Below are positions 1 through 64,000 of a stretch of 64,000 bases of DNA, piece after piece. How positions within the stretch are numbered: position 1 is the first letter of the stretch; each line of letters opens with the position of its first letter. Source of the stretch: Psychroflexus tropicus DSM 15496 (GTDB taxonomy: Bacteria; Bacteroidota; Bacteroidia; Flavobacteriales; Flavobacteriaceae). The notes under the pieces were generated by a model that worked only from the letters and a program-made list of their open reading frames with translations, was not told where the DNA came from and made no database searches. The stretch lies in contig NZ_KB905343.1 of the NCBI RefSeq assembly GCF_000378765.1, positions 190,914 to 254,913 on the forward strand, written 5' to 3'. Both the position numbers and the translations under genes were made by a program.

Positions 1-84
1 ACTTTTACTATCAATTGACTTTGAAATAATAAAACCGATGATAAGCCCGGCTACAGCTGCTATTATAATAAATGTAATTTCCAT
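1..84 (-). CDS. rny: Ribonuclease Y, N-terminal fragment (cut by window edge)
   Basis: The reverse strand opens with ATG at 84 and reads 28 codons to the window edge. The residues form one hydrophobic helix (ITFIIIAAVAGLIIGFII) followed by SKSIDSKS, which is the N-terminal membrane anchor expected of RNase Y. RNase Y is the membrane-bound endoribonuclease that starts mRNA decay. Its position just downstream of zapA is the usual flavobacterial order. Only the anchor is visible; the KH and HD domains lie outside the window, so the call rests on the anchor and the neighbours. Confidence 0.6.
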   Translation of the reverse strand, partial: MEITFIIIAAVAGLIIGFIISKSIDSKS

Positions 85-98
85 AATTGTGTATATAT

Positions 99-276
99 AA
101 AAAAAGCCTGTATTAGCCTAGTTTTGTATAAAACTCCGTGTAAACAGGTTTAGGGATACCCAGCTGATCAAGGATCCGCTGCACCGAAGTGGCGGCTTGC
201 TTTAACAACTGAAACTCACCCTTTTTAATTAGTAAATGTTGAGTTTATCAAAAAGGTACGACTAATACAGGCAGTG
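99..276 (-). ncRNA. ssrS: 6S-like RNA (RNA polymerase regulator)
   Basis: The gap between zapA and rny holds a long-range perfect inverted repeat: GCCTGTATTAG at 106-116 pairs with CTAATACAGGC at 262-272, closing an RNA rod of about 165 nt. On the minus strand the closing stem is followed directly by a U tract (T run opposite 99-105), as in an intrinsic terminator, which fixes the strand. GC-rich internal helices (CCGCCACTTCGGTGCAGCGG) flank a looser centre, as in 6S RNA. 6S RNA mimics an open promoter and sequesters RNA polymerase. Location next to zapA matches 6S RNA genes in many bacteria. Exact ends are estimates. Confidence 0.7.
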
Positions 277-295
277 TCGATTTATGTAATGAACG

Positions 296-592
296 TTAGT
301 TTAATTGTTGCTTAAGCATTTCATCGAGTTCTTCAAGTTTTACTTCCACTTGTTTTAATTCAGAAGAGGAAGATAATTGGTTTTGCTCAATTTCTGCAGC
401 AAATTGTAAAGCACTCATGGCTAAAACATCTTGCTTATCTCTTACTGCATAATCCTGCTCAAACTTTTTTATGACACCATTGATTCGCTTAGCAGCCTTT
501 CTGAGGCCTTCTTCTTGTTCCGGTCTTATGGTTAATGGGTAAACACGATCTGCTATTGATAATTTAATCTTGAGTTTACCTTGTTGAGCCAT
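296..592 (-). CDS. zapA: Cell division protein ZapA
   Basis: This 98-residue protein has the ZapA pattern: an N-terminal strand segment (KLKIKLSIADRVYPL) typical of the FtsZ-binding head, then an amphipathic helix region with RINGVIKKFEQDYAVRDKQD and LAMSALQFAAE, ending in a coiled coil. ZapA tetramers crosslink FtsZ protofilaments at the division site. It lies 1 nt after the coiled-coil gene upstream, so the two are co-transcribed, and is followed by the 6S-like RNA and rny. Length equals that of typical ZapA proteins. Confidence 0.9.
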   Translation of the reverse strand: MAQQGKLKIKLSIADRVYPLTIRPEQEEGLRKAAKRINGVIKKFEQDYAVRDKQDVLAMSALQFAAEIEQNQLSSSSELKQVEVKLEELDEMLKQQLN

Positions 593-593
593 T

Positions 594-884
594 TTATTCT
601 GCTAATTGAATGATACAGTTATCTATTTCTTTAATTAAACTATTTATTTTTAACTTAGTTTCTTTAGTATGCTCGTTACTGCCTAGCATTGCATTGGCTG
701 TTCTGAGTGTTTTGTTCTCGTGTTGTAATCGTTCTATTTCTGAATGCAATTCAGAAATACTTTCTGATTTTGAACTAAATTGGACCTTTAACTGATGATG
801 TTCATCTTTAAGGCGTCTATAGTCTGAAATTAATTTTTTTAAATTAAGTTCTAAAGATTCAACGCTTGATACCAATTTACTCAT
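594..884 (-). CDS. Small coiled-coil protein upstream of zapA
   Basis: The 96-residue product is nearly all charged heptad-like sequence (SLELNLKKLISDYRRLKDEH, then IERLQHENKTLRTANAMLG), so it should form one long coiled coil without membrane segments. The part around LQHENKTLRTANAML resembles the short dimeric coiled coils of ZapB-type proteins. Its tight pairing with zapA (1 nt) suggests a ZapA partner in the divisome, which is inference from context and shape only. A promoter candidate lies about 25 nt upstream. Confidence 0.65.
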   Translation of the reverse strand: MSKLVSSVESLELNLKKLISDYRRLKDEHHQLKVQFSSKSESISELHSEIERLQHENKTLRTANAMLGSNEHTKETKLKINSLIKEIDNCIIQLAE

Positions 885-909
885 CTACAACTTTCGCATT
901 GCTTTCAAG

Positions 910-940
910 CAAATTTAGTATCTATTAATGAATATGACAA
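910..940 (-). promoter_or_regulatory. Bacteroidota-type promoter for the zapA operon
   Basis: On the minus strand TAAATTTG (opposite 910-917) matches the TAnnTTTG -7 element, and TTG (opposite 938-940) sits 20 nt further upstream as a -33 element. The start codon of the coiled-coil gene is at 884. Confidence 0.55.
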
Positions 941-972
941 CCTAGATAGCATAAAATTCAAAAATCATGATT

Positions 973-980
973 TAGATTTG
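973..980 (+). promoter_or_regulatory. -7 element TAGATTTG before the M48 protease
   Basis: TAGATTTG matches TAnnTTTG and lies 16 nt before the ATG at 997. I see no convincing -33 TTG at the right distance. Confidence 0.4.
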
Positions 981-996
981 TCAAAAATCTGTGAGA

Positions 997-2235
997 ATGA
1001 CTCCGCAACTTATCTTTTACTTCATCTTAGGTATTATCTGTTTCAACTTCCTACTTGAGACTTTCTTGGATTACCTTAACTTTAGTCGGTTCGATACTCA
1101 AATCCCTCCAGAAATCGGTCAGCTTTACGATGATGAAGAGTATTATAAATCACAAAATTACAAGAAAGATAAATTTAAGCTTAGACTTTTTCAATCCGCT
1201 TTTTCTTTTATCCTGATTGTTCTTTTTTTGAGTTTTGAAGGCTTTGAGAAATTAGATACACTTGCAAAACAAATCTTTGATAGCTCAATAGGTATTTCGC
1301 TTGTTTTTTTCGGAATATTATTTTTCGCCAGCGAAATATTGAGTCTTCCATTCAGCTATTATTCCACATTTGTCATAGAGGAGAAGTATGGTTTCAATAC
1401 CTCAACCAAAGCTCTTTTTTGGATAGACCAACTCAAATCTATGCTACTCACTGTTATAGTTGGAGGAATTGTCTTAGGCTTAATTATCTTATTTTACCAG
1501 GTGGTGGGAAGAGATTTTTGGTGGTATACCTGGATATTCATTACAGCAATTAGCATTTTTACTAATATGTTTTATGCAAAGCTTATTGTTCCTATTTTCA
1601 ATACACAAAGTCCATTAGAAGAAGGAGCGCTTAGAAGTAAGATTGAAGGTTATGCCACACGATTAAATTTTGAACTCAAAAATATTTTTGTGATCGATGG
1701 TTCTAAACGAAGTAAAAAAGCCAATGCTTACTTTTCGGGTTTTGGCAAAGAGAAAAGGATAACGCTATTTGATACATTACTTGATGATCTGGAGGATGAT
1801 GAGATCGTTGCAGTATTAGCCCACGAAGTTGGTCACTATAAAAAGAATCATATTCTAATCAATCTTTTGGTTTCTACCTTATTTTTAGGACTCACCCTTT
1901 GGTTGCTTTCACTGTTCGTTAGTGAGCCTATTTTAGCTCAAGCACTTGGAGTCGAGGAAGTATCATTTCATATTGGTTTGGTAGCCTTCAGTTTTTTATA
2001 TGCTCCAATTTCATTAATAACGGGTCTTGTTACTAATTTCCTATCGCGAAAATTTGAATACCAAGCTGATGATTTTGCTAAAACAACTTTTTCATCTGTT
2101 TTTCTTATTGATGCTTTGAAAAAATTATCTAAGAAAAGTCTCAGCAATCTTACGCCACACCCCGCCTATGTTTTTTTTCACTATTCACATCCTCCTTTAT
2201 CTAAAAGGATTAAAAATTTGGAAAATAATTTGTAA
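997..2235 (+). CDS. M48 family metallopeptidase (Ste24/CAAX-protease type)
   Basis: An integral membrane zinc protease of 412 residues. The zinc motif HEVGH is at about residues 276-280, and the third ligand lies in EYQADDFA near residue 355. Several hydrophobic helices precede and follow the catalytic region, and the phrase PFSYYSTFVIEEKYGFN is typical of the Ste24 subfamily. In bacteria such enzymes take part in membrane protein quality control; no prenylation substrate is implied. I prefer the ATG at 997 to the GTG at 991, because family members start with MTP-hydrophobic. Stop is 26 nt before the rel gene, so the two may share a transcript. Confidence 0.85.
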   Translation: MTPQLIFYFILGIICFNFLLETFLDYLNFSRFDTQIPPEIGQLYDDEEYYKSQNYKKDKFKLRLFQSAFSFILIVLFLSFEGFEKLDTLAKQIFDSSIGISLVFFGILFFASEILSLPFSYYSTFVIEEKYGFNTSTKALFWIDQLKSMLLTVIVGGIVLGLIILFYQVVGRDFWWYTWIFITAISIFTNMFYAKLIVPIFNTQSPLEEGALRSKIEGYATRLNFELKNIFVIDGSKRSKKANAYFSGFGKEKRITLFDTLLDDLEDDEIVAVLAHEVGHYKKNHILINLLVSTLFLGLTLWLLSLFVSEPILAQALGVEEVSFHIGLVAFSFLYAPISLITGLVTNFLSRKFEYQADDFAKTTFSSVFLIDALKKLSKKSLSNLTPHPAYVFFHYSHPPLSKRIKNLENNL

Positions 2236-2261
2236 TTTCATTTTTATAAGTTTCGATTAGT

Positions 2262-4481
2262 ATGGAGATCACGGATGCTTATTTAGAGCAGGAAAATAAG
2301 GAGATTACAAAGGAGTACAAAGAGTTACTACGCATCAGTTACAGGACGTTAAGTAGCAAGGATAAAAAGTTGATTCGTAAAGCTTTTGAAACCGCAGTTG
2401 AAGCTCATAAAAACCAGAGAAGAAAGTCTGGGGAGGCCTATATTTTTCATCCTATCGCCGTTGCTAAAATTGTAGCCTACGAGATAGGCTTGGATGCCAC
2501 TTCCATCGCTTCTGCACTTCTTCATGATGTCGTAGAAGATACCCAGTATTCTCTGTCTGATATCGAACAGATGTTTGGTGAAGTAGTGGCTAGAATTGTC
2601 GATGGTTTAACAAAAATTTCCAGTCTTAAGAAAGACGGAGATATCTCCATGCAGGCAGAAAACTTTAGAAAGATGTTGCTCACCTTAAACGACGATATTA
2701 GGGTGATCATTATAAAAATTGCAGATCGACTTCATAATATGCAGACCATGGATGCTATGCGTTCAGATAAGCAGGTAAAAATTGCGAGCGAGACACTTTA
2801 CATTTACGCTCCTTTAGCCCATCGGATAGGACTTTATAATATCAAAACCGAATTGGAAGACCTCAGTTTGAAGTATACGGAGCCTGAGGTGTACAACGAC
2901 ATTTTAGCTAAAATCAAAGAGAGTAAAGAGGAGCAAGATGAATACATAGATGATTTTGCTAAGGTTATTTCGTCTGCATTAAACAAAGAAGATATCGACT
3001 TTGAAATAAAAGGGAGGCCTAAGTCTATCTACTCGATTCGAAAGAAAATTTTAAATCAAAATATTTCATTTGAAGAGATCTATGATAAGTTTGCGGTACG
3101 TATTATCTATGCTTCCACACCAGAAAACGAAAAGTTTTTGGCCTGGAAGATCTATTTCATCGTCACAGATTATTTTAGGCCAAATCCCACCCGATTAAGA
3201 GACTGGATTTCTTCTCCTAAAACCACTGGCTACGAAGCGTTGCACATCACTGTTATGGGACCAAAAGGGCGTTGGGTAGAGGTGCAAATTCGAAGCGAAC
3301 GCATGAATGAAATTGCAGAGAAAGGCTATGCAGCTCACTATAAATACAAGCACAAAGGAGAAGCACAGGATGAACAGGGCTTAGACTTATGGCTTAATCG
3401 TTTGCAGGAAGCTTTGGAAAATAACGAGATGAATGCAGTTGATTTTGTAGAACAATTTAAACTGAATTTATACTCTAAAGAAATTTTTGTTTTCACCCCT
3501 CAGGGAGATCTCAAATCTTTACCTAAAGGTGCAACGGTTTTGGATTTTGCTTTTGCTATCCATACCGATATTGGTTACCAGACGCGAGGGGCTAAGGTGA
3601 ATGGTAAAATAGTCGCCCTGAGTCGAGTTTTAAAAAGTGGTGATCAGGTCGAAATCATAACCTCATCCACAGCAAAACCTACTAAAAACTGGCTGGATTA
3701 TGCTACCACGGCCAGAGCAAGGACCAAAATTAAATCAGCTCTAAGAGAAAAAAGAAAGTTAATTGCTGAAGAAGGAAAAGAGATTTTAAGAAGAAAATTA
3801 AAATCTCAAAAAGTTAGTTTAAGTGAGCGAACGGTCAATGAAATGGTTGTTTTCTTTAAACTAAAGACAAGTTTGGACTTATTTTATAGAGTTGGTATTG
3901 GCTCTATCGATAATAAACAGATAAAGGATTATGCTGCCTCGCGAAGTAATGCTCTGGTATCCTTCTTTAAAAATAAAATGAGAAGATCTCCAACAAAGAA
4001 AGAGGTTGAAGATGCGGACGACGTTTCAAATAACTACGACCAATTGGTTTTTGGAGATGATGAACAAAAGCTTGATTATAAACTGGCAGCCTGCTGTAAC
4101 CCTATACCAGGGGATGAAGTGTTTGGATTCACCACTATAAAGGATGGTATTAAAGTTCATAAAAAGAATTGTCCTAATGCTATATCTCTGCAGAGCAACT
4201 ATGCTTACAGAATTTTAAAAGCCAAGTGGATCGATTCTACTCAGGAAGAGTTTAGTGCTAGCATAAAGCTTACTGGTATTGATGACTTAGGATTAGTAAG
4301 TGTCATCACCAATGAAATCTCAAAAAACCTTCATGTTAATATCTTAAGTATTGCTTTTTCAAGTAATGATGGAGTGTTTGAAGGAAAATTGGTAGTTAAA
4401 GTAAAAAATAAATCTATATTAATTACGCTGATGGAAAGATTGAAAAAAATCGATGGAATAGATAAGGTTAAGCGTGAATAA
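2262..4481 (+). CDS. Bifunctional (p)ppGpp synthetase/hydrolase Rel/SpoT
   Basis: The 739-residue protein has the full long RSH architecture. An N-terminal HD hydrolase domain carries the metal motif LLHDVVEDT (HD at residues 88-89). The synthetase domain contains KGRPKSIYSIRKK and TGYEALHITV. A TGS domain (EIFVFTPQGDLKSLPKGATV, from about residue 404) follows, then a Cys-containing region (KLAACCNPIPGDEVFGF) and a C-terminal ACT domain (about 660-739). It makes and degrades the alarmone (p)ppGpp during the stringent response. The intact HDxxED motif indicates active hydrolase; the synthetase also looks intact. It is followed 18 nt later by the Fur-family gene. Confidence 0.93.
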   Translation: MEITDAYLEQENKEITKEYKELLRISYRTLSSKDKKLIRKAFETAVEAHKNQRRKSGEAYIFHPIAVAKIVAYEIGLDATSIASALLHDVVEDTQYSLSDIEQMFGEVVARIVDGLTKISSLKKDGDISMQAENFRKMLLTLNDDIRVIIIKIADRLHNMQTMDAMRSDKQVKIASETLYIYAPLAHRIGLYNIKTELEDLSLKYTEPEVYNDILAKIKESKEEQDEYIDDFAKVISSALNKEDIDFEIKGRPKSIYSIRKKILNQNISFEEIYDKFAVRIIYASTPENEKFLAWKIYFIVTDYFRPNPTRLRDWISSPKTTGYEALHITVMGPKGRWVEVQIRSERMNEIAEKGYAAHYKYKHKGEAQDEQGLDLWLNRLQEALENNEMNAVDFVEQFKLNLYSKEIFVFTPQGDLKSLPKGATVLDFAFAIHTDIGYQTRGAKVNGKIVALSRVLKSGDQVEIITSSTAKPTKNWLDYATTARARTKIKSALREKRKLIAEEGKEILRRKLKSQKVSLSERTVNEMVVFFKLKTSLDLFYRVGIGSIDNKQIKDYAASRSNALVSFFKNKMRRSPTKKEVEDADDVSNNYDQLVFGDDEQKLDYKLAACCNPIPGDEVFGFTTIKDGIKVHKKNCPNAISLQSNYAYRILKAKWIDSTQEEFSASIKLTGIDDLGLVSVITNEISKNLHVNILSIAFSSNDGVFEGKLVVKVKNKSILITLMERLKKIDGIDKVKRE

Positions 4482-4486
4482 AAGCA

Positions 4487-4494
4487 TATTTTTG
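4487..4494 (+). promoter_or_regulatory. -7 element TATTTTTG immediately before the Fur gene
   Basis: TATTTTTG matches TAnnTTTG and ends only 5 nt before the ATG at 4500, so a transcript from here would have almost no leader. No clear -33 TTG is present; the gene may also be read from the rel transcript. Confidence 0.4.
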
Positions 4495-4499
4495 TAATC

Positions 4500-4961
4500 A
4501 TGGTAAATAAAGATAATTTGAAAAATGATTTAGCAGTTGTTAAAAACGTGTTTACTAAGTTCTTAGAAAACAACGGACATAGAAAGACCCCAGAGCGTTA
4601 CGCAATACTTCAAGAGATCTACGAAAGTGATGATCATTTCGATATAGAATCTCTATACATCAAGATGAAGACCAAAAATTATCGCGTCAGCCGAGCCACA
4701 CTTTACAACACTATAGATTTATTACTAGATTGTGGTTTGGTAAGAAAACATCAGTTTGGTAAAAATCAAGCTCAGTACGAAAAATCTTATTTTGATAAAC
4801 AACATGATCACGTCATTCTTACCGATTCAGGAGAGGTAATTGAGTTTTGTGATCCAAGAATTGAATCCATAAAAAAAACCATAGAGGAGGTGTTCGAGAT
4901 ATCTATCGATCGCCATTCTTTATACTTCTACGGAACAAGAAACCAACCAAAGACAGACTAA
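4500..4961 (+). CDS. Fur family transcriptional regulator
   Basis: A 153-residue winged-helix metalloregulator. The DNA-binding half has [21 protein letters not shown] and the recognition helix region [20 protein letters not shown]. The metal-binding half retains [20 protein letters not shown]. Fur proteins use Fe(II) or another metal as corepressor. The C-x2-C structural zinc pair that normally precedes GxVIEF (as in CxxCGKVIEF) is replaced by [11 protein letters not shown], leaving single cysteines, so the zinc site differs from E. coli Fur. It is followed 3 nt later by purA, an operon arrangement common in this family of bacteria. Which metal or peroxide signal it reads cannot be told. Confidence 0.88.
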
Positions 4962-4964
4962 AAC

Positions 4965-6236
4965 ATGGCAGTAGACTTACTACTTGGACTCCAGTGGGGA
5001 GATGAAGGCAAAGGAAAAATTGTTGACTATCTCACCCAAAATTACAATATTATTGCGAGATTTCAAGGAGGTCCTAACGCAGGACATACTTTAGAATTTG
5101 ATGGCATCAAGCACGTTTTGCATACTATCCCCTCAGGTATTTTTCACAAGGAGGCGGTGAATGTCGTAGGAAACGGTGTGGTGATCGACCCAGTGATCTT
5201 TCAGAAAGAAATTGAAGCTTTGGCTAAATTTAATTTAGATTTTAAAGATAGTCTTTTGATTTCCAGAAAAGCTCACTTGATCTTGCCTACACACAGGCTT
5301 CTGGATGCCGCTTCAGAAACTTCAAAAGGAAAGGCTAAAATCGGCTCTACTTTAAAAGGTATCGGTCCAACTTATATGGATAAGACTGGACGTAACGGCA
5401 TACGTGTTGGAGATCTTGAATTTGATAATTGGAAAGAAAAATACAGACAGTTAGCCAACAAACATCAGGCATTAATAGAATTCTACAACGTAGATGTTCA
5501 ATACAACTTAAAGGAACTCGAGCAGGAGTTTTTTGAAGCTGTAGAATCTATAAAGTCTCTCACTTTTATTGATTCTGAGGAGTATCTTCATCAGGCTCAA
5601 GTCAACAACCAAACCATATTAGCTGAAGGGGCTCAAGGTTCACTTTTGGACATTGATTTTGGAACTTATCCTTTCGTTACCTCTTCCAATACCACTGCGG
5701 CAGGAGCCTGTACTGGGTTAGGAATCGCTCCCAATAAAATTCAAAATGTATTTGGAATTTTTAAAGCTTATACTACGAGAGTTGGAAGCGGTCCTTTTCC
5801 AACCGAGCTTTTTGATGAAGACGGAGCCAGAATGGCAAAAGTGGGTAATGAATTTGGTGCCACAACTGGCCGTCCAAGGCGTTGTGGCTGGTTAGATTTA
5901 GTCGCTTTAAAATATGCGGTTCAAGTTAATGGAGTCACTGAACTCATGATGATGAAAGGGGATGTGTTAAGTGGCTTTAAAACACTTAAAGTTTGCACTG
6001 CTTATAAGTATAAGGGCGATGAAATAAATCATTTACCCTTCAATATTGAGGCTGACAATCTAGAGCCTGTTTATAAGGAATTTAAAGGCTGGAAAGAAGA
6101 TATCACTAAACATGATAGTTTCGAAGCTTTACCTAAAGAATTGAAAGAATACATAAAGTTTATCGAAGATGAACTCCATGTGCCTATCAAAATTGTCTCT
6201 GTAGGCCCAGATCGTAAAGAGACTATTTTAAGATAA
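4965..6236 (+). CDS. purA: Adenylosuccinate synthetase
   Basis: PurA condenses IMP with aspartate using GTP, the first committed step to AMP. The 423-residue sequence shows the N-terminal GTP-binding signature LGLQWGDEGKGKIVD, the IMP-binding stretch QGGPNAGHT, the segment GIGPTYMDKTGRNGIRVGDL, and the C-terminal GATTGRPRRCGWLD loop. Length and motifs are normal. Translation is probably coupled to the Fur gene (3 nt gap). A strong hairpin follows the stop. Confidence 0.96.
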   Translation: MAVDLLLGLQWGDEGKGKIVDYLTQNYNIIARFQGGPNAGHTLEFDGIKHVLHTIPSGIFHKEAVNVVGNGVVIDPVIFQKEIEALAKFNLDFKDSLLISRKAHLILPTHRLLDAASETSKGKAKIGSTLKGIGPTYMDKTGRNGIRVGDLEFDNWKEKYRQLANKHQALIEFYNVDVQYNLKELEQEFFEAVESIKSLTFIDSEEYLHQAQVNNQTILAEGAQGSLLDIDFGTYPFVTSSNTTAAGACTGLGIAPNKIQNVFGIFKAYTTRVGSGPFPTELFDEDGARMAKVGNEFGATTGRPRRCGWLDLVALKYAVQVNGVTELMMMKGDVLSGFKTLKVCTAYKYKGDEINHLPFNIEADNLEPVYKEFKGWKEDITKHDSFEALPKELKEYIKFIEDELHVPIKIVSVGPDRKETILR

Positions 6237-6256
6237 GCTGTTTAGTTTATAAATTC

Positions 6257-6292
6257 AAAAAAGCCATTTCTAAATTCAGAAATGGCTTTTTT
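6257..6292. terminator. Bidirectional intrinsic terminator (purA / czcB)
   Basis: A perfect hairpin, AAAAAGCCATTTCT paired with AGAAATGGCTTTTT around a 6-nt loop, lies between the convergent purA and czcB genes. The A and T runs flanking the stem allow it to work in both directions. Confidence 0.85.
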
Positions 6293-6314
6293 AATAAGCT
6301 TATAATTTAACATA

Positions 6315-7463
6315 TTAGTGATCGTGTCCTCCGCCTCCTGAAGTAAGAATATCGAAAGCACCTTGGGTTAAATACTGAGCTTCAGTATTTATTTCTGCTG
6401 CATTTAAAATGGGTCTTATTCCATTCTGCGGATCTCCCGTTTGAACCTCAACTTTTTCAAATTGGTATCGATCTGCAGATTGAGACTCCAGTTTTAAAAG
6501 AAACATCTCATTGTCCACTTCAGAAAATGCAGTTTCGGGTAAGGCCAGATGAGTTTCTGTACTAGAATCAAAATAGGCATTCACGTACATACCAACAGCA
6601 AAATCGACATCTTCTCGTTTAGGATGCGCATGAATTCTCAGGCTTCTGTTTTCGGTTACTTCAGCTCCTATGACTTTCACGTAAGCCTTGTAAATCTCCT
6701 CCGAAATTTCTGGCACTTGAAAACTTAGCGTGTCTCCCTGATTGACTTTTAGAATGTCTTTTTCAAAGACATCGAGTTCCAGATGTACGTGGTCTAAATC
6801 TAAAATTTCCATGATCATATCAGACTGAGCTAGAAATTTACCCTGCGACACATTTAGTTTAGAAATCTTACCATCTATTGGAGAATAGATTGAAATTTCT
6901 GAGGTTAACTTTCCTTCTGCTACTGCTTTGGGGTTCAGATTCATCAATTTGAGCTGTTCTTCCATTGCTTTAAATTTTGCCTGAGCCTGAAGAAAATCGT
7001 TTTTAGTCGACTGAAATACCTTTTGTGAGATCACCTGATCCTCAAACAAATTTCTTTTACGCTCAAATTCCGACATTAGAAATTCATAATTACTTAGGCT
7101 CTCCACGTACATTTGCTGAATCTTTAAATAATCGGGATGCTTCAACCTGACCAAGAGGTCACCCTTTTGGACTTCATCTCCAACCAATAAATGCGTTTGG
7201 GAAACATAACCATCAAAGTATGAGCTAACTGTTGATCTGTTTTCTGGAGGAACATCTACCATGCCCGTGACCTGAAACTGTTCAGAAAAGCTTGCTTCTT
7301 CAAGTCCTCCGAGCTTAAGCCCGGATTTTTCAAACTGCTCTTTGGTGATCTCAATAATTAAGTCATCGTGTACTTCTGCATCTTTGGTTGTAGATTCACT
7401 CTTACCACAGGATAAGAAGATCACACTAACAAGGAAGAGGCTAATATGTTTATATCGTTTCAT
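6315..7463 (-). CDS. RND efflux periplasmic adaptor lipoprotein (CzcB/CusB family)
   Basis: This 382-residue membrane fusion protein starts with a lipoprotein signal (VSVIFLSCGKSES), so it should be anchored by its N-terminal Cys. It has the usual order: a barrel and lipoyl half (VDVPPENRSTVSSYFDGYV), a coiled-coil hairpin (QQMYVESLSNYEFLMSEFER through QLKLMNLNPK), the second lipoyl half (ISIYSPIDGKISKLNVSQG), and a beta barrel. It bridges the inner-membrane pump and outer-membrane factor encoded 4 nt upstream. The C-terminus ends GGGGHDH, a possible metal-binding tail. Export of a divalent heavy metal is inferred from the pump. Confidence 0.88.
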   Translation of the reverse strand: MKRYKHISLFLVSVIFLSCGKSESTTKDAEVHDDLIIEITKEQFEKSGLKLGGLEEASFSEQFQVTGMVDVPPENRSTVSSYFDGYVSQTHLLVGDEVQKGDLLVRLKHPDYLKIQQMYVESLSNYEFLMSEFERKRNLFEDQVISQKVFQSTKNDFLQAQAKFKAMEEQLKLMNLNPKAVAEGKLTSEISIYSPIDGKISKLNVSQGKFLAQSDMIMEILDLDHVHLELDVFEKDILKVNQGDTLSFQVPEISEEIYKAYVKVIGAEVTENRSLRIHAHPKREDVDFAVGMYVNAYFDSSTETHLALPETAFSEVDNEMFLLKLESQSADRYQFEKVEVQTGDPQNGIRPILNAAEINTEAQYLTQGAFDILTSGGGGHDH

Positions 7464-7467
7464 AAGT

Positions 7468-10400
7468 TTAGTTTAATAGAAAATAATTTAAGTCGATAAT
7501 AGTTTGGTTATACTCTCTGAGTTTTGTGAGATAATCCAGCTGAATTCTTTGGGCTTGTTCAAGAGTTTGCACATACCTGAAAAAGTCAATTTCACCCGCT
7601 TTATAGCTCAGTTGAGCTGTTTTTAAAAGCTCATCTGCCATTTTCAGTTGATTCTCCTGATAGGTGTTTAAAGCTTTTTGTTGAACAGTAAGGCGATTGA
7701 CTAATTGAGACTGTTCCTGCTTTAAGCTGATTTTTGCATCTTCCAGAGCCGCTTCTTTTGCTCTTTCATTAATGTTTGCAGATTTAATCTTAGAACGGTC
7801 TCCAAAAAACAACAGTGGTATATTCAGTCCAATTTGGTAGCCATTAAAATTTTGATCTATAGCCGAATTACTTCTTAAAAAGTAACTTGCTGAAATTCCT
7901 GGTAAAAGCTCATTTTTAGCTAAAGAGGAATTGCGTTTGGCAAGTTGTTGATCTAGCACCATCGCCGATAAGCTCAAGTTTTCTGCTGCACTTACAGGTT
8001 TGTTCAATTCTAATTGATAAAGGTTTTTTCCTCTTAAAATTAGACTGTCTTCGCTTTGAAGCAGAGCTTTCATAGCTAGTAAACTATTGGTCAATTCCTG
8101 TTGAAGTTGATCCTGCTCAATTTTGATCTGATTGGCTTTTGATTCAGCTGTAATCTTTTCTAAATAATTAGACTCTCCTTCTTCAAATTTACGTTGAGCC
8201 ATGCGCGAAAAATCACTGTAAATCCTAAAGATACTATCATAAATTGATAACTTGGAAGTTGCCTCCAGGTAATTCTGGTAACTGATCTGCAAAGTCTTGA
8301 TCTTCCTCAGTTCAATAATGCTGTACTGAGTGTTTGCCAGTTCAGTTTTAACTTTATTTAATTTGAGTCTACTTCCATATACAGTTGGGAAATCGAACTG
8401 TTGGATCACTCCCCATTGATAAAGTGGCTGATTAGCAATAGGATCCAACTCAGCCTGATCATAGTTTTGGTACACCTGGGTTTTATTAAACGTGAAGGCT
8501 TCACCTTCCGCTGCTTCAATGCTTTCAGTTTGCAGCTGAGCTGATTTCAGCTGTTTATTGTTGTCTAACATTTGCTGTTTTAGACTTTCAAACTCTTGAT
8601 CTTGCCCCTGAGCAGAGAAACCAACACCACAACACAGGATCAAGAATATACTGAGTTTAGGGTTTAATTTTTTGTCAATTTTTCTGTTTTTCAAACTATA
8701 AAGCACCGGTAAAATAATTAAGGTTAATAGAGTAGAAGTGATGAGGCCTCCAATGACGACAGTAGCTAACGGACGTTGAACTTCAGCTCCCGCTCCTGTA
8801 GAAATAGCCATCGGTAAAAATCCAAGCGCTGTAGAGCTGGCCGTAAGTAGAACAGCGCGAAGCCTGTCCTGCGTAGCATCGATGATATGCTGGAAACTAA
8901 GCTTATTGTTATGTGTTTCTCGTATGTCTTTGAAATACTCAACTAAGATGATTCCATTAAGCACAGCAATTCCAAATAAGGCGATAAATCCTACACCAGC
9001 AGAAATACTAAAGGGCATATCTCTCAACCACAATAGGAAAACGCCACCAACTGCAGAAAAGGGAATGGCAGTGAAGATGAGTAAGGCATCTTTATGCGTT
9101 CTTAAAGCAAAAAACAACATGATATAGATCAAAACTAAAGCAATAGGTACTGCGATTTTTAATCGGGCCTTTGCGCTTTCCAAATTCTCAAATTGACCGC
9201 CATAAGTCATGGTATAGCCCACAGGTAAATCAAGATTATCTTCCAAGATATCCTGAATATCCGTCACGACAGATTCTAGATCTCGATTGCGGACATTTAC
9301 TCCTACAACTATTCGACGCTTCGATTGGTCTCTGGAAATTTTTGCCGGACCTTTGGCAAAGCTTATGTCTGCTACTTCAGCTAATGGTATTTTCCCTGCA
9401 TTTGGGGTGTCAATTCTCAAATTTCTCAGATCATTGATGTTTTGTCGTTGAGATTCCTGAAGTCTTACTACCAGATCAAAGCGTTTTTCTCCCTCAAAAA
9501 CAACACCTGTAGATTTTCCGGCAAATCCAGCGGTAATCACCTCATTTATACTTTTAATATCTAGTCCGTATCGGGCAATTTTTTCTCTTCGATAATTCAC
9601 CAGCATTTGAGGCAAACCCACTATTTTTTCAACAGTAATATCGGCTGCGCCTTCAACACTTTCAATCATTTCTCTAATTTGATTCCCTTTTCGGGCTAAA
9701 ATGTCCAGATCTTCTCCAAATACTTTGATTGCTATATCCGATCTTACTCCAGTAGTCAATTCATTGAAACGCATCTCTATAGGTTGAGTAAATTCTAAAT
9801 CCATACCCGGAAATACAGCTAAGGCTTCACTAAATTGTTCTGCCAAATCTTCTTTGGAAGTTCCAGGTGTCCATTCAGATTTTGGTTTTAACCTTACGAT
9901 CAAATCGGAGTCCTGCATAGACATCGGATCGGTAGGAACTTCTGCAGCACCTATTCTAGAGACTACCTGACTCACTTCTGGAAATTCCAATAATATCTTT
10001 TCAATAGCTGTAGTCCGCTCAATTGTACTCTTTAAAGACTTACCCGTTTTTAAGACGGGCTGTATTACGAAATCACCCTCATCTAGGGTGGGTACAAATT
10101 CACCACCCATTTTAAAAAATGTAAATACTCCAAGAGCAAGTAAGAGTATGGCTGAAGTAATTACTGCTTTGGTATGACGTAAAGCCCATTTAATGGAAGG
10201 TAAATAAACCTGTTTTGCTCCATTCATCAGTTTGGTGGAAATGTTGGACGTCGAGTCAGGTTTTGGTTTTAAAATAAGACTACAGGCCACTGGGACCCAG
10301 GTGAAGCAGAGAATCATAGCACCAATAAGCGCAAAGCTAAAGGTGAGCGCCATAGGTCGGAACATTTTACCCTCAACACCACTAAGAGATAAGATTGGTA

Positions 10401-11793
10401 TAAAGACGATTAAGATTATTAACTGTCCAAAGATGGCAGAGTTCAGCATTTTAGAAGCCCCATTTAAAGTGATTTGATTCTTCAATTTACTGATTTCTGT
10501 AGATGACTTTTTAGAAAATTCATTGGAGCGTTGCCATAACTTAAAGGCAACAAATTCTACGATGATGACAGCACCGTCGATAATAATTCCAAAGTCCAAA
10601 GCTCCCAGACTCATGAGGTTAGCATCAATTCCAAACACGTACATCAAGCTAATAGCGCACAAAAAACTGAGAGGGATAATTGAAGCAATAATCAGCCCGG
10701 ATCGCCAGTCGCCAATTAATAAAATAACAATTAAACTCACCACTAAAAATCCAAGTAGTAAATTTTCCGCAATGGTTGATGTCGTGCGTTGAATCAGTTC
10801 AGAACGGTCCAGAAAGCCATTGATGTAAACCCCTTCCGGTAAGCTTTTCTCTATTTCTGAGATTCGATCTTTGACGGCATTAATTACTTTTTTGGAGTCT
10901 GCATCTTTAAGCATCATGACCTGACCAAGTACCTTTTCACCTTCGCCGTTTCCTGTAATAGCACCAAATCGCCTGGCATAACCATAACCCACTTCTGCAA
11001 CATCTTTGATATATACAGGCTGATTGCCACGCATCGATACACTGATGTTTTCGATCTCTTCTAAACTTTTGAGGAGACCTTCGCCTCTTATAAAGTAAGC
11101 TTCCTCATTTTTTTCAATGTAACTCCCCCCTGCGATAGAATTATTGTTTTCCAGGGCCTTGAAAACTTCAGAAACACTAATATCATTAGCTTGTAGGCGC
11201 TTGGAGTTGATGCTCACTTCATATTCTTTTAAATAGCCTCCCCAGGTATTGATCTCGACTACCCCTGGAATTCCAGACAATTGTCGTCTCACGATCCAAT
11301 CCTGGATGGTTCTGAGTTCAGTAGCATCATATTCATCTTCATAGCCTGGTTGAGTTTCCAGTGTATATTGAAAGATTTCTCCTAGCCCGGTAGTGATTGG
11401 CCCCATTTGAGGAGTACCAAAATCTGATGGAATTTTTTCTGCCGCTGATTTTAATTTTTCAGCAATAAGCTGTCGAGGCAAATAGGTGCCTAAATCATCT
11501 TCAAAAACAATGGTCACCACCGAAAGGCCAAATTTTGATACTGAGCGGATTTCTTTGACGCCAGGAAGATTCACCATTTCCAGTTCAACGGGATAGGTGA
11601 TGAATTGTTCTACATCAGTTGTGGACAGGTTGCGCGAAGTGGTTATAACCTGGACCTGATTATTGGTGATATCTGGAACAGCACCAATAGGGATTTGAGT
11701 TAAGGCATATAGCCCAAAACCGACTATGCCAGAAACCAGCAAGATGATAAAGAATTTAGATTTAAGACTAAACTCTATGAGTTTGGATAACAT
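7468..11793 (-). CDS. CzcA-type heavy-metal RND pump fused to a TolC-like outer-membrane factor
   Basis: At 1441 residues this is far longer than a normal pump (about 1040). Residues 1 to about 1040 are a complete RND transporter that begins with LIEFSLKSKFFIILLVSGI and has twelve membrane segments. The TM4 motif is DFGIIIDGAVIIVE, which resembles the DFG-x3-DGA-x3-VE signature of pumps for divalent cations (Zn, Co, Cd) rather than the Cu/Ag type. From about residue 1045 a second hydrophobic segment (KLSIFLILCCGVGFSAQGQ) looks like a signal peptide, followed by roughly 390 residues of alpha-helical TolC/CzcC-type outer-membrane factor. Fusions of this kind are known in Bacteroidota. Whether the chain is cleaved is unknown. 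It sits 4 nt before the adaptor gene. Confidence 0.9.
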   Translation of the reverse strand: MLSKLIEFSLKSKFFIILLVSGIVGFGLYALTQIPIGAVPDITNNQVQVITTSRNLSTTDVEQFITYPVELEMVNLPGVKEIRSVSKFGLSVVTIVFEDDLGTYLPRQLIAEKLKSAAEKIPSDFGTPQMGPITTGLGEIFQYTLETQPGYEDEYDATELRTIQDWIVRRQLSGIPGVVEINTWGGYLKEYEVSINSKRLQANDISVSEVFKALENNNSIAGGSYIEKNEEAYFIRGEGLLKSLEEIENISVSMRGNQPVYIKDVAEVGYGYARRFGAITGNGEGEKVLGQVMMLKDADSKKVINAVKDRISEIEKSLPEGVYINGFLDRSELIQRTTSTIAENLLLGFLVVSLIVILLIGDWRSGLIIASIIPLSFLCAISLMYVFGIDANLMSLGALDFGIIIDGAVIIVEFVAFKLWQRSNEFSKKSSTEISKLKNQITLNGASKMLNSAIFGQLIILIVFIPILSLSGVEGKMFRPMALTFSFALIGAMILCFTWVPVACSLILKPKPDSTSNISTKLMNGAKQVYLPSIKWALRHTKAVITSAILLLALGVFTFFKMGGEFVPTLDEGDFVIQPVLKTGKSLKSTIERTTAIEKILLEFPEVSQVVSRIGAAEVPTDPMSMQDSDLIVRLKPKSEWTPGTSKEDLAEQFSEALAVFPGMDLEFTQPIEMRFNELTTGVRSDIAIKVFGEDLDILARKGNQIREMIESVEGAADITVEKIVGLPQMLVNYRREKIARYGLDIKSINEVITAGFAGKSTGVVFEGEKRFDLVVRLQESQRQNINDLRNLRIDTPNAGKIPLAEVADISFAKGPAKISRDQSKRRIVVGVNVRNRDLESVVTDIQDILEDNLDLPVGYTMTYGGQFENLESAKARLKIAVPIALVLIYIMLFFALRTHKDALLIFTAIPFSAVGGVFLLWLRDMPFSISAGVGFIALFGIAVLNGIILVEYFKDIRETHNNKLSFQHIIDATQDRLRAVLLTASSTALGFLPMAISTGAGAEVQRPLATVVIGGLITSTLLTLIILPVLYSLKNRKIDKKLNPKLSIFLILCCGVGFSAQGQDQEFESLKQQMLDNNKQLKSAQLQTESIEAAEGEAFTFNKTQVYQNYDQAELDPIANQPLYQWGVIQQFDFPTVYGSRLKLNKVKTELANTQYSIIELRKIKTLQISYQNYLEATSKLSIYDSIFRIYSDFSRMAQRKFEEGESNYLEKITAESKANQIKIEQDQLQQELTNSLLAMKALLQSEDSLILRGKNLYQLELNKPVSAAENLSLSAMVLDQQLAKRNSSLAKNELLPGISASYFLRSNSAIDQNFNGYQIGLNIPLLFFGDRSKIKSANINERAKEAALEDAKISLKQEQSQLVNRLTVQQKALNTYQENQLKMADELLKTAQLSYKAGEIDFFRYVQTLEQAQRIQLDYLTKLREYNQTIIDLNYFLLN

Positions 11794-11829
11794 GTATTAT
11801 TAAATTGAAAATGAAACAATGGATTCTGT

Positions 11830-12225
11830 TTAAATCAGAACGCCATGTTTCGGAGGATGCAGGATCTCAGTTATCCTTAAAAGACCAAATTTTGAATGGT
11901 AACTGAAATTATGTTGAACAACGTCTACTACAGTACCAATTTTAAATTGTAAAATCTCGGGGGTTTCAAAAAAGAATGTGTGTGAGCATAACTGATTTTC
12001 ATGAAAAGGCAGCTGGTCGTGTTCCTGATGCTTATCTTCATGAGCTTCTCTCTGTCCGCCATAATGAAGATCCAAAAATTCTAAAAAATTAGTGTCGTGC
12101 TCAACTTTATGATGATCATAATGATCAACTAAAATGATGAGACCTACAGAGTTGGAGGGATTTATTCCAAAAGATTGTAAGTTAATCAAAGCAATTAAAA
12201 TATATATCAACCAATTCTTCATCAT
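11830..12225 (-). CDS. His-rich exported small protein leading the metal-efflux operon
   Basis: A 131-residue protein with an N-terminal hydrophobic export segment (WLIYILIALINLQSFG) and an unusually His/Asp/Glu-rich middle (LVDHYDHHKVEHD, EAHEDKHQEHDQLPFHENQ, CSHTFFF). It ends ILHPPKHGVLI. I do not recognise an enzymatic domain. The His clusters suggest periplasmic binding of a metal such as Zn, Co or Cu, and its place 36 nt before the pump gene suggests a metal-buffering or sensing role. Small His-rich proteins preceding Czc clusters are common in Bacteroidota. Function is inference. Confidence 0.7.
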   Translation of the reverse strand: MMKNWLIYILIALINLQSFGINPSNSVGLIILVDHYDHHKVEHDTNFLEFLDLHYGGQREAHEDKHQEHDQLPFHENQLCSHTFFFETPEILQFKIGTVVDVVQHNFSYHSKFGLLRITEILHPPKHGVLI

Positions 12226-12227
12226 TA

Positions 12228-12255
12228 CAAATGTAAAGTATTTTCAAAACATCAA
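12228..12255 (-). promoter_or_regulatory. Promoter of the metal-efflux operon
   Basis: On the minus strand TACATTTG (opposite 12228-12235) matches the -7 consensus and TTG (opposite 12253-12255) lies 17 nt upstream. The -7 element ends 2 nt before the ATGATG start at 12225, so the mRNA may be leaderless. Confidence 0.6.
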
Positions 12256-12448
12256 CTAAGGCTTACCTAAGATACTGAAATGACTTTTTAAATTTCAATT
12301 AAAGTTAAGCGATAAGGATTCATTTCTCACCTCAGCTTTCTTAGATATGAATTTTTAATATTAACATATCCTTTTAGTTGGTTATTGCAAATTGCAGATT
12401 CAATTTGTTTAATTTCGGCATTATTTTTAATATAAATCATAAATAGTT

Positions 12449-14026
12449 ATGACAAATTCAAATATTTCTTCAATTGACTCTCTGCTTCATCAAACCACAT
12501 ATCTTGATAATGGTCAATTGGTAGAGTGGAAAGGTCAAATGGATGATGTGTATTCTACTATTTCCTCTACCGAAACTTATCAACCTACTCACTTAGGTAC
12601 AGTACCGCACATGGATGAGCCTACTGCTCTAAAAGTTTTAGATTCTGCTGTTAGGGCTTATGATCAGGGACAAGGGAGCTGGCCTACCATGAAGGTGAAA
12701 GACAGAATTGAATGCATGAGTTCTTTCGTAGAAATTATGAAGACCAAGCGTTCTGAAGTGGTCAAATTACTGATGTGGGAAATAGGCAAAACTCTAGCTG
12801 ACTCTGAAAAAGAATTTGACAGAACGGTCGAATATATTTATGATACCATTGAAGATTATAAGCAATTGGATAGAGATTGTTCGAAATTTGAAAAAGTGGG
12901 TGGTATCAATGCCCATATTAGAAGAGGGCCTTTAGGAGTCGTTTTATGTTTAGGACCTTATAATTACCCCTTAAACGAAACTTTTGCTTTGCTTATCCCA
13001 GCTTTAATCATGGGGAACACCGCAGTATTTAAACCTGCAAAACATGGAGTATTACTATTATCTCCCTTGTTGGAAGCTTTTCAACAAAGTTTTCCTGATG
13101 GTGTGATTAATGTTATCTACGGCAGAGGGAGAGAAGTGGCTGCGCCAATTATGAAAACTGGTAAAATAGATGTGTTGGCCTTAATCGGTAACTCCAAATC
13201 TGCCATTGCACTCCAGGACCAACATCCTTATAAAAACAGATTGCGTTTGATTCTTGGACTCGAGGCCAAAAATCCAGCTATTGTATTACCAAGTGCAGAC
13301 CTAGACTTAGCTATAGAAGAATGTATAAACGGCACATTATCCTATAACGGACAGCGTTGTACAGCTTTAAAAATTGTCTATGTTCATGAGGATATCAAAG
13401 AGGAATTCAACAAACGTTTCTCTAAACGTGTAGATGAGCTTAAATTTGGTCAACCCTGGGAGGATGGAGTAAAGTTAACACCTTTGCCAGAACCAGGTAA
13501 GCCAGCCTACATCCAGGAACTGATCGATGATGCCAAAGAGAAAGGAGCGAAAATCTTAAATGAAAAAGGAGGGAAGACGACCGAGAATTATATTTATCCC
13601 GCTGTGTTATATCCTGTCACAGAATCTATGCGGGTGTATCAGGAAGAGCAATTTGGACCGGTTATCCCAGTCAAATCATTCAATGATATTCAGGATTTAC
13701 TCAATGAAATTTCAAAATCGAATTATGGTCAGCAAGTGAGCTTGTTTGGAGACAATGTTGAAGCTTTAGCTCCCCTAATTGACGTACTGGCCAATTTAGT
13801 ATGCCGTGTCAATTTAAACAGTTCCTGCCAGCGAGGACCAGATGTACTTCCGTTCACTGGTAGAAAAGACTCCGCAGTGGGTACTTTAAGTGTACATGAT
13901 GCTTTGCGTTCTTTTTCCATCAGAACCTTCGTGGCTTCTAAAGACAATCCGAAGAATAATAATATTATACGCGACCTATTGAAAAGTAATAAATCCAATT
14001 TCGTAAACACGGATTACTTGTTATAA
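12449..14026 (+). CDS. gapN: NADP-dependent non-phosphorylating glyceraldehyde-3-phosphate dehydrogenase
   Basis: A 525-residue aldehyde dehydrogenase. The NAD(P)-binding stretch includes [15 protein letters not shown] and [11 protein letters not shown]. The catalytic cysteine is Cys304 in NGQRCTALK, and the general-base glutamate lies in [10 protein letters not shown]. The overall pattern ([22 protein letters not shown]) is that of GapN, which oxidises glyceraldehyde 3-phosphate directly to 3-phosphoglycerate while making NADPH and bypassing ATP formation. Compared with other aldehyde dehydrogenases the C-terminus is extended by about 40 residues. It is monocistronic: about 220 nt upstream are shared with the divergent efflux operon and a terminator follows. 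Substrate is inferred from family resemblance. Confidence 0.85.
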
Positions 14027-14051
14027 ACATTAGTTAGCATATTTAAATCTT

Positions 14052-14082
14052 AAAGCAGCGATTATTCGCTGCTTTTGTTTTC
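14052..14082 (+). terminator. Intrinsic terminator after gapN
   Basis: AAAGCAGCGA pairs with TCGCTGCTTT around a 4-nt TTAT loop, followed by a T-rich tract (TTGTTTT). Confidence 0.8.
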
Positions 14083-14116
14083 AGAAAAGCGTAATTTTGT
14101 TTTCTAAATTTTCAAT

Positions 14117-15769
14117 TTGAAGTACGCCTTAATTATACTTTGTTTTTTAGCTTTTAATACTGCTGTCCAGGCTCAAAAGGGTAAGAAAATTGATTACACC
14201 TCAGATAGAACCCGGGTAGATCAAGAAAAATATCCTGATGCTTTTATTTTATCCAAAGTACAAAATCAGGTTTATTTTCTGCATAAAGGAATAGAAGTTT
14301 GGTGCGATCGTGCTATTTTTTATCAAACAGATGATTTTTTTAAAGCCTTTGGTAATGTGAGAATGAAACAAGGTGATACGGTAAATATGACCAGTAAGTA
14401 TGCAGAATACAACGGGAATACTCAATTTGCCTTTGCCAGTGAAGATGTAGTCTTGACGACACCAAGCAACAAACTTACCACGGATTCTTTATTTTTTAAT
14501 AGAGTAAAACAGGAAGCATTCTACAGATCTGGAGGGAAAGTTCAAGATTCTGCCTCAACCATAACAAGTCTTAAAGGCAGGTATTTTATGAATCAGGATA
14601 AATTTTCATTCAGAACAAATGTAAAAGTAAGAAATCCTGAATACGACATCGATACCGAGTACCTGGATTTTTATTCTGAAAAAGGCCATGCTTATTTATA
14701 TGGCCCATCAACTATCACCAGTGAAACCAGTGTGGTGTATTGTGAACGTGGCTTCTATGATACAAGGCAGGATAATGGGTTTTTTGTGAAAAATTCTACT
14801 GTCAATTATGAGAATAGAAAGCTAGAAGGCGATAGTATTTATTTTGACAGGCCTACAGGCTTTGCTTCAGCGACCAATAACATCAAAGTCACCGATACTG
14901 TGAATCAATCCATAATCACAGGGCATTACGCTGAGGTCTTTAGAATGAAAGACTCCCTTTTCATTACCAAAAACCCTCTAGCAGCCACTAAGCAGGAAAA
15001 TGATTCTGTTTATATCGCCAGTGATACTTTAATGGTGACAGGAGAAGTGGACAATCGAAATATTAAGGCTTTTTATGATGCCAGAATTTTTAAATCTGAT
15101 TTAAGCGGTAAAGCAGATTCCATACATAGCAATGAAAAAACCGGCCTCACTAAAATGTTAGGTGAACCTATTTTATGGTCTGGAGAAAGCCAGATTACGG
15201 GAGATACCATTCATTTATTGAGCAATACAGAAACCGAAAAGCTAGATTCTTTAAAGGTGTTTTACAATGCTTACATGATTCAGAAAGATTCTATTGAAGG
15301 CTATAATCAAATTAAAGGCAAAGAACTCTACGGCCTTTTTGAAAATAACGAAATCTATGAAGTGGATGTGATTAAGAATACAGAGTCTCTTTTCTACATA
15401 AGAGATGATGTTGGTGATCTTGTAGGCATTAATAAATCTCTATCGGCAAAGATTAAAATGTTGCTTGAAAATCAAGAAATTATAGATGTTTATTACTATA
15501 ACGAGGTCGATTCCAAAACACACCCTAGTTCTCAATTCCCTGAAAATGAAAAAGAACTTAAAAATTTCAACTGGAGGGGAGAAGAGCGGCTAGTATCAAA
15601 ATCAGACCTGTTTAAAAATAGAGACTCTATTGAGCTTCCAAAAATTCAAGGGATAGAAGATCCAAAAATTTACGATGACTTTTTTGATGGGATGGGTGAA
15701 CTGAACTCAAATTCTACACTAAAAGCCAAGAGCTTGAATTCATCGCAGGATGAAAATCCAGAACCATAG
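14117..15769 (+). CDS. OstA/LptA-like exported protein
   Basis: The 550-residue product starts at a TTG codon and has a clear signal peptide (LIILCFLAFNTAVQAQ). The mature protein consists of repeating beta-strand units with phrases such as VYFLHKGIEVWCDRAIFYQ, FKAFGNVRMKQGDTVNMTSKY and KLTTDSLFFNRVKQEAFY. These resemble the stacked OstA/LptA jellyroll repeats of lipopolysaccharide transport proteins. It may form a periplasmic bridge for LPS in this outer-membraned organism. No beta-barrel LptD domain is present, so it is LptA-like or an organic-solvent tolerance paralogue. The next gene starts 37 nt downstream, so the two may be co-transcribed. Confidence 0.8.
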   Translation: MKYALIILCFLAFNTAVQAQKGKKIDYTSDRTRVDQEKYPDAFILSKVQNQVYFLHKGIEVWCDRAIFYQTDDFFKAFGNVRMKQGDTVNMTSKYAEYNGNTQFAFASEDVVLTTPSNKLTTDSLFFNRVKQEAFYRSGGKVQDSASTITSLKGRYFMNQDKFSFRTNVKVRNPEYDIDTEYLDFYSEKGHAYLYGPSTITSETSVVYCERGFYDTRQDNGFFVKNSTVNYENRKLEGDSIYFDRPTGFASATNNIKVTDTVNQSIITGHYAEVFRMKDSLFITKNPLAATKQENDSVYIASDTLMVTGEVDNRNIKAFYDARIFKSDLSGKADSIHSNEKTGLTKMLGEPILWSGESQITGDTIHLLSNTETEKLDSLKVFYNAYMIQKDSIEGYNQIKGKELYGLFENNEIYEVDVIKNTESLFYIRDDVGDLVGINKSLSAKIKMLLENQEIIDVYYYNEVDSKTHPSSQFPENEKELKNFNWRGEERLVSKSDLFKNRDSIELPKIQGIEDPKIYDDFFDGMGELNSNSTLKAKSLNSSQDENPEP

Positions 15770-15806
15770 AAAGCTGCTCCAAAACTTAAAACAATAAAGT
15801 CCCAGG

Positions 15807-17003
15807 ATGAATAAAGATTTTTTAGAATATCAAGCACAAACTACTCCCGATCCTTTAGGTATGGAAGTAAGTCATGCTGAAGGATCGTTTATTTATACTA
15901 CCGATGGCAAGAAATATTTAGACTTCGTAGCAGGTGTATCTGCCTGCGGTCTTGGGCATAGGCATCCTGTCGTGGTTAAAGCCATCAAAGAACAACTGGA
16001 CAAATACATGCATGTGATGGTGTATGGAGAATATATCCAGTCTCCGGCTGTAGAATTTACTAAATTATTAGCTAAACACTTGCCAGAGCCACTTTCTCAA
16101 ACCTATATGGTTAACAGTGGTACAGAAGCTATTGATGGTGCTATGAAGCTGGCCAGAAGAGCTACTGGAAGAAGTCAAATTATTGCGGCGAGACATTGTT
16201 ATCATGGTAATTCTTACGGGGCACTGAGTTTGATGGACTACGAAGAGCGTATTGCTCCATTTAGGCCACTTGTTGGAGCTATTACTCATATCCAATTCAA
16301 TGTAGAAACCTGCCTTGATGTCATTACCCCAAATACAGCTGCTGTCATTTTAGAAACTATACAAGGTGGTGCAGGCTTTATTTTGCCAGAAAATGATTAT
16401 TTGATAAAGGTGAAGCGAAGATGCGAAGACGTTGGAGCCTTATTGATCCTTGATGAAATTCAGCCAGGCTTCGGGAGAACAGGTAAACTGTTTGGATTTG
16501 AACACTTTGATATTATTCCTGATATACTTGTGATTGGTAAAGCCATGGCCTCCGGATTACCCGTAGGAGCCTTCACCGCTTCAAAAGAATTGATGAGCCT
16601 ACTAAGCGATAAACCTAAGTTAGGGCATATTACCACTTTTGGGGGTAGTCCTGTGATAGCAGCTGCATGTAAAGCAACTTTAGACGTATTAACGACATCA
16701 GATTTAATTTCTGATGTTCAGTATAAAGAAAAGCTGTTTCGGCAGTTATTACAGCATCAGCTAATAACTGAAGTTAGGGGTAAAGGACTTATGCTGGCAC
16801 CAATTTTCAAAACTGAAGATATTGCAAATCATGTTGTGCTTACAGCTAAAGATCAAGGATTGATTTTATTCTGGCTTTTGTATGAAAAAAAGGCTATTCG
16901 CATATCACCACCCTTAACTATTTCAATGGAGGAAATCAAAAAAGGCTGTGGCATTATAATTGATATACTCGATTCATACAAAGCATCCGTAAGTCGTGAA
17001 TAA
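15807..17003 (+). CDS. Class III PLP-dependent aminotransferase
   Basis: A 398-residue fold-type I aminotransferase. Visible motifs are VSACGLGHRHPVVVKAI near the N-terminus, VNSGTEAIDGAMKLARR, the cofactor-binding LLILDEIQPGFGRTG, and the Schiff-base lysine in VIGKAMASGLPVGAF. Class III members act on omega-amino groups such as those of acetylornithine, 4-aminobutyrate or beta-alanine. The sequence does not decide the substrate: no arginine biosynthesis or GABA genes are next to it. It follows the OstA-like gene with a short gap, which is probably just shared transcription. Confidence 0.85.
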   Translation: MNKDFLEYQAQTTPDPLGMEVSHAEGSFIYTTDGKKYLDFVAGVSACGLGHRHPVVVKAIKEQLDKYMHVMVYGEYIQSPAVEFTKLLAKHLPEPLSQTYMVNSGTEAIDGAMKLARRATGRSQIIAARHCYHGNSYGALSLMDYEERIAPFRPLVGAITHIQFNVETCLDVITPNTAAVILETIQGGAGFILPENDYLIKVKRRCEDVGALLILDEIQPGFGRTGKLFGFEHFDIIPDILVIGKAMASGLPVGAFTASKELMSLLSDKPKLGHITTFGGSPVIAAACKATLDVLTTSDLISDVQYKEKLFRQLLQHQLITEVRGKGLMLAPIFKTEDIANHVVLTAKDQGLILFWLLYEKKAIRISPPLTISMEEIKKGCGIIIDILDSYKASVSRE

Positions 17004-17082
17004 CTTGTGGATAACAATTTCAAAAATCTCATTCTATATTGAAAAAAGTCGTTTATCTTAACCTAAAATTAATTCATTTTAT

Positions 17083-18441
17083 ATGCAATTAGGATCCTCT
17101 CACCACGAAGACTTTGATTTTCCAATAGAGAAATTTGAGCTGATGTTGAAAACCAACGAAGTCTTATTTTTTGATGCAGCTGAATTTGAGAATATAATTG
17201 GACACTATATTGATAGTGGACGATTAGCCTTAGCTAAAAAGGCCTTGAAATTGGCTTTAGATCAACATCCAAAATCGGTGAATCTGCTACTTATGAAAGC
17301 TGAACTCTATACTTTCGAAGATAAGTTTGAGAAAGCTATGGATTTGCTGGAGGACCTAAAATCATTAGAACCTAACAACGAAGAGGTTTATATTCTAATG
17401 GCTAATATTTACTCCAAACAGGATCTTCACCTGCAATCTATTGCTATCTTGAAGCAGGCATTGAAAATTGCTGATGACCTTATAGAAATTCATAGCATTA
17501 TGGGTATGGAATATCTATTTCTGGAAGATTTTGAGAATGCAAAAGAAAGCTACATAAAGTGTTTGGAGAACGATGAAAACGATTACACTGCATTATATAA
17601 TATTATTTATTGCTTTGATTTTTTGAATCAAAACGAAGCAGCTGTTCAATTTTTAAAGGGCTTTTTAGACAAACAGCCTTACTGTGAAGTGGCCTGGCAT
17701 CAGCTTGGTAAGCTCTATTTTGAAGCTAAAGATTATGAGAAGGCCTTAGAAGCTTTCGAATATGCGATTATTTCTGATGAGTATTTTATTGGAGCTTATC
17801 TGGAAAAAGGTAAAGTCTTGGAACGACTCAAGAAATATGCTGAAGCTATTGAGTGTTACACGCTAACGCTTCAAATCGATGACCCTACTGCGTTTGCCTA
17901 TTTACGAATAGGTAAATGTTTTCTTAAGCTAAATCAGCCAGAAAAAGCTTTAAAGCATTACAAAAAAGCACTTCATGAAGATCCATTACTGGATAAGGTT
18001 TGGCTTGCCCTTTCAGACTATCACGTTAAGATTAAAGATTATAAAAAGGCATTGTATTATATTAACAAGGCTATCAATATTGACGAAGAAAATGTGCTAT
18101 ACTGGAAGCATTTTGCTATTATAAATCTAGAGCTGGATAACATAAAAGATTCAGCTTTTGGATTCAAGAAAAGTTTAGAATTAGGAAATTACGAATTGGA
18201 AACCTGGATCACTAGGACTGATATTTTAATCGAGCTACAACACTACGAAGATGCAATCCAAACCTTAAATCATGCTGAGGTATTTTTTACAAATACTGCA
18301 GAGTTAGAATATAGGTATGCTGGGATTTACTTTCAGTTAGGAGAAATAGAAAAGTCAAAGCTGCATTTCGATAAAGCTTATGCGCTAGATTCCAATTATA
18401 GATACATCATGCGAGATTTGTTTCCAGATTTTAATTTGTAA
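17083..18441 (+). CDS. Tetratricopeptide repeat protein
   Basis: The 452-residue protein is built of about ten TPR units from residue 40 onward, for example KALKLALDQHPKSVNLLLMK, YEKALEAFEYAIISDEYFIG and PEKALKHYKKALHEDPLLDK. There is no signal peptide or membrane segment, so it is a cytoplasmic scaffold. TPR arrays bind partner proteins; no enzyme domain is present. A similar TPR protein next to a class III aminotransferase and OstA-like gene is, as far as I recall, a conserved flavobacterial neighbourhood. Its partner is unknown. It converges with the methyltransferase gene with 9 nt between stops. Confidence 0.85.
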   Translation: MQLGSSHHEDFDFPIEKFELMLKTNEVLFFDAAEFENIIGHYIDSGRLALAKKALKLALDQHPKSVNLLLMKAELYTFEDKFEKAMDLLEDLKSLEPNNEEVYILMANIYSKQDLHLQSIAILKQALKIADDLIEIHSIMGMEYLFLEDFENAKESYIKCLENDENDYTALYNIIYCFDFLNQNEAAVQFLKGFLDKQPYCEVAWHQLGKLYFEAKDYEKALEAFEYAIISDEYFIGAYLEKGKVLERLKKYAEAIECYTLTLQIDDPTAFAYLRIGKCFLKLNQPEKALKHYKKALHEDPLLDKVWLALSDYHVKIKDYKKALYYINKAINIDEENVLYWKHFAIINLELDNIKDSAFGFKKSLELGNYELETWITRTDILIELQHYEDAIQTLNHAEVFFTNTAELEYRYAGIYFQLGEIEKSKLHFDKAYALDSNYRYIMRDLFPDFNL

Positions 18442-18450
18442 TAGTCACTT

Positions 18451-19119
18451 TCAATTAAATATGATGAGCTTTGGAGAAATGACAAGGTCTTTAAAGTTAA
18501 AGTGATCTGCAATAAATCTTAAAGTTTTTGGGGAACAGAAGAAGACATGCGTTGGGTCATCCTTATACCACCAGTCCTTAAACTCTTCTTCTGATATCCC
18601 ATCTTGAAGTAGACTTGTTTTACAGTAAAGCTTGCCGGAGTCTTTCAAAAGTGATTTTAATAATGAAAATTCTTTACGAGGATAAAAGAAATGTTCCATG
18701 ACCTCACAACAGATGATAAAGTCGTATTTAACCTCTAAAAGATGCAAATCGGGGTGAAAAATTGGGTCATAAAGGGCAATCTGTTTATAGCCATTATTTT
18801 TTAAGACTGCAGAAGCTACAGGACCTGTACCACAACCATAATCTAAGCCACTAGCAAACTTTGGAAATTGGAGTTGTACTGCATTGGTGATAGGCTCCAC
18901 AAATTTTTGATACCTTGAATCCTCTACATCATTATTATGTTTTAAATACCTTGCTTTTTCGGTTTGAAGATCCACATAATTTTTGTTAGATAAGAATACA
19001 GCGTTACAGACTTTACACCTAAAGTAGGTTCTGTTAACATTCGATATAAAGCAAAAATAATCCGCTGCGTTGTTACACAGCGGACAATTTTGTTGTTCTT
19101 CGAATGACATAGGTTGCAT
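18451..19119 (-). CDS. Zinc-ribbon class I SAM-dependent methyltransferase
   Basis: I place the start at the ATG at 19119, which overlaps the stop of the DUF349 gene as TAATG; a longer frame to 19155 would overlap by 37 nt. The N-terminus carries a four-cysteine zinc ribbon (CPLC ... CKVC about 23 residues apart) and the core has the SAM-binding motif LDYGCGTGPVASAVL, followed by FIICCEVMEHF. This layout resembles zinc-ribbon methyltransferases that act on RNA, protein or metabolite substrates (such as the UbiE/Methyltransf_23 group). The substrate is unknown. The overlapping start indicates translational coupling to the DUF349 protein. Confidence 0.8.
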   Translation of the reverse strand: MQPMSFEEQQNCPLCNNAADYFCFISNVNRTYFRCKVCNAVFLSNKNYVDLQTEKARYLKHNNDVEDSRYQKFVEPITNAVQLQFPKFASGLDYGCGTGPVASAVLKNNGYKQIALYDPIFHPDLHLLEVKYDFIICCEVMEHFFYPRKEFSLLKSLLKDSGKLYCKTSLLQDGISEEEFKDWWYKDDPTHVFFCSPKTLRFIADHFNFKDLVISPKLIIFN

Positions 19120-21194
19120 TAAAGTTCTTTTATCTTTTTTAATTTGGTTTTCCACATTTCTAAATCTTCTTTAAGCTTGTCCATGTTTTTATATACGTCA
19201 TTAACTAAAGGATTGTCTCGATCGGCATCTGAAAAAAACTGAAGGTTATTTTCCAATTGCTGAAGCTCAGCTTTGGTCTCATCAATTTTCTTTCTTAAAA
19301 AGGTTTGCTCCTTGTAGATGCGATGCGAATCATCTGCTTCTTCCAAATTTTGAAGTCGGTTTTGATATTTCATCAACTCTGCATCAGTTTTGCTGATATC
19401 GATTTGCTTAAAAATTTGATCTAAAGCTCTATTGAATTTATTTTCTACGTAGCGTTTATTGGCAGGTACTGTTCCAATTTCATTCCATTTACCGATGTAC
19501 GATTTGACCAGTGCTATTGTGCTTTCATCGTTTTCTAGCTTTTCGTCTTTTAATTTTTGAATCAGCTCTCGTTTTTGATTGAAAGCTTTCATCTCTTCGT
19601 TATTCTCATTGTTTTTATTAGCATGGAATCTATCGAAATAATGATTGCAAGCCGCTTTGAATTCCTTCCATACCTTATCCGAATCTTTTCTAGGGACATG
19701 TCCAATTTTTTTCCAGTCGCTTTGAATTTTCTTCATCAAAGGAGTAGCGGTTTTGAAGTCTTCACTATCCTTATGTTCCTGAGCTATTTTAATGAGCTCT
19801 TTCTTTTTTTCGAGGTTCTCGTACTGTTCTGCCTTTAAAGCTTTATAAAAGTCATTTTTATTCTTATTGAAAGCCTTGGTCACTTTCCTGAACGTATTCC
19901 AGGTTTCATCCTGTTTTTGTTTTGGCACACTACCCGCTCTAAAGAACAAATCTCTAAGCTTATTCACATTTTTAATACGCTCTTGAGCGTCTTTATGTTG
20001 AGTAATTTGGGTTTCTGTAAGTTTTTTTATCTGTTCTATGATGTCCAGTTTCACTTTTAGATTTTCTTCCCTCTTCTGGTCTAAAACTTCAAAATGTGCC
20101 TGGCGTTTATCATGGATTTTCTTGGTAGCTTTACTGAATTTATCCCAAATTTCATCTCTAAATTCTTTAGCAACAGGGCCTAATTCTTCCTTCCACATTT
20201 TATGCAATAGTTGTAACTCACGAAATGCTCTGTTAACATCTTCTTCTTGAGACAATTCTTCAGCACGGTTGATGATTTTTAGCTTTTGATCTAGATTGTG
20301 TTTGAAGTCCATGTCTCTAAACTCCCTGTCCAGATGTAAAAAATCATAGAAACGCTCAATATGATGGTGATAATTATTCCACACGGTGTTATAGTCATTT
20401 CTTGGTACAGGTCCGGCATTCTTCCATCGTTCTTGAAGTTCCTTAAACTGATTGAAACTAGTATTCATACTTTCCCCAGACCCAATCATATTTTTCAATT
20501 CTTCTATAATACCTAGTCTGGTTTTTAGATTTGCATTCAGGTTCTTTTTTAGCTGAGCGTAATATTGATCCCTTTTTTCTCTGTAATTAAAATAGATAGT
20601 ATTAAAATTCTTTTTTACAGGGGAAGAGTAATGAAAGTCGATAATATTCCCTCCGTCTGCAATAAACTCTTCTTTCTTTTCCTCAATAATGTCATTGAAT
20701 TTTTTATCAAATTCTATCTTGATATTATTGACATGGTCTTTAATGGATTGAACCTTTTCTTTTTTGACTAGGCTCTCAAGCTCTATCACGAGCTCGTCAA
20801 GAGACATAGCGTGATAATCTTTCATCTCTATATCATGCCTCCTGGCAACATCCTGGTCTTCACCATCTTCAGCATTGGCATCTTCTACATCTTGATCTTT
20901 TTTATCTTCAGTATCAGTATCAGTATCAGTCTCTGCTTCTGTGTCATCTTGCTCATCTTCATCGTTAGCAGTACCTAAGACTTCACCTTCATCATCTTTA
21001 GCTTTTCCTTCATTACTAGGCTCAACCTCATTTTTCCTCACCACATCATTACTGGTGTGGTTTTCCTCTTCTTTCTTTTCCTGAGAGTCATCTGAATTAT
21101 GATCATTCTGAGAAGAAGTTAAACTAGCGGAGTCTTGATTTGATTCTGAGCTATTTTCCTCGTTAATATCCTTTGGATCTTTGTGTTCTGACAT
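19119..21194 (-). CDS. DUF349 repeat protein with acidic N-terminal tail
   Basis: The first about 120 residues are very acidic and low in complexity (Glu, Asp, Ser, Asn; a TDTDTDTEDK stretch is encoded by a short hexanucleotide repeat). The rest, to residue 691, consists of roughly six DUF349 helical units with the repeating pattern LxxxWKxxGxVPRxxxxxVWxxF, ending in a coiled coil. DUF349 proteins are soluble helical scaffolds; some have been linked to RNA binding or stress. I choose ATG at 21194; the TTG 9 nt upstream is less likely. It is the first gene of a two-gene operon with the zinc-ribbon methyltransferase. Confidence 0.88.
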   Translation of the reverse strand: MSEHKDPKDINEENSSESNQDSASLTSSQNDHNSDDSQEKKEEENHTSNDVVRKNEVEPSNEGKAKDDEGEVLGTANDEDEQDDTEAETDTDTDTEDKKDQDVEDANAEDGEDQDVARRHDIEMKDYHAMSLDELVIELESLVKKEKVQSIKDHVNNIKIEFDKKFNDIIEEKKEEFIADGGNIIDFHYSSPVKKNFNTIYFNYREKRDQYYAQLKKNLNANLKTRLGIIEELKNMIGSGESMNTSFNQFKELQERWKNAGPVPRNDYNTVWNNYHHHIERFYDFLHLDREFRDMDFKHNLDQKLKIINRAEELSQEEDVNRAFRELQLLHKMWKEELGPVAKEFRDEIWDKFSKATKKIHDKRQAHFEVLDQKREENLKVKLDIIEQIKKLTETQITQHKDAQERIKNVNKLRDLFFRAGSVPKQKQDETWNTFRKVTKAFNKNKNDFYKALKAEQYENLEKKKELIKIAQEHKDSEDFKTATPLMKKIQSDWKKIGHVPRKDSDKVWKEFKAACNHYFDRFHANKNNENNEEMKAFNQKRELIQKLKDEKLENDESTIALVKSYIGKWNEIGTVPANKRYVENKFNRALDQIFKQIDISKTDAELMKYQNRLQNLEEADDSHRIYKEQTFLRKKIDETKAELQQLENNLQFFSDADRDNPLVNDVYKNMDKLKEDLEMWKTKLKKIKEL

Positions 21195-21374
21195 TTCTTT
21201 CAATGTTAAGGTTCGTAAATTCGTTGAAATATAACAACTCCCTAACTACCTCACAAAAAATTATTCAATTTCCTAAGTATACCCGAATAAAAGCGTTAAC
21301 TCAACTTTAACTGCAGCCAATTAAACTCAATTGATATTAGTAGGTCAAAGTGATGAACTAAAAAAATATACGAC

Positions 21375-23858
21375 GTGTTTAAAAAGATATTGATTTTGCT
21401 TGTGTTGGTTCCAGTTTTTGGATTTACTCAGCAGTACGAATTAACAGGGAAAGTAGTAGATGCAAGTCAGGATTTTCCTCTGGAATATGCCTCAATAGCA
21501 GCCAAAAGTATAGAAGATGGCAGTGTTGTAAACGGGGGAGTCACCAATAGAGAAGGGGTTTTCTCCATAAAACTTGCTCCTGGGACTTATAATCTCGAAA
21601 TAGAATACATATCTTTTGAAGTCAAAAAATTCAGCAATTTCACCATAGATAAAGATACAAATTTAGGTACGATAAGACTTGGCGCCAAAGCTGGAGAACT
21701 CGATGAAGTTACCGTTGTTGCTGAAACTACTGAGGTTGAGGTCAGACTTGATAAAAAGATTTATAATGTAGGAAAAGATTTAACTACCGCAGGCGGAACT
21801 GTAAGTGATGCTCTAGGCAATGTCCCCTCGGTAACTGTCGATATCGACGGAGCCATCAGTCTGCGGGGGAATGAAAATGTACGAATTTTGATTAACGGGA
21901 AACCCTCTTCCATTGCAGGTTTTGGAGATCAGGAAGTATTCCAACAATTGCCAGCAGAAGCTATCGAATCTGTAGAGGTGATAACCAGCCCCTCGGCCAG
22001 ATACGATGCCGAAGGGACGGCAGGTATTATCAATATCATTTTAAAACGAGAAAAAACTCTGGGCGTCAATGGTTCTTTTAGAGGAACTCTAGGAGATCCT
22101 AAAAATACCGGAGCCTTCGCCGATTTGAATTTAAGAACCGAAAACTTTAATATTTTTACCAGTCTAGGTTATACTGATCGAACCCGACCTGGTAATGCTT
22201 TTTCAGATGTTGAATATTTAAATCCTACTGATAAATTTAGGAGAGTTATTGAAGATCGAGAGTATGATAGAAATGGTCAAAACTATAACCTCAATGCTGG
22301 GGTAGAATATTTTATTGATGATATGTCTTCTGTAACTGCTAGCTTCTTTGGACGTTTAGGTGATGATCGAGATGTGACTTCTAATGCGAATGATAGATTT
22401 GTTTTAGATTCCACAAATACAGTAGTTTTTGATAGTAACACTTTGAGAATTGAAGATGAACTTGAAGAAGATGAGCGCTTTCAATACGCATTAAATTATG
22501 AAAAGCGATTTGATAAAGAAAACAGAGACCATAAGCTAACCGCAGATTTACAGTATTCTAAAAGCGATGAAACAAAAACAGCTATTATCAATGAAGACCA
22601 ATTAACACCAGTAGATTCGGTAGTTGCTTTTCAAGATGTACTAGAAACTGAGTTTGAAGAAAGTTTTTTAATTCAAGCGGATTATGTTCGACCAATGGGT
22701 GATGCTCAATTTGAAGCAGGTTTCAGAGGAGACTATTCAGATCAAAGTCAAAGATTTTTGGTTGAAAGTTTAAACACAATCGATGGAACTATAGGGCCAG
22801 ATGCAGACATATCTAGTGATTTTGATTTCCAACAAAATATAACAGCAGTTTATGCACAATATGGTGATAAAATAGGAGAATTTTCTTACCTGTTAGGGTT
22901 AAGGTATGAGCAAACTCAGCTTATAGGCACCACCACACCATTATTTCCAGATGACGTTTCATCTCCAGAATTTTTAGATGTTCTTGATTTTGATAAAAAT
23001 TTTGGTGGTTTTTTCCCCACAGTAAATATAGTTTACGAATTGGGTGAAGATGAAAATATTACATTGGGTTACAATAGAAGAATCAATAGACCCAGAAGTT
23101 GGTTCCTTAATCCATTTCCTTCTCAATCCAGTAGGGTGAATGTATTTCAGGGGAATCCAGATCTAGATCCATCATTTGCTAGTGCATTTGATCTAGGTTA
23201 TTTAAAACGCTGGGAAAAGCTGACGTTAACCAGTTCTGTTTATTATCAAAGAGAAACGGATGCTTTTGAAAGAATCCAAAGAAACTCAGGAAGATTTACA
23301 GAAGGTGATAGCATCCAAATTAACGAAAATATACCTATCAACTTGGCTACAGAAGAACGATATGGAGGAGAAGTTGGTGTGCTTTATAATCCTGCCAAGT
23401 GGCTGAGAACCAATTTAAGTTTCAATTATTTTAGGTTTGAAAGCGAAGGTGAATTTGAAGGAGAAGAGTATGGCGCCACCAATGAAAGTTTTTTCGGTAG
23501 ATTCAGTTCGAATATCATTTTACCATGGAAAATTCAATGGCAGACCAATGCTTTTTACAGAGGGCCAAGAGAGAATGCTCAAACAAAAACCGATCCTATT
23601 GCATCTGTAGATATGGGATTTAGTAAAGATTTTTTAAAAGATGACAACTTAACGCTGTCCTTAAATGTAAGAGATCTATTTAATTCAAGAAGAAGAGATC
23701 AATTTACTGTTGCTCCCACGTTTATTGAAGACAGTTCATTTCAATGGAGAGTTAGACAGGTGACGGCAACTTTGGTTTATAGATTTAATCAGCAAAAACG
23801 AGATCAACGACGTGGAGGTGATGAAGATTATGATGAGGGAGACTTTGGGGGATCTTGA
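21375..23858 (+). CDS. TonB-dependent receptor-like outer-membrane beta-barrel protein
   Basis: An 827-residue outer-membrane protein starting at GTG, with a signal peptide (ILILLVLVPVFGFTQQ). Residues about 20-105 form a carboxypeptidase-like regulatory (CNA_B-type) domain (LTGKVVDASQDFPLEYASIA). A plug domain follows (SDALGNVPSVTVDIDGAISL, then IESVEVITSPSARYDAEG), and a large beta barrel ends in VTATLVYRFNQQ plus a charged tail. This matches the OMP_b-brl_3 type of TonB-linked receptor. No SusD partner is adjacent, so a glycan-uptake role is not supported. The ligand is unknown. A strong terminator follows. Confidence 0.85.
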   Translation: MFKKILILLVLVPVFGFTQQYELTGKVVDASQDFPLEYASIAAKSIEDGSVVNGGVTNREGVFSIKLAPGTYNLEIEYISFEVKKFSNFTIDKDTNLGTIRLGAKAGELDEVTVVAETTEVEVRLDKKIYNVGKDLTTAGGTVSDALGNVPSVTVDIDGAISLRGNENVRILINGKPSSIAGFGDQEVFQQLPAEAIESVEVITSPSARYDAEGTAGIINIILKREKTLGVNGSFRGTLGDPKNTGAFADLNLRTENFNIFTSLGYTDRTRPGNAFSDVEYLNPTDKFRRVIEDREYDRNGQNYNLNAGVEYFIDDMSSVTASFFGRLGDDRDVTSNANDRFVLDSTNTVVFDSNTLRIEDELEEDERFQYALNYEKRFDKENRDHKLTADLQYSKSDETKTAIINEDQLTPVDSVVAFQDVLETEFEESFLIQADYVRPMGDAQFEAGFRGDYSDQSQRFLVESLNTIDGTIGPDADISSDFDFQQNITAVYAQYGDKIGEFSYLLGLRYEQTQLIGTTTPLFPDDVSSPEFLDVLDFDKNFGGFFPTVNIVYELGEDENITLGYNRRINRPRSWFLNPFPSQSSRVNVFQGNPDLDPSFASAFDLGYLKRWEKLTLTSSVYYQRETDAFERIQRNSGRFTEGDSIQINENIPINLATEERYGGEVGVLYNPAKWLRTNLSFNYFRFESEGEFEGEEYGATNESFFGRFSSNIILPWKIQWQTNAFYRGPRENAQTKTDPIASVDMGFSKDFLKDDNLTLSLNVRDLFNSRRRDQFTVAPTFIEDSSFQWRVRQVTATLVYRFNQQKRDQRRGGDEDYDEGDFGGS

Positions 23859-23874
23859 TTTATTCATATTAAAC

Positions 23875-23907
23875 AAAAAAGCAGAATCCTAAGATTCTGC
23901 TTTTTTT
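23875..23907. terminator. Intrinsic terminator after the TonB-receptor-like gene
   Basis: GCAGAATC pairs with GATTCTGC around CTAA, flanked by A6 and T7, between the convergent barrel gene and the small membrane-protein gene, so it may serve both strands. Confidence 0.85.
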
Positions 23908-23930
23908 ATATCGATAAAACTAATTTATTA

Positions 23931-24098
23931 TTAGTCGTCTTTCTTCTTTTTACTTTCTTTTATTTCCTTTAAACGTTCAATCAAAGAACCTCCTATCCAG
24001 TATGGAATAATCGCCGTGAGAAAAATCAATAACCAAAAGCCTATGGTTAAAATGGTTAAAAAAAGTAAGAACCCTAAATATTGATCAAATTCGAACAT
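23931..24098 (-). CDS. Small membrane protein of 55 residues
   Basis: On the minus strand an ATG at 24098 opens a 55-codon frame that begins MFEFDQYLGFLLFLTILTIG, contains a long hydrophobic stretch ending AIIPYWIGGSL, and closes with a highly charged tail (ERLKEIKESKKKKDD). That is the profile of a small single- or double-span inner-membrane protein with a cytoplasmic basic tail. I do not recognise a family. It fills most of the gap between two well-defined genes, and its coding character (hydrophobic block plus charged tail) supports it being real. Confidence 0.55.
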   Translation of the reverse strand: MFEFDQYLGFLLFLTILTIGFWLLIFLTAIIPYWIGGSLIERLKEIKESKKKKDD

Positions 24099-24210
24099 CA
24101 GAATAAATTTTGTTTATGCAAAGATAAATAAAGAATGAAATACATTCTATAAATCCGTAAAATAATTCTTTAGAAATTCAACTCATAACAAGAATAAAGC
24201 ATATAATTCT

Positions 24211-24218
24211 TAAATTTG
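24211..24218 (+). promoter_or_regulatory. -7 element TAAATTTG before fumC
   Basis: TAAATTTG matches TAnnTTTG and ends 19 nt before the fumC ATG. A -33 TTG at the usual distance is not evident. Confidence 0.45.
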
Positions 24219-24237
24219 GGAAACTAAAATTTACGAC

Positions 24238-25629
24238 ATGTCTTATAGAATAGAAAAAGATACCATAGGAGACGTTAAAGTCCCTTCAGATAAACTTTGG
24301 GCGGCTCAAACTGAACGATCCAGAAATAATTTTAAAATTGGCCCACAGGGTTCAATGCCTTTGGAAATCATACATGGCTTTGCTTACCTGAAGAAAGCGG
24401 CAGCCTATACCAACGCAGAATTAGGGGTGTTGGAAGAAGAAAAGCGTGACTTAATTGCTCAGGTATGTGATGAAATACTGGAAGGTAAGCACGACGATCA
24501 ATTTCCGTTAGTGATCTGGCAAACCGGCTCAGGTACACAGAGTAATATGAACGTCAATGAAGTTATTTCAAATCGGGTTCATCAATTGCAGGGGCATGAA
24601 TTAGGTAAAGGTGAAAAGTTTGTAGCACCTAACGACGATGTCAATAAATCCCAATCTTCTAACGATACCTTTCCTACGGGAATGCATATCGCGATATATA
24701 AAAAAATAGTAGAAGTGACCATTCCAGGTGTTGAACAATTAAGAGACCAACTACAACATAAAGCAGACGCTTTTAAAGAAGTTGTCAAAATTGGTCGAAC
24801 TCACTTTATGGATGCCACACCTTTAACTCTGGGTCAGGAATTTGGGGGTTATGTGTCTCAACTCAATCACGGTTTAAAAGCCTTAGAAAACACACTACCT
24901 CATCTTCAGGAACTGGCCTTAGGAGGTACTGCAGTAGGAACCGGGCTTAACACGCCTAAAGGCTATGCCGATAAAGTGGCTCAATACATTGCAGAATTTA
25001 CAAAACTCCCCTTTGTGTCTGCAGAAAATAAATTTGAGGCACTAGCCGCTCATGACGCCTTAGTAGAAACGCATGGAGCTCTAAAACAATTGGCGGTCTC
25101 TCTCAATAAAATAGGTAACGATATCCGGATGTTGTCTTCCGGACCAAGAAGTGGTATAGGTGAAATCACTATACCTGCCAATGAGCCTGGTTCTTCCATA
25201 ATGCCAGGGAAGGTGAACCCCACCCAGTGTGAAGCCTTAACTATGGTTTGTGCTCAGGTCATGGGAAATGATGTGGCTGTTGGAGTAGGAGGTATGCAGG
25301 GTCAATTTGAACTGAACGTCTTTAAACCAGTGATGGCAGCCAACCTGTTGCAATCAGCACAGTTGATTGGTGATGCCTGCGTATCTTTTGATGAAAATTG
25401 TGCAGCTGGTATCGAACCTAATCAAGAACGAATTGATGAGCTCTTAAGAAATTCATTGATGCTAGTTACTGCTTTGAATACAAAAATAGGCTATTATAAG
25501 GCAGCAGAAATAGCAAATACTGCTCACAAAAACGGTACAACCTTGAGAGAAGAAGCTGTTAATCTAGGCTATACTACCGAAGAAGAATTCGATAAGTGGG
25601 TAAGACCGGAGGATATGACTAACTCTTAA
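24238..25629 (+). CDS. fumC: Class II fumarate hydratase
   Basis: FumC interconverts fumarate and L-malate in the TCA cycle without an iron-sulfur cluster. The 463-residue sequence carries the superfamily signature [15 protein letters not shown], the substrate-binding [19 protein letters not shown] and the segment [17 protein letters not shown]. Length is that of the homotetrameric class II enzyme. The gene stands alone between its promoter and a terminator. Confidence 0.96.
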
Positions 25630-25649
25630 TTGAAAGACCAAGAATTTGT

Positions 25650-25685
25650 AAAAAGTGGATTGGAGTATTTCAATCCACTTTTTTT
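25650..25685. terminator. Bidirectional intrinsic terminator (fumC / PCIF1-like gene)
   Basis: AAAAAGTGGATTG pairs with CAATCCACTTTTT around GAGTATTT; it overlaps the last bases of the opposing gene. Confidence 0.85.
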
Positions 25686-26664
25686 ATTTGGAATAGCCGT
25701 CAAGAATGGCTTTTGCAGAAAATCCCTCGAATTGACCATAGCGGTGAATACAAACATTTACAGGTAAAGGTTTTAGTACACCTTCCAAACCTTCATAATA
25801 ATGAGTATCTTTTTTAAGTGTTACAGTTTCATCAGGTTGATTCGCTGGAGTATGGCTCTCAGGAATAATTAACAGAAAACTCAACTCTTTATAGGTTTCA
25901 AGCCAAGTTTCGAGAATATGGTCTACTTTAGTCATAATCTCAGTCGTAAATGGAGGGTCTAGGCACCAGTGCCCTGGATTCTCAGGCATTTCTAGGTTGA
26001 AAAAACTACCTCCGCTGCCAAAGATTTTATCGGTATCTTTAAATAAACTGTAGAATTGAGCTTGGGGTTTCCCTAAAACTCTCGCGTTAAACGGTGAAGC
26101 AAAGCCTTCATTTCGAATCCCCCAGTCATAAAACATATCGTAAACCCTTTGAGGAGGTCCTATGTGCCTGGTTTCTGCATAGATAGATGCATATCGCAAT
26201 GCAGATCTTAAAATCGCATTAAAGGCTTCAGTCTTATCTGATTTTTTTTGAACAAAATGAAAAGCTTTGTCTATATATTGGTTGCGATGTAGTTTAAATT
26301 CTCCAATGCCAAAAGAAGTGGCGTCTATTTGACCCTCATCAGGAATGTCAATCGTTCTGTAATAAGACTTGGCAGCCTCTTCTATCATCTTTAGAATTTC
26401 TTGCGCTTCAGAGTCACTCAACTCTATAGAAGAATACGTAAATCCATTTTTAACTGCCTCTAAATCGACCTTAAGAAATAAATCCTGACCGTTGCACTTT
26501 TCACTAGGTTGCAAGTTCATCAATGTATTTTCTAAACCAGCCTTGATTTGAGATGGATTCCCTTTAGCGGATAATTTCTGGGATACATTTTTCAAAATCT
26601 CTTGACTTAATTTCCAATTTTGATATTCCTGTTTGACTTCTGAATTTATTTTTATGATATTCAT
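25684..26664 (-). CDS. PCIF1-like N6-adenosine methyltransferase (bacterial member)
   Basis: This 326-residue protein resembles the catalytic region of PCIF1, the eukaryotic enzyme that writes N6-methyl on the 2'-O-methyladenosine next to the mRNA cap. From memory of PCIF1, matching landmarks occur in the same order: FASPFN (188-193; FASPLN in PCIF1), a DTDKIFGSGGSF stretch (210-221; DTDGYFGSRG), the catalytic DPPF (236-239; NPPF), FLLIIPES (263-270; FIVFIPEW) and THYYEG (287-292; MHYKA). DPPF fits the (D/N/S)PP(Y/F/W) motif of amino-methyltransferases. The eukaryotic WW domain is absent; residues 1-120 are a helical region without a match I know. It is third in an operon with prfB and an ArsC/Spx-like gene. 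The substrate (RNA, DNA or nucleotide) is unknown. Confidence 0.78.
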   Translation of the reverse strand: MNIIKINSEVKQEYQNWKLSQEILKNVSQKLSAKGNPSQIKAGLENTLMNLQPSEKCNGQDLFLKVDLEAVKNGFTYSSIELSDSEAQEILKMIEEAAKSYYRTIDIPDEGQIDATSFGIGEFKLHRNQYIDKAFHFVQKKSDKTEAFNAILRSALRYASIYAETRHIGPPQRVYDMFYDWGIRNEGFASPFNARVLGKPQAQFYSLFKDTDKIFGSGGSFFNLEMPENPGHWCLDPPFTTEIMTKVDHILETWLETYKELSFLLIIPESHTPANQPDETVTLKKDTHYYEGLEGVLKPLPVNVCIHRYGQFEGFSAKAILDGYSK

Positions 26665-26714
26665 GCTTTGGGTTTAAATGCTAAACTTTTAACTCCTAAA
26701 AAATCGGATATAAT

Positions 26715-27056
26715 CTAAAGTATGTTTTTAATCTTTTCAGGAGGTCGACCTATTACCGCTTTATCATTGTTAATAACAATAGGTCTTTCAATCAGCTTTG
26801 GAAATTGATGAAGGGCCTCAATGATCTCTTCATCAGATAGCGATTTACCTTTGAATTGATCTTTCCAAACTTTCTCCTGAGTTCTCACCAGCTCTGCTGG
26901 TGATATGTCGAGCTTAGTTATTAAAGATTGAAGCTCGTTTTTTGTTGGTATATCATCAAGGTATTTTTTGATTTCAAAATCCTGACCTGACTCCTCTAAA
27001 ATAGCCAAACCTTCTCTGGATTTTTTGCAACGTGGATTGTGGTATATTTCAATCAT
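26715..27056 (-). CDS. ArsC/Spx-family thioredoxin-fold protein
   Basis: The 113-residue product begins MIEIYHNPRCKKSREGLAIL, which has the family's single catalytic cysteine in PRCKKSR, and ends with the conserved basic block LIERPIVINNDKAVIGRPPE. This is the arsenate reductase (glutaredoxin-type) or YffB/Spx fold. Family members reduce arsenate via glutathione or glutaredoxin, or have regulatory roles. No arsenic genes are nearby, so an arsenate role is uncertain. Its ATG overlaps the prfB stop by 4 nt (ATGA), indicating translational coupling. Confidence 0.85.
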   Translation of the reverse strand: MIEIYHNPRCKKSREGLAILEESGQDFEIKKYLDDIPTKNELQSLITKLDISPAELVRTQEKVWKDQFKGKSLSDEEIIEALHQFPKLIERPIVINNDKAVIGRPPEKIKNIL

Positions 27057-28160
27057 AAACTATCGGTTTCTTTTTTCTGTCCGCTACTCATTAAATAAGT
27101 TTTTAAGAAGGAGTCGATATGCCCATTCATCACATCATCTACATTACCGCTTTCATGGCCTGTTCTCACATCCTTTACTAGTTTGTAAGGATGCATTACG
27201 TAATTTCTGATTTGCGATCCCCATTCTATACTTTTCTTTTCCGATTCAATTTCAGACCGGGCAGCTTGTTGTTTTTGGAGTTCGATCTCATACAGCTGAG
27301 ATTTTAGCATTTTCATCGCCTTTTCCCTGTTTTCCAATTGGGATCTGGTTTCCGAATTATGGATGACGATACCACTAGGATGGTGGGTTAAAATGGCTTT
27401 GGTTTCTACTTTGTTTACATTTTGGCCGCCGGCGCCTCCAGACCTTGCAAAGTCCCAACTAATTTCAGACGGGTTGATGTCTATTTCAATCGTATCGTCG
27501 ACCAAAGGATAAACGTATACGGAAGCAAAAGAAGTATGTCGTTTGGCATTGCTGTCAAATGGAGAGATTCTCACCAAGCGATGCACCCCATTTTCTCCTT
27601 TGAGCCAGCCAAAGGCATAATCCCCTTCAATTTCTAAAGTGACTGTTTTAATACCTGCGACATCTCCAGATTGGTGGTTGAGTTCTCTTATTTTAAAGCC
27701 TTTGCGTTCTGCCCACATTACGTACATTCTCATCAGCATTTCTGCCCAGTCACAGCTTTCGGTACCACCTGCACCAGCGGTGATTTGAAGAATGGCCGTT
27801 AAAGGATCACTTTCCTCAGACAGCATATTTTTAAATTCGAGATCTTCAATGAGGTCAAGAGCTTCAGTGTATTTGGTCTGCAACTCTTCTTCGGAGACAT
27901 CGCCCTCTTCGTAAAATTCATAGAGAACGCTTAGATCTTCTACTCGTTGTTTGGCTTCGTCGAAGCTTTTGATCCATTGCTTCTCATTGTTAATAGTCTG
28001 CATTAGTTTTTGGGCTTCTTGCGGCTTATCCCAAAAATCTGGTGCAAAGGTTTTTTCTTCTTCGTTGGAAACTTTTACGCGCTTAGCATCTAAGTCAAAG
28101 ATACTGGTTTAAGGAAGTGATGCGTTCGTTGATGGTCTTTATTGAATCTGAATTGATCAT
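27053..28160 (-). CDS. prfB: Peptide chain release factor 2, with programmed +1 frameshift
   Basis: RF2 terminates translation at UGA and UAA. The downstream frame holds the peptidyl-hydrolysis motif GGAGGQNVNK and TAGAGGTESCDWAEMLMRMY. Read alone it would start at an internal ATG (28003) and lack about 50 residues. Upstream, ATG at 28160 opens a 21-codon frame ending in CTT TGA C (TGA opposite 28095-28097). Skipping one base after CTT continues as DLDAKRVKVSNEEEKTF into the main frame and gives 368 residues, the normal RF2 length. The CTTTGAC slip site is identical to the E. coli one, preceded by TAT, so RF2 autoregulates by reading its own UGA. No AGGGGG-like element precedes the slip site. 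Confidence 0.95.
28095..28100 (-). promoter_or_regulatory. prfB +1 frameshift site CTTTGA
   Basis: The minus strand reads TATCTTTGAC at the junction. When RF2 is scarce the ribosome pauses at the UGA and slips forward one base from CUU to UUU. Codon 22 is the in-frame stop. Confidence 0.92.
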
Positions 28161-28174
28161 GGTCGTATTTTTGT

Positions 28175-28205
28175 CAAATTTAAAAATTATAACTATCGCC
28201 ATCAA
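28175..28205 (-). promoter_or_regulatory. Promoter of the prfB operon
   Basis: TAAATTTG on the minus strand (opposite 28175-28182) with TTG (opposite 28203-28205) 20 nt upstream fits the Bacteroidota consensus; the prfB ATG is at 28160. Confidence 0.6.
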
Positions 28206-28241
28206 TCTTATTATGTTTATTTTCGAATAAAAAGTATAGAA

Positions 28242-29261
28242 ATGAAAATTGATTTACGCAGTGATACCGTAACTAAGCCAACTAAAGACATGCTGGAGTA
28301 TATGATGAATGCTGAAGTTGGTGATGATGTGTACAAAGAAGATACCTCTGTGAATCAGCTAGAAAGCTATTTAGCAGATCTATTTGGTATGGATGCTGCT
28401 CTATATTTCCCTACCGGATCGATGTCCAATCAGGCAGCAATCAAGCTACATACACAGCCCGGAGAACAATTGATTTGTGACAAATGGGCTCATGTTTATA
28501 ATTATGAAGGGGGAGGTGCATCCTTCAATAGTGGTGTGTCCTGTAAACTGGTAGACGGAGATAAAGGGAAAATCACGGCTCAGCTGGTAGAAGAAGCCAT
28601 TAATCCGCCAGATTTTTACCATAGTCCGCTTACTTCATTAGTATGTTTGGAAAATACAACCAACAAAGGGGGTGGTGCCTGTTATGATTTAGAAACCATC
28701 CGTTCTATAAGAGCGGTCTGTGATAAACATGGATTAGGTCTTCATTTGGATGGCGCAAGATTATATAATGCTATTGTAGCTCATAACCACGATCCAAAAG
28801 ACTTTGGTAAAGAGTTTGATACCATCTCCTTGTGTCTGTCCAAAGGACTTGGAGCACCCATGGGCACTGTTTTGATGGGCAATCATGATCTTATGAAAGG
28901 AGCAATGCGTGTGAGAAAAGTTTTGGGTGGAGGCATGCGTCAAGTAGGCTACATGGCTGCCGGAGCTTATTATGCTTTACATCACCATGTGGATAGGATT
29001 AAAATCGACCATGAGCGAGCTAAAGACATTGAAAAGACTTTAAATGAGCACCCACTCATCAAAGCAGTCGATCACGTGGAAACCAACATTGTGATTTTTT
29101 ATTTACAACCCCACCTGGATGAAATTAAATTTATGCGAGATTTGGAAGAAAAAGGAATTCGAATTAGTAATATGGGGAATGGAAAGATGCGATTGGTCAC
29201 ACATCTCGATTATACCGAAGATCAGCATAATTTCTTTCTGGAGACTTTGAAGTCTTTATAA
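28242..29261 (+). CDS. Low-specificity L-threonine aldolase
   Basis: This PLP enzyme cleaves L-threonine or allo-threonine to glycine and acetaldehyde. The 339 residues begin with the family phrase MKIDLRSDTVTKPTKDML and GDDVYKEDTSVNQLE; the PLP lysine is in LCLSKGLGAPMGTVL, and GLHLDGARLYNA is the aspartate loop that holds the pyridine nitrogen. It is divergent from prfB, with about 80 nt between the starts, and ends in a terminator. glyA lies 4.5 kb away but is not in the same operon. Confidence 0.92.
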   Translation: MKIDLRSDTVTKPTKDMLEYMMNAEVGDDVYKEDTSVNQLESYLADLFGMDAALYFPTGSMSNQAAIKLHTQPGEQLICDKWAHVYNYEGGGASFNSGVSCKLVDGDKGKITAQLVEEAINPPDFYHSPLTSLVCLENTTNKGGGACYDLETIRSIRAVCDKHGLGLHLDGARLYNAIVAHNHDPKDFGKEFDTISLCLSKGLGAPMGTVLMGNHDLMKGAMRVRKVLGGGMRQVGYMAAGAYYALHHHVDRIKIDHERAKDIEKTLNEHPLIKAVDHVETNIVIFYLQPHLDEIKFMRDLEEKGIRISNMGNGKMRLVTHLDYTEDQHNFFLETLKSL

Positions 29262-29263
29262 AG

Positions 29264-29298
29264 GAAAAAAGCTGACTCGATTAAGGGTCAGCTTTTTT
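29264..29298 (+). terminator. Intrinsic terminator after threonine aldolase
   Basis: AAAAAAGCTGAC pairs with GTCAGCTTTTTT. The flanking A and T runs mean it may also stop transcription of the converging talC-like gene. Confidence 0.85.
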
Positions 29299-29319
29299 AA
29301 AATATCAAAATACTTTTTT

Positions 29320-29973
29320 CTAATTATTCTTATTATAATCTGCTAGAAACTTTTCTAATCCGCTGTCGGTTAAAGGGTGTTTTAATAATCCTTCGATTGA
29401 AGATAATGGACCGGTCATTACATCTGCTCCAATTTTTGCACAATCGATCACATGCATGGTATGCCTTACGGAAGCAGCTAAGATTTGAGTCTCGAACATA
29501 TAATTATCATACACCAATCTAATTTCTTCAATTAAGTTCAGTCCATCTGTAGAAATATCATCCAGCCTACCGATGAATGGCGACACATAAGTAGCCCCTG
29601 CTTTAGCAGCTAGAAGGGCCTGACCAACGGAAAATACAAGCGTACAGTTAGTTCTAATTCCTTTTTCAGAAAAATATTTGATGGCTTTTACTCCTTCTTT
29701 AATCATAGGGACTTTCACAACAATTTGGTCATGAAGCTCTGCTAATGCTTCTCCTTCTTTCACTATACCTTCAAAATCTGTAGATATGACTTCAGCACTT
29801 ACGTCTCCATCCACAATCTCGCAGATTTTAATGTAGTGATTCTTGATATTCTCCTCGCCAGTAATGCCTTCTTTAGCCATTAAGGATGGATTAGTAGTTA
29901 CGCCGTCCAAGATGCCAAGATCCTGAGCTTCTTTAATTTGGTCGATATTAGCTGTGTCGATAAAAAATTTCAT
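29320..29973 (-). CDS. Transaldolase-like fructose-6-phosphate aldolase
   Basis: A 217-residue short-type transaldolase (TalC/Fsa group). It begins [20 protein letters not shown], has the [14 protein letters not shown] phosphate loop, the Schiff-base lysine in [13 protein letters not shown], and [20 protein letters not shown] with SPFIGRLDD. The group contains true transaldolases of the pentose phosphate pathway and fructose-6-phosphate aldolases; the sequence alone does not separate them. Its promoter overlaps the end of the upstream SDR gene, so it can be transcribed independently. Confidence 0.9.
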
Positions 29974-29991
29974 AGGTATTTGTTTTTATTA

Positions 29992-30023
29992 CAAATTTAC
30001 AGTTTATAGTGTTTCAGGAGCAA
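29992..30023 (-). promoter_or_regulatory. Promoter of the talC-like gene
   Basis: TAAATTTG (opposite 29992-29999) with TTG (opposite 30021-30023) 21 nt upstream. It overlaps the stop of the SDR gene. Confidence 0.5.
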
Positions 30024-30800
30024 TCTTTCAAAAACTTTATCAGGTAAGATGTGTTTTAAGAATACGGAGATCTTTTGCGTAAAATCTCCAACTTTATAAT
30101 GAATTTTAGGATTTGAGTTTTGCATGATCGCGAATACACTTTTAGCCATCAAGTTAGGGTCCTTGCCTTCATCTACATGTTCATCCATCAGTTTAAGACT
30201 TTCTTCGTAGACTTCTTTATAAGGCGAATGGTCTTGAATAGGGGCATGGTATCGGCCTGCAGCAATATTGGTGGCAAAATCACCTGGCGCCACGTTGGTC
30301 ATTTTTATTCCAAAGGCTTTTAGTTCCATTCGGTAGGCTTCAGTAGAAAGCTCTAATGCTCCTTTAGAAGCTGAATAGAATCCTCGAAATGGTAAGCCCA
30401 TGTAGCCAGCAATAGAGGTGATATTGATGATGAATCCTGATTTTTGAGTTCGCATGTAAGGCAACACAGCGTTAATAACTCGTAATGGTCCAAAGTAATT
30501 GGTTTCAAACACCTTTTTTTGCTCGTCTTCTGGTATTTCTTCCATCGGGCCTGTAATGCCTGCGCCTGCATTGTTGATTAAGAAATCGATTCTACCTTCT
30601 ATTTCTATAAGCTGGTTAACGGCAGAATTTACACTTTCAGTCTTAGTGACGTCTAAGGTGAGAAAATGAATTCCATTTAGTCTTTCATGCTTGGGATTCC
30701 TGGAGGTTCCGTATACTTTATAGTTCTGTGTAGCTAAATATTCCCCAATAGACTTTCCAATGCCTGAGGAGGCTCCAGTAATCAAAACGACTTGCTGCAT
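29997..30800 (-). CDS. Short-chain dehydrogenase/reductase (classical SDR)
   Basis: A 267-residue Rossmann oxidoreductase. The cofactor glycine motif is TGASSGIGKSI, the structural NNAG is present in FLINNAGAGITG, and the catalytic Tyr-Lys pair is YSASKGALELS preceded by the serine in NITSIAGYM. The Arg in GTSRNPKHE after the second strand suggests NADP preference. Substrate is unknown. Its C-terminus is longer and more hydrophobic (KISVFLKHILPDKVFERLLL) than FabG-type enzymes, which argues against fatty-acid synthesis. Confidence 0.88.
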   Translation of the reverse strand: MQQVVLITGASSGIGKSIGEYLATQNYKVYGTSRNPKHERLNGIHFLTLDVTKTESVNSAVNQLIEIEGRIDFLINNAGAGITGPMEEIPEDEQKKVFETNYFGPLRVINAVLPYMRTQKSGFIINITSIAGYMGLPFRGFYSASKGALELSTEAYRMELKAFGIKMTNVAPGDFATNIAAGRYHAPIQDHSPYKEVYEESLKLMDEHVDEGKDPNLMAKSVFAIMQNSNPKIHYKVGDFTQKISVFLKHILPDKVFERLLLKHYKL

Positions 30801-30869
30801 GAATAATTCAATTTGCGCAAATATCTAACTAATCGGTAGAAGAAAAAAATGGAAGAAAATATTGGGAAT

Positions 30870-30970
30870 AAAAAAAGGCAAGCGACCTACATCACACCGC
30901 TACGACCATCTACCCTTGCTGCGTTCCCGCCCTGGGGGATTCGACAGGAGCTGGTTGTGTAGGACTTGCC
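30870..30970 (-). ncRNA. ffs: Signal recognition particle RNA, small bacterial type
   Basis: The minus strand reads GGCAAGTCCTAC ... CCTGTCGAATCC, then GGCGGGAACGCAGCAAGGGT, which is the highly conserved Ffh-binding loop of 4.5S RNA. The ends pair (GGCAAG with CTTGCC, 30877-30882 and 30965-30970) into the long hairpin of about 94 nt, followed by a U tract (A run 30870-30876 on the plus strand). It is the RNA scaffold of SRP that targets membrane proteins to SecYEG. A strong promoter lies directly upstream. Confidence 0.95.
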
Positions 30971-30975
30971 GACTG

Positions 30976-31005
30976 CAAATATACAATCTTATTTAAAGTC
31001 AACAA
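30976..31005 (-). promoter_or_regulatory. Promoter of the SRP RNA
   Basis: TATATTTG (opposite 30976-30983) with TTG (opposite 31003-31005) 19 nt upstream is a perfect match to the Bacteroidota housekeeping consensus, and the RNA begins 6 nt downstream of the -7 element. It overlaps the region just before the glutaminyl cyclase gene. Confidence 0.7.
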
Positions 31006-31058
31006 GCTCTTTTTTGATCAAATTACCTATTTTTACTTTCAATTTGAATTATAAATTT

Positions 31059-32105
31059 ATGAGATTTTTCAACCCTTTGGTAGTCATATTTTTAAGTTTA
31101 ATTTTAATATCCTGTGACGAAGATCTCACCAAGGATTTTAAAATTTCACTGGATAAAAAGTCGACATCCTTTACCAACTCCGAAAGTATTTCAGGAAAGA
31201 TTAAGGCCTTAAAAGATCACGAGGTAACTTCAGTTGAAATTGAATTCCAGGACCAGGTCATTGCCTTAAGTGATGTGGGAGAAGCTTTCAATATTGATTT
31301 ATCAACATCCAAATTAGGTTATCATATAGTGCAGGTAAAACTTAAGGTTAATAGCGAACTGGTAAAGCTTTCTAAAAAAGTAAAGCTTCTAAATGATGAG
31401 GCTCCAGAACTGTATACTTACGAGATCGTTAACACGTATCCACACGATATTTTAGCTTACACACAAGGACTTGAATTTCATCAGGACACCCTTTACGAAA
31501 GTACAGGGCAACGCGGAGAATCTACGTTGAGAAAAGTCGATTACCAAACTGGAGAAATATTCAATAAAGTTAAGTTGGATGATTTTTATTTCGGTGAAGG
31601 TTTAACTATTCTAAAGGATAAAATTTACCAATTAACCTGGCAATCTCAGGAAGGTTTAATTTACGACCTTAACACTTTTGATTTAGAAGGTAAATTTGCT
31701 TATTCTGAAAGCAAAGAAGGCTGGGGATTATGCAATGATGGAATGCAGCTTTATAAAAGCGATGGAACAGATAAAATTTGGATTCTAAATGCTGAATCTC
31801 TTGAAGAGAAAAGTTTTATTCAACCAACTACCCACAAAACCGTTTTAAATCAAATGAATGAGTTGGAATGGGTTGAAGGTAAAATTTACGCTAATACTTA
31901 TCAAAAAGATGGCGTGGTGATCATCAACCCCAAAACAGGAGCTGTGGATGGAGTAGTGGACTTTAGAGGATTAAGGGATCAAGTAAAGCAACATTCGAGA
32001 CTGGATGTTTTAAACGGTATTGCCTATCATAAAGAAACTAAGCGCTTGTTTGTAACCGGTAAAAACTGGGATAAATTATTTGAAGTCAAACTGACAAAAA
32101 AATAA
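31059..32105 (+). CDS. Glutaminyl-peptide cyclotransferase, lipoprotein
   Basis: The product (348 residues) has a lipoprotein signal (LVVIFLSLILISCDED). From about residue 110 it is a five-bladed beta-propeller of the plant/bacterial glutaminyl cyclase type: TYPHDILAYTQGLEF, YESTGQRGESTLRKVD, FGEGLTILKDKIYQLTWQ, GWGLCNDGMQLYKSDG, LNQMNELEWVEGKIYAN and LNGIAYH. The enzyme converts N-terminal glutamine of exported peptides to pyroglutamate. The first 90 residues are an Ig-like beta domain. I take the ATG at 31059; a longer frame from 30966 would start inside the SRP RNA promoter. Confidence 0.88.
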   Translation: MRFFNPLVVIFLSLILISCDEDLTKDFKISLDKKSTSFTNSESISGKIKALKDHEVTSVEIEFQDQVIALSDVGEAFNIDLSTSKLGYHIVQVKLKVNSELVKLSKKVKLLNDEAPELYTYEIVNTYPHDILAYTQGLEFHQDTLYESTGQRGESTLRKVDYQTGEIFNKVKLDDFYFGEGLTILKDKIYQLTWQSQEGLIYDLNTFDLEGKFAYSESKEGWGLCNDGMQLYKSDGTDKIWILNAESLEEKSFIQPTTHKTVLNQMNELEWVEGKIYANTYQKDGVVIINPKTGAVDGVVDFRGLRDQVKQHSRLDVLNGIAYHKETKRLFVTGKNWDKLFEVKLTKK

Positions 32106-32141
32106 AAAATTTTAAAATTCGTTTCGAACTAATAACATTTT

Positions 32142-33689
32142 ATGAAACAGTTTCTTTTACTCTTATCTCTTATCAGCCTGATAAGCTTCTCTTCCTGTCG
32201 GGATGACTTTGAATCCGAACTTAGCTTTGGTGAACTAGAATTTTCTCAAGATACAGTTTATCTGGATACAGTATTTACCAATATCGGTTCAAGCACCTAC
32301 AGTTTTAAAGTCTATAACCGCAGCGATAGGGATATAATCATTCCAAGGGTAGAATTGAATGCGGGTGAAAGTTCAAACTTTAGATTGAATGTGGATGGTA
32401 TCGCAGGAAAATCGATTTCAGACGTTAATATTTTAGCAAAAGACAGCATTTTTGTCTTTGTAGAAGTCACAGCAGACATTGATGAGCTTTCTCAAAATGA
32501 CTTATCGTTTTTGTACACCGACCAAATCAATTTTGATGCTGGGGATAATCTACAGAAGGTGGAGTTGGTGACTTTGGTTCAGGATGCAAATTTTTTATTC
32601 CCAGAACGCTTTGAAGACGGTTCTACCGAGACCTTAAGTTTAGGTTTGAACGAAGATGGAGAGGAGATCCAAATCGATGGATTTATTTTAGACCCAGAGC
32701 ACTTAACGTTTACCAACGAAAAACCCTACGTCATCTATGGTTTTGCAGGAGTTCCATCTGGTGAAACCTTGTCTATAGAAGCTGGAGCCAGAGTGCATTT
32801 TCACGATAATAGCGGCATTATAGCAGCAAGTGGCGCTTCGGTTCAAGCTATAGGTGGCTTAAGCAGTGATCCTGAGCTTCTGGAAAATGAAATTATTTTT
32901 GAAGGCGACAGGCTCGAACCTGGTTTTGCTGAGGTTCCAGGCCAGTGGGCAGCCATATGGTTAACTGAAGGAAGCACTAATCATATATTTAATCATGTAA
33001 CGATTAAAAACTCTACAGTTGGTATTTTGATGGATTCCAATGATGGAAGTGGTCAACCCACTTTGACTCTTAGAAACACTCAAATTTATAATTCAGCTAA
33101 TGTGGGCTTACTAGCTAGAACTGGTTTTGTAGAGGGAGAAAACTTGGTGATAAATAATAGTGGTCAAGCATCGCTGAATTTATCTCTGGGGGGACGTTAT
33201 AATTTTAAGCACTCTACCTTTGCTAATTACTGGGACAATGGTTTTAGACAATTTCCGGCGGTTCTGATTGAAAACAATCTAGAGTCCGGCGAAACTCTTT
33301 TTGTGGCCGATCTACTTGAGGCTAATTTCAGTAATTGTATCATTTATGGAAATGAAAATATTGAATTGCTATTCAATAGAGTAGAGGAAGCTGCTTTTAA
33401 CTACAAATTCGATAATTGTTTGATCCGATTCAATGATTTTAATAATCGATTTGTGGATGATGAGCTATATGATTTTGAAGACCCTGTTATTTTTGAAAAT
33501 ATAGTTCTCAATGAAATGCCTCAATTTCTAAATCCAGACTCAAATCAACTTATTATCAGAAATGACTCCCCAGCTAATGCAATAGGCAATCCAACTACAG
33601 CTGGCCAGGTACCTTCAGATATTTTGGGTGTCAATCGGACTCAAAATCCAGACCTCGGTGCCTATCAAAGCATTCAATTTGAAGACTAA
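32142..33689 (+). CDS. Right-handed beta-helix lipoprotein
   Basis: A 515-residue surface or periplasmic lipoprotein; the signal ends LISFSSCRDD. Residues about 25-150 resemble an Ig-like fold found before helices in this phylum (ELEFSQDTVYLDTVFTNIGS). The second half has parallel beta-helix repeats with TIKNSTVGILMDSN and LTLRNTQIYNSANVGLLA. It ends LGVNRTQNPDLGAYQ, the common PbH1 capping phrase. No lyase catalytic residues are recognisable, so binding or structural role is likelier than pectin/alginate cleavage. It follows the glutaminyl cyclase gene with 36 nt and is probably co-transcribed. Confidence 0.82.
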   Translation: MKQFLLLLSLISLISFSSCRDDFESELSFGELEFSQDTVYLDTVFTNIGSSTYSFKVYNRSDRDIIIPRVELNAGESSNFRLNVDGIAGKSISDVNILAKDSIFVFVEVTADIDELSQNDLSFLYTDQINFDAGDNLQKVELVTLVQDANFLFPERFEDGSTETLSLGLNEDGEEIQIDGFILDPEHLTFTNEKPYVIYGFAGVPSGETLSIEAGARVHFHDNSGIIAASGASVQAIGGLSSDPELLENEIIFEGDRLEPGFAEVPGQWAAIWLTEGSTNHIFNHVTIKNSTVGILMDSNDGSGQPTLTLRNTQIYNSANVGLLARTGFVEGENLVINNSGQASLNLSLGGRYNFKHSTFANYWDNGFRQFPAVLIENNLESGETLFVADLLEANFSNCIIYGNENIELLFNRVEEAAFNYKFDNCLIRFNDFNNRFVDDELYDFEDPVIFENIVLNEMPQFLNPDSNQLIIRNDSPANAIGNPTTAGQVPSDILGVNRTQNPDLGAYQSIQFED

Positions 33690-33691
33690 AA

Positions 33692-33715
33692 AAATCGCTC
33701 TTTTCAGAGCGATTT
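33692..33715. terminator. Terminator hairpin between the beta-helix lipoprotein gene and glyA
   Basis: AAATCGCTCT pairs with AGAGCGATTT around TTTC, just after the stop of the lipoprotein gene and before the converging glyA end. Confidence 0.75.
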
Positions 33716-33744
33716 AATATTCATTCAAATAGTTCAATTACTAT

Positions 33745-35028
33745 TTAGTATTTTACAATTTCAGCAAATAATGGTTTTTGACTCATCATCGTATGAACTT
33801 GTTCTTTTATAGCTTCAAGGCGAGATGAATCTTCAAAATTCATAATCACTTCGTCTATCAGATTGACAATTTGTTTCATTTCATCGGGCTGTAGACCTCT
33901 GGTGGTTATGGCTGGAGTTCCAATTCTAATGCCTGAGGTGACAAAAGGAGAACGATCATCAAAAGGAACCATATTCTTATTGACGGTGATTCCGGCAACC
34001 CCTAAAGCTTCTTCAGCTTGTTTGCCCGTAATGTTTTTATTTCTCAAGTCGATAAGCATCATGTGATTATCGGTACCGCCAGAAATGATTTTATAATCCT
34101 TCTCTATAAATGCGTTAGCCATAGCTGAAGCATTATCAATGACTAATTTTTGATAATCTACAAAGTCTTGAGTTAAAGCTTCTCCAAAGGCTACTGCTTT
34201 TGCCGCGATGATGTGTTCTAAAGGACCGCCTTGATTGCCAGGAAATACCGAACTATCCAACATGCTTGACATTTTCTTCAACTTTCCGTTCTTCAATTTC
34301 TCACCAAAAGGATTTTCGAAATCTTTACCCATCAAAATGATTCCTCCACGAGGACCTCGAATGGTTTTATGGGTCGTTGAGGTAACGATATGACAGTGAT
34401 CGACTGGACTTTGTAATAAACCAGCAGCAATAAGACCAGCAGGGTGAGCCATATCTGCCAGTAAAATGGCACCAACTTCATCTGCTATTTCTCGAAAGGT
34501 CTTGTAATCAATTTCTCTGGAATACGCAGAGGCACCAGCAATAATCATTTTGGGTTGCTCTTTATGAGCCACTTTTCTTACCATGTCATAATCGATCAAT
34601 CCTGTTTTTTCATCTACTCCGTAGAAAACAGGATCGTATAGTTTACCAGAAAAATTAACTGGAGAACCATGGGTGAGATGTCCACCATGAGATAGATCAA
34701 ATCCTAGAATTTTATCACCTGGCTTCAGACAGATTGAAAAAACAGCTGTGTTGGCCTGAGATCCAGAATGAGGCTGTACATTGGCATACTCAGCTCCAAA
34801 AAGCTGCTTTAAGCGTTCTCTGGCGAGATCTTCAATTTTATCAACAACCTCACAGCCTCCATAATATCGCTTTCCAGGATAACCTTCAGCGTATTTGTTT
34901 GTCAATACTGAACCTGCTGCGTCCATCACATCCTGACTAGCGAAATTCTCACTAGCAATTAATTCTAAGCCGTTTAGCTGACGGTTTTTTTCTTCTAGAA
35001 TCAAGTCTGAAATAGCCTTATCTTTCAT
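33745..35028 (-). CDS. glyA: Serine hydroxymethyltransferase
   Basis: GlyA transfers the hydroxymethyl group of serine to tetrahydrofolate, giving glycine and 5,10-methylene-THF. The 427-residue sequence has [20 protein letters not shown], the [15 protein letters not shown] substrate loop, the PLP lysine in [15 protein letters not shown] and GNQGGPLEH. It is standard in length and motif content. It is divergent from the fumarylacetoacetase gene. Confidence 0.96.
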
Positions 35029-35055
35029 CGAGATAGTTTAAAGTTAAATATGTTT

Positions 35056-35063
35056 CAAATTTA
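35056..35063 (-). promoter_or_regulatory. -7 element TAAATTTG before glyA
   Basis: Matches TAnnTTTG on the minus strand, 27 nt upstream of the glyA ATG. No clear -33. Confidence 0.45.
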
Positions 35064-35095
35064 ATTATTTAGAATGGTTAATACACTTAATATAA

Positions 35096-35103
35096 TATAT
35101 TTG
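35096..35103 (+). promoter_or_regulatory. -7 element TATATTTG before fumarylacetoacetase
   Basis: Matches TAnnTTTG 43 nt before the ATG at 35147. No TTG is found at the usual -33 distance. Confidence 0.45.
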
Positions 35104-35146
35104 AAGGAAGTTTTAAGATTAATTTGAAATCACAAAACCTAATTCT

Positions 35147-36427
35147 ATGTCCTTAAAAGCTAATGATCCTTCAAGAAAAACATGGTTGGATCTTCCAGAT
35201 AATACCGATTTTCCTATCCAAAACATCCCTTTTGGAGTTTTTCTTACCCGAGATGATATCATTACCATAGGGACTCGAATAGGAGATTATGCAATAGACC
35301 TAGGCGCTCTTCACCAGCTTGGCTATTTTAAAGATATTCCCTTAACAGATGATATCTTTCTTCAAGATACGCTTAATGATTTTATTGCAGATGGGAGGAA
35401 AACATGGAGAGCGGTGAGGAATAGGGTTGCTGAATTATTTGATGCGACCAACGACGAATTAAAGTCTAACGCAAAAGACAGGGAAACCATATTATTTACC
35501 TTGGACGAGATCGAAATGCAGATGCCTGTTCAGGTAGGAGATTATACAGATTTTTATTCGAGTAAAGAACATGCGACCAATGTTGGTAAAATGTTTCGTG
35601 ATCCAGAAAACGCGTTATTGCCTAACTGGCTGCATGCGCCCATTGGTTACCATGGTAGAAGCTCTTCTATTGTACCCAGTGGTATACCTATTCATCGTCC
35701 ACAAGGTCAAAAGTTACCTAAAGGATCTGATGAACCTATTTTTGGACCTACACGTCATCTCGATTTTGAATTGGAAACGGCTTTTATCACCACAGCCAGT
35801 AATCACTTGGGCGAACCTATACCCGCTGCAGAAGCAGAAGAGTATATTTTCGGTATGGTTCTTTTTAACGACTGGAGTGCCAGAGACCTCCAGAAATGGG
35901 AGTATCAGCCTCTTGGACCATTTTTAGGTAAGAATTTTGGTTGCTCAATTTCACCCTGGATCGTCACTCTAGATGCTCTAGAGCCCTTTAGAGTAGAAGG
36001 ACCGGCGCCAGTGAAAAAATTATTACCATACCTGGAAACTCAAGGTAAAAAGAGCTTTGATATTAGCTTAACAGTGTCTATCACTCCAGATCGAGGAGAA
36101 GAAACTGTCATTACCAAGTCCAATTTTAAGTATATGTATTGGAATATGAGTCAACAATTGGCTCACCACACCGTCAATGGCTGCCCTGTGAACAGTGGTG
36201 ACCTTATGGCTAGTGGTACCATTTCAGGACCAACCCCAGAATCCTACGGCTCTATGCTAGAGTTATCCTGGAACGGTTCCAAGCCTGTCAAATTGAAAGA
36301 CGGTCAGGAGCGTAGATTTATTGAAGATAATGATACGGTAACCATGAGAGGGTATTGCCAGAATTATGAAGTAAGAATAGGATTTGGAGAAGTTTCTACT
36401 AAAATTTTACCAGTTTTTAAAACCTAG
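35147..36427 (+). CDS. fahA: Fumarylacetoacetase
   Basis: Fumarylacetoacetate hydrolase performs the last step of tyrosine catabolism, giving fumarate and acetoacetate. The 426 residues show the bidomain form: an N-terminal SH3-like domain with DFPIQNIPFGVF, and the catalytic FAH domain with VGDYTDFYSSKEHATNVG (catalytic His), NWLHAPIGYHGRSSSIVPSG, DFELETAFI, the metal region FGMVLFNDWSARDLQ and SGDLMASGTISGP. No other tyrosine-catabolism genes are in the window. It ends 1 nt before the stop of the converging DCC gene. Confidence 0.95.
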   Translation: MSLKANDPSRKTWLDLPDNTDFPIQNIPFGVFLTRDDIITIGTRIGDYAIDLGALHQLGYFKDIPLTDDIFLQDTLNDFIADGRKTWRAVRNRVAELFDATNDELKSNAKDRETILFTLDEIEMQMPVQVGDYTDFYSSKEHATNVGKMFRDPENALLPNWLHAPIGYHGRSSSIVPSGIPIHRPQGQKLPKGSDEPIFGPTRHLDFELETAFITTASNHLGEPIPAAEAEEYIFGMVLFNDWSARDLQKWEYQPLGPFLGKNFGCSISPWIVTLDALEPFRVEGPAPVKKLLPYLETQGKKSFDISLTVSITPDRGEETVITKSNFKYMYWNMSQQLAHHTVNGCPVNSGDLMASGTISGPTPESYGSMLELSWNGSKPVKLKDGQERRFIEDNDTVTMRGYCQNYEVRIGFGEVSTKILPVFKT

Positions 36428-36428
36428 A

Positions 36429-36845
36429 TTAAGTCGCTAGAAACTTAGATTGTTCATCAGGGTTTGGCATCGGACAGGTTTCCGTTTTTCCAAACCACTG
36501 ATAACGATGTTTAGCTACAAAATCATAAACCAAATTTCTAAGCCCTTCAGGTAAGTATAAGAATATGCTTAATACGGGATAGAGTTTAGATAAATCTTTA
36601 CAAATTTCAAGGGCTGCAGTAGATTTAATGTAATAGGCATTTCCAGGATCTATTAAAACGATAGAATCAATAGTTGAAGTGTCAATACCACGTTCTTTAG
36701 TCAATTCTCTACCCAAATCACTTTCCAGTGATGCAAATCGAAAGGTATCTTTTTTATCTCTTTTGATGATAAATCTGACTGATGCGTTACAGAAATTGCA
36801 AACGCCATCGAACAGAACTATTTTTTTTCCTTCTGGTAAATTCAT
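36429..36845 (-). CDS. DCC family thiol-disulfide oxidoreductase-like protein (DUF393)
   Basis: A 138-residue protein starting with the family hallmark IVLFDGVCNFCNASVRFI, where DGVC and the CxxC pair give the DCC family its name. RFASLESDLG and the tail AKHRYQWFGKTETCPMPN are also typical. Family members are presumed disulfide oxidoreductases of thioredoxin-like fold; no substrate is known. The start overlaps the end of the mutS2-like gene by 4 nt (ATGA), so translation is coupled. Confidence 0.88.
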   Translation of the reverse strand: MNLPEGKKIVLFDGVCNFCNASVRFIIKRDKKDTFRFASLESDLGRELTKERGIDTSTIDSIVLIDPGNAYYIKSTAALEICKDLSKLYPVLSIFLYLPEGLRNLVYDFVAKHRYQWFGKTETCPMPNPDEQSKFLAT

Positions 36846-39019
36846 TTTTTGGCTCTTTTTACCAACTCTAATTGATCTTCAGCAACGCTCGTTGTAAACA
36901 TACCGTAATTTACAACAACTTTTCCTTTTTCAAACTTATCGATGGTACCTACAGCTCGTCCGTCAAAAAGTCTCACAGAATCTCCTTCGTATAATTTTGG
37001 TCGTTCTGGAGTTTTCGAATGTTCTTCGTCTCTCTTGGATTTTTCTTTTTTCTTTTTTGTTCTTATTTTTTCTACTTTCTTCTGCGCTTCTTCCTTTATC
37101 TTTTTTTCTTTTTCACGCTGAATCTTTTCTTCTTTCCGCGTTTGCTTGATTCGTTTCGAATTTTCACGTTCAATAACTTTTAAAACATTGGAGTAAAGTT
37201 GCTTTTTGTTTTTATTGTTAAAGTATTGCAAGCCTATCTTATCGATTTTTTCACCTATTCCAATCATCCGTTGGTGGCTATCGTACAACTCCTGATAATT
37301 TTCAAGCTTTTGCTGAATCTTAGAATTAATTTCATCTAGCTTCTCTTGCTCTTTTTGAGTTTCATCGGTCTTAGACTTTAATTCAGAATTGGTTTTAGCA
37401 AGTTTGGAGCGTTCCATCTGAAGCTTGGCAATGCTTTTGTCAAATCTGATTTTACCTCGCTCTACCTTTTTCTTTGCTCGGTTAATCAAGCTATAAGGGA
37501 TTCCGTTTTTTTGAGCAACTTCAAAGGTAAATGAACTTCCAGCTTCTCCAAGTTTTAATTCAAACAAGGGCTCCATCGTATAACTATCAAAAGCCATATT
37601 CGCATTAACGATTTCAGAATTCTCATTAGCCATCATTTTAAGATTGGCATAATGTGTCGTGATGATACCGTAGGCTTTATTTTCATGGAAGACTTCCAGA
37701 AACGTCTCTGCTAATGCACCCCCAAGTTCAGGGTCAGTTCCTGTTCCAAACTCATCGATGAGAAATAAGGTTTTGTCATCGCAGGCCTTCAAAAACTTCC
37801 GCATATTTTTAAGGCGGTAACTATAGGTACTTAGGTGATTTTCTATACTTTGATTATCGCCAATATCGGTTAAGATTTTATCAAAAAAACATATTCTGGA
37901 ATATTCATGTACAGGAACCAGCATGCCAGATTGAAGCATGATCTGAACCAAACCTATCGTTTTTAAAGTAATACTTTTACCCCCAGCATTTGGTCCTGAA
38001 ATCACTATAATTTGTTGTTTTTCATTTAAGGTGATATCTTGAGCGTATGTCTTTTTTCCTATTTTATTATGATTGATGAGTAATAAGGGATGAAAAGCAT
38101 CTTTTAAATAGATTTCCTTTTCAGTGGTGATTTTAGGGAGAAGACCTTCGTACAACTCTGCGTATTTTACTTTGGCAGATACCAGATCAACTTCACTTAA
38201 ATAATTTTGATATTGTTGTAAAAGCTCAATATAAGGCCTTAGAAAATCAGTGAGTGCTTTTAAAATTCTATTAACCTCCTCTTTTTCTTCATACTCAGCT
38301 TCATTCAGTTCTCGCTCACTTTGTTGAGTTTCTTCTGGCTGAATGTAAACAATATTTCCAGACTTAGAACTACCCAACATTGATCCCTTCACCTTTCGCT
38401 TATGCATTGCTGTAACAGCTAATACTCTTACGTTATCTACAACAGATTCCCTAATGTCATCTAGATAGCCATAACTACTGTATTTTGAAAGTGCCTTGGA
38501 AAAACTAGAATTTATTTTCCCTTTAGCTATGTTTATGGTTTTTCGTATCCTGAAGAGTTCCGGAGTTGCATCATTTTTGATTTCCCCAAATTTATCGATG
38601 ATTCTTCGAATCTCATCTACAATTGAGGTGGTATATTCTATAGGTTGGGTGGACCTGAAAAGGTTGGGGTATAGCTCTTTATATTTTTCAAAAAATTTAA
38701 TGTGTATATTAGTAGTATCAGATAAGTTGAGAATTTTTCTGAAACCATTCAGTTCCATGACAGACCCTTCAATATTTAATATCTTGATCGCTTCATCTAC
38801 GCTTTCGAATCCGTGATTTGGTATTGGTTTTTCTTGTAAGGCGGAAGATTTGTATTCCTCAGTTTGATGAAGATGAAAATAAATAGATTTATAACTCTTA
38901 TATGGCTTCAGGTGAAGAGCTTTATGTTTACCCTTTTCAGTGATGCAATATTCGCTCAATTGTGAGCAAATTGTAGGAAATTCTAAATCTATTAAGGCTT
39001 TTTCGCTTATGTTTATCAT
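36842..39019 (-). CDS. MutS2-like ATPase without Smr domain
   Basis: A 725-residue MutS-family protein. The Walker A is ISGPNAGGKSITLKTIGL, Walker B TLFLIDEFGTGTDPELGG, followed by GIITTHYANLKMMA. These belong to the MutS2 branch, which processes recombination intermediates or collided ribosomes and does not do mismatch repair. After the ATPase there is a long Lys/Glu-rich coiled-coil segment and a C-terminal KOW-like bit (EGDSVRLFDGRAVGTIDKFE). The C-terminal Smr nuclease domain of classical MutS2 is absent. The DCC gene is coupled downstream. Confidence 0.85.
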   Translation of the reverse strand: MINISEKALIDLEFPTICSQLSEYCITEKGKHKALHLKPYKSYKSIYFHLHQTEEYKSSALQEKPIPNHGFESVDEAIKILNIEGSVMELNGFRKILNLSDTTNIHIKFFEKYKELYPNLFRSTQPIEYTTSIVDEIRRIIDKFGEIKNDATPELFRIRKTINIAKGKINSSFSKALSKYSSYGYLDDIRESVVDNVRVLAVTAMHKRKVKGSMLGSSKSGNIVYIQPEETQQSERELNEAEYEEKEEVNRILKALTDFLRPYIELLQQYQNYLSEVDLVSAKVKYAELYEGLLPKITTEKEIYLKDAFHPLLLINHNKIGKKTYAQDITLNEKQQIIVISGPNAGGKSITLKTIGLVQIMLQSGMLVPVHEYSRICFFDKILTDIGDNQSIENHLSTYSYRLKNMRKFLKACDDKTLFLIDEFGTGTDPELGGALAETFLEVFHENKAYGIITTHYANLKMMANENSEIVNANMAFDSYTMEPLFELKLGEAGSSFTFEVAQKNGIPYSLINRAKKKVERGKIRFDKSIAKLQMERSKLAKTNSELKSKTDETQKEQEKLDEINSKIQQKLENYQELYDSHQRMIGIGEKIDKIGLQYFNNKNKKQLYSNVLKVIERENSKRIKQTRKEEKIQREKEKKIKEEAQKKVEKIRTKKKKEKSKRDEEHSKTPERPKLYEGDSVRLFDGRAVGTIDKFEKGKVVVNYGMFTTSVAEDQLELVKRAKK

Positions 39020-39045
39020 ACTAAAATTCTACATTCGTAGTTTCA

Positions 39046-39053
39046 CAAAAATA
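39046..39053 (-). promoter_or_regulatory. -7 element TATTTTTG before the mutS2-like gene
   Basis: Matches TAnnTTTG on the minus strand, 26 nt upstream of the mutS2-like ATG, in the 44-nt divergent gap to ung. No -33 is visible because it would lie inside ung. Confidence 0.35.
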
Positions 39054-39063
39054 CGCATAATTA

Positions 39064-39729
39064 ATGGAGGTTCAGATTGAAGCAAATTGGAAAAGTATCT
39101 TAAAAGATGAGTTCGAAAAGCCTTATTTCAGTGATTTGATACAATTTGTGAAGTCTGAGTACAAATCCTATCAATGTTATCCTAAGGGATCTGATATTTT
39201 TAAAGCATTTGATTATTGTCCTTTTGATGACACAAAGGTGGTGATACTAGGCCAGGATCCGTACCACGGGCCTGGACAGGCTCACGGTCTTTGTTTTTCT
39301 GTCCCTAAAGGTATACCAATTCCCCCCTCATTAATTAATATTTATAGAGAGTTGAAAACTGACGTTGATTTGGAAATACCAGACCACGGAAATCTCGAAT
39401 CCTGGGCTAGGCAAGGCGTTTTATTGCTTAATGCCACCCTAACGGTTAGGGCTCATGAAGCCGGGAGTCACCAAAACAAAGGCTGGGAACTGTTTACAGA
39501 TGAAGTGATCAAAAAACTATCTCAGGAAAAAGTAGGCTTGATTTTTTTACTTTGGGGTGGCTATGCTAAAAAGAAATCAAAACTTATCAATGCTTCAAAA
39601 CACTATATCCTAACCTCTGGACATCCATCGCCACTAAGTGCTAATAGAGGGTATTGGTTTGGAAATAAGCATTTTAGTAAAACCAATGCGTTATTAGATC
39701 AGCAAAATAAGAGTAAAATAACCTGGTAA
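39064..39729 (+). CDS. ung: Uracil-DNA glycosylase, family 1
   Basis: UNG removes uracil from DNA to start base excision repair. The 221-residue sequence has the catalytic water-activating loop LGQDPYHGPGQAHGLCFSV, the KGIPIPPSLINIYREL segment, LLLNATLTV, and the DNA-intercalation loop GHPSPLSANRGYWFGNKHFS. Length is typical. It is divergently oriented from the mutS2-like gene, so two DNA-maintenance genes share a 44-nt gap. Confidence 0.96.
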   Translation: MEVQIEANWKSILKDEFEKPYFSDLIQFVKSEYKSYQCYPKGSDIFKAFDYCPFDDTKVVILGQDPYHGPGQAHGLCFSVPKGIPIPPSLINIYRELKTDVDLEIPDHGNLESWARQGVLLLNATLTVRAHEAGSHQNKGWELFTDEVIKKLSQEKVGLIFLLWGGYAKKKSKLINASKHYILTSGHPSPLSANRGYWFGNKHFSKTNALLDQQNKSKITW

Positions 39730-39730
39730 T

Positions 39731-39910
39731 TTATTTATCTGCAAATACTGTATGAGACTCAGTTTTGCGCTCTGAAAATAGTTTAGGGGTATTGACCTTC
39801 AGCTTCTTTTTCTTAGCTTTTTTTAATTGTGAATCTCCACAATCACAGCTTAATTTTAAAAGCAAGAAATTAATCAATAATAAAGAAACTATAATGATAA
39901 GAATAATCAT
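39731..39910 (-). CDS. Small membrane-anchored protein of 59 residues
   Basis: The minus strand has ATG at 39910, a hydrophobic N-terminal helix (MIILIIIVSLLLINFLLLKL), then two cysteines (SCDCGDS), a Lys block (KKAKKKKLKV) and a hydrophilic tail. That is a single-pass membrane protein with a cytoplasmic basic region. I recognise no family. It occupies a 250-nt space between convergent and divergent neighbours and may be a real small protein; the strong hydrophobic-then-basic pattern argues for it. Confidence 0.5.
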   Translation of the reverse strand: MIILIIIVSLLLINFLLLKLSCDCGDSQLKKAKKKKLKVNTPKLFSERKTESHTVFADK

Positions 39911-39985
39911 ATTAAATTTTGGTTTTTAGAATGAAAGTTATTCTTTTACAAGAAGATGTAAATAGTGTTGATTGGTTGCGCGAAT

Positions 39986-40831
39986 TTAGAAAATAATTTC
40001 AGAATAGGGTTTTTCGTGGTCAATAAGATTTAAGTCTTTTAATCTTTTTTGAGTTAGATTAACGTCAGTTTCACCTATTTGTTCTTGGCTCCAAGTGGTT
40101 ATTTCTAACCAATCCTGAATATCTTTAATGTCTAATTCATATCGTTTAGAAATTAGCTCTTTGATATTAGGAATGCTTTTCAAAGACTTACTTTTTAAAT
40201 TTAAGGGATTCAGTAGATTCAGGACCAGTTTGGAATTTGTGCTAAGAAATTCTTTAGTGGTGACAATTACAAAGCATGGCCATGGGGTAGGTTCATCACC
40301 AAGACGTCTAAAAATCCCTTGGTCTACAAGTGGTTTTGTTGTGAAATGTTCCCAAAGAAAGTAACTTGAAGTTCCATCAGCTAAAGACTCCTTAGCCCCT
40401 TTTAAGTTTTGAGTCGTCTGAAATTTAAGTTTTTTCGTATCCCAGTCTTGATTATTTGCGTGAACATATGTCATTAAATGCGATCCAGAACCAAACCTAC
40501 TTATAGCAGCAGTTTTATTTTTAAGATCTTCAACTTCTTGAAAAGTTGAATCGGCATGTACGTGTATTCCCCAAAGTAAAGGAGATTTAACATAGGTCTG
40601 TAAAATTTTGAATGGACTTCCGTCACAAATTTCTTTTATACAACCTTCAGTAAGCATTACTGCAATATCAATTTCATCTGCTTTTAAAGCCTCACTCATT
40701 TCGCCTGTACCTCCATGAAAGTCTTTCCAAACCACTTCAATACCATTAGACTTGAAGTCATTGTCTTCGATGCATAAATGCCACGGTAAATTAAAATGTT
40801 CTGGAACGCCTCCTATCCTAACTTTGGTCAT
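39986..40831 (-). CDS. Cytosolic periplasmic-binding-protein-like protein (NMT1/THI5-like)
   Basis: The 281-residue protein has the two-lobed substrate-binding fold of the NMT1/THI5/SsuA type: VRIGGVPEHFNLPWHLCIED, EALKADEIDIAVMLTEGCI, LKNKTAAISRFGSGSHLMTY and PWPCFVIVTTKEFL. It lacks any signal peptide or lipobox and starts directly at the first fold strand, so it should stay in the cytosol. No ABC permease or ATPase is nearby. It follows a nucleoside phosphorylase gene by 17 nt and is probably its operon partner. Candidate ligands are a nucleoside, a pyrimidine or a phosphate sugar; this is inference from the neighbour. Confidence 0.78.
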   Translation of the reverse strand: MTKVRIGGVPEHFNLPWHLCIEDNDFKSNGIEVVWKDFHGGTGEMSEALKADEIDIAVMLTEGCIKEICDGSPFKILQTYVKSPLLWGIHVHADSTFQEVEDLKNKTAAISRFGSGSHLMTYVHANNQDWDTKKLKFQTTQNLKGAKESLADGTSSYFLWEHFTTKPLVDQGIFRRLGDEPTPWPCFVIVTTKEFLSTNSKLVLNLLNPLNLKSKSLKSIPNIKELISKRYELDIKDIQDWLEITTWSQEQIGETDVNLTQKRLKDLNLIDHEKPYSEIIF

Positions 40832-40848
40832 AATTAAATTTTGGAATT

Positions 40849-41721
40849 CTAAAATTTAGAGAGTTTATCCAGACTAAGCTTGATTAACTCTTCTACAAGA
40901 CCTTTTGGGTCTTTACTAAACTCTCCTGTTGAGCGGTTAGCAATAATAGCATTTAAGGATAAGGCTCTATGCCCTAAAAGTTTTGCAAGACAAAAGATAG
41001 CACTAGTTTCCATTTCGAGATTGGTGATAGTTTTATCTTGAAATTCAAAATCTACCAATTGGTCTATAAAATCAGGATCCTGAGTGCTCAATCTTAGGGT
41101 TCTTCCTTGGGGGCCATAAAAGCCTAGATTAGTGCCCGTAAATCCACTGATGATATTTTTTTCACCCTTAAATAAACTCATCAATTCTTCATCGGCATCA
41201 ACTATGTAAGGTTTAGGTTTTTTTGGTGAAATTTTTAAGTGATCGCACAATGCTTTAGTGGCTGCCTCATTTTCTATATTATTTTGATAGTAATGAAGAA
41301 GACCATCAAAGCCTACTCCTGCTTCGCTCATCACAAATTTATCAAGCTCAACATGAGGTTGTATACCTCCAGAAGTTCCTATTCTAACAATGTTAAGTCG
41401 CTGAGTCTTGGCTTTAACTTCTCGAGTTTCAAAATCGATATTAATCAATGCATCTAATTCATTCAATACTATATCAATGTTATCAATACCAATACCCGTC
41501 GATATAACAGACATCTTTTTGCCTTTATAAAAACCGGTTTGCGTTTTAAATTCTCTTTTTTGAGTTTCAAAAATGATCTCATCAAAATAAGAGGTTACTT
41601 TCGTTACACGATCCTGGTCTCCAACTGTTATGATGGTATCTGCCAGATGTTCTGGTTTGAGGTTGAGATGATAAATACTACCATCTGGATTCAATATTAA
41701 TTCCGAAGATGCTATAGGCAT
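40849..41721 (-). CDS. Nucleoside phosphorylase family protein (uridine phosphorylase-like)
   Basis: A 290-residue phosphorylase-superfamily enzyme. ADTIITVGDQDRVTKV gives the phosphate loop, VISTGIGIDNIDIVLNEL the second phosphate site, RIGTSGGIQPHVELD the base site and NLEMETSAIFCLAKLLG the ribose-binding Glu-Met-Glu. The pattern is that of uridine phosphorylase, which splits nucleosides with phosphate into base and ribose 1-phosphate. Its operon partner downstream is the cytosolic binding-protein-like gene, which suggests the two work on a shared small molecule. Confidence 0.85.
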   Translation of the reverse strand: MPIASSELILNPDGSIYHLNLKPEHLADTIITVGDQDRVTKVTSYFDEIIFETQKREFKTQTGFYKGKKMSVISTGIGIDNIDIVLNELDALINIDFETREVKAKTQRLNIVRIGTSGGIQPHVELDKFVMSEAGVGFDGLLHYYQNNIENEAATKALCDHLKISPKKPKPYIVDADEELMSLFKGEKNIISGFTGTNLGFYGPQGRTLRLSTQDPDFIDQLVDFEFQDKTITNLEMETSAIFCLAKLLGHRALSLNAIIANRSTGEFSKDPKGLVEELIKLSLDKLSKF

Positions 41722-41819
41722 GCTTTATATGTTTTAAGCTAAATAATTTAAGAGATAAATTTTTAAGTTGACTTATCTATCAATAACTAGTAGGTGTAAT
41801 TCAAGATTGGTGATATAAA

Positions 41820-42155
41820 TTAACCACCAACCCTCTTGACGGTAAAACCAAGTTCCTTCAGTAATTTCATGATTTGATCCCGGTAATCTCCCTGTATAAT
41901 GATTTCTTCATTTTTATGACTACCCCCAACACCAATTTCTTTTTTTAAGTATTTGGTCAAATGTTGGAAATCTTTTTTGGCACCATTATACCCCTTTATC
42001 AATGTATTGGGCTTGCCTTTTCGCTTAGAAAATTCACAGATTAAGGGATCTTTTTGAAGCCAAATATCGAGGCGATCACTTTTTGAAGGTTGTTTTTCAT
42101 CTTCCTGAGGTTGATGATCGGGAAATAAATCCTTTAACTGATCTTTTAGATCCAT
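41820..42155 (-). CDS. eIF1/SUI1-like translation factor (YciH family)
   Basis: The 111-residue protein has an N-terminal linker rich in charged residues and a C-terminal SUI1 domain: RKGKPNTLIKGYNGAKKDFQ, YLKKEIGVGGSHKNEEII, IQGDYRDQIMKLLKELGF. In archaea and eukaryotes eIF1/aIF1 monitors start-codon choice; bacterial YciH proteins have the same fold and have been shown to influence initiation fidelity in E. coli. Its start lies 3 nt after the stop of the IPNS-type oxygenase, so the two are co-transcribed. Confidence 0.88.
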   Translation of the reverse strand: MDLKDQLKDLFPDHQPQEDEKQPSKSDRLDIWLQKDPLICEFSKRKGKPNTLIKGYNGAKKDFQHLTKYLKKEIGVGGSHKNEEIIIQGDYRDQIMKLLKELGFTVKRVGG

Positions 42156-42158
42156 AGT

Positions 42159-43109
42159 TTATTCTTTAATCAAACCAATTTCAACTAAACGCTGGTGAAG
42201 AAATTCTCCCGCAGTGATGTCTTCATATTGTTTTGGGTGATCTTCATCAATACATTCCTCTAAGCAATCTAAAGGCATTTCACTTCTCGGGTGCAGAAAG
42301 AAGGGGATGGAGTATCTTGGCTTATCCCAGTCCTCTTTTGGTGGATTGGTGACTCTGTGAATTGTTGACCTCAATTTATTATTGGTATGTCTTTCTAGCA
42401 TATCCCCAACATTGATGACTAGTTCATCCTCTTTAGGTATAGCATCTATCCATTCACCATCTTTACGCTGGACCTGTAATCCACCAGTTGAAGCTCCCAT
42501 TAGTAAAGTGATTAAATTGATATCTCCATGAGCACCAGCTCTTACAGCTCCTTTTGGCTCGGTTTCAATTGGAGGATAATGAATAGGTCTCAAGATTGAG
42601 TTTCCATTACTTGCCCAATGATCGAAATAATGTTCCTCTAAACCGATGTATAAGGCTAAAGCTCTAAGTACATAAATACCAGTTTTCTCTAGCATTTTAT
42701 AAGCTTTCATACCTGCTTCATTAAAGGCGGGCAATTCTTCAACTTTAATATTTTCTGGATAAGTCTCTTTTAAATTGGCGTCTTCGTCTGGTTCCTGCCC
42801 AAAGTGCCAAAATTCCTTAAGATCACCTTCTTTTTTACCTTTAGCATGTTCTTTTCCAAATGATATATAGCCACGCTGTCCTCCAAGATCCTCACGTTCG
42901 TATTTCTTTTTGGTTTCTTCTGGTAAATCAAAAAAGGCTTTCACCTGAGTGTATAATTCCTCTACTAATTTTTCATCTAAAAAATGATGGTTCAAGGCCA
43001 CAAAACCTATTTCTTCATAAGCTGAACCAATTTCGTTTACGAATCTTTGTTTTTTCTTGGGGTCTTCAGAAAGAAAGTCTGCAAGATTTACACTTGGTAT
43101 ATTTGTCAT
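42159..43109 (-). CDS. Isopenicillin N synthase family Fe(II)/2-oxoglutarate-type oxygenase
   Basis: A double-stranded beta-helix oxygenase of about 316 residues. The HxD pair is HGDINLITLLMGAS and the distal His is in LRSTIHRVTNPP; the RYSIPFF segment gives the substrate/co-substrate Arg-x-Ser. The N-terminal DIOX_N half has AYEEIGFVALNHHFLDE. This family includes plant ACC oxidase-like and bacterial IPNS-related enzymes of unknown substrate. ATG 43109 is preferred to the TTG 15 nt upstream. It is the first gene of an operon with the eIF1-like factor. Confidence 0.85.
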   Translation of the reverse strand: MTNIPSVNLADFLSEDPKKKQRFVNEIGSAYEEIGFVALNHHFLDEKLVEELYTQVKAFFDLPEETKKKYEREDLGGQRGYISFGKEHAKGKKEGDLKEFWHFGQEPDEDANLKETYPENIKVEELPAFNEAGMKAYKMLEKTGIYVLRALALYIGLEEHYFDHWASNGNSILRPIHYPPIETEPKGAVRAGAHGDINLITLLMGASTGGLQVQRKDGEWIDAIPKEDELVINVGDMLERHTNNKLRSTIHRVTNPPKEDWDKPRYSIPFFLHPRSEMPLDCLEECIDEDHPKQYEDITAGEFLHQRLVEIGLIKE

Positions 43110-43283
43110 AGATACATGTATCAATTAATCTACAAATTTAATGAATTTTCACCAATTTTCTGTTTCTAGCTCCAACTCTATCTGTCGTGAATAAACTTCT
43201 CACAGATTTTAGTCAGTATTCAGAATCCTGCCATTTATTAGATAATTTTCACAGTCTTGATTTTTTATATGTTTTCAATATGA

Positions 43284-43291
43284 TACATTTG
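43284..43291 (+). promoter_or_regulatory. -7 element TACATTTG before the 2-oxoacid dehydrogenase gene
   Basis: Matches TAnnTTTG, 21 nt before the ATG at 43313. The nearest TTG is 24 nt upstream, rather far for a -33. Confidence 0.4.
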
Positions 43292-43312
43292 ATAGACCAA
43301 TAAACCAATACT

Positions 43313-45289
43313 ATGAATTTTGAAAATTCCTCGATCACCAAAGAGCAGCACCTAGACCTTTTTAAAAGCCTTATTAAACCGAGGCTCATAGAAGAAAAAA
43401 TGCTAGTTCTTTTAAGACAAGGAAAAATTTCCAAATGGTTCTCTGGAATCGGTCAAGAGGCTATTGCAGTAGGAGTTACCAAAGCGATGAAAAGTGATGA
43501 GTATATTTTGCCAATGCATAGAAATCTGGGAGTTTTTACAAGCAGAGGTATACCTTTACACCGCCTGTTTTCACAATGGCAGGGAAAAATGAATGGATTC
43601 ACAAAAGGTCGAGATCGAAGTTTTCATTTTGGAACCCAAGAATTCAAGATCATAGGAATGATTTCTCATTTGGGGCCTCAGCTAGGAGTGGCCGATGGTA
43701 TTGCTTTGGGTCATAAGTTAAAGAATGAAAAGGCTGTAACCGCAGTGTTTACTGGTGAAGGGGGGACCAGTGAAGGAGATTTTCATGAAGCATTAAATGT
43801 TGCTTCCGTTTGGAGTCTGCCCGTTATTTTTTGTGTTGAAAATAATGGTTATGGATTATCTACTCCTACCTACGAACAATTTAATTGTGAGCATATTGCA
43901 GATAAAGCCCAGGGTTATGGTATGGAATCTCATATCATAGATGGTAATAATATTATAGAAGTTTATACCAAGGTTAGTGAAATAGCCGAAAGCCTGAGAG
44001 CGAATCCTAAACCTGTGCTTTTAGAGTTCAAAACCTTCAGAAGGAGAGGACATGAGGAAGCAAGTGGGACTAAATATGTCCCAGATGAGTTGATGCAGTA
44101 CTGGGAAAAACGAGATCCGGTAGATAATTACGAGCTCTTTCTATTGGAAGCTGAAATTCTGTCTAAAGAGCAGAGCTCTAGTATAAAAGATGAAATTAGA
44201 AAAGAGATAGACCAACAGCTTAAACTTGCTAATGAAGAGGGAGAGGTAGATTCAAATGAATTAATAGAAGTCGAGGACGTTTATAAAGCTCATACTCATC
44301 ACACTCAACTTCCTACAGGTCCAACATCAGAAATGCGATTTATAGATGCTATATCTAAAGGACTACATCAGTCCATGGAGAAATACCAGGATTTAGTCAT
44401 TATGGGGCAAGACGTTGCTGAATATGGGGGCGTCTTTAAAATCACTGATGGTTTTTTAAAGGAGTTTGGAAAAGAAAGAGTTAGGAATACGCCAATATGC
44501 GAGTCTGCCATTATCTCAGCTGCAATGGGCCTATCTATAAAAGGTATCAAATCTGTAGTTGAGATGCAATTTGGAGATTTTGTGAGCTCAGGATTTAATC
44601 CGATAGTCAATTATCTCGCAAAAGTACATTACCGCTGGGGTCAACATGCTGATGTAGTGATCCGCATGCCTTGTGGAGCAGGAGTTGGAGCAGGTCCGTT
44701 TCACAGCCAAACCAACGAAGCTTGGTTTACGAAAACACCTGGCCTGAAGGTGGTTTACCCTTCTAGTCCTCAGGATGCGAAGGGACTTTTAGCAGCAGCG
44801 ATAGAAGATCCTAACCCCGTATTGTTTTTTGAACACAAAGCCTTGTATAGAAGTATAAGAGAAGAAGTCTCTGAAGCTTATTATACTATTGAGCTTGGTA
44901 AGGCAAAAACAGTTAGAGAAGGCTCAAACATTAGTGTCATTTCTTATGGTGCAGCAGTTCATTGGGCGGAAGAGGTTATAGACAAATATCCAAATATGTC
45001 TATAGATCTTATAGATCTGAGGACACTTACTCCTTTAGATGAAGAAGCTATTTTTTCTTCTGTAAAAAAGACAGGTAAAGTTATAATTTTGCAGGAAGAT
45101 TCTCTTTTCGGTAGTCTATCTTCAGAGGTGTCTGCTTTAATATCTGAACATTGCTTTGAATATCTTGACGCACCAATAAGGCGGGTAGCAAGCCTATCTA
45201 CTCCAATACCTTTCGCAAAAAAGCTCGAAGAAAGTTACCTAGCTAAGTCAAAATTTGAGGAGGCGCTAAAATCATTAAATAAATATTAA
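43313..45289 (+). CDS. Fused alpha/beta 2-oxoacid dehydrogenase E1 (branched-chain type)
   Basis: A single 658-residue chain holds both E1 subunits. The alpha half has the thiamine-diphosphate motif [15 protein letters not shown] through [14 protein letters not shown] and the [17 protein letters not shown] loop. The beta half (from about 340) has [60 protein letters not shown] and the C-terminal [15 protein letters not shown]. It decarboxylates 2-oxoacids, most likely branched-chain ones; E2 and E3 are not in the window. Fused E1 is typical of Bacteroidota. Confidence 0.88.
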
Positions 45290-45347
45290 AGTAATCTCAA
45301 ATGCTCAGTTTCTCCGTACATTGGTATTCAACCAAAAACCAAACCTT

Positions 45348-45509
45348 ATGATACGATGGGTAATTACCTTTTTAGTAATCGCTTTAGTCGCAGCTGTTTT
45401 AGGATTCGGAGGAATTGCTGAAGGAGCAGCGGATATAGCAAAGATTATTTTCTACATTTTTATTGTTTTATTTGTCATTTCCTTACTTGGAAGGCTCTTT
45501 AGACGATAA
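45348..45509 (+). CDS. DUF1328 family small membrane protein
   Basis: A 53-residue protein with two hydrophobic helices: [20 protein letters not shown] and [19 protein letters not shown], separated by [12 protein letters not shown]. That is the DUF1328/YtjA pattern, whose function is unknown. I use the ATG at 45348; an upstream TTG at 45321 adds an implausible nonhydrophobic extension. A terminator follows 15 nt after the stop. Confidence 0.85.
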
Positions 45510-45524
45510 ATTGAAATTTAGTCC

Positions 45525-45558
45525 ACTCCATAAAGATTAAAGTCTTTATGGAGTTTTT
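45525..45558 (+). terminator. Intrinsic terminator after the DUF1328 gene
   Basis: ACTCCATAAAGA pairs with TCTTTATGGAGT around TTAAAG, then T5. It lies just before the lipoprotein gene starting at 45578. Confidence 0.85.
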
Positions 45559-45577
45559 ATTCAACTCAAATTTTATT

Positions 45578-46051
45578 ATGAAATATATTTATTTATTTTT
45601 AAGCAGTTTGATACTCACATCCTGTGGCTCAGCTTATATAGCCAATCAAGTTGAAAAGGAATTTAAAGGTGAATGGGTTTTAGAATCTGTTGCTTATCCA
45701 AATTCCTCTGGGTTTTTCGATGTTGAACTTTATGATCTTGCAGATGTTAATTGCTTTGAAAATTCAACGTGGGAATTTATACCTAACAACAGCACTGGCA
45801 AATTTATCTTAGATGGAAATGCATGTGCGAAAACAGAAAATCGGTTTACTTGGTATATTGACCCTTTAACTGCAAAAGATGCTTATCCTGAAGTGTTGAT
45901 GAAAATTACCAATGGGAAGAAAGCCAAAAACGTGAGTACTGGTACCCGGATTAAAATTACAAACCTAATTGGAAATAAAATGACCTGGGAACAGAACACT
46001 ATGTTTAAAGGTGAGCAGATTACAATAGAAATGAATTTTACAAAATTATAG
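45578..46051 (+). CDS. Lipocalin-like lipoprotein
   Basis: A 157-residue lipoprotein with signal IYLFLSSLILTSCGSAY. The rest has the single-domain lipocalin-like pattern GEWVLESVAYP (GxW) with STWEFIPNNSTGKFIL and an MTWEQNTMFKGEQI end. No ligand can be predicted. ATG at 45578 is used; an upstream ATG at 45548 lies inside the terminator hairpin. Followed 3 nt later by the OmpA gene, so they form an operon. Confidence 0.78.
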   Translation: MKYIYLFLSSLILTSCGSAYIANQVEKEFKGEWVLESVAYPNSSGFFDVELYDLADVNCFENSTWEFIPNNSTGKFILDGNACAKTENRFTWYIDPLTAKDAYPEVLMKITNGKKAKNVSTGTRIKITNLIGNKMTWEQNTMFKGEQITIEMNFTKL

Positions 46052-46054
46052 ATT

Positions 46055-46750
46055 ATGAAATGTTATCAAACTAGAATACTCGGTGCTTTCTTTGCACTCG
46101 TTCTTTTAATGAGCTCATGTGATGCCGTCAAAAATGCAAATAACACACAAAAAGGTGGAGCTGTAGGTGCTGCTGGAGGTGCAGTCATTGGTGGAGTTAT
46201 AGGAAATAATACAGGCGATGGTGACAACTCAGTTTTAGGTGCTATTATAGGTGGTGTTGTAGGTGGCGCTGCTGGTGCTTATATAGGAAACAGAATGGAT
46301 AAGCAAGCCAAAGAAATAGAAGAAGAGATACCAGGAGCAGAAGTTACAAGAGTGGGCGAAGGTATTAATGTCACTTTTGATGAAAACTCGGGAGTTTATT
46401 TTGCTACCAACAAATCCAACATCAACGGTAAATCTGAAATTTCTCTTTTAAAACTCATCAATATTTTTCAAAAGTATCCAAAAACCAATATCATAGTTGA
46501 AGGGCATACAGATTCTACAGGTAGCGATGCTTACAATATGAATTTGTCCAAAGATCGGGCTCAATCGGTTACAGATTATCTCACTGCAAATGGCATAGAT
46601 AATTCAAGAATTGAGACCAATTGGTATGGTGAAGAACAGCCAAAATATGATAATTCCACTCCTGAAGGACGCTCAAAAAACAGACGAGTAGAACTTGCTA
46701 TTGTAGCCAATCAAGAATTGAAAGAAGAGGCCAAGCAAAAAGCTCAATAA
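46055..46750 (+). CDS. OmpA family lipoprotein with glycine zipper
   Basis: A 231-residue outer-membrane lipoprotein (ALVLLMSSCDAV). Residues about 33-80 are a Gly-rich zipper (GAVGAAGGAVIGGVIGN, IIGGVVGGAAGAYIGNRMD). The C-terminal half is a peptidoglycan-binding OmpA domain: IIVEGHTDSTGSDAYNMNLS, KDRAQSVTDYL and EGRSKNRRVELAI. It probably anchors the outer membrane to the cell wall. It is co-transcribed with the lipocalin-like gene 3 nt upstream and followed by a terminator. Confidence 0.9.
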   Translation: MKCYQTRILGAFFALVLLMSSCDAVKNANNTQKGGAVGAAGGAVIGGVIGNNTGDGDNSVLGAIIGGVVGGAAGAYIGNRMDKQAKEIEEEIPGAEVTRVGEGINVTFDENSGVYFATNKSNINGKSEISLLKLINIFQKYPKTNIIVEGHTDSTGSDAYNMNLSKDRAQSVTDYLTANGIDNSRIETNWYGEEQPKYDNSTPEGRSKNRRVELAIVANQELKEEAKQKAQ

Positions 46751-46770
46751 TATTTAAAATACTCAATATG

Positions 46771-46801
46771 AAAATCTCAATATCATATTGAGATTTTTTT
46801 T
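46771..46801 (+). terminator. Intrinsic terminator after the OmpA gene
   Basis: AAAATCTCAATAT pairs with ATATTGAGATTTT across a one-base centre, followed by a run of T. It separates the OmpA operon from the polyketide operon that starts 18 nt later. Confidence 0.8.
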
Positions 46802-46818
46802 ATGCCTAAATTTCAACA

Positions 46819-47934
46819 ATGAAAATTTATGATGTCATAATTGTAGGTGGAGGACTGGCGGGATTAACTTCTGCCATAGATTTATCTATTTCTGGACTAG
46901 CTGTGCTGGTGATAGAAAAAGATACTTACCCCAAACATAAAGTCTGTGGAGAATACGTTTCCAATGAAGTGACTCCATACCTTGAGCGTTTGGGGATAGA
47001 CATTAGTGACACGAAAGCCGATCCAATTCAAAAATTGACTTTGAGTAATTTAACGGGTAATTGTGTAGAAACTGATCTTCCCCTAGGTGGATTTGGTATT
47101 TCCAGATATGCTTTGGATCACCTTCTATATCGGGCAGCCCTATCCAAGGGAGCAGAATTTAAGTTTGAAACTGTTTCAGACATCGTTTATAATGATGATC
47201 AATTTAAAGTAAAGGCTAAGGATAAGGAATACAAGTCAAAACTAGTCATCGGTAGCTATGGAAAACGATCTTTATTGGACAAAAAATTAAAAAGAGATTT
47301 TATTCAACAAAAAACACCATGGATTGGAATCAAAGCTCATTATAGAAATGAAGATTTTCCTCAAGGAGAAGTTCATCTTCATAACTTCAACGGTGGCTAC
47401 TGTGGACTTTCAAAGACAGAAACGGGTGCAATTAACCTTTGCTATTTAGCCCATTACCAGAACTTTAAGCAGGCCAAATCTATAGATGAATTCAATCACT
47501 ATCATTTAGCTCAAAACCCCTATTTAAAATCATTTCTTGAGACTTCAACCCTAGAATTCGATCAGCATCTAGCCATTTCGCAGGTGTCTTTTCAGAAAAA
47601 GAATGCTGTGGAAAATCATATATTAATGGCGGGAGATTCTGCTGGGCTTATCCACCCCTTATGTGGAAATGGAATGGCCATGGCTATTCATTCAGCTAAA
47701 CTGATTTCAGATGAAATTAAAAGATATCAGGTACACAAGCGAAGAGATACATTAGAAGAAAATTATATACAGATTTGGAAGAAGACTTTTCAGAAAAGGC
47801 TTATTTTCGGTTCCATGTTTCAGAAGATACTTTTAAGACAGGGGCTTACAAATTTCAGTATGTCTCTGGTTTCAAATTCTAAAGTCTTACTTCAAAAGAT
47901 GATACAACAAACCCATGGAAAGCCTATTTTATGA
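46819..47934 (+). CDS. FAD-dependent oxidoreductase of the polyketide operon (geranylgeranyl-reductase type)
   Basis: A 371-residue flavoprotein with the N-terminal dinucleotide motif IIVGGGLAGLTSAIDL, the group phrase KHKVCGEYVSNEVTPYLE, and the second FAD motif MAGDSAGLIHPLCGNGMAMA. These are features of the geranylgeranyl-reductase/halogenase/hydroxylase superfamily. In phenolic-lipid pathways a flavin oxygenase next to a type III PKS oxidises the aromatic ring (SrsC in Streptomyces), which I take as the likely role. It is the first gene of the operon; the methyltransferase start overlaps its stop by 4 nt. Confidence 0.85.
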   Translation: MKIYDVIIVGGGLAGLTSAIDLSISGLAVLVIEKDTYPKHKVCGEYVSNEVTPYLERLGIDISDTKADPIQKLTLSNLTGNCVETDLPLGGFGISRYALDHLLYRAALSKGAEFKFETVSDIVYNDDQFKVKAKDKEYKSKLVIGSYGKRSLLDKKLKRDFIQQKTPWIGIKAHYRNEDFPQGEVHLHNFNGGYCGLSKTETGAINLCYLAHYQNFKQAKSIDEFNHYHLAQNPYLKSFLETSTLEFDQHLAISQVSFQKKNAVENHILMAGDSAGLIHPLCGNGMAMAIHSAKLISDEIKRYQVHKRRDTLEENYIQIWKKTFQKRLIFGSMFQKILLRQGLTNFSMSLVSNSKVLLQKMIQQTHGKPIL

Positions 47935-48641
47935 GTTCAATTTCGACTTTAAACAGAAGTAAGGAAGATGAAATCATGGATAAGTTCGATTTTCAGGGAG
48001 AAGATCTAAAAGAAGTCCTCAAAACCATTGATCAAATCAACACCAGATTAGGTGGGCATCGGGCAACAATTGAGGGTATTAAAAAGCTTATGAGCCAGCA
48101 GAGCAAAAAAAACTATGTCATTGCTGATCTTGGCTGCGGAAGTGGTGACGCCCTTAGACATATTGCAAAATGGGCAAAGCCAAAAGATTTTAATATTCAA
48201 TTAATAGGTATTGATGCTAACCCTCATACCATTCAGATCGCAAAAGAATGGTCAAAAGATTACAAGAATATCTCTTACCGAGTGATAGATGTCTTTAGTG
48301 AAGACTTTACAGATTTTGAAGCAGACATTATTACCTGCTGCCTTACCTTACATCATTTTAAAGATGAATATATCAAAAAATTATTGCCAATACTTTGTAA
48401 ACAGGCTAGTCTTGGTTTAGTAATTAACGATTTACAGCGAAGTAAATGGGCCTACAGATTATTCTCTCTTTATTGTAAAGTCTTTGTAAATTCAGATATT
48501 GCAATAAAAGATGGATTAACTTCCATTTTGAGGGGCTTCAAATCGAAAGACTTAGAGAATTTCGGAAAAGAATTAAATTTAAAGCACCACATTTCATGGT
48601 ATTGGGCCTTCCGTTACCAGTGGATTATATATAGCTCATGA
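47931..48641 (+). CDS. Class I SAM-dependent methyltransferase of the polyketide operon
   Basis: A 236-residue methyltransferase. The SAM motif I is YVIADLGCGSGDALRHIA, with motif II around LIGIDANPHTI and motif post-II ITCCLTLHHFKDEY. Its ATG overlaps the oxidoreductase stop (ATGA), and its own stop overlaps the PKS start by 4 nt, so the three proteins are translationally coupled. By analogy with SrsB it would O- or C-methylate the polyketide product. Substrate is inferred. Confidence 0.88.
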   Translation: MSSISTLNRSKEDEIMDKFDFQGEDLKEVLKTIDQINTRLGGHRATIEGIKKLMSQQSKKNYVIADLGCGSGDALRHIAKWAKPKDFNIQLIGIDANPHTIQIAKEWSKDYKNISYRVIDVFSEDFTDFEADIITCCLTLHHFKDEYIKKLLPILCKQASLGLVINDLQRSKWAYRLFSLYCKVFVNSDIAIKDGLTSILRGFKSKDLENFGKELNLKHHISWYWAFRYQWIIYSS

Positions 48642-49690
48642 GTGTAAAAATAACTACAGTTGCTTCGCAAAACCCAAAATACTTCAAGGAAACCAAGGAT
48701 ATTCTACCCTTTGTTGAGACTTGGCTAGCTGATGAAGACGAAAGATTTAGAAGAAAAGTAATCAAGATCTATGAAGGAGCCAAAGTCGATAAACGCTATT
48801 CAATCATGGACCCTGAAGAGGTATTTGTAGCGACTTCTTTTGAAGATAAAAACAGAATTTACACCCGTGAAGCCAAAACTTTAGGTAAAAGGGTTTTAGA
48901 AAAAGCCTTAAGTCAGGCGAACTGGTTACCTCAAAGTTTAGACTTCATCATTACAGTAAGTTGCACAGGGATCATGATTCCTTCGCTAGATGCCTTTTTG
49001 ATAAATGACCTAGATCTAAGGCAGAATATTGTTAGACTTCCAGTAACAGAAATGGGATGTGCAGCTGGCATTTCTGGTATGATTTATGCTAAACAGTTTT
49101 TACAGGCTAACCCTGGCAAGCGTGCTGCAGTAGTTTCTTTTGAGGCTCCAACAGCTACTTTCCAGCTTAATGATAAGAGTATGGCTAATATGGTAAGTTC
49201 TGCCATTTTTGGAGATGGATCAGCCTGCGTGCTTATGACTTCTGAAGAAGAGGCTCAGGGTCCAAAAATTCTTGGCGAATCTATGTATCATTTTTATAAC
49301 GACACCCATATGATGGGATTCGATTTAACTAACTCTGGACTAAAAATGGTTTTGGATATTGACGTTCCAGAAAAAATCAGCGAACATTTTCCTGAGATAA
49401 TTCATCCATTTTTAAAAGATAATAACACCAGGATAGAAGACATCGATCACCTCATCTTTCATCCAGGTGGAAAGAAAATAATCAATACGGTGGAGTCGCT
49501 TTTTGGAGCCATGGGCAAAAATATAGATGATACCAAAGAAGTATTGCGCCTGTTTGGTAATATGAGTAGTGCTACCGTTCTTTATGTATTAGAACGAATG
49601 ATGCAAAAGCCAATGAAAAAAGGGGATAAAGGATTAATGTTGAGCTTTGGACCTGGTTTTTCTGCTCAACGCATACTTTTAGAATGGTAA
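48638..49690 (+). CDS. Type III polyketide synthase (chalcone synthase-like)
   Basis: A 350-residue chalcone/stilbene-synthase fold. The catalytic triad is complete: Cys141 in TEMGCAAGISG, His275 in IFHPGGKKI, Asn308 in LFGNMSSATV. The C-terminal GFGPGFS-type loop reads SFGPGFSAQRILLEW. The enzyme extends a CoA- or ACP-bound starter with malonyl units and cyclises it; bacterial members make alkylresorcinols, alkylpyrones or tetrahydroxynaphthalene. With an oxidoreductase and a methyltransferase coupled upstream and lipid-synthesis genes downstream, a long-chain phenolic lipid is the likely product. The product type is inferred. Confidence 0.93.
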   Translation: MSVKITTVASQNPKYFKETKDILPFVETWLADEDERFRRKVIKIYEGAKVDKRYSIMDPEEVFVATSFEDKNRIYTREAKTLGKRVLEKALSQANWLPQSLDFIITVSCTGIMIPSLDAFLINDLDLRQNIVRLPVTEMGCAAGISGMIYAKQFLQANPGKRAAVVSFEAPTATFQLNDKSMANMVSSAIFGDGSACVLMTSEEEAQGPKILGESMYHFYNDTHMMGFDLTNSGLKMVLDIDVPEKISEHFPEIIHPFLKDNNTRIEDIDHLIFHPGGKKIINTVESLFGAMGKNIDDTKEVLRLFGNMSSATVLYVLERMMQKPMKKGDKGLMLSFGPGFSAQRILLEW

Positions 49691-49741
49691 TTTCTTCGGA
49701 ATTTGTTACAGCTAAGTTTAATGATTTAAAATAATAAGCCT

Positions 49742-50524
49742 ATGAGCCATCATAACCCTAACGATTTTGCTCTTATCCTTGGTGGAAGTCAAGGCTTAGG
49801 CTATGCTTCAGCGCTTAAGTTAGCTCAAAAAGGCTGGAATTTACTCATTGTTCATAGAGACAGAAGAACTGATTTACCTGAGATAGAACGTAAATTTGAA
49901 GTGATAAAATCTTGTGGTGTTGAAGTAAAATCATTCAATCTAGATGCTACAAATTCAGAAAAAAGAACTGAATGGATTAATCTATTGCCAGAAGTCCTTG
50001 GTAAGACAGGAAAAATTAAATTACTGCTGCACAGCATTGCCAAAGGCAACCTAAAGGCGATGACCGGTGACGCTCCACTTCATACTACAGATTTACAGAT
50101 TACTGCAAACGCCATGGCTTACAGCTTTTATGAGTGGTCTAAGTCCATATTGGACGCTTGTTTTTTTGCACCTCAAGCCAAACTGCTAGCCTTTACAAGC
50201 GAAGGCAATGAGCGAGTATGGAAGCATTATGCAGCGGTTTCAGTTGCTAAAACGAGTTTAGAAACTTTGATGAAATATATGGCTGTAGAATTTGCAGAGT
50301 TCAAAATCACAGCCAATTGCATACAACCTGGAGTTGTAGAAACTCAATCTTTTCAAATGATTCCAGGTCATGAAGAACTAAAAGCTTCCAGTATTAAGCG
50401 GAATCCATTTCAACGTCTCACTAAGCCAGAAGATGTGGCCAATGTGGTTTACTTAATGAGTAGGGACGAAGCCAGCTGGATCAATGGAACCGTTGTAAAA
50501 GTAGATGGCGGTGAAAGTTTATAA
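49742..50524 (+). CDS. Enoyl-ACP reductase-like SDR (FabL type)
   Basis: A 260-residue SDR with ALILGGSQGLGYASALKL at the cofactor site. The catalytic motif HYAAVSVAKTSLETLMKYMA has tyrosine and lysine separated by six residues (Y-x6-K). That spacing is the hallmark of FabI/FabL enoyl reductases, whereas FabG ketoreductases have Y-x3-K. The end has WINGTVVKVDGGESL. It probably saturates the enoyl intermediates of a dedicated acyl chain for the polyketide synthase. It starts 51 nt after the PKS, the widest gap among the first six genes. Confidence 0.82.
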   Translation: MSHHNPNDFALILGGSQGLGYASALKLAQKGWNLLIVHRDRRTDLPEIERKFEVIKSCGVEVKSFNLDATNSEKRTEWINLLPEVLGKTGKIKLLLHSIAKGNLKAMTGDAPLHTTDLQITANAMAYSFYEWSKSILDACFFAPQAKLLAFTSEGNERVWKHYAAVSVAKTSLETLMKYMAVEFAEFKITANCIQPGVVETQSFQMIPGHEELKASSIKRNPFQRLTKPEDVANVVYLMSRDEASWINGTVVKVDGGESL

Positions 50525-50542
50525 ATATAAAAACAAATAAGG

Positions 50543-50983
50543 ATGAAGTCCTCCCAGATTATATCAAAACTACCTTACCAAGAGCCGTTTCTGTTTGTAA
50601 AGTCAATTGATGAGATTACTGAGCAACACATTAAAGGAAGCTACACCTTTAAATCTTCATCCTGGTTTTATAAGGGTCATTTTAAAAATAATCCTATTAC
50701 ACCAGGAGTTATTTTAACAGAATGTGCCGCACAGATTGGCTTGGCAAGTTTCGGGGTATACCTGCTATCTCAAGAAAAAGATTTAGAACTTAATAACATA
50801 AAGTTAGCCATGACCTCCACTGATATAGAATTTTTAAAGCCTGTTTTGCCTGGAGAAAACGTAAGTGTTGTAGCAAATAAGTTATATTTTAGATTCAATA
50901 AATTGAAATGTGCTGTAAAAATGTTTAATCAATCTCAAGACCTTGTAATTCAGGGCGAGATTGCCGGAGTTATTTTGCCCTAA
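50543..50983 (+). CDS. FabZ-like 3-hydroxyacyl-ACP dehydratase
   Basis: A 146-residue hotdog-fold protein. It has LPYQEPFLFVKSIDEI in place of the FabZ LPHRYPFLLVD, and FKNNPITPGVILTECAAQIG corresponding to the FabZ loop FPGxPVMPGVL with its catalytic glutamate position. It should dehydrate 3-hydroxyacyl-ACP. The catalytic His of FabZ in LPHR is replaced by Tyr here, but a His is present in YKGHFKNNP, which is the catalytic His of the family. Ends 2 nt before the ketosynthase start. Confidence 0.85.
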   Translation: MKSSQIISKLPYQEPFLFVKSIDEITEQHIKGSYTFKSSSWFYKGHFKNNPITPGVILTECAAQIGLASFGVYLLSQEKDLELNNIKLAMTSTDIEFLKPVLPGENVSVVANKLYFRFNKLKCAVKMFNQSQDLVIQGEIAGVILP

Positions 50984-50985
50984 GT

Positions 50986-52257
50986 ATGAATAAAAAAAGA
51001 GTAGTTATTACTGGTATGGGAGTTGTTGCTCCAAATGCCATTGGGATTTCAAAATTTGAAAAGGCGCTTCAGGCAGGCAAAAGTGGTATTCAATTTCATA
51101 ATGATTTAAAAGAATTAAACTTTAGCTGTCAGATCGGTGGAATTCCTGAGGTTTCTCAAGAGCTTTTAGACCTGAATTTTACAGCCCTTGAGCAGAAGGG
51201 ACTTTTAGCCACAGGTTTAATTTACGGGGGGATCGCTGGACAGGAAGCCTGGGAAGATGCCAAGTTAGCAAAGAATGATAAGTTAGATATCGACACGGGC
51301 GTTGTATTCGGTACAGGAATTTTAGGGGTAGATAAACTTAGAGAGGCTTTCCATAAAATAGATGATAAAAACGTGCGTCGTCTTGGCAGTACTAGTGTTC
51401 TTCAAACTATGGCAAGCGGTATCAGTGCCTTTTTAGGCGGTAAGCTGGGTTGTGGGAACCAGGTGACTTCCAACTCTTCGGCCTGCTCAACCGGTACTGA
51501 AGCTTTATTGATTGGATTTGAGAGAATTCAACATGGTAAAGCTAAGCGGATGCTTGTTGGAAGTTGTAGCGATTCCGGTCCATACGTCTGGGGTGGTTTT
51601 GATGCTTTGAGGATTTTACCTTATCAATATAATGATAATCCTGAAATGGCATCGAAACCGATGTCGGCAGATGCAGCTGGCTTTGTACCCTCGAGCGGTG
51701 CAGGAGCACTCATTCTAGAAAGCTTGGAGTCTGCTCAGGAGCGTGGGGTGAAAATCTATGCGGAAGTCCTGGGCGGTCACATCAACTCTGGTGGCCAGCG
51801 GCAAGGAGGAAGTATGACTGCCCCCAATTCTACCGCAGTAGTAGATTGTATTTCCAAAGCAATTCTAGATGCACAAATCCATCCTAATCAAATTGATCTT
51901 ATTAATGGACATCTAACCGCTACAGCCATGGATGCTACAGAGATTGAAAACTGGACAATTGCTTTAGGACGTTCTGGGAAAGACTTCCCCTATATTAATT
52001 CTTTAAAAAGTCATATTGGCCATGCCCTTGCCGCTGCAGGTAGTATAGAATTAGTGAGCTCGGTCCTGGAACTAAATTCTGGATTTATTTATCCGAATAT
52101 CAATTGTGAACACATTCATCCTCATATTTTGAATAAAATTGACGCTACAAAGATTCCAAGGCGATCTATGGATAAAAACATAAACATTTTAGCAAAGGCA
52201 AGTTTTGGATTTGGAGACGTCAATGCTTGTGTGATTTTAAATTCTTATCATAAATGA
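50986..52257 (+). CDS. Beta-ketoacyl-ACP synthase (KAS II/FabF-like)
   Basis: A 423-residue thiolase-fold ketosynthase. It begins VVITGMGVVAPNAIGI; the catalytic cysteine is Cys167 in NSSACSTGTEAL. The first His lies in NGHLTATAMDATEIENW, where FabF has NAHGTST, so one glycine-threonine step is altered. The second His is in SLKSHIGHALAAAG, and the final KASFGFGDVNACVIL loop is normal. It elongates acyl-ACP with malonyl-ACP. The altered first-His loop marks it as a specialised member. Its stop overlaps the start of the membrane-protein gene by 4 nt. Confidence 0.9.
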   Translation: MNKKRVVITGMGVVAPNAIGISKFEKALQAGKSGIQFHNDLKELNFSCQIGGIPEVSQELLDLNFTALEQKGLLATGLIYGGIAGQEAWEDAKLAKNDKLDIDTGVVFGTGILGVDKLREAFHKIDDKNVRRLGSTSVLQTMASGISAFLGGKLGCGNQVTSNSSACSTGTEALLIGFERIQHGKAKRMLVGSCSDSGPYVWGGFDALRILPYQYNDNPEMASKPMSADAAGFVPSSGAGALILESLESAQERGVKIYAEVLGGHINSGGQRQGGSMTAPNSTAVVDCISKAILDAQIHPNQIDLINGHLTATAMDATEIENWTIALGRSGKDFPYINSLKSHIGHALAAAGSIELVSSVLELNSGFIYPNINCEHIHPHILNKIDATKIPRRSMDKNINILAKASFGFGDVNACVILNSYHK

Positions 52258-52484
52258 ACTCAAAACAATTAAAGAAAAGGTATTGGATTTTTGGAGGAGC
52301 TGGGACCGGATTGTTAGGATTTGGCTTATCGGCTCTGGTTGAAAGTGGATTTTTAAAACACAGTAATACTCCAACCTGGCAATGGGTAATCGCCGGAACT
52401 TTATCTCTTGTTCTTATAATGACTGGCATCAACTTTTTATTTGAGAGTTTTAAGTGTAAGCGCTTGTTGGATCAACAACCTTAA
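52254..52484 (+). CDS. Small two-helix membrane protein of the polyketide operon
   Basis: A 76-residue protein with two hydrophobic helices, IFGGAGTGLLGFGLSALVES and WVIAGTLSLVLIMTGINFLF, joined by a polar loop with KHSNTPTWQ. No family is recognised. It is translationally coupled to the ketosynthase (4-nt overlap), so it probably acts with the cluster, for example as a membrane tether for the lipid product. That role is inference. Confidence 0.65.
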   Translation: MNSKQLKKRYWIFGGAGTGLLGFGLSALVESGFLKHSNTPTWQWVIAGTLSLVLIMTGINFLFESFKCKRLLDQQP

Positions 52485-52574
52485 GTTGATTTAAATTAAG
52501 AAATTATCATTCTAGAGCTTGATCAGAAATGGTTATTAATGAAAACTTATTAGTAAATTGCTAATAAAAAAATC

Positions 52575-52823
52575 ATGACCTCCGAAGCGATACAAGCACG
52601 ACTCAAAACCATCGTTCAACCCTACGTGAACCATCACGAAAATTTCGAGAATTTATCATTAGAATCTGATTTTATAGCAGATCTCGAAATTAATTCAGCT
52701 AACCTAGTGGATGTGGTTTTAGATGTTGAAGACGAATTTGATATTAGAATTGAGAACGAAGACATGGAGAAAATGACGAATGTGAAAGCCACAGTAGAAG
52801 TTATTCAAAAGAAATTATCTTAG
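52575..52823 (+). CDS. Acyl carrier protein of the polyketide operon
   Basis: An 82-residue ACP. The phosphopantetheine serine lies in ADLEINSANLVDVVLDVEDE, where the usual GxDSLxxVEL reads INSANLVDVV; the acidic helix II (VLDVEDEFDIRIENEDMEK) is intact. It should carry the growing acyl chain between the ketosynthase, dehydratase and reductase. A 90-nt gap separates it from the membrane-protein gene; the phosphopantetheinyl transferase follows by 1 nt, so the carrier and its activator are made together. Confidence 0.88.
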   Translation: MTSEAIQARLKTIVQPYVNHHENFENLSLESDFIADLEINSANLVDVVLDVEDEFDIRIENEDMEKMTNVKATVEVIQKKLS

Positions 52824-52824
52824 A

Positions 52825-53346
52825 GTGATTGGAAATGATATTGTAGATTTAGCGAAAGCTCGAGAAGAGTCAAATGTTTTTAGACCACGTTATCTAGAAA
52901 AAATCTGCAAGGATACTGAAATTAGTATAGTCAAATCCAGTTTATACCCTGTTGAAACATTTTGGAGAATTTGGACAATGAAGGAGAGCGCTTACAAAGC
53001 GTGGCAGCGAAATCTAAAAACGATCCCAGCTTTCAATCCATTGGCTTTCAAATGCGAGTTGAAAAACAGCAAAGAAGGGGTTGTCTACCATAAGTCATCT
53101 CTCCTTTCAACCAAGACCACTCAAACCGCTGATTTCATTTATTCAGAAGTTATTTCAACAAAAGGGAACAGGTGCTTTTTTGGAAGTAATGAGGAATTCT
53201 TAGATCTGATCAAACTTCAGTACACGTTAAATTCTGTTCCAGAATTAAACAAAACCAACCTAGGTCTTCCTTTTTTAATTATCAACAATAAACTGTTAGA
53301 AGTGTCCAAAACGCATCATGGAAAATACCAGGTTTTTCAGTATTGA
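52825..53346 (+). CDS. 4'-phosphopantetheinyl transferase
   Basis: A 173-residue protein that starts with a GTG codon and the family motif MIGNDIVDLAKAREES, and has the magnesium-binding/catalytic motif FWRIWTMKESAYKAWQ. It moves phosphopantetheine from CoA to the ACP serine. It begins 1 nt after the ACP gene, so it most likely activates that ACP. Last gene of the operon; a cluster-specific transferase implies the ACP is a poor substrate for the housekeeping enzyme. Confidence 0.85.
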   Translation: MIGNDIVDLAKAREESNVFRPRYLEKICKDTEISIVKSSLYPVETFWRIWTMKESAYKAWQRNLKTIPAFNPLAFKCELKNSKEGVVYHKSSLLSTKTTQTADFIYSEVISTKGNRCFFGSNEEFLDLIKLQYTLNSVPELNKTNLGLPFLIINNKLLEVSKTHHGKYQVFQY

Positions 53347-53402
53347 CATTTACTTTTTGTTATAAACAAACTAAGATTGGTATAATCTATGTTATAGTTT
53401 AA

Positions 53403-53410
53403 TATATTTG
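53403..53410 (+). promoter_or_regulatory. -7 element TATATTTG directly before the ATG of the secreted-protein gene
   Basis: Matches TAnnTTTG and ends 2 nt before ATGATG at 53413. A leaderless transcript is possible. No TTG is at the usual -33 distance. Confidence 0.45.
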
Positions 53411-53412
53411 TA

Positions 53413-54060
53413 ATGATGAGGTACTCTAAATACATATTTATCAGTTTGTTAATAAGTTCTGTTGGGCTTTTCGCTCAGAGCAGGGATTTTCCTACTCGTG
53501 GTTCAGAAATTAATAACAATCCAAGATTTAAGTCTTCTAATTCAAATTCTGGATTAAGTCCACTTGGTATCCCTAACAGAAGCAAGGTTAAAGATAGATT
53601 TTCTAAAAATGAAGAAGGTGTAGATTTTAAACCTAAAAAACAGTTTACCAATCCGAGTAATTTGTGGACAGACAAGCTTAATAAAAAGCCTGAAGACGAA
53701 AACAAAGGTATGAAAGAAGAATGGGCCGAGGATATGAGTCTTGGAGAATTTTTAACCACGTCAGACAAGATGACCTTTATTTGTAGAGACCACATGATGT
53801 TTGACGGAGACCGGGTGCAAATAAGAGTAAATGACCAGATCATCATTGAGAATCTTCTTTTAGAAAACGTTTATAAAGAAATTACTGTTCCTTTATCAGT
53901 AGGTTTCAACAAAATAGAGTTTATAGCCCTTAATCAAGGTGAAGCAGGTCCAAATACTGCTGAGCTTAAAATAATTGATAATGGAGAAGTGGTTTCCAGA
54001 AATGTATGGAATCTTTTAACCGGTGTAAAAGCAAGCTCTATCATTGTTAAAAATGAGTGA
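53413..54060 (+). CDS. Secreted protein of unknown function
   Basis: A 215-residue exported protein with signal peptide IFISLLISSVGLFAQ. The mature N-terminal half is low complexity, rich in Asn, Ser, Lys and Pro (EINNNPRFKSSNSNSGLSP). The C-terminal half (from about residue 115) is a beta-rich domain: FICRDHMMFDGDRVQIRVND, LSVGFNKIEFIALNQGEAGP, ELKIIDNGEV. I do not recognise it with certainty; the C-terminal half has the look of a small beta-sandwich domain common in Bacteroidota secreted proteins. Two ATGs in a row (53413, 53416) could serve as start. Confidence 0.75.
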   Translation: MMRYSKYIFISLLISSVGLFAQSRDFPTRGSEINNNPRFKSSNSNSGLSPLGIPNRSKVKDRFSKNEEGVDFKPKKQFTNPSNLWTDKLNKKPEDENKGMKEEWAEDMSLGEFLTTSDKMTFICRDHMMFDGDRVQIRVNDQIIIENLLLENVYKEITVPLSVGFNKIEFIALNQGEAGPNTAELKIIDNGEVVSRNVWNLLTGVKASSIIVKNE

Positions 54061-56148
54061 TTAGCTTTCAAGTACTGCTAAGGCTAGCCTTATTTTCTCA
54101 TAGCTCAATTTCCCATTGAGACCCTCGTAAACAGGCTTCAGGGCACCTTTATAATCTACATCTTTTAAAATATTTTCAACGGAAGTAATTTCAGTCTTTG
54201 AGATCAAATCGTCAATGTTGATAGATTCTCCCTTTTTAATTAGCGTACTTAAATGCGAAACAATGGTAATAGATTTTAGATTTCGTTCCTTAGCGATTGT
54301 TTCAATGCTTTTGCCATTCTTATAAAGATGAAGTGTTTCTTCGTACGTTGAGGTTTTCTTCTTGCGTTTCTTTGTATTGAATTTTTTTATGACGGTTATG
54401 AAATCATAAGCGTACTTTTCTGCTTTAAGAGCATTAACTCCGCTTATGGATTTAAAGTCCTGCTCGGTTAGAGGTCGCTCTTTTTCAATTTCCTTCAAAG
54501 TTGCATCGTTAAATACCAAATAAGGAGGTATATTTTCTTCAATAGAGAGTTCCATCCTTAGCTGTTTTAAGTGTTTGAAAAGAGACGAAGATTTTGAAAT
54601 AGCTTTGGTAGAGGTTTGTGAAATGGTGTCTGCTTTAGGTTTAGTGAGCCAGACTTGTTCATCTTCAAATAACACTTTTTTAGCCATAGCTGTGAATTCT
54701 AAAGCGTTTTTTCTATGAAAAGCGATTTCAATATAACCAAGGTTAATCAATTGAAGGATATAATGCTGCCAATCTTTCCAGCTAATGCCATTACCAATTC
54801 CATAGGTTTTCAAATTCTGGTAGCCTTTATCATAAACCCCTGTGTTCTTAGCTCCTCTTAAGACATCGATCACTATTCCAATAGGTTCACTTTGTTTTAC
54901 CCTTCCAATAGCAGATAAAGCTTTTTGTGCGATGATTTTCGCATCGATGAATCTCGGAGGATTTTTACATACATCACAATGCCCACAGTTTTCTGTAAGA
55001 TGTTCCCCAAAATAACCTAATAAAATTCTTCTTCTGCAGGAAGTCGCTTCAGCAAATTGCTTCATCCGCTCCAGTTTGGCTTCCTGAACTTCTTTATTGT
55101 TTACATCTTCCAGAAATCGTTTGTACTGGATTACATCTGCATAAGAGTGAAACATAAGTGCATGCGCTGCTACTCCATCCCGTCCTGCTCGACCAATTTC
55201 TTGATAGTAGCCTTCCAGGTTTTTGGGCATGTTATAATGAATGACCCATCTAACGTTGGATTTATCTATTCCCATTCCAAATGCGACTGTGGCACAAATA
55301 ATCTGGGTCTTATCATAAACAAAGTCTTCCTGAATTTCGCTCCTATCATCTGTAGTAAGTCCAGCATGATAGGCTTTGGCTTTAAAACCCTTCTTGGTAA
55401 GATCTTTTGCCAGCTTTTCAGTAGATTTTCTACTTAAGCAGTATATAATTCCTGCTTCATCCTGTCGTCTCAAAAGAAAATTTTCAATTTGTTTTAGCCG
55501 TTGATCTGCATTTCTTACTTCTAAGAAGATGTTCTTCCGGTCGAAAGAGGACAAAAACACCTTTGCCTTTGGGATGGCGAGTTGTTTCAAAATATCTTTC
55601 CTGGTGCTTTTGTCGGCAGTTGCTGTTAAAGCAATGACGGGTGTTTGAGGTAATGACCTTTTCAAGAAGCTCAATTGCTGGTAAGAGGGTCTAAAGTCAT
55701 GCCCCCAGGAAGAAATACAATGTGCCTCATCCACAGCAATGCAACTAAAATAGGATTGATTTAAAACCTCTTGTAAACCAGATAAGCTTTCGGGGGCTGC
55801 ATAGAGAAGCTTCACAGTTTTATTGGCAACTTTAGCTTTGATTTCCTGTTGGAGTTCTGGGGATTGAGTAGAATTGAAAAACTCCGCTTCTATACCATTG
55901 CTTCTTAAAGCATCTACCTGATCTTTCATCAAGGCAATAAGTGGTGAAATGACCAATGTCACTCCTTTAAATTCCAAAGCAGGAAGTTGGTAGCATAGCG
56001 ACTTTCCTCCTCCTGTAGGCATAACTACCAAAGCATCATTTTTATTCAGTACATGTTGGATAATTTCAGACTGGTTTTTTCTGAAATTATCATACCCAAA
56101 ATACGTTTTTAAAAGTGAAAGACTGTTCTGAATACCCTCTGCGGCCAT
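54061..56148 (-). CDS. recQ: ATP-dependent DNA helicase RecQ
   Basis: A full-length RecQ (about 695 residues). The helicase core has [38 protein letters not shown] and the VI motif [12 protein letters not shown]. The zinc-binding domain reads [13 protein letters not shown] then CGHCDVC. A winged RQC domain follows, then an HRDC domain ([18 protein letters not shown]-type), and a C-terminal helix-turn-helix segment ([20 protein letters not shown]). It unwinds forks and recombination intermediates. The ATG at 56148 is preferred to a TTG 15 nt upstream. It meets the secreted-protein gene end to end with no gap. Confidence 0.93.
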
Positions 56149-56216
56149 TTTTTTGATTTCCAAATTGAAGACGCAAATTACAATTTCAGTTTTGGATTAT
56201 TAAAGTTGAATAATGA

Positions 56217-56224
56217 TATATTTG
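56217..56224 (+). promoter_or_regulatory. -7 element TATATTTG before the Rrf2 gene
   Basis: Matches TAnnTTTG and ends 5 nt before the ATG at 56230; TTTG 22 nt upstream (56191-56194) could serve as -33. The leader would be almost nil. Confidence 0.5.
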
Positions 56225-56229
56225 TAGGA

Positions 56230-56667
56230 ATGATTTCTAAAAAGACCAAATACGCCATTAATGCTCTCGTATTCTTAGCCAAAAGAACAGGGGAGGGACC
56301 AATCGTAATTAGCGAAATAGCTGAGAAAGAACATATACCAAGAAAATTCCTTGAATCTATTTTATTAAACCTAAAAAAAGCCGGTTTGCTGGCCAGTAAA
56401 AAAGGTAAAGGTGGTGGCTATTATTTACTTCAAAATCCAGATGAAATCAACCTGGCAGATGTCATGCGACTTTTTGATGGGCCAATAGCCTTTTTACCTT
56501 GTGTGACTTATAAATATTATGAGCGATGCGAAGAATGCAAGGATGAAGAAACTTGCGGCATTCGTGACGTCTTTTTTGAGGTTAAAAGAAAAACAGTCGA
56601 ATTACTTAAACAGGCAAGCTTGAGTGAAATCATCAAAAGAGAAAGTAGTCTAATAGCCCATCTTTAA
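56230..56667 (+). CDS. Rrf2 family transcriptional regulator
   Basis: A 145-residue winged-helix regulator starting MISKKTKYAINALVFLAKR (ATG 56230; the TTG 24 nt upstream is rejected). The recognition helix region is HIPRKFLESILLNLKKAGLL, the wing SKKGKGGGYYLL. A cysteine cluster, CVTYKYYERCEEC followed by another Cys in ETCG, could bind an iron-sulfur cluster or sense sulfur/redox as in IscR or CymR. It lies 86 nt before the SLC13 permease, whose promoter carries a palindrome, so it is the likely repressor of that gene. Confidence 0.88.
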   Translation: MISKKTKYAINALVFLAKRTGEGPIVISEIAEKEHIPRKFLESILLNLKKAGLLASKKGKGGGYYLLQNPDEINLADVMRLFDGPIAFLPCVTYKYYERCEECKDEETCGIRDVFFEVKRKTVELLKQASLSEIIKRESSLIAHL

Positions 56668-56705
56668 AAAGGGTTTAATTTTCCAATAAATTTATTTTAA
56701 TGTAA

Positions 56706-56726
56706 AGTCTATAGATTTAGTAGACT
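56706..56726 (+). promoter_or_regulatory. Palindromic operator candidate for the Rrf2 regulator
   Basis: AGTCTA (56706-56711) and TAGACT (56721-56726) form a perfect 6-bp inverted repeat around TAGATTTAG. It sits just upstream of the -7 element (56731-56738), where a -33 box would lie, the position of a repressor site. Assignment to the adjacent Rrf2 protein is inference. Confidence 0.55.
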
Positions 56727-56730
56727 ATTC

Positions 56731-56738
56731 TATATTTG
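56731..56738 (+). promoter_or_regulatory. -7 element TATATTTG before the SLC13 permease
   Basis: Matches TAnnTTTG. The ATG at 56754 is 15 nt downstream, which rules out the apparent upstream TTG start that lies inside this element. Confidence 0.6.
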
Positions 56739-56753
56739 AGGAAAATTCAATTA

Positions 56754-58550
56754 ATGACCACCGCTGCTATTATTACGATATGTGTTATCGTTTTAGCTAT
56801 CATTCTTTTTGCTACTGAAGCTCTGCCTATAGATCTTGTAGCCATTTCTATTATGATTATTCTGGTGATCACCGGGGTGATTACTCCACAGGAGGGCGTA
56901 GAGGGTTTTAGCAATAAGGCAACGATTACGGTCGCTTTTATGTTTGTACTTAGTGCAGCTTTATTAAAAACGGGTGCTTTACAAATGCTTGCACACCGTT
57001 TATCTAATATTTTTCGCTACAATTTCAACAGTGGTATTTTGATGATGATGTTTATGATTGCCGTGATATCGGCCTTTGTGAACAATACACCTGTGGTTGC
57101 CGTGTTTATTCCTGTGGTGATTCAGATCGCCCACACCTCTGGACAAAGTCCATCTAAAATGCTAATACCACTTTCTTTTGCTTCCATTTTTGGCGGTATG
57201 TGTACCTTAATTGGTACTTCTACCAATATTCTGGTAAGTGGTATAGCAGAAAAAGAAGGGGAGAAGGCAGTGGAGATGTTTCAAATGACTCCAGTTGCTG
57301 GTGTGCTTTTAGTTGTTGGTATAATTTATATGTCGATTCTGGGAATTAGTTTTTTACCGAAAACCAGACGTACGAAAGATTTAAAAACAAAGTTTCAAGT
57401 TAATAATTACATCACTATAGTTGAGTTACTTGCAAATTCAACATCGATTGGCAAAGCAATTATGAATTCTGAATTGGTGACAGAATTTAATATGGACATT
57501 ATCGAGGTCAGGAGGAATGGAAGTCAGTTTACACTTCCGCCAGGAGATTTTGGACTCCATAAGGGGGATATTCTTAAAGTGAGATGCGATGTAGAAAAAT
57601 TAAAATCTCTGAAAGGGAAAACCAAAACCTTATCTATGTCTCCACTTAAAATTGGTGACAATGATTTATCAGGTAAGAATTCTGCTTTAGTAGAAATGGT
57701 GATTACTTCTTCTTCAGAGATACATGGTAAAACTTTAAAAGAACTAGATTTTAGAAGGCGTTTTAGAGCTATTCCACTAGCTATAAAGCACCGAGATGAC
57801 ATTCAGCATGAAGATTTATACGATGTTAAACTGAGTGCTGGAGATATTATTCTAGCAGAAGTAAAATCCCATTATGTGAAAGAACTGGTCAAGCTGGAGT
57901 CTGGACAAAATGCTCCTTTTGTTTTGTTATCTGAAGATCATATTACAGAATTTGATAAAAAGAAATTCGGTATTGTGATGAGTTTGATTACAATCATGGT
58001 GGTTTTAGCTAGTTTAGGGCTATTAGATATTATGGTTGGTGCGATAACTGCTGTAATTATTTTGGTGTTTACCAAAATACTTTCGATGAAAGAAATTTAT
58101 AAAGCCATCAACTGGAAAATTATCTTTTTACTGGTTGGAGCCTTAAGCCTTGGTCTGGCTATTCATAAAACAGGTTTAGACCTTTTTATTGCAGAACAAT
58201 TACTCACTCAGTTACAGCCTTTAGGTATGATTGCAATTATTTCGGGTTTATATTTGATTACTTCGTTATTGACTGAAGTCATGTCTAATAATGCTTCAGC
58301 TGCATTAATGACTCCCATCGCAATTGCATTGGCTCATAGCTCTGGGATTGATGTTTTACCCTTTCTAGTCACCGTGATGATCGCTGCTTCAGCTACATTT
58401 ATGACCCCAATAGGGTATCAGACCAATACGATGGTTTACAGCGCTGGAAATTATAAATTTAGGGATTTCTTTAAAGTAGGCTTTCTTTTAAATATGCTAT
58501 TTTGGATCATTTCGAGCTTTGCGATCCCCTGGTACTTCAACTTGATTTAG
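56754..58550 (+). CDS. SLC13/DASS family permease with two TrkA-C domains (sulfate-type)
   Basis: A 598-residue transporter. Two hydrophobic halves of about six helices each carry the paired family motifs [19 protein letters not shown] with [12 protein letters not shown], and [19 protein letters not shown] with [15 protein letters not shown]. Between them lie two regulatory RCK_C/TrkA-C domains (about residues 200-370). Similar permeases import sulfate, phosphate or dicarboxylates; with the Rrf2 gene upstream, sulfate is the best guess. The ATG at 56754 is chosen; an earlier TTG lies inside the promoter. Confidence 0.88.
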
Positions 58551-58906
58551 AAAAGGTCAAATAACTGGATAAATTTATAGGCAACAAAGAAATTGAGAAG
58601 AGCGAAAAATAAAGAGGGAAACGACTGGACCAGGCTATCTTTAATTTTAACTCTGACTCCAAAGCCCAATGACATTAGAATAACTAAACCCACAGCAGCA
58701 CTAAACCCAAGAGCGGGCATAAAATAAAAACCACCCACTAAGCCTAGAGCTCCAAGTACCTGAAAGAAGCCAGTTATTTTTCGCTGAAGTGGAGTTAAAC
58801 CAAAGCGATTAAACTCTTCATACATGGTTGTACTAAAAAAACATCCTAATCCATAAAAGAAAAAAGAAAGGCTTATAAATAAGACCAAAATTTGCAATAC
58901 GACCAT
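58547..58906 (-). CDS. DoxX-like small membrane protein
   Basis: A 119-residue protein with four hydrophobic helices, for example ILVLFISLSFFFYGLGCFF and LGALGLVGGFYFMPALGFSA. The middle has GLTPLQRKITGFFQVLGALG, the phrase typical of DoxX/SURF4-like proteins. These are inner-membrane proteins; some serve as quinone-linked subunits of oxidases, but no partner is near. Its stop overlaps the SLC13 stop by 4 nt in a tail-to-tail arrangement. Confidence 0.78.
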   Translation of the reverse strand: MVVLQILVLFISLSFFFYGLGCFFSTTMYEEFNRFGLTPLQRKITGFFQVLGALGLVGGFYFMPALGFSAAVGLVILMSLGFGVRVKIKDSLVQSFPSLFFALLNFFVAYKFIQLFDLF

Positions 58907-58912
58907 AGAATT

Positions 58913-59326
58913 TTAAGGTGCCAGAATTTGAAATATTTCCAAAGGTAGGTTTCTTAAAATCCAAAAAGCTAAAATTAAGGTGAAAATTAACCAAGGCGTT
59001 GCATTATGCTCCAAGAGAGATTTAGGCTTTTTCTTCGTTTTCAGCTGAATCCCATAAGTATATACCTTATAGCCGATAACCATCATGGCCAAGACTATTA
59101 AAAAATTATGCTTAATTCCAGTCCACAAGTTACCATGGAGAATTTCATGAATCGCCCGCTGGGAACCGCAACCAGGGCAATGAAACCCTGTTAAGCTGTG
59201 AAAAGGACATTTTGGAGTAAAGGCAAAAGTTGAAGGATTGATGAAAAAATAAAATATACCCAAAGTCAATATGACAATGGGTATAGATAGTTTTAAGAGA
59301 TTTTTTTGATTAAACTTTTGCGCCAA
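58913..59326 (-). CDS. DUF2752 membrane protein
   Basis: A 137-residue protein with three hydrophobic helices. Its hallmark is FHSLTGFHCPGCGSQRAIHE: the C-P-G-C-G motif next to LxxLTGxxCPGCG defines DUF2752. The function is unknown. Its start meets the CD225 gene stop directly (59326/59327), so the two are translated together; this pairing recurs in Bacteroidota. Confidence 0.88.
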   Translation of the reverse strand: MAQKFNQKNLLKLSIPIVILTLGIFYFFINPSTFAFTPKCPFHSLTGFHCPGCGSQRAIHEILHGNLWTGIKHNFLIVLAMMVIGYKVYTYGIQLKTKKKPKSLLEHNATPWLIFTLILAFWILRNLPLEIFQILAP

Positions 59327-59635
59327 TTAATAAGTTGATTTTTGCATTTCAGCATTATAAGCTTCCCAAAAAGCATCACCGGCGAAAACGAAAACAAAGA
59401 CGGCATATCCAATAATACTTACCAACCCTACTATTAATGCTACTAGCCACCAGGTTTTAGCTGTTTTTGAAGCATTAATTGCGCCTTCGTAGTCTCCAGC
59501 ATTATATTTAGTATTAACTTGTGATGCGTAGACAATACTCACTATTCCAGCTGGTAAGCAACATAGAAGTGTTGTAATAATTGCCATAGCTAAATGATTA
59601 GAAGGCCTTTCTGGTTGAGTTTGGTTAGTTTCCAT
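59327..59635 (-). CDS. CD225/dispanin family membrane protein
   Basis: A 102-residue protein with the dispanin layout: a proline/hydrophilic N-terminus (NQTQPERPSNHLA), a first re-entrant helix (MAIITTLLCCLPAGIVSIVY), a short loop with SQVNTKYNAGDYEGAI and a second helix (WWLVALIVGLVSIIGYAVFV). This is the family of interferon-induced transmembrane proteins; bacterial members are of unknown function. It is the first gene of a three-gene minus-strand run with DUF2752 and DoxX-like genes. Confidence 0.85.
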   Translation of the reverse strand: METNQTQPERPSNHLAMAIITTLLCCLPAGIVSIVYASQVNTKYNAGDYEGAINASKTAKTWWLVALIVGLVSIIGYAVFVFVFAGDAFWEAYNAEMQKSTY

Positions 59636-59700
59636 AAATTAAATTTTAGATTTTGATAAAATTAACATTTCAAATCAAACCACCTAAATTTTTACTGAAA

Positions 59701-60990
59701 TTATTTTAGCTTATCTACAAATTCTGAAAGTGATTTTATGGTATGATCAATATCTTCATAAGATAGCGCATCATTTAGAAAATAACTTTCAAAAGCACTT
59801 GGGGGCATATAAACACCGCGATCTAGCATACCGTGAAAGTATGTTTTGAATTTATCATTGTTTCCCTTAGCAGCAGTTTTAAAATCAACGACAGGTTCTT
59901 CACAAAAATGAATAGAAATCATAGATCCAATTCTATTGATTTGATGGACTACACCAGCGTCGTCAAGTACTTTTTTCATGCCTTTATGGAGGTAAGCCGT
60001 TTTCTTGTCCAGACTCTCAAAAATTGATCGGTTCTCGTTCAATTCTTTTAACATGGTATAACCAGCAGCCATAGCTAGTGGATTTCCACTTAAAGTACCA
60101 GCTTGGTAAACAGGTCCATCCGGAGCTAGGTGATTCATGATTTCTGCTTTTCCAGCGAAGGCGCCAACGGGCAAACCTCCTCCTACAACTTTACCAAAGG
60201 TGACAATATCTGCCAGCACTCCAAGCCGCTCCTGAACTCCACCAGGAGCTAATCTAAATCCAGTCATCACTTCATCAAAAACCAGGAGGATATTGTGCTC
60301 ATCACATAGAGATCTTAAGTCTTCCAGAAATCCATCGTTTGGCAGGATACATCCCATATTCCCTGCGACAGGTTCTATAATAATACATGCAATTTCACCT
60401 TTATGTTTTTGTATCAGAGATTTTACACTATCTAAGTTATTGTAATGGGCTAGTAAGGTATCTTTTGCCGTTCCTTTAGTGACACCAGGAGAATTAGGCT
60501 CTCCAAAGGTGGCACCACCACTTCCAGCTTGAATTAAAAATGAATCGCTATGACCGTGATAACATCCCGCAAATTTTATGATCTTATCCTTTCTGGTATA
60601 GCCTCTGGCCAATCTTACTGCGCTCATACAAGCCTCTGTACCGCTATTCACAAACCGTATCTTATCAATGCCTGGAACCATATCGATGGCGAGCTTAGCG
60701 ATTTTGGTCTCCAGCTCTGTTGGTATACCGTAAGAGGTACCATCTTTCGTTTTTTCAATTACAGCATCTACCACTTTTGGATGGGCATGCCCTAAGATCA
60801 TAGGTCCCCATGAAGAAATGTAATCTATTAATTGGTTGCCGTCCTCATCGTGAAGATAAGCACCCGCAGCTTTTTTAACGAAAATAGGGTCTCCGCCTAC
60901 AGCATTAAAAGCTCTTACAGGTGAATTTACTCCGCCAGGAATATACTTTTTTGCTTCATCAAATAGGGCACTACTTCGCTTATATATCAT
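59701..60990 (-). CDS. hemL: Glutamate-1-semialdehyde 2,1-aminomutase
   Basis: HemL forms 5-aminolevulinate for heme synthesis by the C5 pathway. The 429-residue class III PLP enzyme begins with the family phrase [20 protein letters not shown] and has [20 protein letters not shown], the cofactor-binding [12 protein letters not shown] and the PLP lysine in [17 protein letters not shown]. The N-terminal [11 protein letters not shown] signature distinguishes it from the other class III enzyme in this window. It is the last gene of an operon with the LysM glucosaminidase (6 nt gap). Confidence 0.95.
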
Positions 60991-60996
60991 AAATCT

Positions 60997-61860
60997 TTAT
61001 TTTATCTTTAGTTGTTGACCAATTCTAATACGGTCATTTTTTAATTTATTAATTAATTTCAATTCTTCTACCGTAAGTCCAAATTTTTCAGAAATATTAT
61101 AAAGTGTATCGCCTTTTTTGACTCTATAAAACCCAACACCATTCAAAGACAGTTTTTCAGGTCGAGGTAAAGGTACGTCAGCTGCTTTGCCAAGCACTTC
61201 TTTATCAAATTCATTTAAATTGTAGCGTTCTATTAAGCTGATTAGCTTTTGTGGATACCTTGGATCTGTCGCATAACCTGCTCTTCTAAGTCCTCTTGCC
61301 CAAGAGGTGTAATCATCCCTCCTGTAATCGAACAAAAAGTTGTACCGATTCCTTTCGAATAAAAATAAAGAGTGGTCGCGAAAAGAATATTTAGGATCTG
61401 CGTATTTTCTAAAACATTCCTGAGCCTCATCATCGTCATGATAGACTTTCTCTCCCTGCCAGCCGTTGCACTTTATTCCAAAGTGGTTATTAGATTTTCT
61501 GGTAAGCTTGCCTTTTCCAGAGCCTGACTCTAAAATACCTTGAGCTATAGTGATGCTGGCAGGGATGCCATAGAGCCTCATCTCTTCCTGTGCAATTCCT
61601 GAATAATTGTAAATGTAAAGTTCAACAGGGCTTAGTGAACTTAAATCAACATCATCGATATCTTCATCAAGATCATCTTCTAAGACAATCGGCTGAGTTG
61701 GTTGGTTTTTTTGTTGTTCACGAACAACAGACTCACTTCTATTGTTTTCTTTTTCAGCAACCGTTTTAGCCCTTTTGGAAGTTCCACAAGAGGTTATCAA
61801 GAGGATAAGCACTAAGCTAAATAAAAGAGAGAATTTCAATGATAGTTGATGGTTTGACAT
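60997..61860 (-). CDS. Glucosaminidase with LysM domain, lipoprotein
   Basis: The 287-residue product has a lipoprotein signal (VLILLITSCGTSKRAK), an acidic linker, a glucosaminidase domain (about residues 80-215; GIPASITIAQGILESGSGKG, SNNHFGIKCNGWQGEKVY) and a C-terminal LysM (RVKKGDTLYNISEKFGLTVE). It should cleave the glycan of peptidoglycan at the outer membrane or septum. The ATG at 61860 overlaps the upstream gene by 25 nt. A TTG at 61839 would overlap the stop by only 4 nt (TTGA) and give a more typical signal (MKFSLLFSLV), so that start is a serious alternative. Confidence 0.88.
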   Translation of the reverse strand: MSNHQLSLKFSLLFSLVLILLITSCGTSKRAKTVAEKENNRSESVVREQQKNQPTQPIVLEDDLDEDIDDVDLSSLSPVELYIYNYSGIAQEEMRLYGIPASITIAQGILESGSGKGKLTRKSNNHFGIKCNGWQGEKVYHDDDEAQECFRKYADPKYSFRDHSLFLFERNRYNFLFDYRRDDYTSWARGLRRAGYATDPRYPQKLISLIERYNLNEFDKEVLGKAADVPLPRPEKLSLNGVGFYRVKKGDTLYNISEKFGLTVEELKLINKLKNDRIRIGQQLKIK

Positions 61861-62771
61861 CCTTTTTTCTTTAAGTATTTATTCATGCCTTCTATTCCCT
61901 GAAGACCACCTGTATGAATCGCTAAAATACGAGTATTTTTGGAAAATAATCCCGACTCCATCATCCCAAAAAGGCCAAAAAACATTTTTGCAGTGTAAAC
62001 CGGATCCAACGGGATGTGGTATTTTTTCCAAAATTGATTCATAAAGTGAATCAATTCTGAATCAACTTTTGCGTAACCTCCAAAATGGTAATTGGTTTGT
62101 AGGCTCCAATTCTTTTTTTGAGTCCATTTTTTAATTTCTTGTTTCAAAAACTCACCTTTTAATGCACTAAAGCCTATGCACTGCTGCTTTGGTGTAGAAG
62201 CTTCAACAAGTCCAGCGAAAGTTCCTCCCGTGCCAACAGAGCAACACAAAACATCAAAATCATCTGCTGAAGTCAAAATTTCTTTACAACCTAGAATCGC
62301 TTTTGAGTTGGTTCCTCCTTCAGAGATGCAAAACAGATTTTGAGTTGATTTTTTCAAATTTTCTACAAAAGGCATATTTTCTTTCAATCTGTAGTCTTCA
62401 CGTGTTACAAATGCCAGTTTCATGCCTTTTTGATATGCAAATCTAAGAGTGGAATTGTGAGTTAATGTGTTCTCAAAATCGATTCCTAACTCATCTCCTC
62501 TTACTATACCTATGGATTTCATGCCAAGCATATGACAAGCCTCAGCAGTCGCAGCGATATGATTTGAAAAGGCTCCACCAAAGGTCACAATCGTAGGATC
62601 TTCCATTGCCATGGCCTCAGTTAAATTGTACTTTAACTTTCTAAATTTATTTCCAGAAATAATAGGATGAATTAAATCCTCACGCTTAATATATATGTCA
62701 ATATCATTAATTCTTGTAATGAATTCATTTTTAGAGTTATAGTTTTGTTCAAAAAAAGAGCGGTGATCCAT
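61836..62771 (-). CDS. PLP-dependent ACC deaminase/D-cysteine desulfhydrase family protein
   Basis: A 311-residue fold-type II PLP enzyme. It has the substrate-facing IKREDLIHPIISGNKFRKL with the PLP lysine in GNKFRKL, TFGGAFSNHIAATA and the glycine-rich phosphate loop CSVGTGGTFAGLVE. The family includes 1-aminocyclopropane-1-carboxylate deaminase and D-cysteine desulfhydrase; the sequence does not tell which. ATG at 62771 is used instead of a TTG 24 nt upstream. It leads an operon with the LysM glucosaminidase and hemL. Confidence 0.85.
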   Translation of the reverse strand: MDHRSFFEQNYNSKNEFITRINDIDIYIKREDLIHPIISGNKFRKLKYNLTEAMAMEDPTIVTFGGAFSNHIAATAEACHMLGMKSIGIVRGDELGIDFENTLTHNSTLRFAYQKGMKLAFVTREDYRLKENMPFVENLKKSTQNLFCISEGGTNSKAILGCKEILTSADDFDVLCCSVGTGGTFAGLVEASTPKQQCIGFSALKGEFLKQEIKKWTQKKNWSLQTNYHFGGYAKVDSELIHFMNQFWKKYHIPLDPVYTAKMFFGLFGMMESGLFSKNTRILAIHTGGLQGIEGMNKYLKKKGCQTINYH

Positions 62772-62845
62772 GTATTCTTCTAAAATAAAACTCAAAATTA
62801 AAACCTTAACTTCGAACTTTCGAATGTATTTTTTAAATTTAGATA

Positions 62846-63013
62846 ATGAATAACTTTAAAAAGCGTATTCCACTTGAGGATGGTGATTTTTATTTAACAG
62901 AGGAAGGGTATAGATGCTTTACAGCTCAATATCATTTAAAAAGAGGTTACTGTTGTAAAAGCGGATGTAGACACTGTCCTTATGGTTTTGATAAATCTAG
63001 AGACAATAATTGA
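62846..63013 (+). CDS. DUF5522 family cysteine-rich mini-protein
   Basis: A 55-residue protein, too short for most gene finders. It begins MNNFKKRIPLEDGDFYLTEE and ends with a cysteine cluster, RGYCCKSGCRHCPYGFDKS, which has the CCKSGCRHCPYGF pattern I associate with DUF5522. Four closely spaced Cys could bind zinc or an iron-sulfur centre. Function is unknown. It is divergent from the PLP deaminase operon, with about 75 nt between starts. Confidence 0.75.
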   Translation: MNNFKKRIPLEDGDFYLTEEGYRCFTAQYHLKRGYCCKSGCRHCPYGFDKSRDNN

Positions 63014-63074
63014 AGCTGGAAAAATATGGATTTGGCACGTTAGTTGCTCTAACTATATTAGATATTAAATTATT

Positions 63075-63620
63075 ATGAAAATAATAAAATTTACATTACT
63101 GTTTTTTGGAATTCTCGCTTTAACCTCGTGTTCCACGATTCAAGTCGCTTCGGATTATGATAGAGAAGTTGATTTCTCTAGTTACAATTCTTTTGCATTC
63201 TTTAAGCCAGGTATTGATAAAGCTGAAGTGTCTGATTTGGATAAGAAAAGAATATTAAGAGCGATAGAAAGAGAGTTGACTTTAAAAGGCATGGTAAAGT
63301 CTACCAATCCAGATTTGCTGGTTAGTATCTTTACAGAAAGTACTCAAAACGTTAATGTATATCAGAATAATTTCGGCTGGGGCTGGGGCTGGGGTTGGGG
63401 ATGGAACCCCTATTTCATGGGGCCAGGTCTCAATTCTGTTTCCACTAGTGTAGAAGGAACTTTATATATAGATTTAATCGATTCTGATAGAAATGAATTG
63501 GTTTGGCAAGGCTTAGGAACAGGAATTCTAAGTTTGGAAATGGAAGAAAAAGTAGAAAAAATTAATGAAATTGTAAAAGAGATTATGGAGGAATATCCTC
63601 CTGAAAGAGACCTGAAGTAA
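63075..63620 (+). CDS. DUF4136 lipoprotein with Gly-Trp repeat
   Basis: A 181-residue lipoprotein (FFGILALTSCSTIQVASDYDR) of the DUF4136 type: REVDFSSYNSFAFFKPG, DLDKKRILRAIERELTLKG and LYIDLIDSDRNELVWQGLGTG. Near residue 100 is a (Gly-Trp) run, WGWGWGWGW, encoded by five GGNTGG-like hexamers, probably a glycine-rich loop on the surface. Function unknown. It lies 61 nt after the DUF5522 gene and is followed by a terminator hairpin. Confidence 0.85.
   Translation: MKIIKFTLLFFGILALTSCSTIQVASDYDREVDFSSYNSFAFFKPGIDKAEVSDLDKKRILRAIERELTLKGMVKSTNPDLLVSIFTESTQNVNVYQNNFGWGWGWGWGWNPYFMGPGLNSVSTSVEGTLYIDLIDSDRNELVWQGLGTGILSLEMEEKVEKINEIVKEIMEEYPPERDLK
63375..63404 (+). repeat. GGCTGG hexanucleotide repeat with G-quadruplex potential
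   Basis: Five hexamers (GGCTGG x3, GGTTGG, GGATGG) encode the Gly-Trp run of the DUF4136 lipoprotein. The G runs 79-82, 85-88, 91-94 and 97-100 (positions within 63300-63400) form a perfect (G4N2)3G4 motif on the coding strand. Confidence 0.8.
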
Positions 63621-63650
63621 GTTCATGGTTGTTTATTTAGTTTGTTAGGT

Positions 63651-63695
63651 AAGGCTGTACGAAGTTGATGTTTATCACTTTGTACAGCTTTATTA
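63651..63695 (+). terminator. Terminator hairpin after the DUF4136 gene
   Basis: GGCTGTAC ... GTACAGCT arms with an inner TGAT/ATCA pair around GTTT, followed by TTTATTATT. The stem has a mismatch or bulge but is long. Confidence 0.6.
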
Positions 63696-63708
63696 TTAAA
63701 GTGAAGTT

Positions 63709-64000
63709 ATGAGTAGAGGATTTGTAAAAGAAGGTGATCAAGAAGAACCTATCGTAGTACCTCCTAGGGCCTCGTTACCAGAAGGTAGAAGCAACTATGT
63801 CACTCCATATGGTAAAAAAATGCTACTGCAAGAAAAAGAAAATTTAGAAGCACAAAAAGATAGATTGTCCCTGGTTGATGACACCGAAAGGCGAAGGGAG
63901 CTTAGCTTATTGAATGGAAAGCTTAAACTCTTAATGGAACGTATAACATCAGCTCAAATTATAGATCCAAAAACTCAAAATACCCAAGAAGTAAGGTTTG
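63709..64000 (+). CDS. GreA/GreB-type transcription elongation factor, N-terminal part (cut by window edge)
   Basis: ATG at 63709 opens a frame that runs off the window after 97 codons. It begins MSRGFVKEGDQEEPIVVPPR, then NYVTPYGKKMLLQEKENLEA, and continues as a helical hairpin (ERRRELSLLNGKLKLLMERI). The order YVTP-G-x-L-x-x-E is that of the coiled-coil domain of GreA/GreB factors, which rescue backtracked RNA polymerase; the N-terminal extension with VPPRASLP is typical of Bacteroidota members. The C-terminal domain lies beyond the window. Confidence 0.72.
   Translation, partial: MSRGFVKEGDQEEPIVVPPRASLPEGRSNYVTPYGKKMLLQEKENLEAQKDRLSLVDDTERRRELSLLNGKLKLLMERITSAQIIDPKTQNTQEVRF

What the first reader, a model, noticed from the sequence alone, without database searches (positions are those of the whole stretch)
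25684..26664. A bacterial relative of the eukaryotic mRNA-cap methyltransferase PCIF1
The protein matches PCIF1 at a series of landmarks in the same order: FASPFN, DTDKIFGSGGSF, DPPF, FLLIIPES, THYYEG. PCIF1 was described as the enzyme making m6Am at the mRNA cap; bacteria have no such cap, so this member must have another substrate (rRNA, tRNA, nucleotide or DNA). DPPF in place of NPPF still fits adenine-N6 transfer. Residues 1-120 replace the WW domain. It shares an operon with prfB and an ArsC/Spx-like protein, so translation or tRNA/rRNA is a plausible target. The alignment to PCIF1 is from memory and was not computed.
Basis: partly seen in the sequence, partly recalled or inferred. Interest (0 to 1): 0.78.

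Follow-up and report, generated by a model that had tools for sequence, protein, structure and literature searches.

The report
Bacterial cousin of cap methyltransferase PCIF1
Some aquatic bacteria carry a trimmed relative of PCIF1, the animal enzyme that marks the first letter of capped messenger RNA, although bacteria have no such cap, so what it methylates there is an open and testable question.

Summary
The minus-strand ORF (326 aa) matches Pfam PF12237, the CAPAM/PCIF1 methyltransferase domain misnamed "PCIF1_WW", at 73 bits (cut-off 31.1), and solved PCIF1 by sequence (E about 1e-5; profile 3e-9). An AlphaFold model (pLDDT 92) matches six CAPAM entries at Z 21.4-23.5 over 293-304 of 326 residues; the next fold is at Z 9.9.

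Correction: the N-terminal half does not replace the WW domain. It aligns with CAPAM's helical domain; the WW part is simply absent.

The genus is Psychroflexus: 14 of 27 genomes searched carry the gene. Elsewhere it is very rare (Salibacter, three uncultured bins). It is under purifying selection. The order prfB-arsC-gene-fumC holds in 12 of 12 loci of one Psychroflexus clade and in 0 of 5 others, so the operon says little about substrate. Giant viruses encode relatives of similar shape.

Best reading: a horizontally acquired adenine-N6 methyltransferase, probably acting on RNA. The substrate is untested. Against an m7G-cap-like role: the glutamate inferred to contact the m7G ribose is kept in 2 of 17, and the N-terminal domain is not basic. 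A 2022 paper states that prokaryotes have no PCIF1 homologues; this contradicts it.

The parts
25684..26664 (-). PCIF1-like (PF12237) methyltransferase gene, 326 aa plus stop
26176..26664 (-). residues 1-163: N-terminal helical region, counterpart of CAPAM's helical domain
   Evidence: whole model aligned from residue 6-8 to CAPAM 195-200 onward; alone: six CAPAM entries first, 146-149 of 163 residues, but Z only 5.7-6.3, tied with unrelated folds, and CAPAM not in Foldseek's first 50
25687..26175 (-). residues 164-326: Rossmann methyltransferase domain
   Evidence: PF12237 match at residues 142-272; model
26152..26172 (-). TRHIGPP (residues 165-171), invariant in 17 of 17; its last P aligns with human P494, the end of PCIF1's active-site loop
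   Evidence: loop limits from PMC10544176
26086..26103 (-). FASPFN (residues 188-193), FASPLN in human and zebrafish PCIF1; invariant in 17 of 17
26008..26022 (-). FGSGG (residues 215-219), FGSRG in PCIF1
25948..25959 (-). DPPF (residues 236-239), catalytic motif, NPPF in PCIF1; DPPF in 17 of 17 bacterial sequences
25855..25878 (-). FLLIIPES (residues 263-270), FIVFIPEW in human PCIF1
25789..25803 (-). HYYEG (residues 288-292), near the place of PCIF1's substrate-binding loop; not checked against PCIF1 by sequence
26715..27056 (-). arsC-like gene, 113 aa, upstream in the same direction
27053..28003 (-). prfB, main frame (the gene starts at 28160 with the usual frameshift)
25650..25683 (.). terminator-like hairpin between the gene and convergent fumC
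   Evidence: 1 found, 2.2 expected in shuffles: position, not count, is the argument

Best explanation
It is a SAM-dependent adenine-N6 methyltransferase of the CAPAM (PF12237) family, reduced to a helical domain plus the methyltransferase domain, without the RNA-polymerase-II-binding WW domain. A few bacteria acquired it by horizontal transfer, most likely from the eukaryote or giant-virus side. It binds SAM in the Rossmann domain, holds an adenine at the DPPF motif beside the invariant TRHIGPP and FASPFN loops, and moves a methyl group to N6. Shown: family, fold, motif conservation, purifying selection, sporadic distribution. Inferred: catalysis, N6 as the target atom, direction of transfer. 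Guess: the substrate is RNA, most likely at or near a phosphorylated 5' adenosine.
For: PF12237 73 bits; PCIF1 the only credible PDB sequence hit; CAPAM Z 21.4-23.5 over 293-304 residues, next fold Z 9.9 over 132 residues; DPPF, TRHIGPP, FASPFNAR invariant in 17 of 17; DPPF known in ZCCHC4; dN/dS of the methyltransferase part 0.038-0.110 in the 7 unsaturated pairs of 8; viral relatives with the same layout, one aligned over 264 residues at E 5e-20; rare outside the genus; several carriers are named strains, not only bins; 10 of the 12 residues conserved as basic lie from R157 on, in the methyltransferase half.
Against: No activity was tested. The N-terminal region is net negative in 14 of 17, against a long basic RNA groove, though all six neighbouring proteins checked are acidic too. 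The helical domain is not significant on its own. The m7G-contact glutamate (identified by inference) is kept in 2 of 17. Direction of transfer is unrooted.
Confidence: 0.6

Rival explanations
1. It N6-methylates an internal adenine of rRNA or tRNA, as RlmF, TrmM or ZCCHC4 do: a lineage-specific translation modification.
For: DPPF as in ZCCHC4; operon with prfB in one clade; rRNA adenine methyltransferases (Dim1, KsgA, Erm) are the next structural neighbours, Z 8-9.9.
Against: The prfB link fails in 0 of 5 other loci; no sign that it replaces RlmF or KsgA: only 2 of 27 Psychroflexus genomes have a PF05971 match over the cut-off, with or without the gene, and KsgA is in 26 of 27, the exception being a 52% complete genome; the gene is absent from 13 of 27 genomes of the genus.
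Confidence: 0.25
2. It methylates a small adenine nucleotide (such as NAD, ATP or a dinucleoside polyphosphate) rather than a polymer.
For: Conserved basic residues lie mostly in the methyltransferase half and the N-terminal region is not basic.
Against: PF12237 enzymes with known activity act on RNA ends; acidic surfaces are common among this genome's proteins (six of six neighbours at pI 4.5-6.1).
Confidence: 0.15
3. It is a DNA adenine methyltransferase, for example a defence or anti-restriction enzyme.
For: DPP(Y/F/W) motifs occur in DNA adenine methylases (general knowledge); E. coli Dam is among the structural hits, Z 8.6; sporadic distribution; PCIF1 has some activity on single-stranded DNA (PMC11550742, passage).
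Against: No PADLOC match; no defence gene recognised beside it in the ORF lists read (by eye, not by a defence search of the neighbours); no copies in the phage or plasmid collections.
Confidence: 0.1

Closest known systems
[quoted passage not shown] PDB 6irv-6is0)
   Same: PF12237 domain, fold over helical domain and methyltransferase domain (Z 21.4-23.5), FASP, FGS and PPF landmarks
   Different: No WW domain, 326 instead of 704 aa (length of human PCIF1 from PMC10544176), DPPF for NPPF, the inferred m7G-contact glutamate mostly lost, N-terminal region not basic
PCIF1-like proteins of giant viruses (Pithovirus LCPAC103, Cafeteria roenbergensis virus, Tetraselmis virus 1 and others) and two IMG/VR contigs
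   Same: Mostly short proteins with the same two-domain layout; Foldseek E 6.4e-12 to 3.0e-7 for the first nine; one contig protein aligned over 264 residues, E 5e-20
   Different: NPPF in the two contig proteins read; 28-29% identity; function not tested to my knowledge
Small jumbo-phage adenine methylases near the PCIF1 clade (AMM43637.1)
   Same: Described as closest to the PCIF1 clade (PMC7824862, passage)
   Different: Sequence not held here, so not compared; the window protein has no match in the phage collection
rRNA adenine methyltransferases: Dim1/KsgA/Erm, ZCCHC4
   Same: Rossmann fold; ZCCHC4 has DPPF
   Different: Dim1/KsgA/Erm at Z 9.9 or less over about 130 residues; no Pfam match to their families

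Membership tests
PF12237 CAPAM-like methyltransferase family | PF12237 match over the curated cut-off | tested here: met
   73 bits against 31.1; the 14 carriers in the genus all over the cut-off
PF12237 CAPAM-like methyltransferase family | CAPAM fold of the methyltransferase domain | tested here: met
   predicted model, pLDDT 92.1; Z 21.4-23.5 to six CAPAM entries
PCIF1/CAPAM proper | Helical domain before the methyltransferase domain | tested here: met
   whole-model alignment covers 293-304 of 326 residues; on its own only Z 5.7-6.3 and not in Foldseek's first 50
PCIF1/CAPAM proper | N-terminal WW domain that binds RNA polymerase II | tested here: not met
   Pfam finds PF12237 only; the model begins at CAPAM residue about 195-200
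PCIF1/CAPAM proper | Catalytic NPPF | tested here: not met
   DPPF in 17 of 17; a known variant in ZCCHC4
PCIF1/CAPAM proper | Methyltransferase-domain glutamate that contacts the m7G ribose | tested here: not met
   E in 2 of 17, else T, S, K, P or D; its place is inferred from a review's numbering
PCIF1/CAPAM proper | Arg239 and Arg269 of the helical domain | not testable with these tools
   no residue-level alignment of this region was available
PCIF1/CAPAM proper | m6Am formation on m7GpppAm RNA | not testable with these tools
   needs an enzyme assay
RlmF (PF05971) / KsgA-Dim1 (PF00398) rRNA adenine methyltransferases | Pfam match | tested here: not met
   only PF12237 found at E up to 1

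The most novel reading that the evidence does not exclude
The bacterial PCIF1-like enzyme is a 5'-end writer: it N6-methylates the first adenosine of bacterial transcripts that begin with a triphosphate, NAD or a dinucleoside polyphosphate cap. m6Ap3A has been found on E. coli RNA and methylation protected the tested caps from RppH (PMC7044304, passages); the passages I saw name no enzyme for it. E. coli is among the 14 control genomes (named), none of which has a PF12237 match, so there the mark must have another source, and this would be a dedicated writer in other bacteria.
Probability: 0.17. Interest if true: 0.88.

Novelty: new variant of a known kind. Interest (0 to 1): 0.62.

Why it matters
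[quoted passage not shown] Here are clear members in named bacterial strains, in hosts without an m7G cap. They are a minimal natural version of the enzyme; finding their substrate would show what the helical and methyltransferase domains can do apart from cap and polymerase II. If the substrate is a 5' adenosine, the writer of a bacterial cap mark becomes directly testable.

Tried and rejected
Plasmid and phage copies: none by tblastn in 72,556 plasmid and 50,697 phage records. PADLOC: no match; PHROGs: one match at E 0.27, not significant. Relatives in IMG/VR: none with the window protein or with A1; one contig by a degenerate pattern, the same and a second one by a mixed alignment; two other patterns found nothing. 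These pattern scans miss distant relatives.

Weak PF12237 matches in two other genomes of the family (G1066 and G906, 20.4 and 19.4 bits, under the cut-off) were dropped: one lies in a frame that looks like an M16 peptidase (type from memory), the other in a frame with three stops.

Replacement of RlmF or KsgA: no anticorrelation seen. Direction of transfer: the small tree (7 of 17 bacterial, 2 viral, 2 animal cores) is unrooted, so not used for direction. Mapping of Arg239 and Arg269 was not possible. More bacterial members outside the two motif patterns may exist: that scan needs near-exact motifs, and the profile searches saw samples of one or two phyla.

On print: I saw no description of a bacterial chromosomal member in searches, in an open-access library; only 20 of 908, 25 of 457 and 12 of 29 papers were listed. 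The 2019 PCIF1 papers of two groups are not held. The clade analysis of Iyer and colleagues (2016) is recalled, not looked up, and may mention more.

Full report
Observation. The ORF at 25684-26664 on the minus strand encodes 326 aa. It matches PF12237 at 73 bits, cut-off 31.1. This Pfam entry is called PCIF1_WW, but it is the methyltransferase and not a WW domain; a 2020 paper notes the misannotation (PMC7641849, passage). No NCBIfam model matches at E up to 1. Against the PDB the credible sequence hits are PCIF1/CAPAM of zebrafish and human only: 8.4e-6 and 1.1e-5 for the single protein, 3.2e-9 and 5e-9 for the profile of 17 relatives.

Fold. The AlphaFold model from 17 bacterial sequences has pLDDT 92.1 and pTM 0.89. 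Foldseek's first five PDB hits are all CAPAM, E 8.3e-11 to 8.2e-9; their superpositions are poor (rmsd 16.5-18.7), presumably because CAPAM is larger. VIA-align gives Z 21.4-23.5, rmsd 3.5-3.9, 293-304 residues for the six CAPAM entries, and Z 9.9 over 132 residues for the next entry, a dimethyladenosine transferase. The alignment begins at model residue 6-8 and at CAPAM residue 195-200. So the N-terminal half is the counterpart of CAPAM's helical domain and not a substitute for WW. As a separate test I folded residues 1-163 alone (pLDDT 93.7). Six CAPAM entries come first in VIA, over 146-149 of 163 residues, but at Z 5.7-6.3, which is tied with an unrelated entry at 5.6 over 88 residues, and CAPAM is not among the 50 rows shown by Foldseek. 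The helical-domain assignment thus rests on the whole model and on aligned length.

Active site. DPPF, TRHIGPP and FASPFNAR are invariant in 17 of 17. The last P of TRHIGPP aligns with human P494, the end of the active-site loop F479-P494 given in PMC10544176 (passage). DPPF is compatible with adenine-N6 transfer: ZCCHC4 has it (PMC7927073, passage). A review names Arg239, Arg269 and Glu563 as m7G-ribose contacts (PMC11550742, passage). Human residue 563 is Ala if NPPF is 553-556, so I read Glu563 as zebrafish numbering, the first glutamate after NPPFC; that is an inference. There the 17 bacterial sequences have T in 8, S in 3, K in 2, E in 2, P in 1, D in 1. Twelve residues are K, R or H in at least 15 of 17, and 10 of them lie from R157 on; the N-terminal region is net negative in 14 of 17. 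This speaks against a long basic RNA groove, but the six neighbouring proteins checked are acidic as well (pI 4.5-6.1).

Distribution. PF12237 matches 14 of 27 genomes of the genus, the own one included, and 0 of 33 other genomes of family and order. It matches 3 of 395 in a draw of the phylum, all of the genus; 4 of 299 in a draw of the family, of which 2 are of the genus and 2 are under the cut-off and dropped; 1 of 120, 2 of 119 and 1 of 112 relatives of three other carriers, counting the carriers themselves, the extra one being at the same contig place as a known Psychroflexus; and 1 of 377 in the phylum of the carrier labelled proteobacterium, itself. The draws overlap. A motif scan of the collection of 84,980 species genomes gives 14 loci: 10 named Psychroflexus (8 strains, 2 bins), Salibacter halophilus, and three uncultured bins labelled Bacteroidetes, proteobacterium and Flavobacteriaceae. 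Bins may be misassigned; the strains are firmer.

Context. In 12 of 12 loci of the main Psychroflexus clade the order is prfB, arsC, the gene, then convergent fumC. In the 5 other loci (L023, L025-L028) none of these neighbours is found; L026 has only about 100 bases before the gene, so its upstream side is unknown. Two of these five (L025, L028) are binned in the same genus (G005, G002). Of the 13 genus genomes without the gene I looked at 12: arsC follows prfB directly in 5 and after 617 bases in 1, is not found in 5, and one contig ends there; fumC and the gene are beside it in none. So the gene has a fixed place in one clade and stands elsewhere alone; the operon does not name a substrate. 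A terminator-like hairpin follows the gene.

Selection. NG86 dN/dS in 8 pairs: whole gene 0.057-0.176, methyltransferase part (from residue 128) 0.038-0.110, N-terminal part 0.080-0.380, each for the 7 pairs that are not saturated. The gene is under purifying selection, stronger in the methyltransferase part.

Viral relatives. Of the first nine hits in the viral model library, seven are proteins of giant viruses annotated as PCIF1-like or WW, one has no name, one is from salmon gill poxvirus; E 6.4e-12 to 3.0e-7, TM-score by query length 0.49-0.73, against 0.52-0.54 for CAPAM. Two IMG/VR contigs of 79 and 127 kb encode proteins with PF12237 at 75 bits and NPPF; one aligns with the window protein over 264 residues, E 5e-20. 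That the contigs are giant viruses is my reading of size and neighbours (a long B-family polymerase, a ubiquitin hydrolase). Core identity of the window protein: 35 and 29% to the viral, 37% to both animal proteins, 51-72% to six other bacteria. Transfer into bacteria from the eukaryote or virus side is the simpler reading of rare and scattered bacterial carriers, but it is not rooted.

Mechanism. Shown: family, fold, motif conservation, constraint. Inferred: SAM-dependent methyl transfer to adenine N6. Guess: the substrate. E. coli RNA carries m6Ap3A and other methylated dinucleoside polyphosphate caps, and methylation protected the tested caps from RppH (PMC7044304, passages). A 5'-adenosine writer is therefore a thinkable role for a CAPAM-type enzyme in bacteria. 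E. coli, one of the 14 control genomes (named), has no PF12237 match, so that mark has another source there.

Known or new. The family is known. A 2022 paper says prokaryotes lack it (PMC8868631, passages), while a jumbo-phage paper points to small phage enzymes near the PCIF1 clade (PMC7824862, passage). In the searches named under Tried and rejected I saw no description of a bacterial chromosomal member. I file the protein in the PF12237 methyltransferase family and not as PCIF1 proper, because WW and NPPF were tested and not met. It may still work like PCIF1.

Noticed in passing
window 28160-28094, minus strand: prfB starts at 28160 and has the usual release-factor-2 frameshift site (CTT TGA C at 28100-28094), so the listed ORF 27053-28003 is only its main part.
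   Followed up: yes
L074/L075 (IMGVR 3300042923_001787) and L076 (IMGVR 3300042934_001233): Two giant-virus-like contigs with PCIF1-like proteins of about 300-347 aa and NPPF: possible viral cap-adenosine methyltransferases.
   Followed up: partly
L025, L026, L027, L028: Carriers known only from metagenome bins; two come from the same sample (SRR4030052) and L027 is high in G+C by its look. Possible transfers or binning errors.
   Followed up: no
L060-L071: In Psychroflexus without the gene, fumC is not beside prfB-arsC in any of the 12 stretches seen, so gene and fumC share one clade's gene order.
   Followed up: partly
27 Psychroflexus genomes: The genus seems to lack a clear RlmF (2 of 27 barely over the PF05971 cut-off), whereas KsgA is in 26 of 27.
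   Followed up: no
window 25650-25683: A near-perfect hairpin with T and A runs at both ends could end transcription from both sides, for the gene and for fumC.
   Followed up: no
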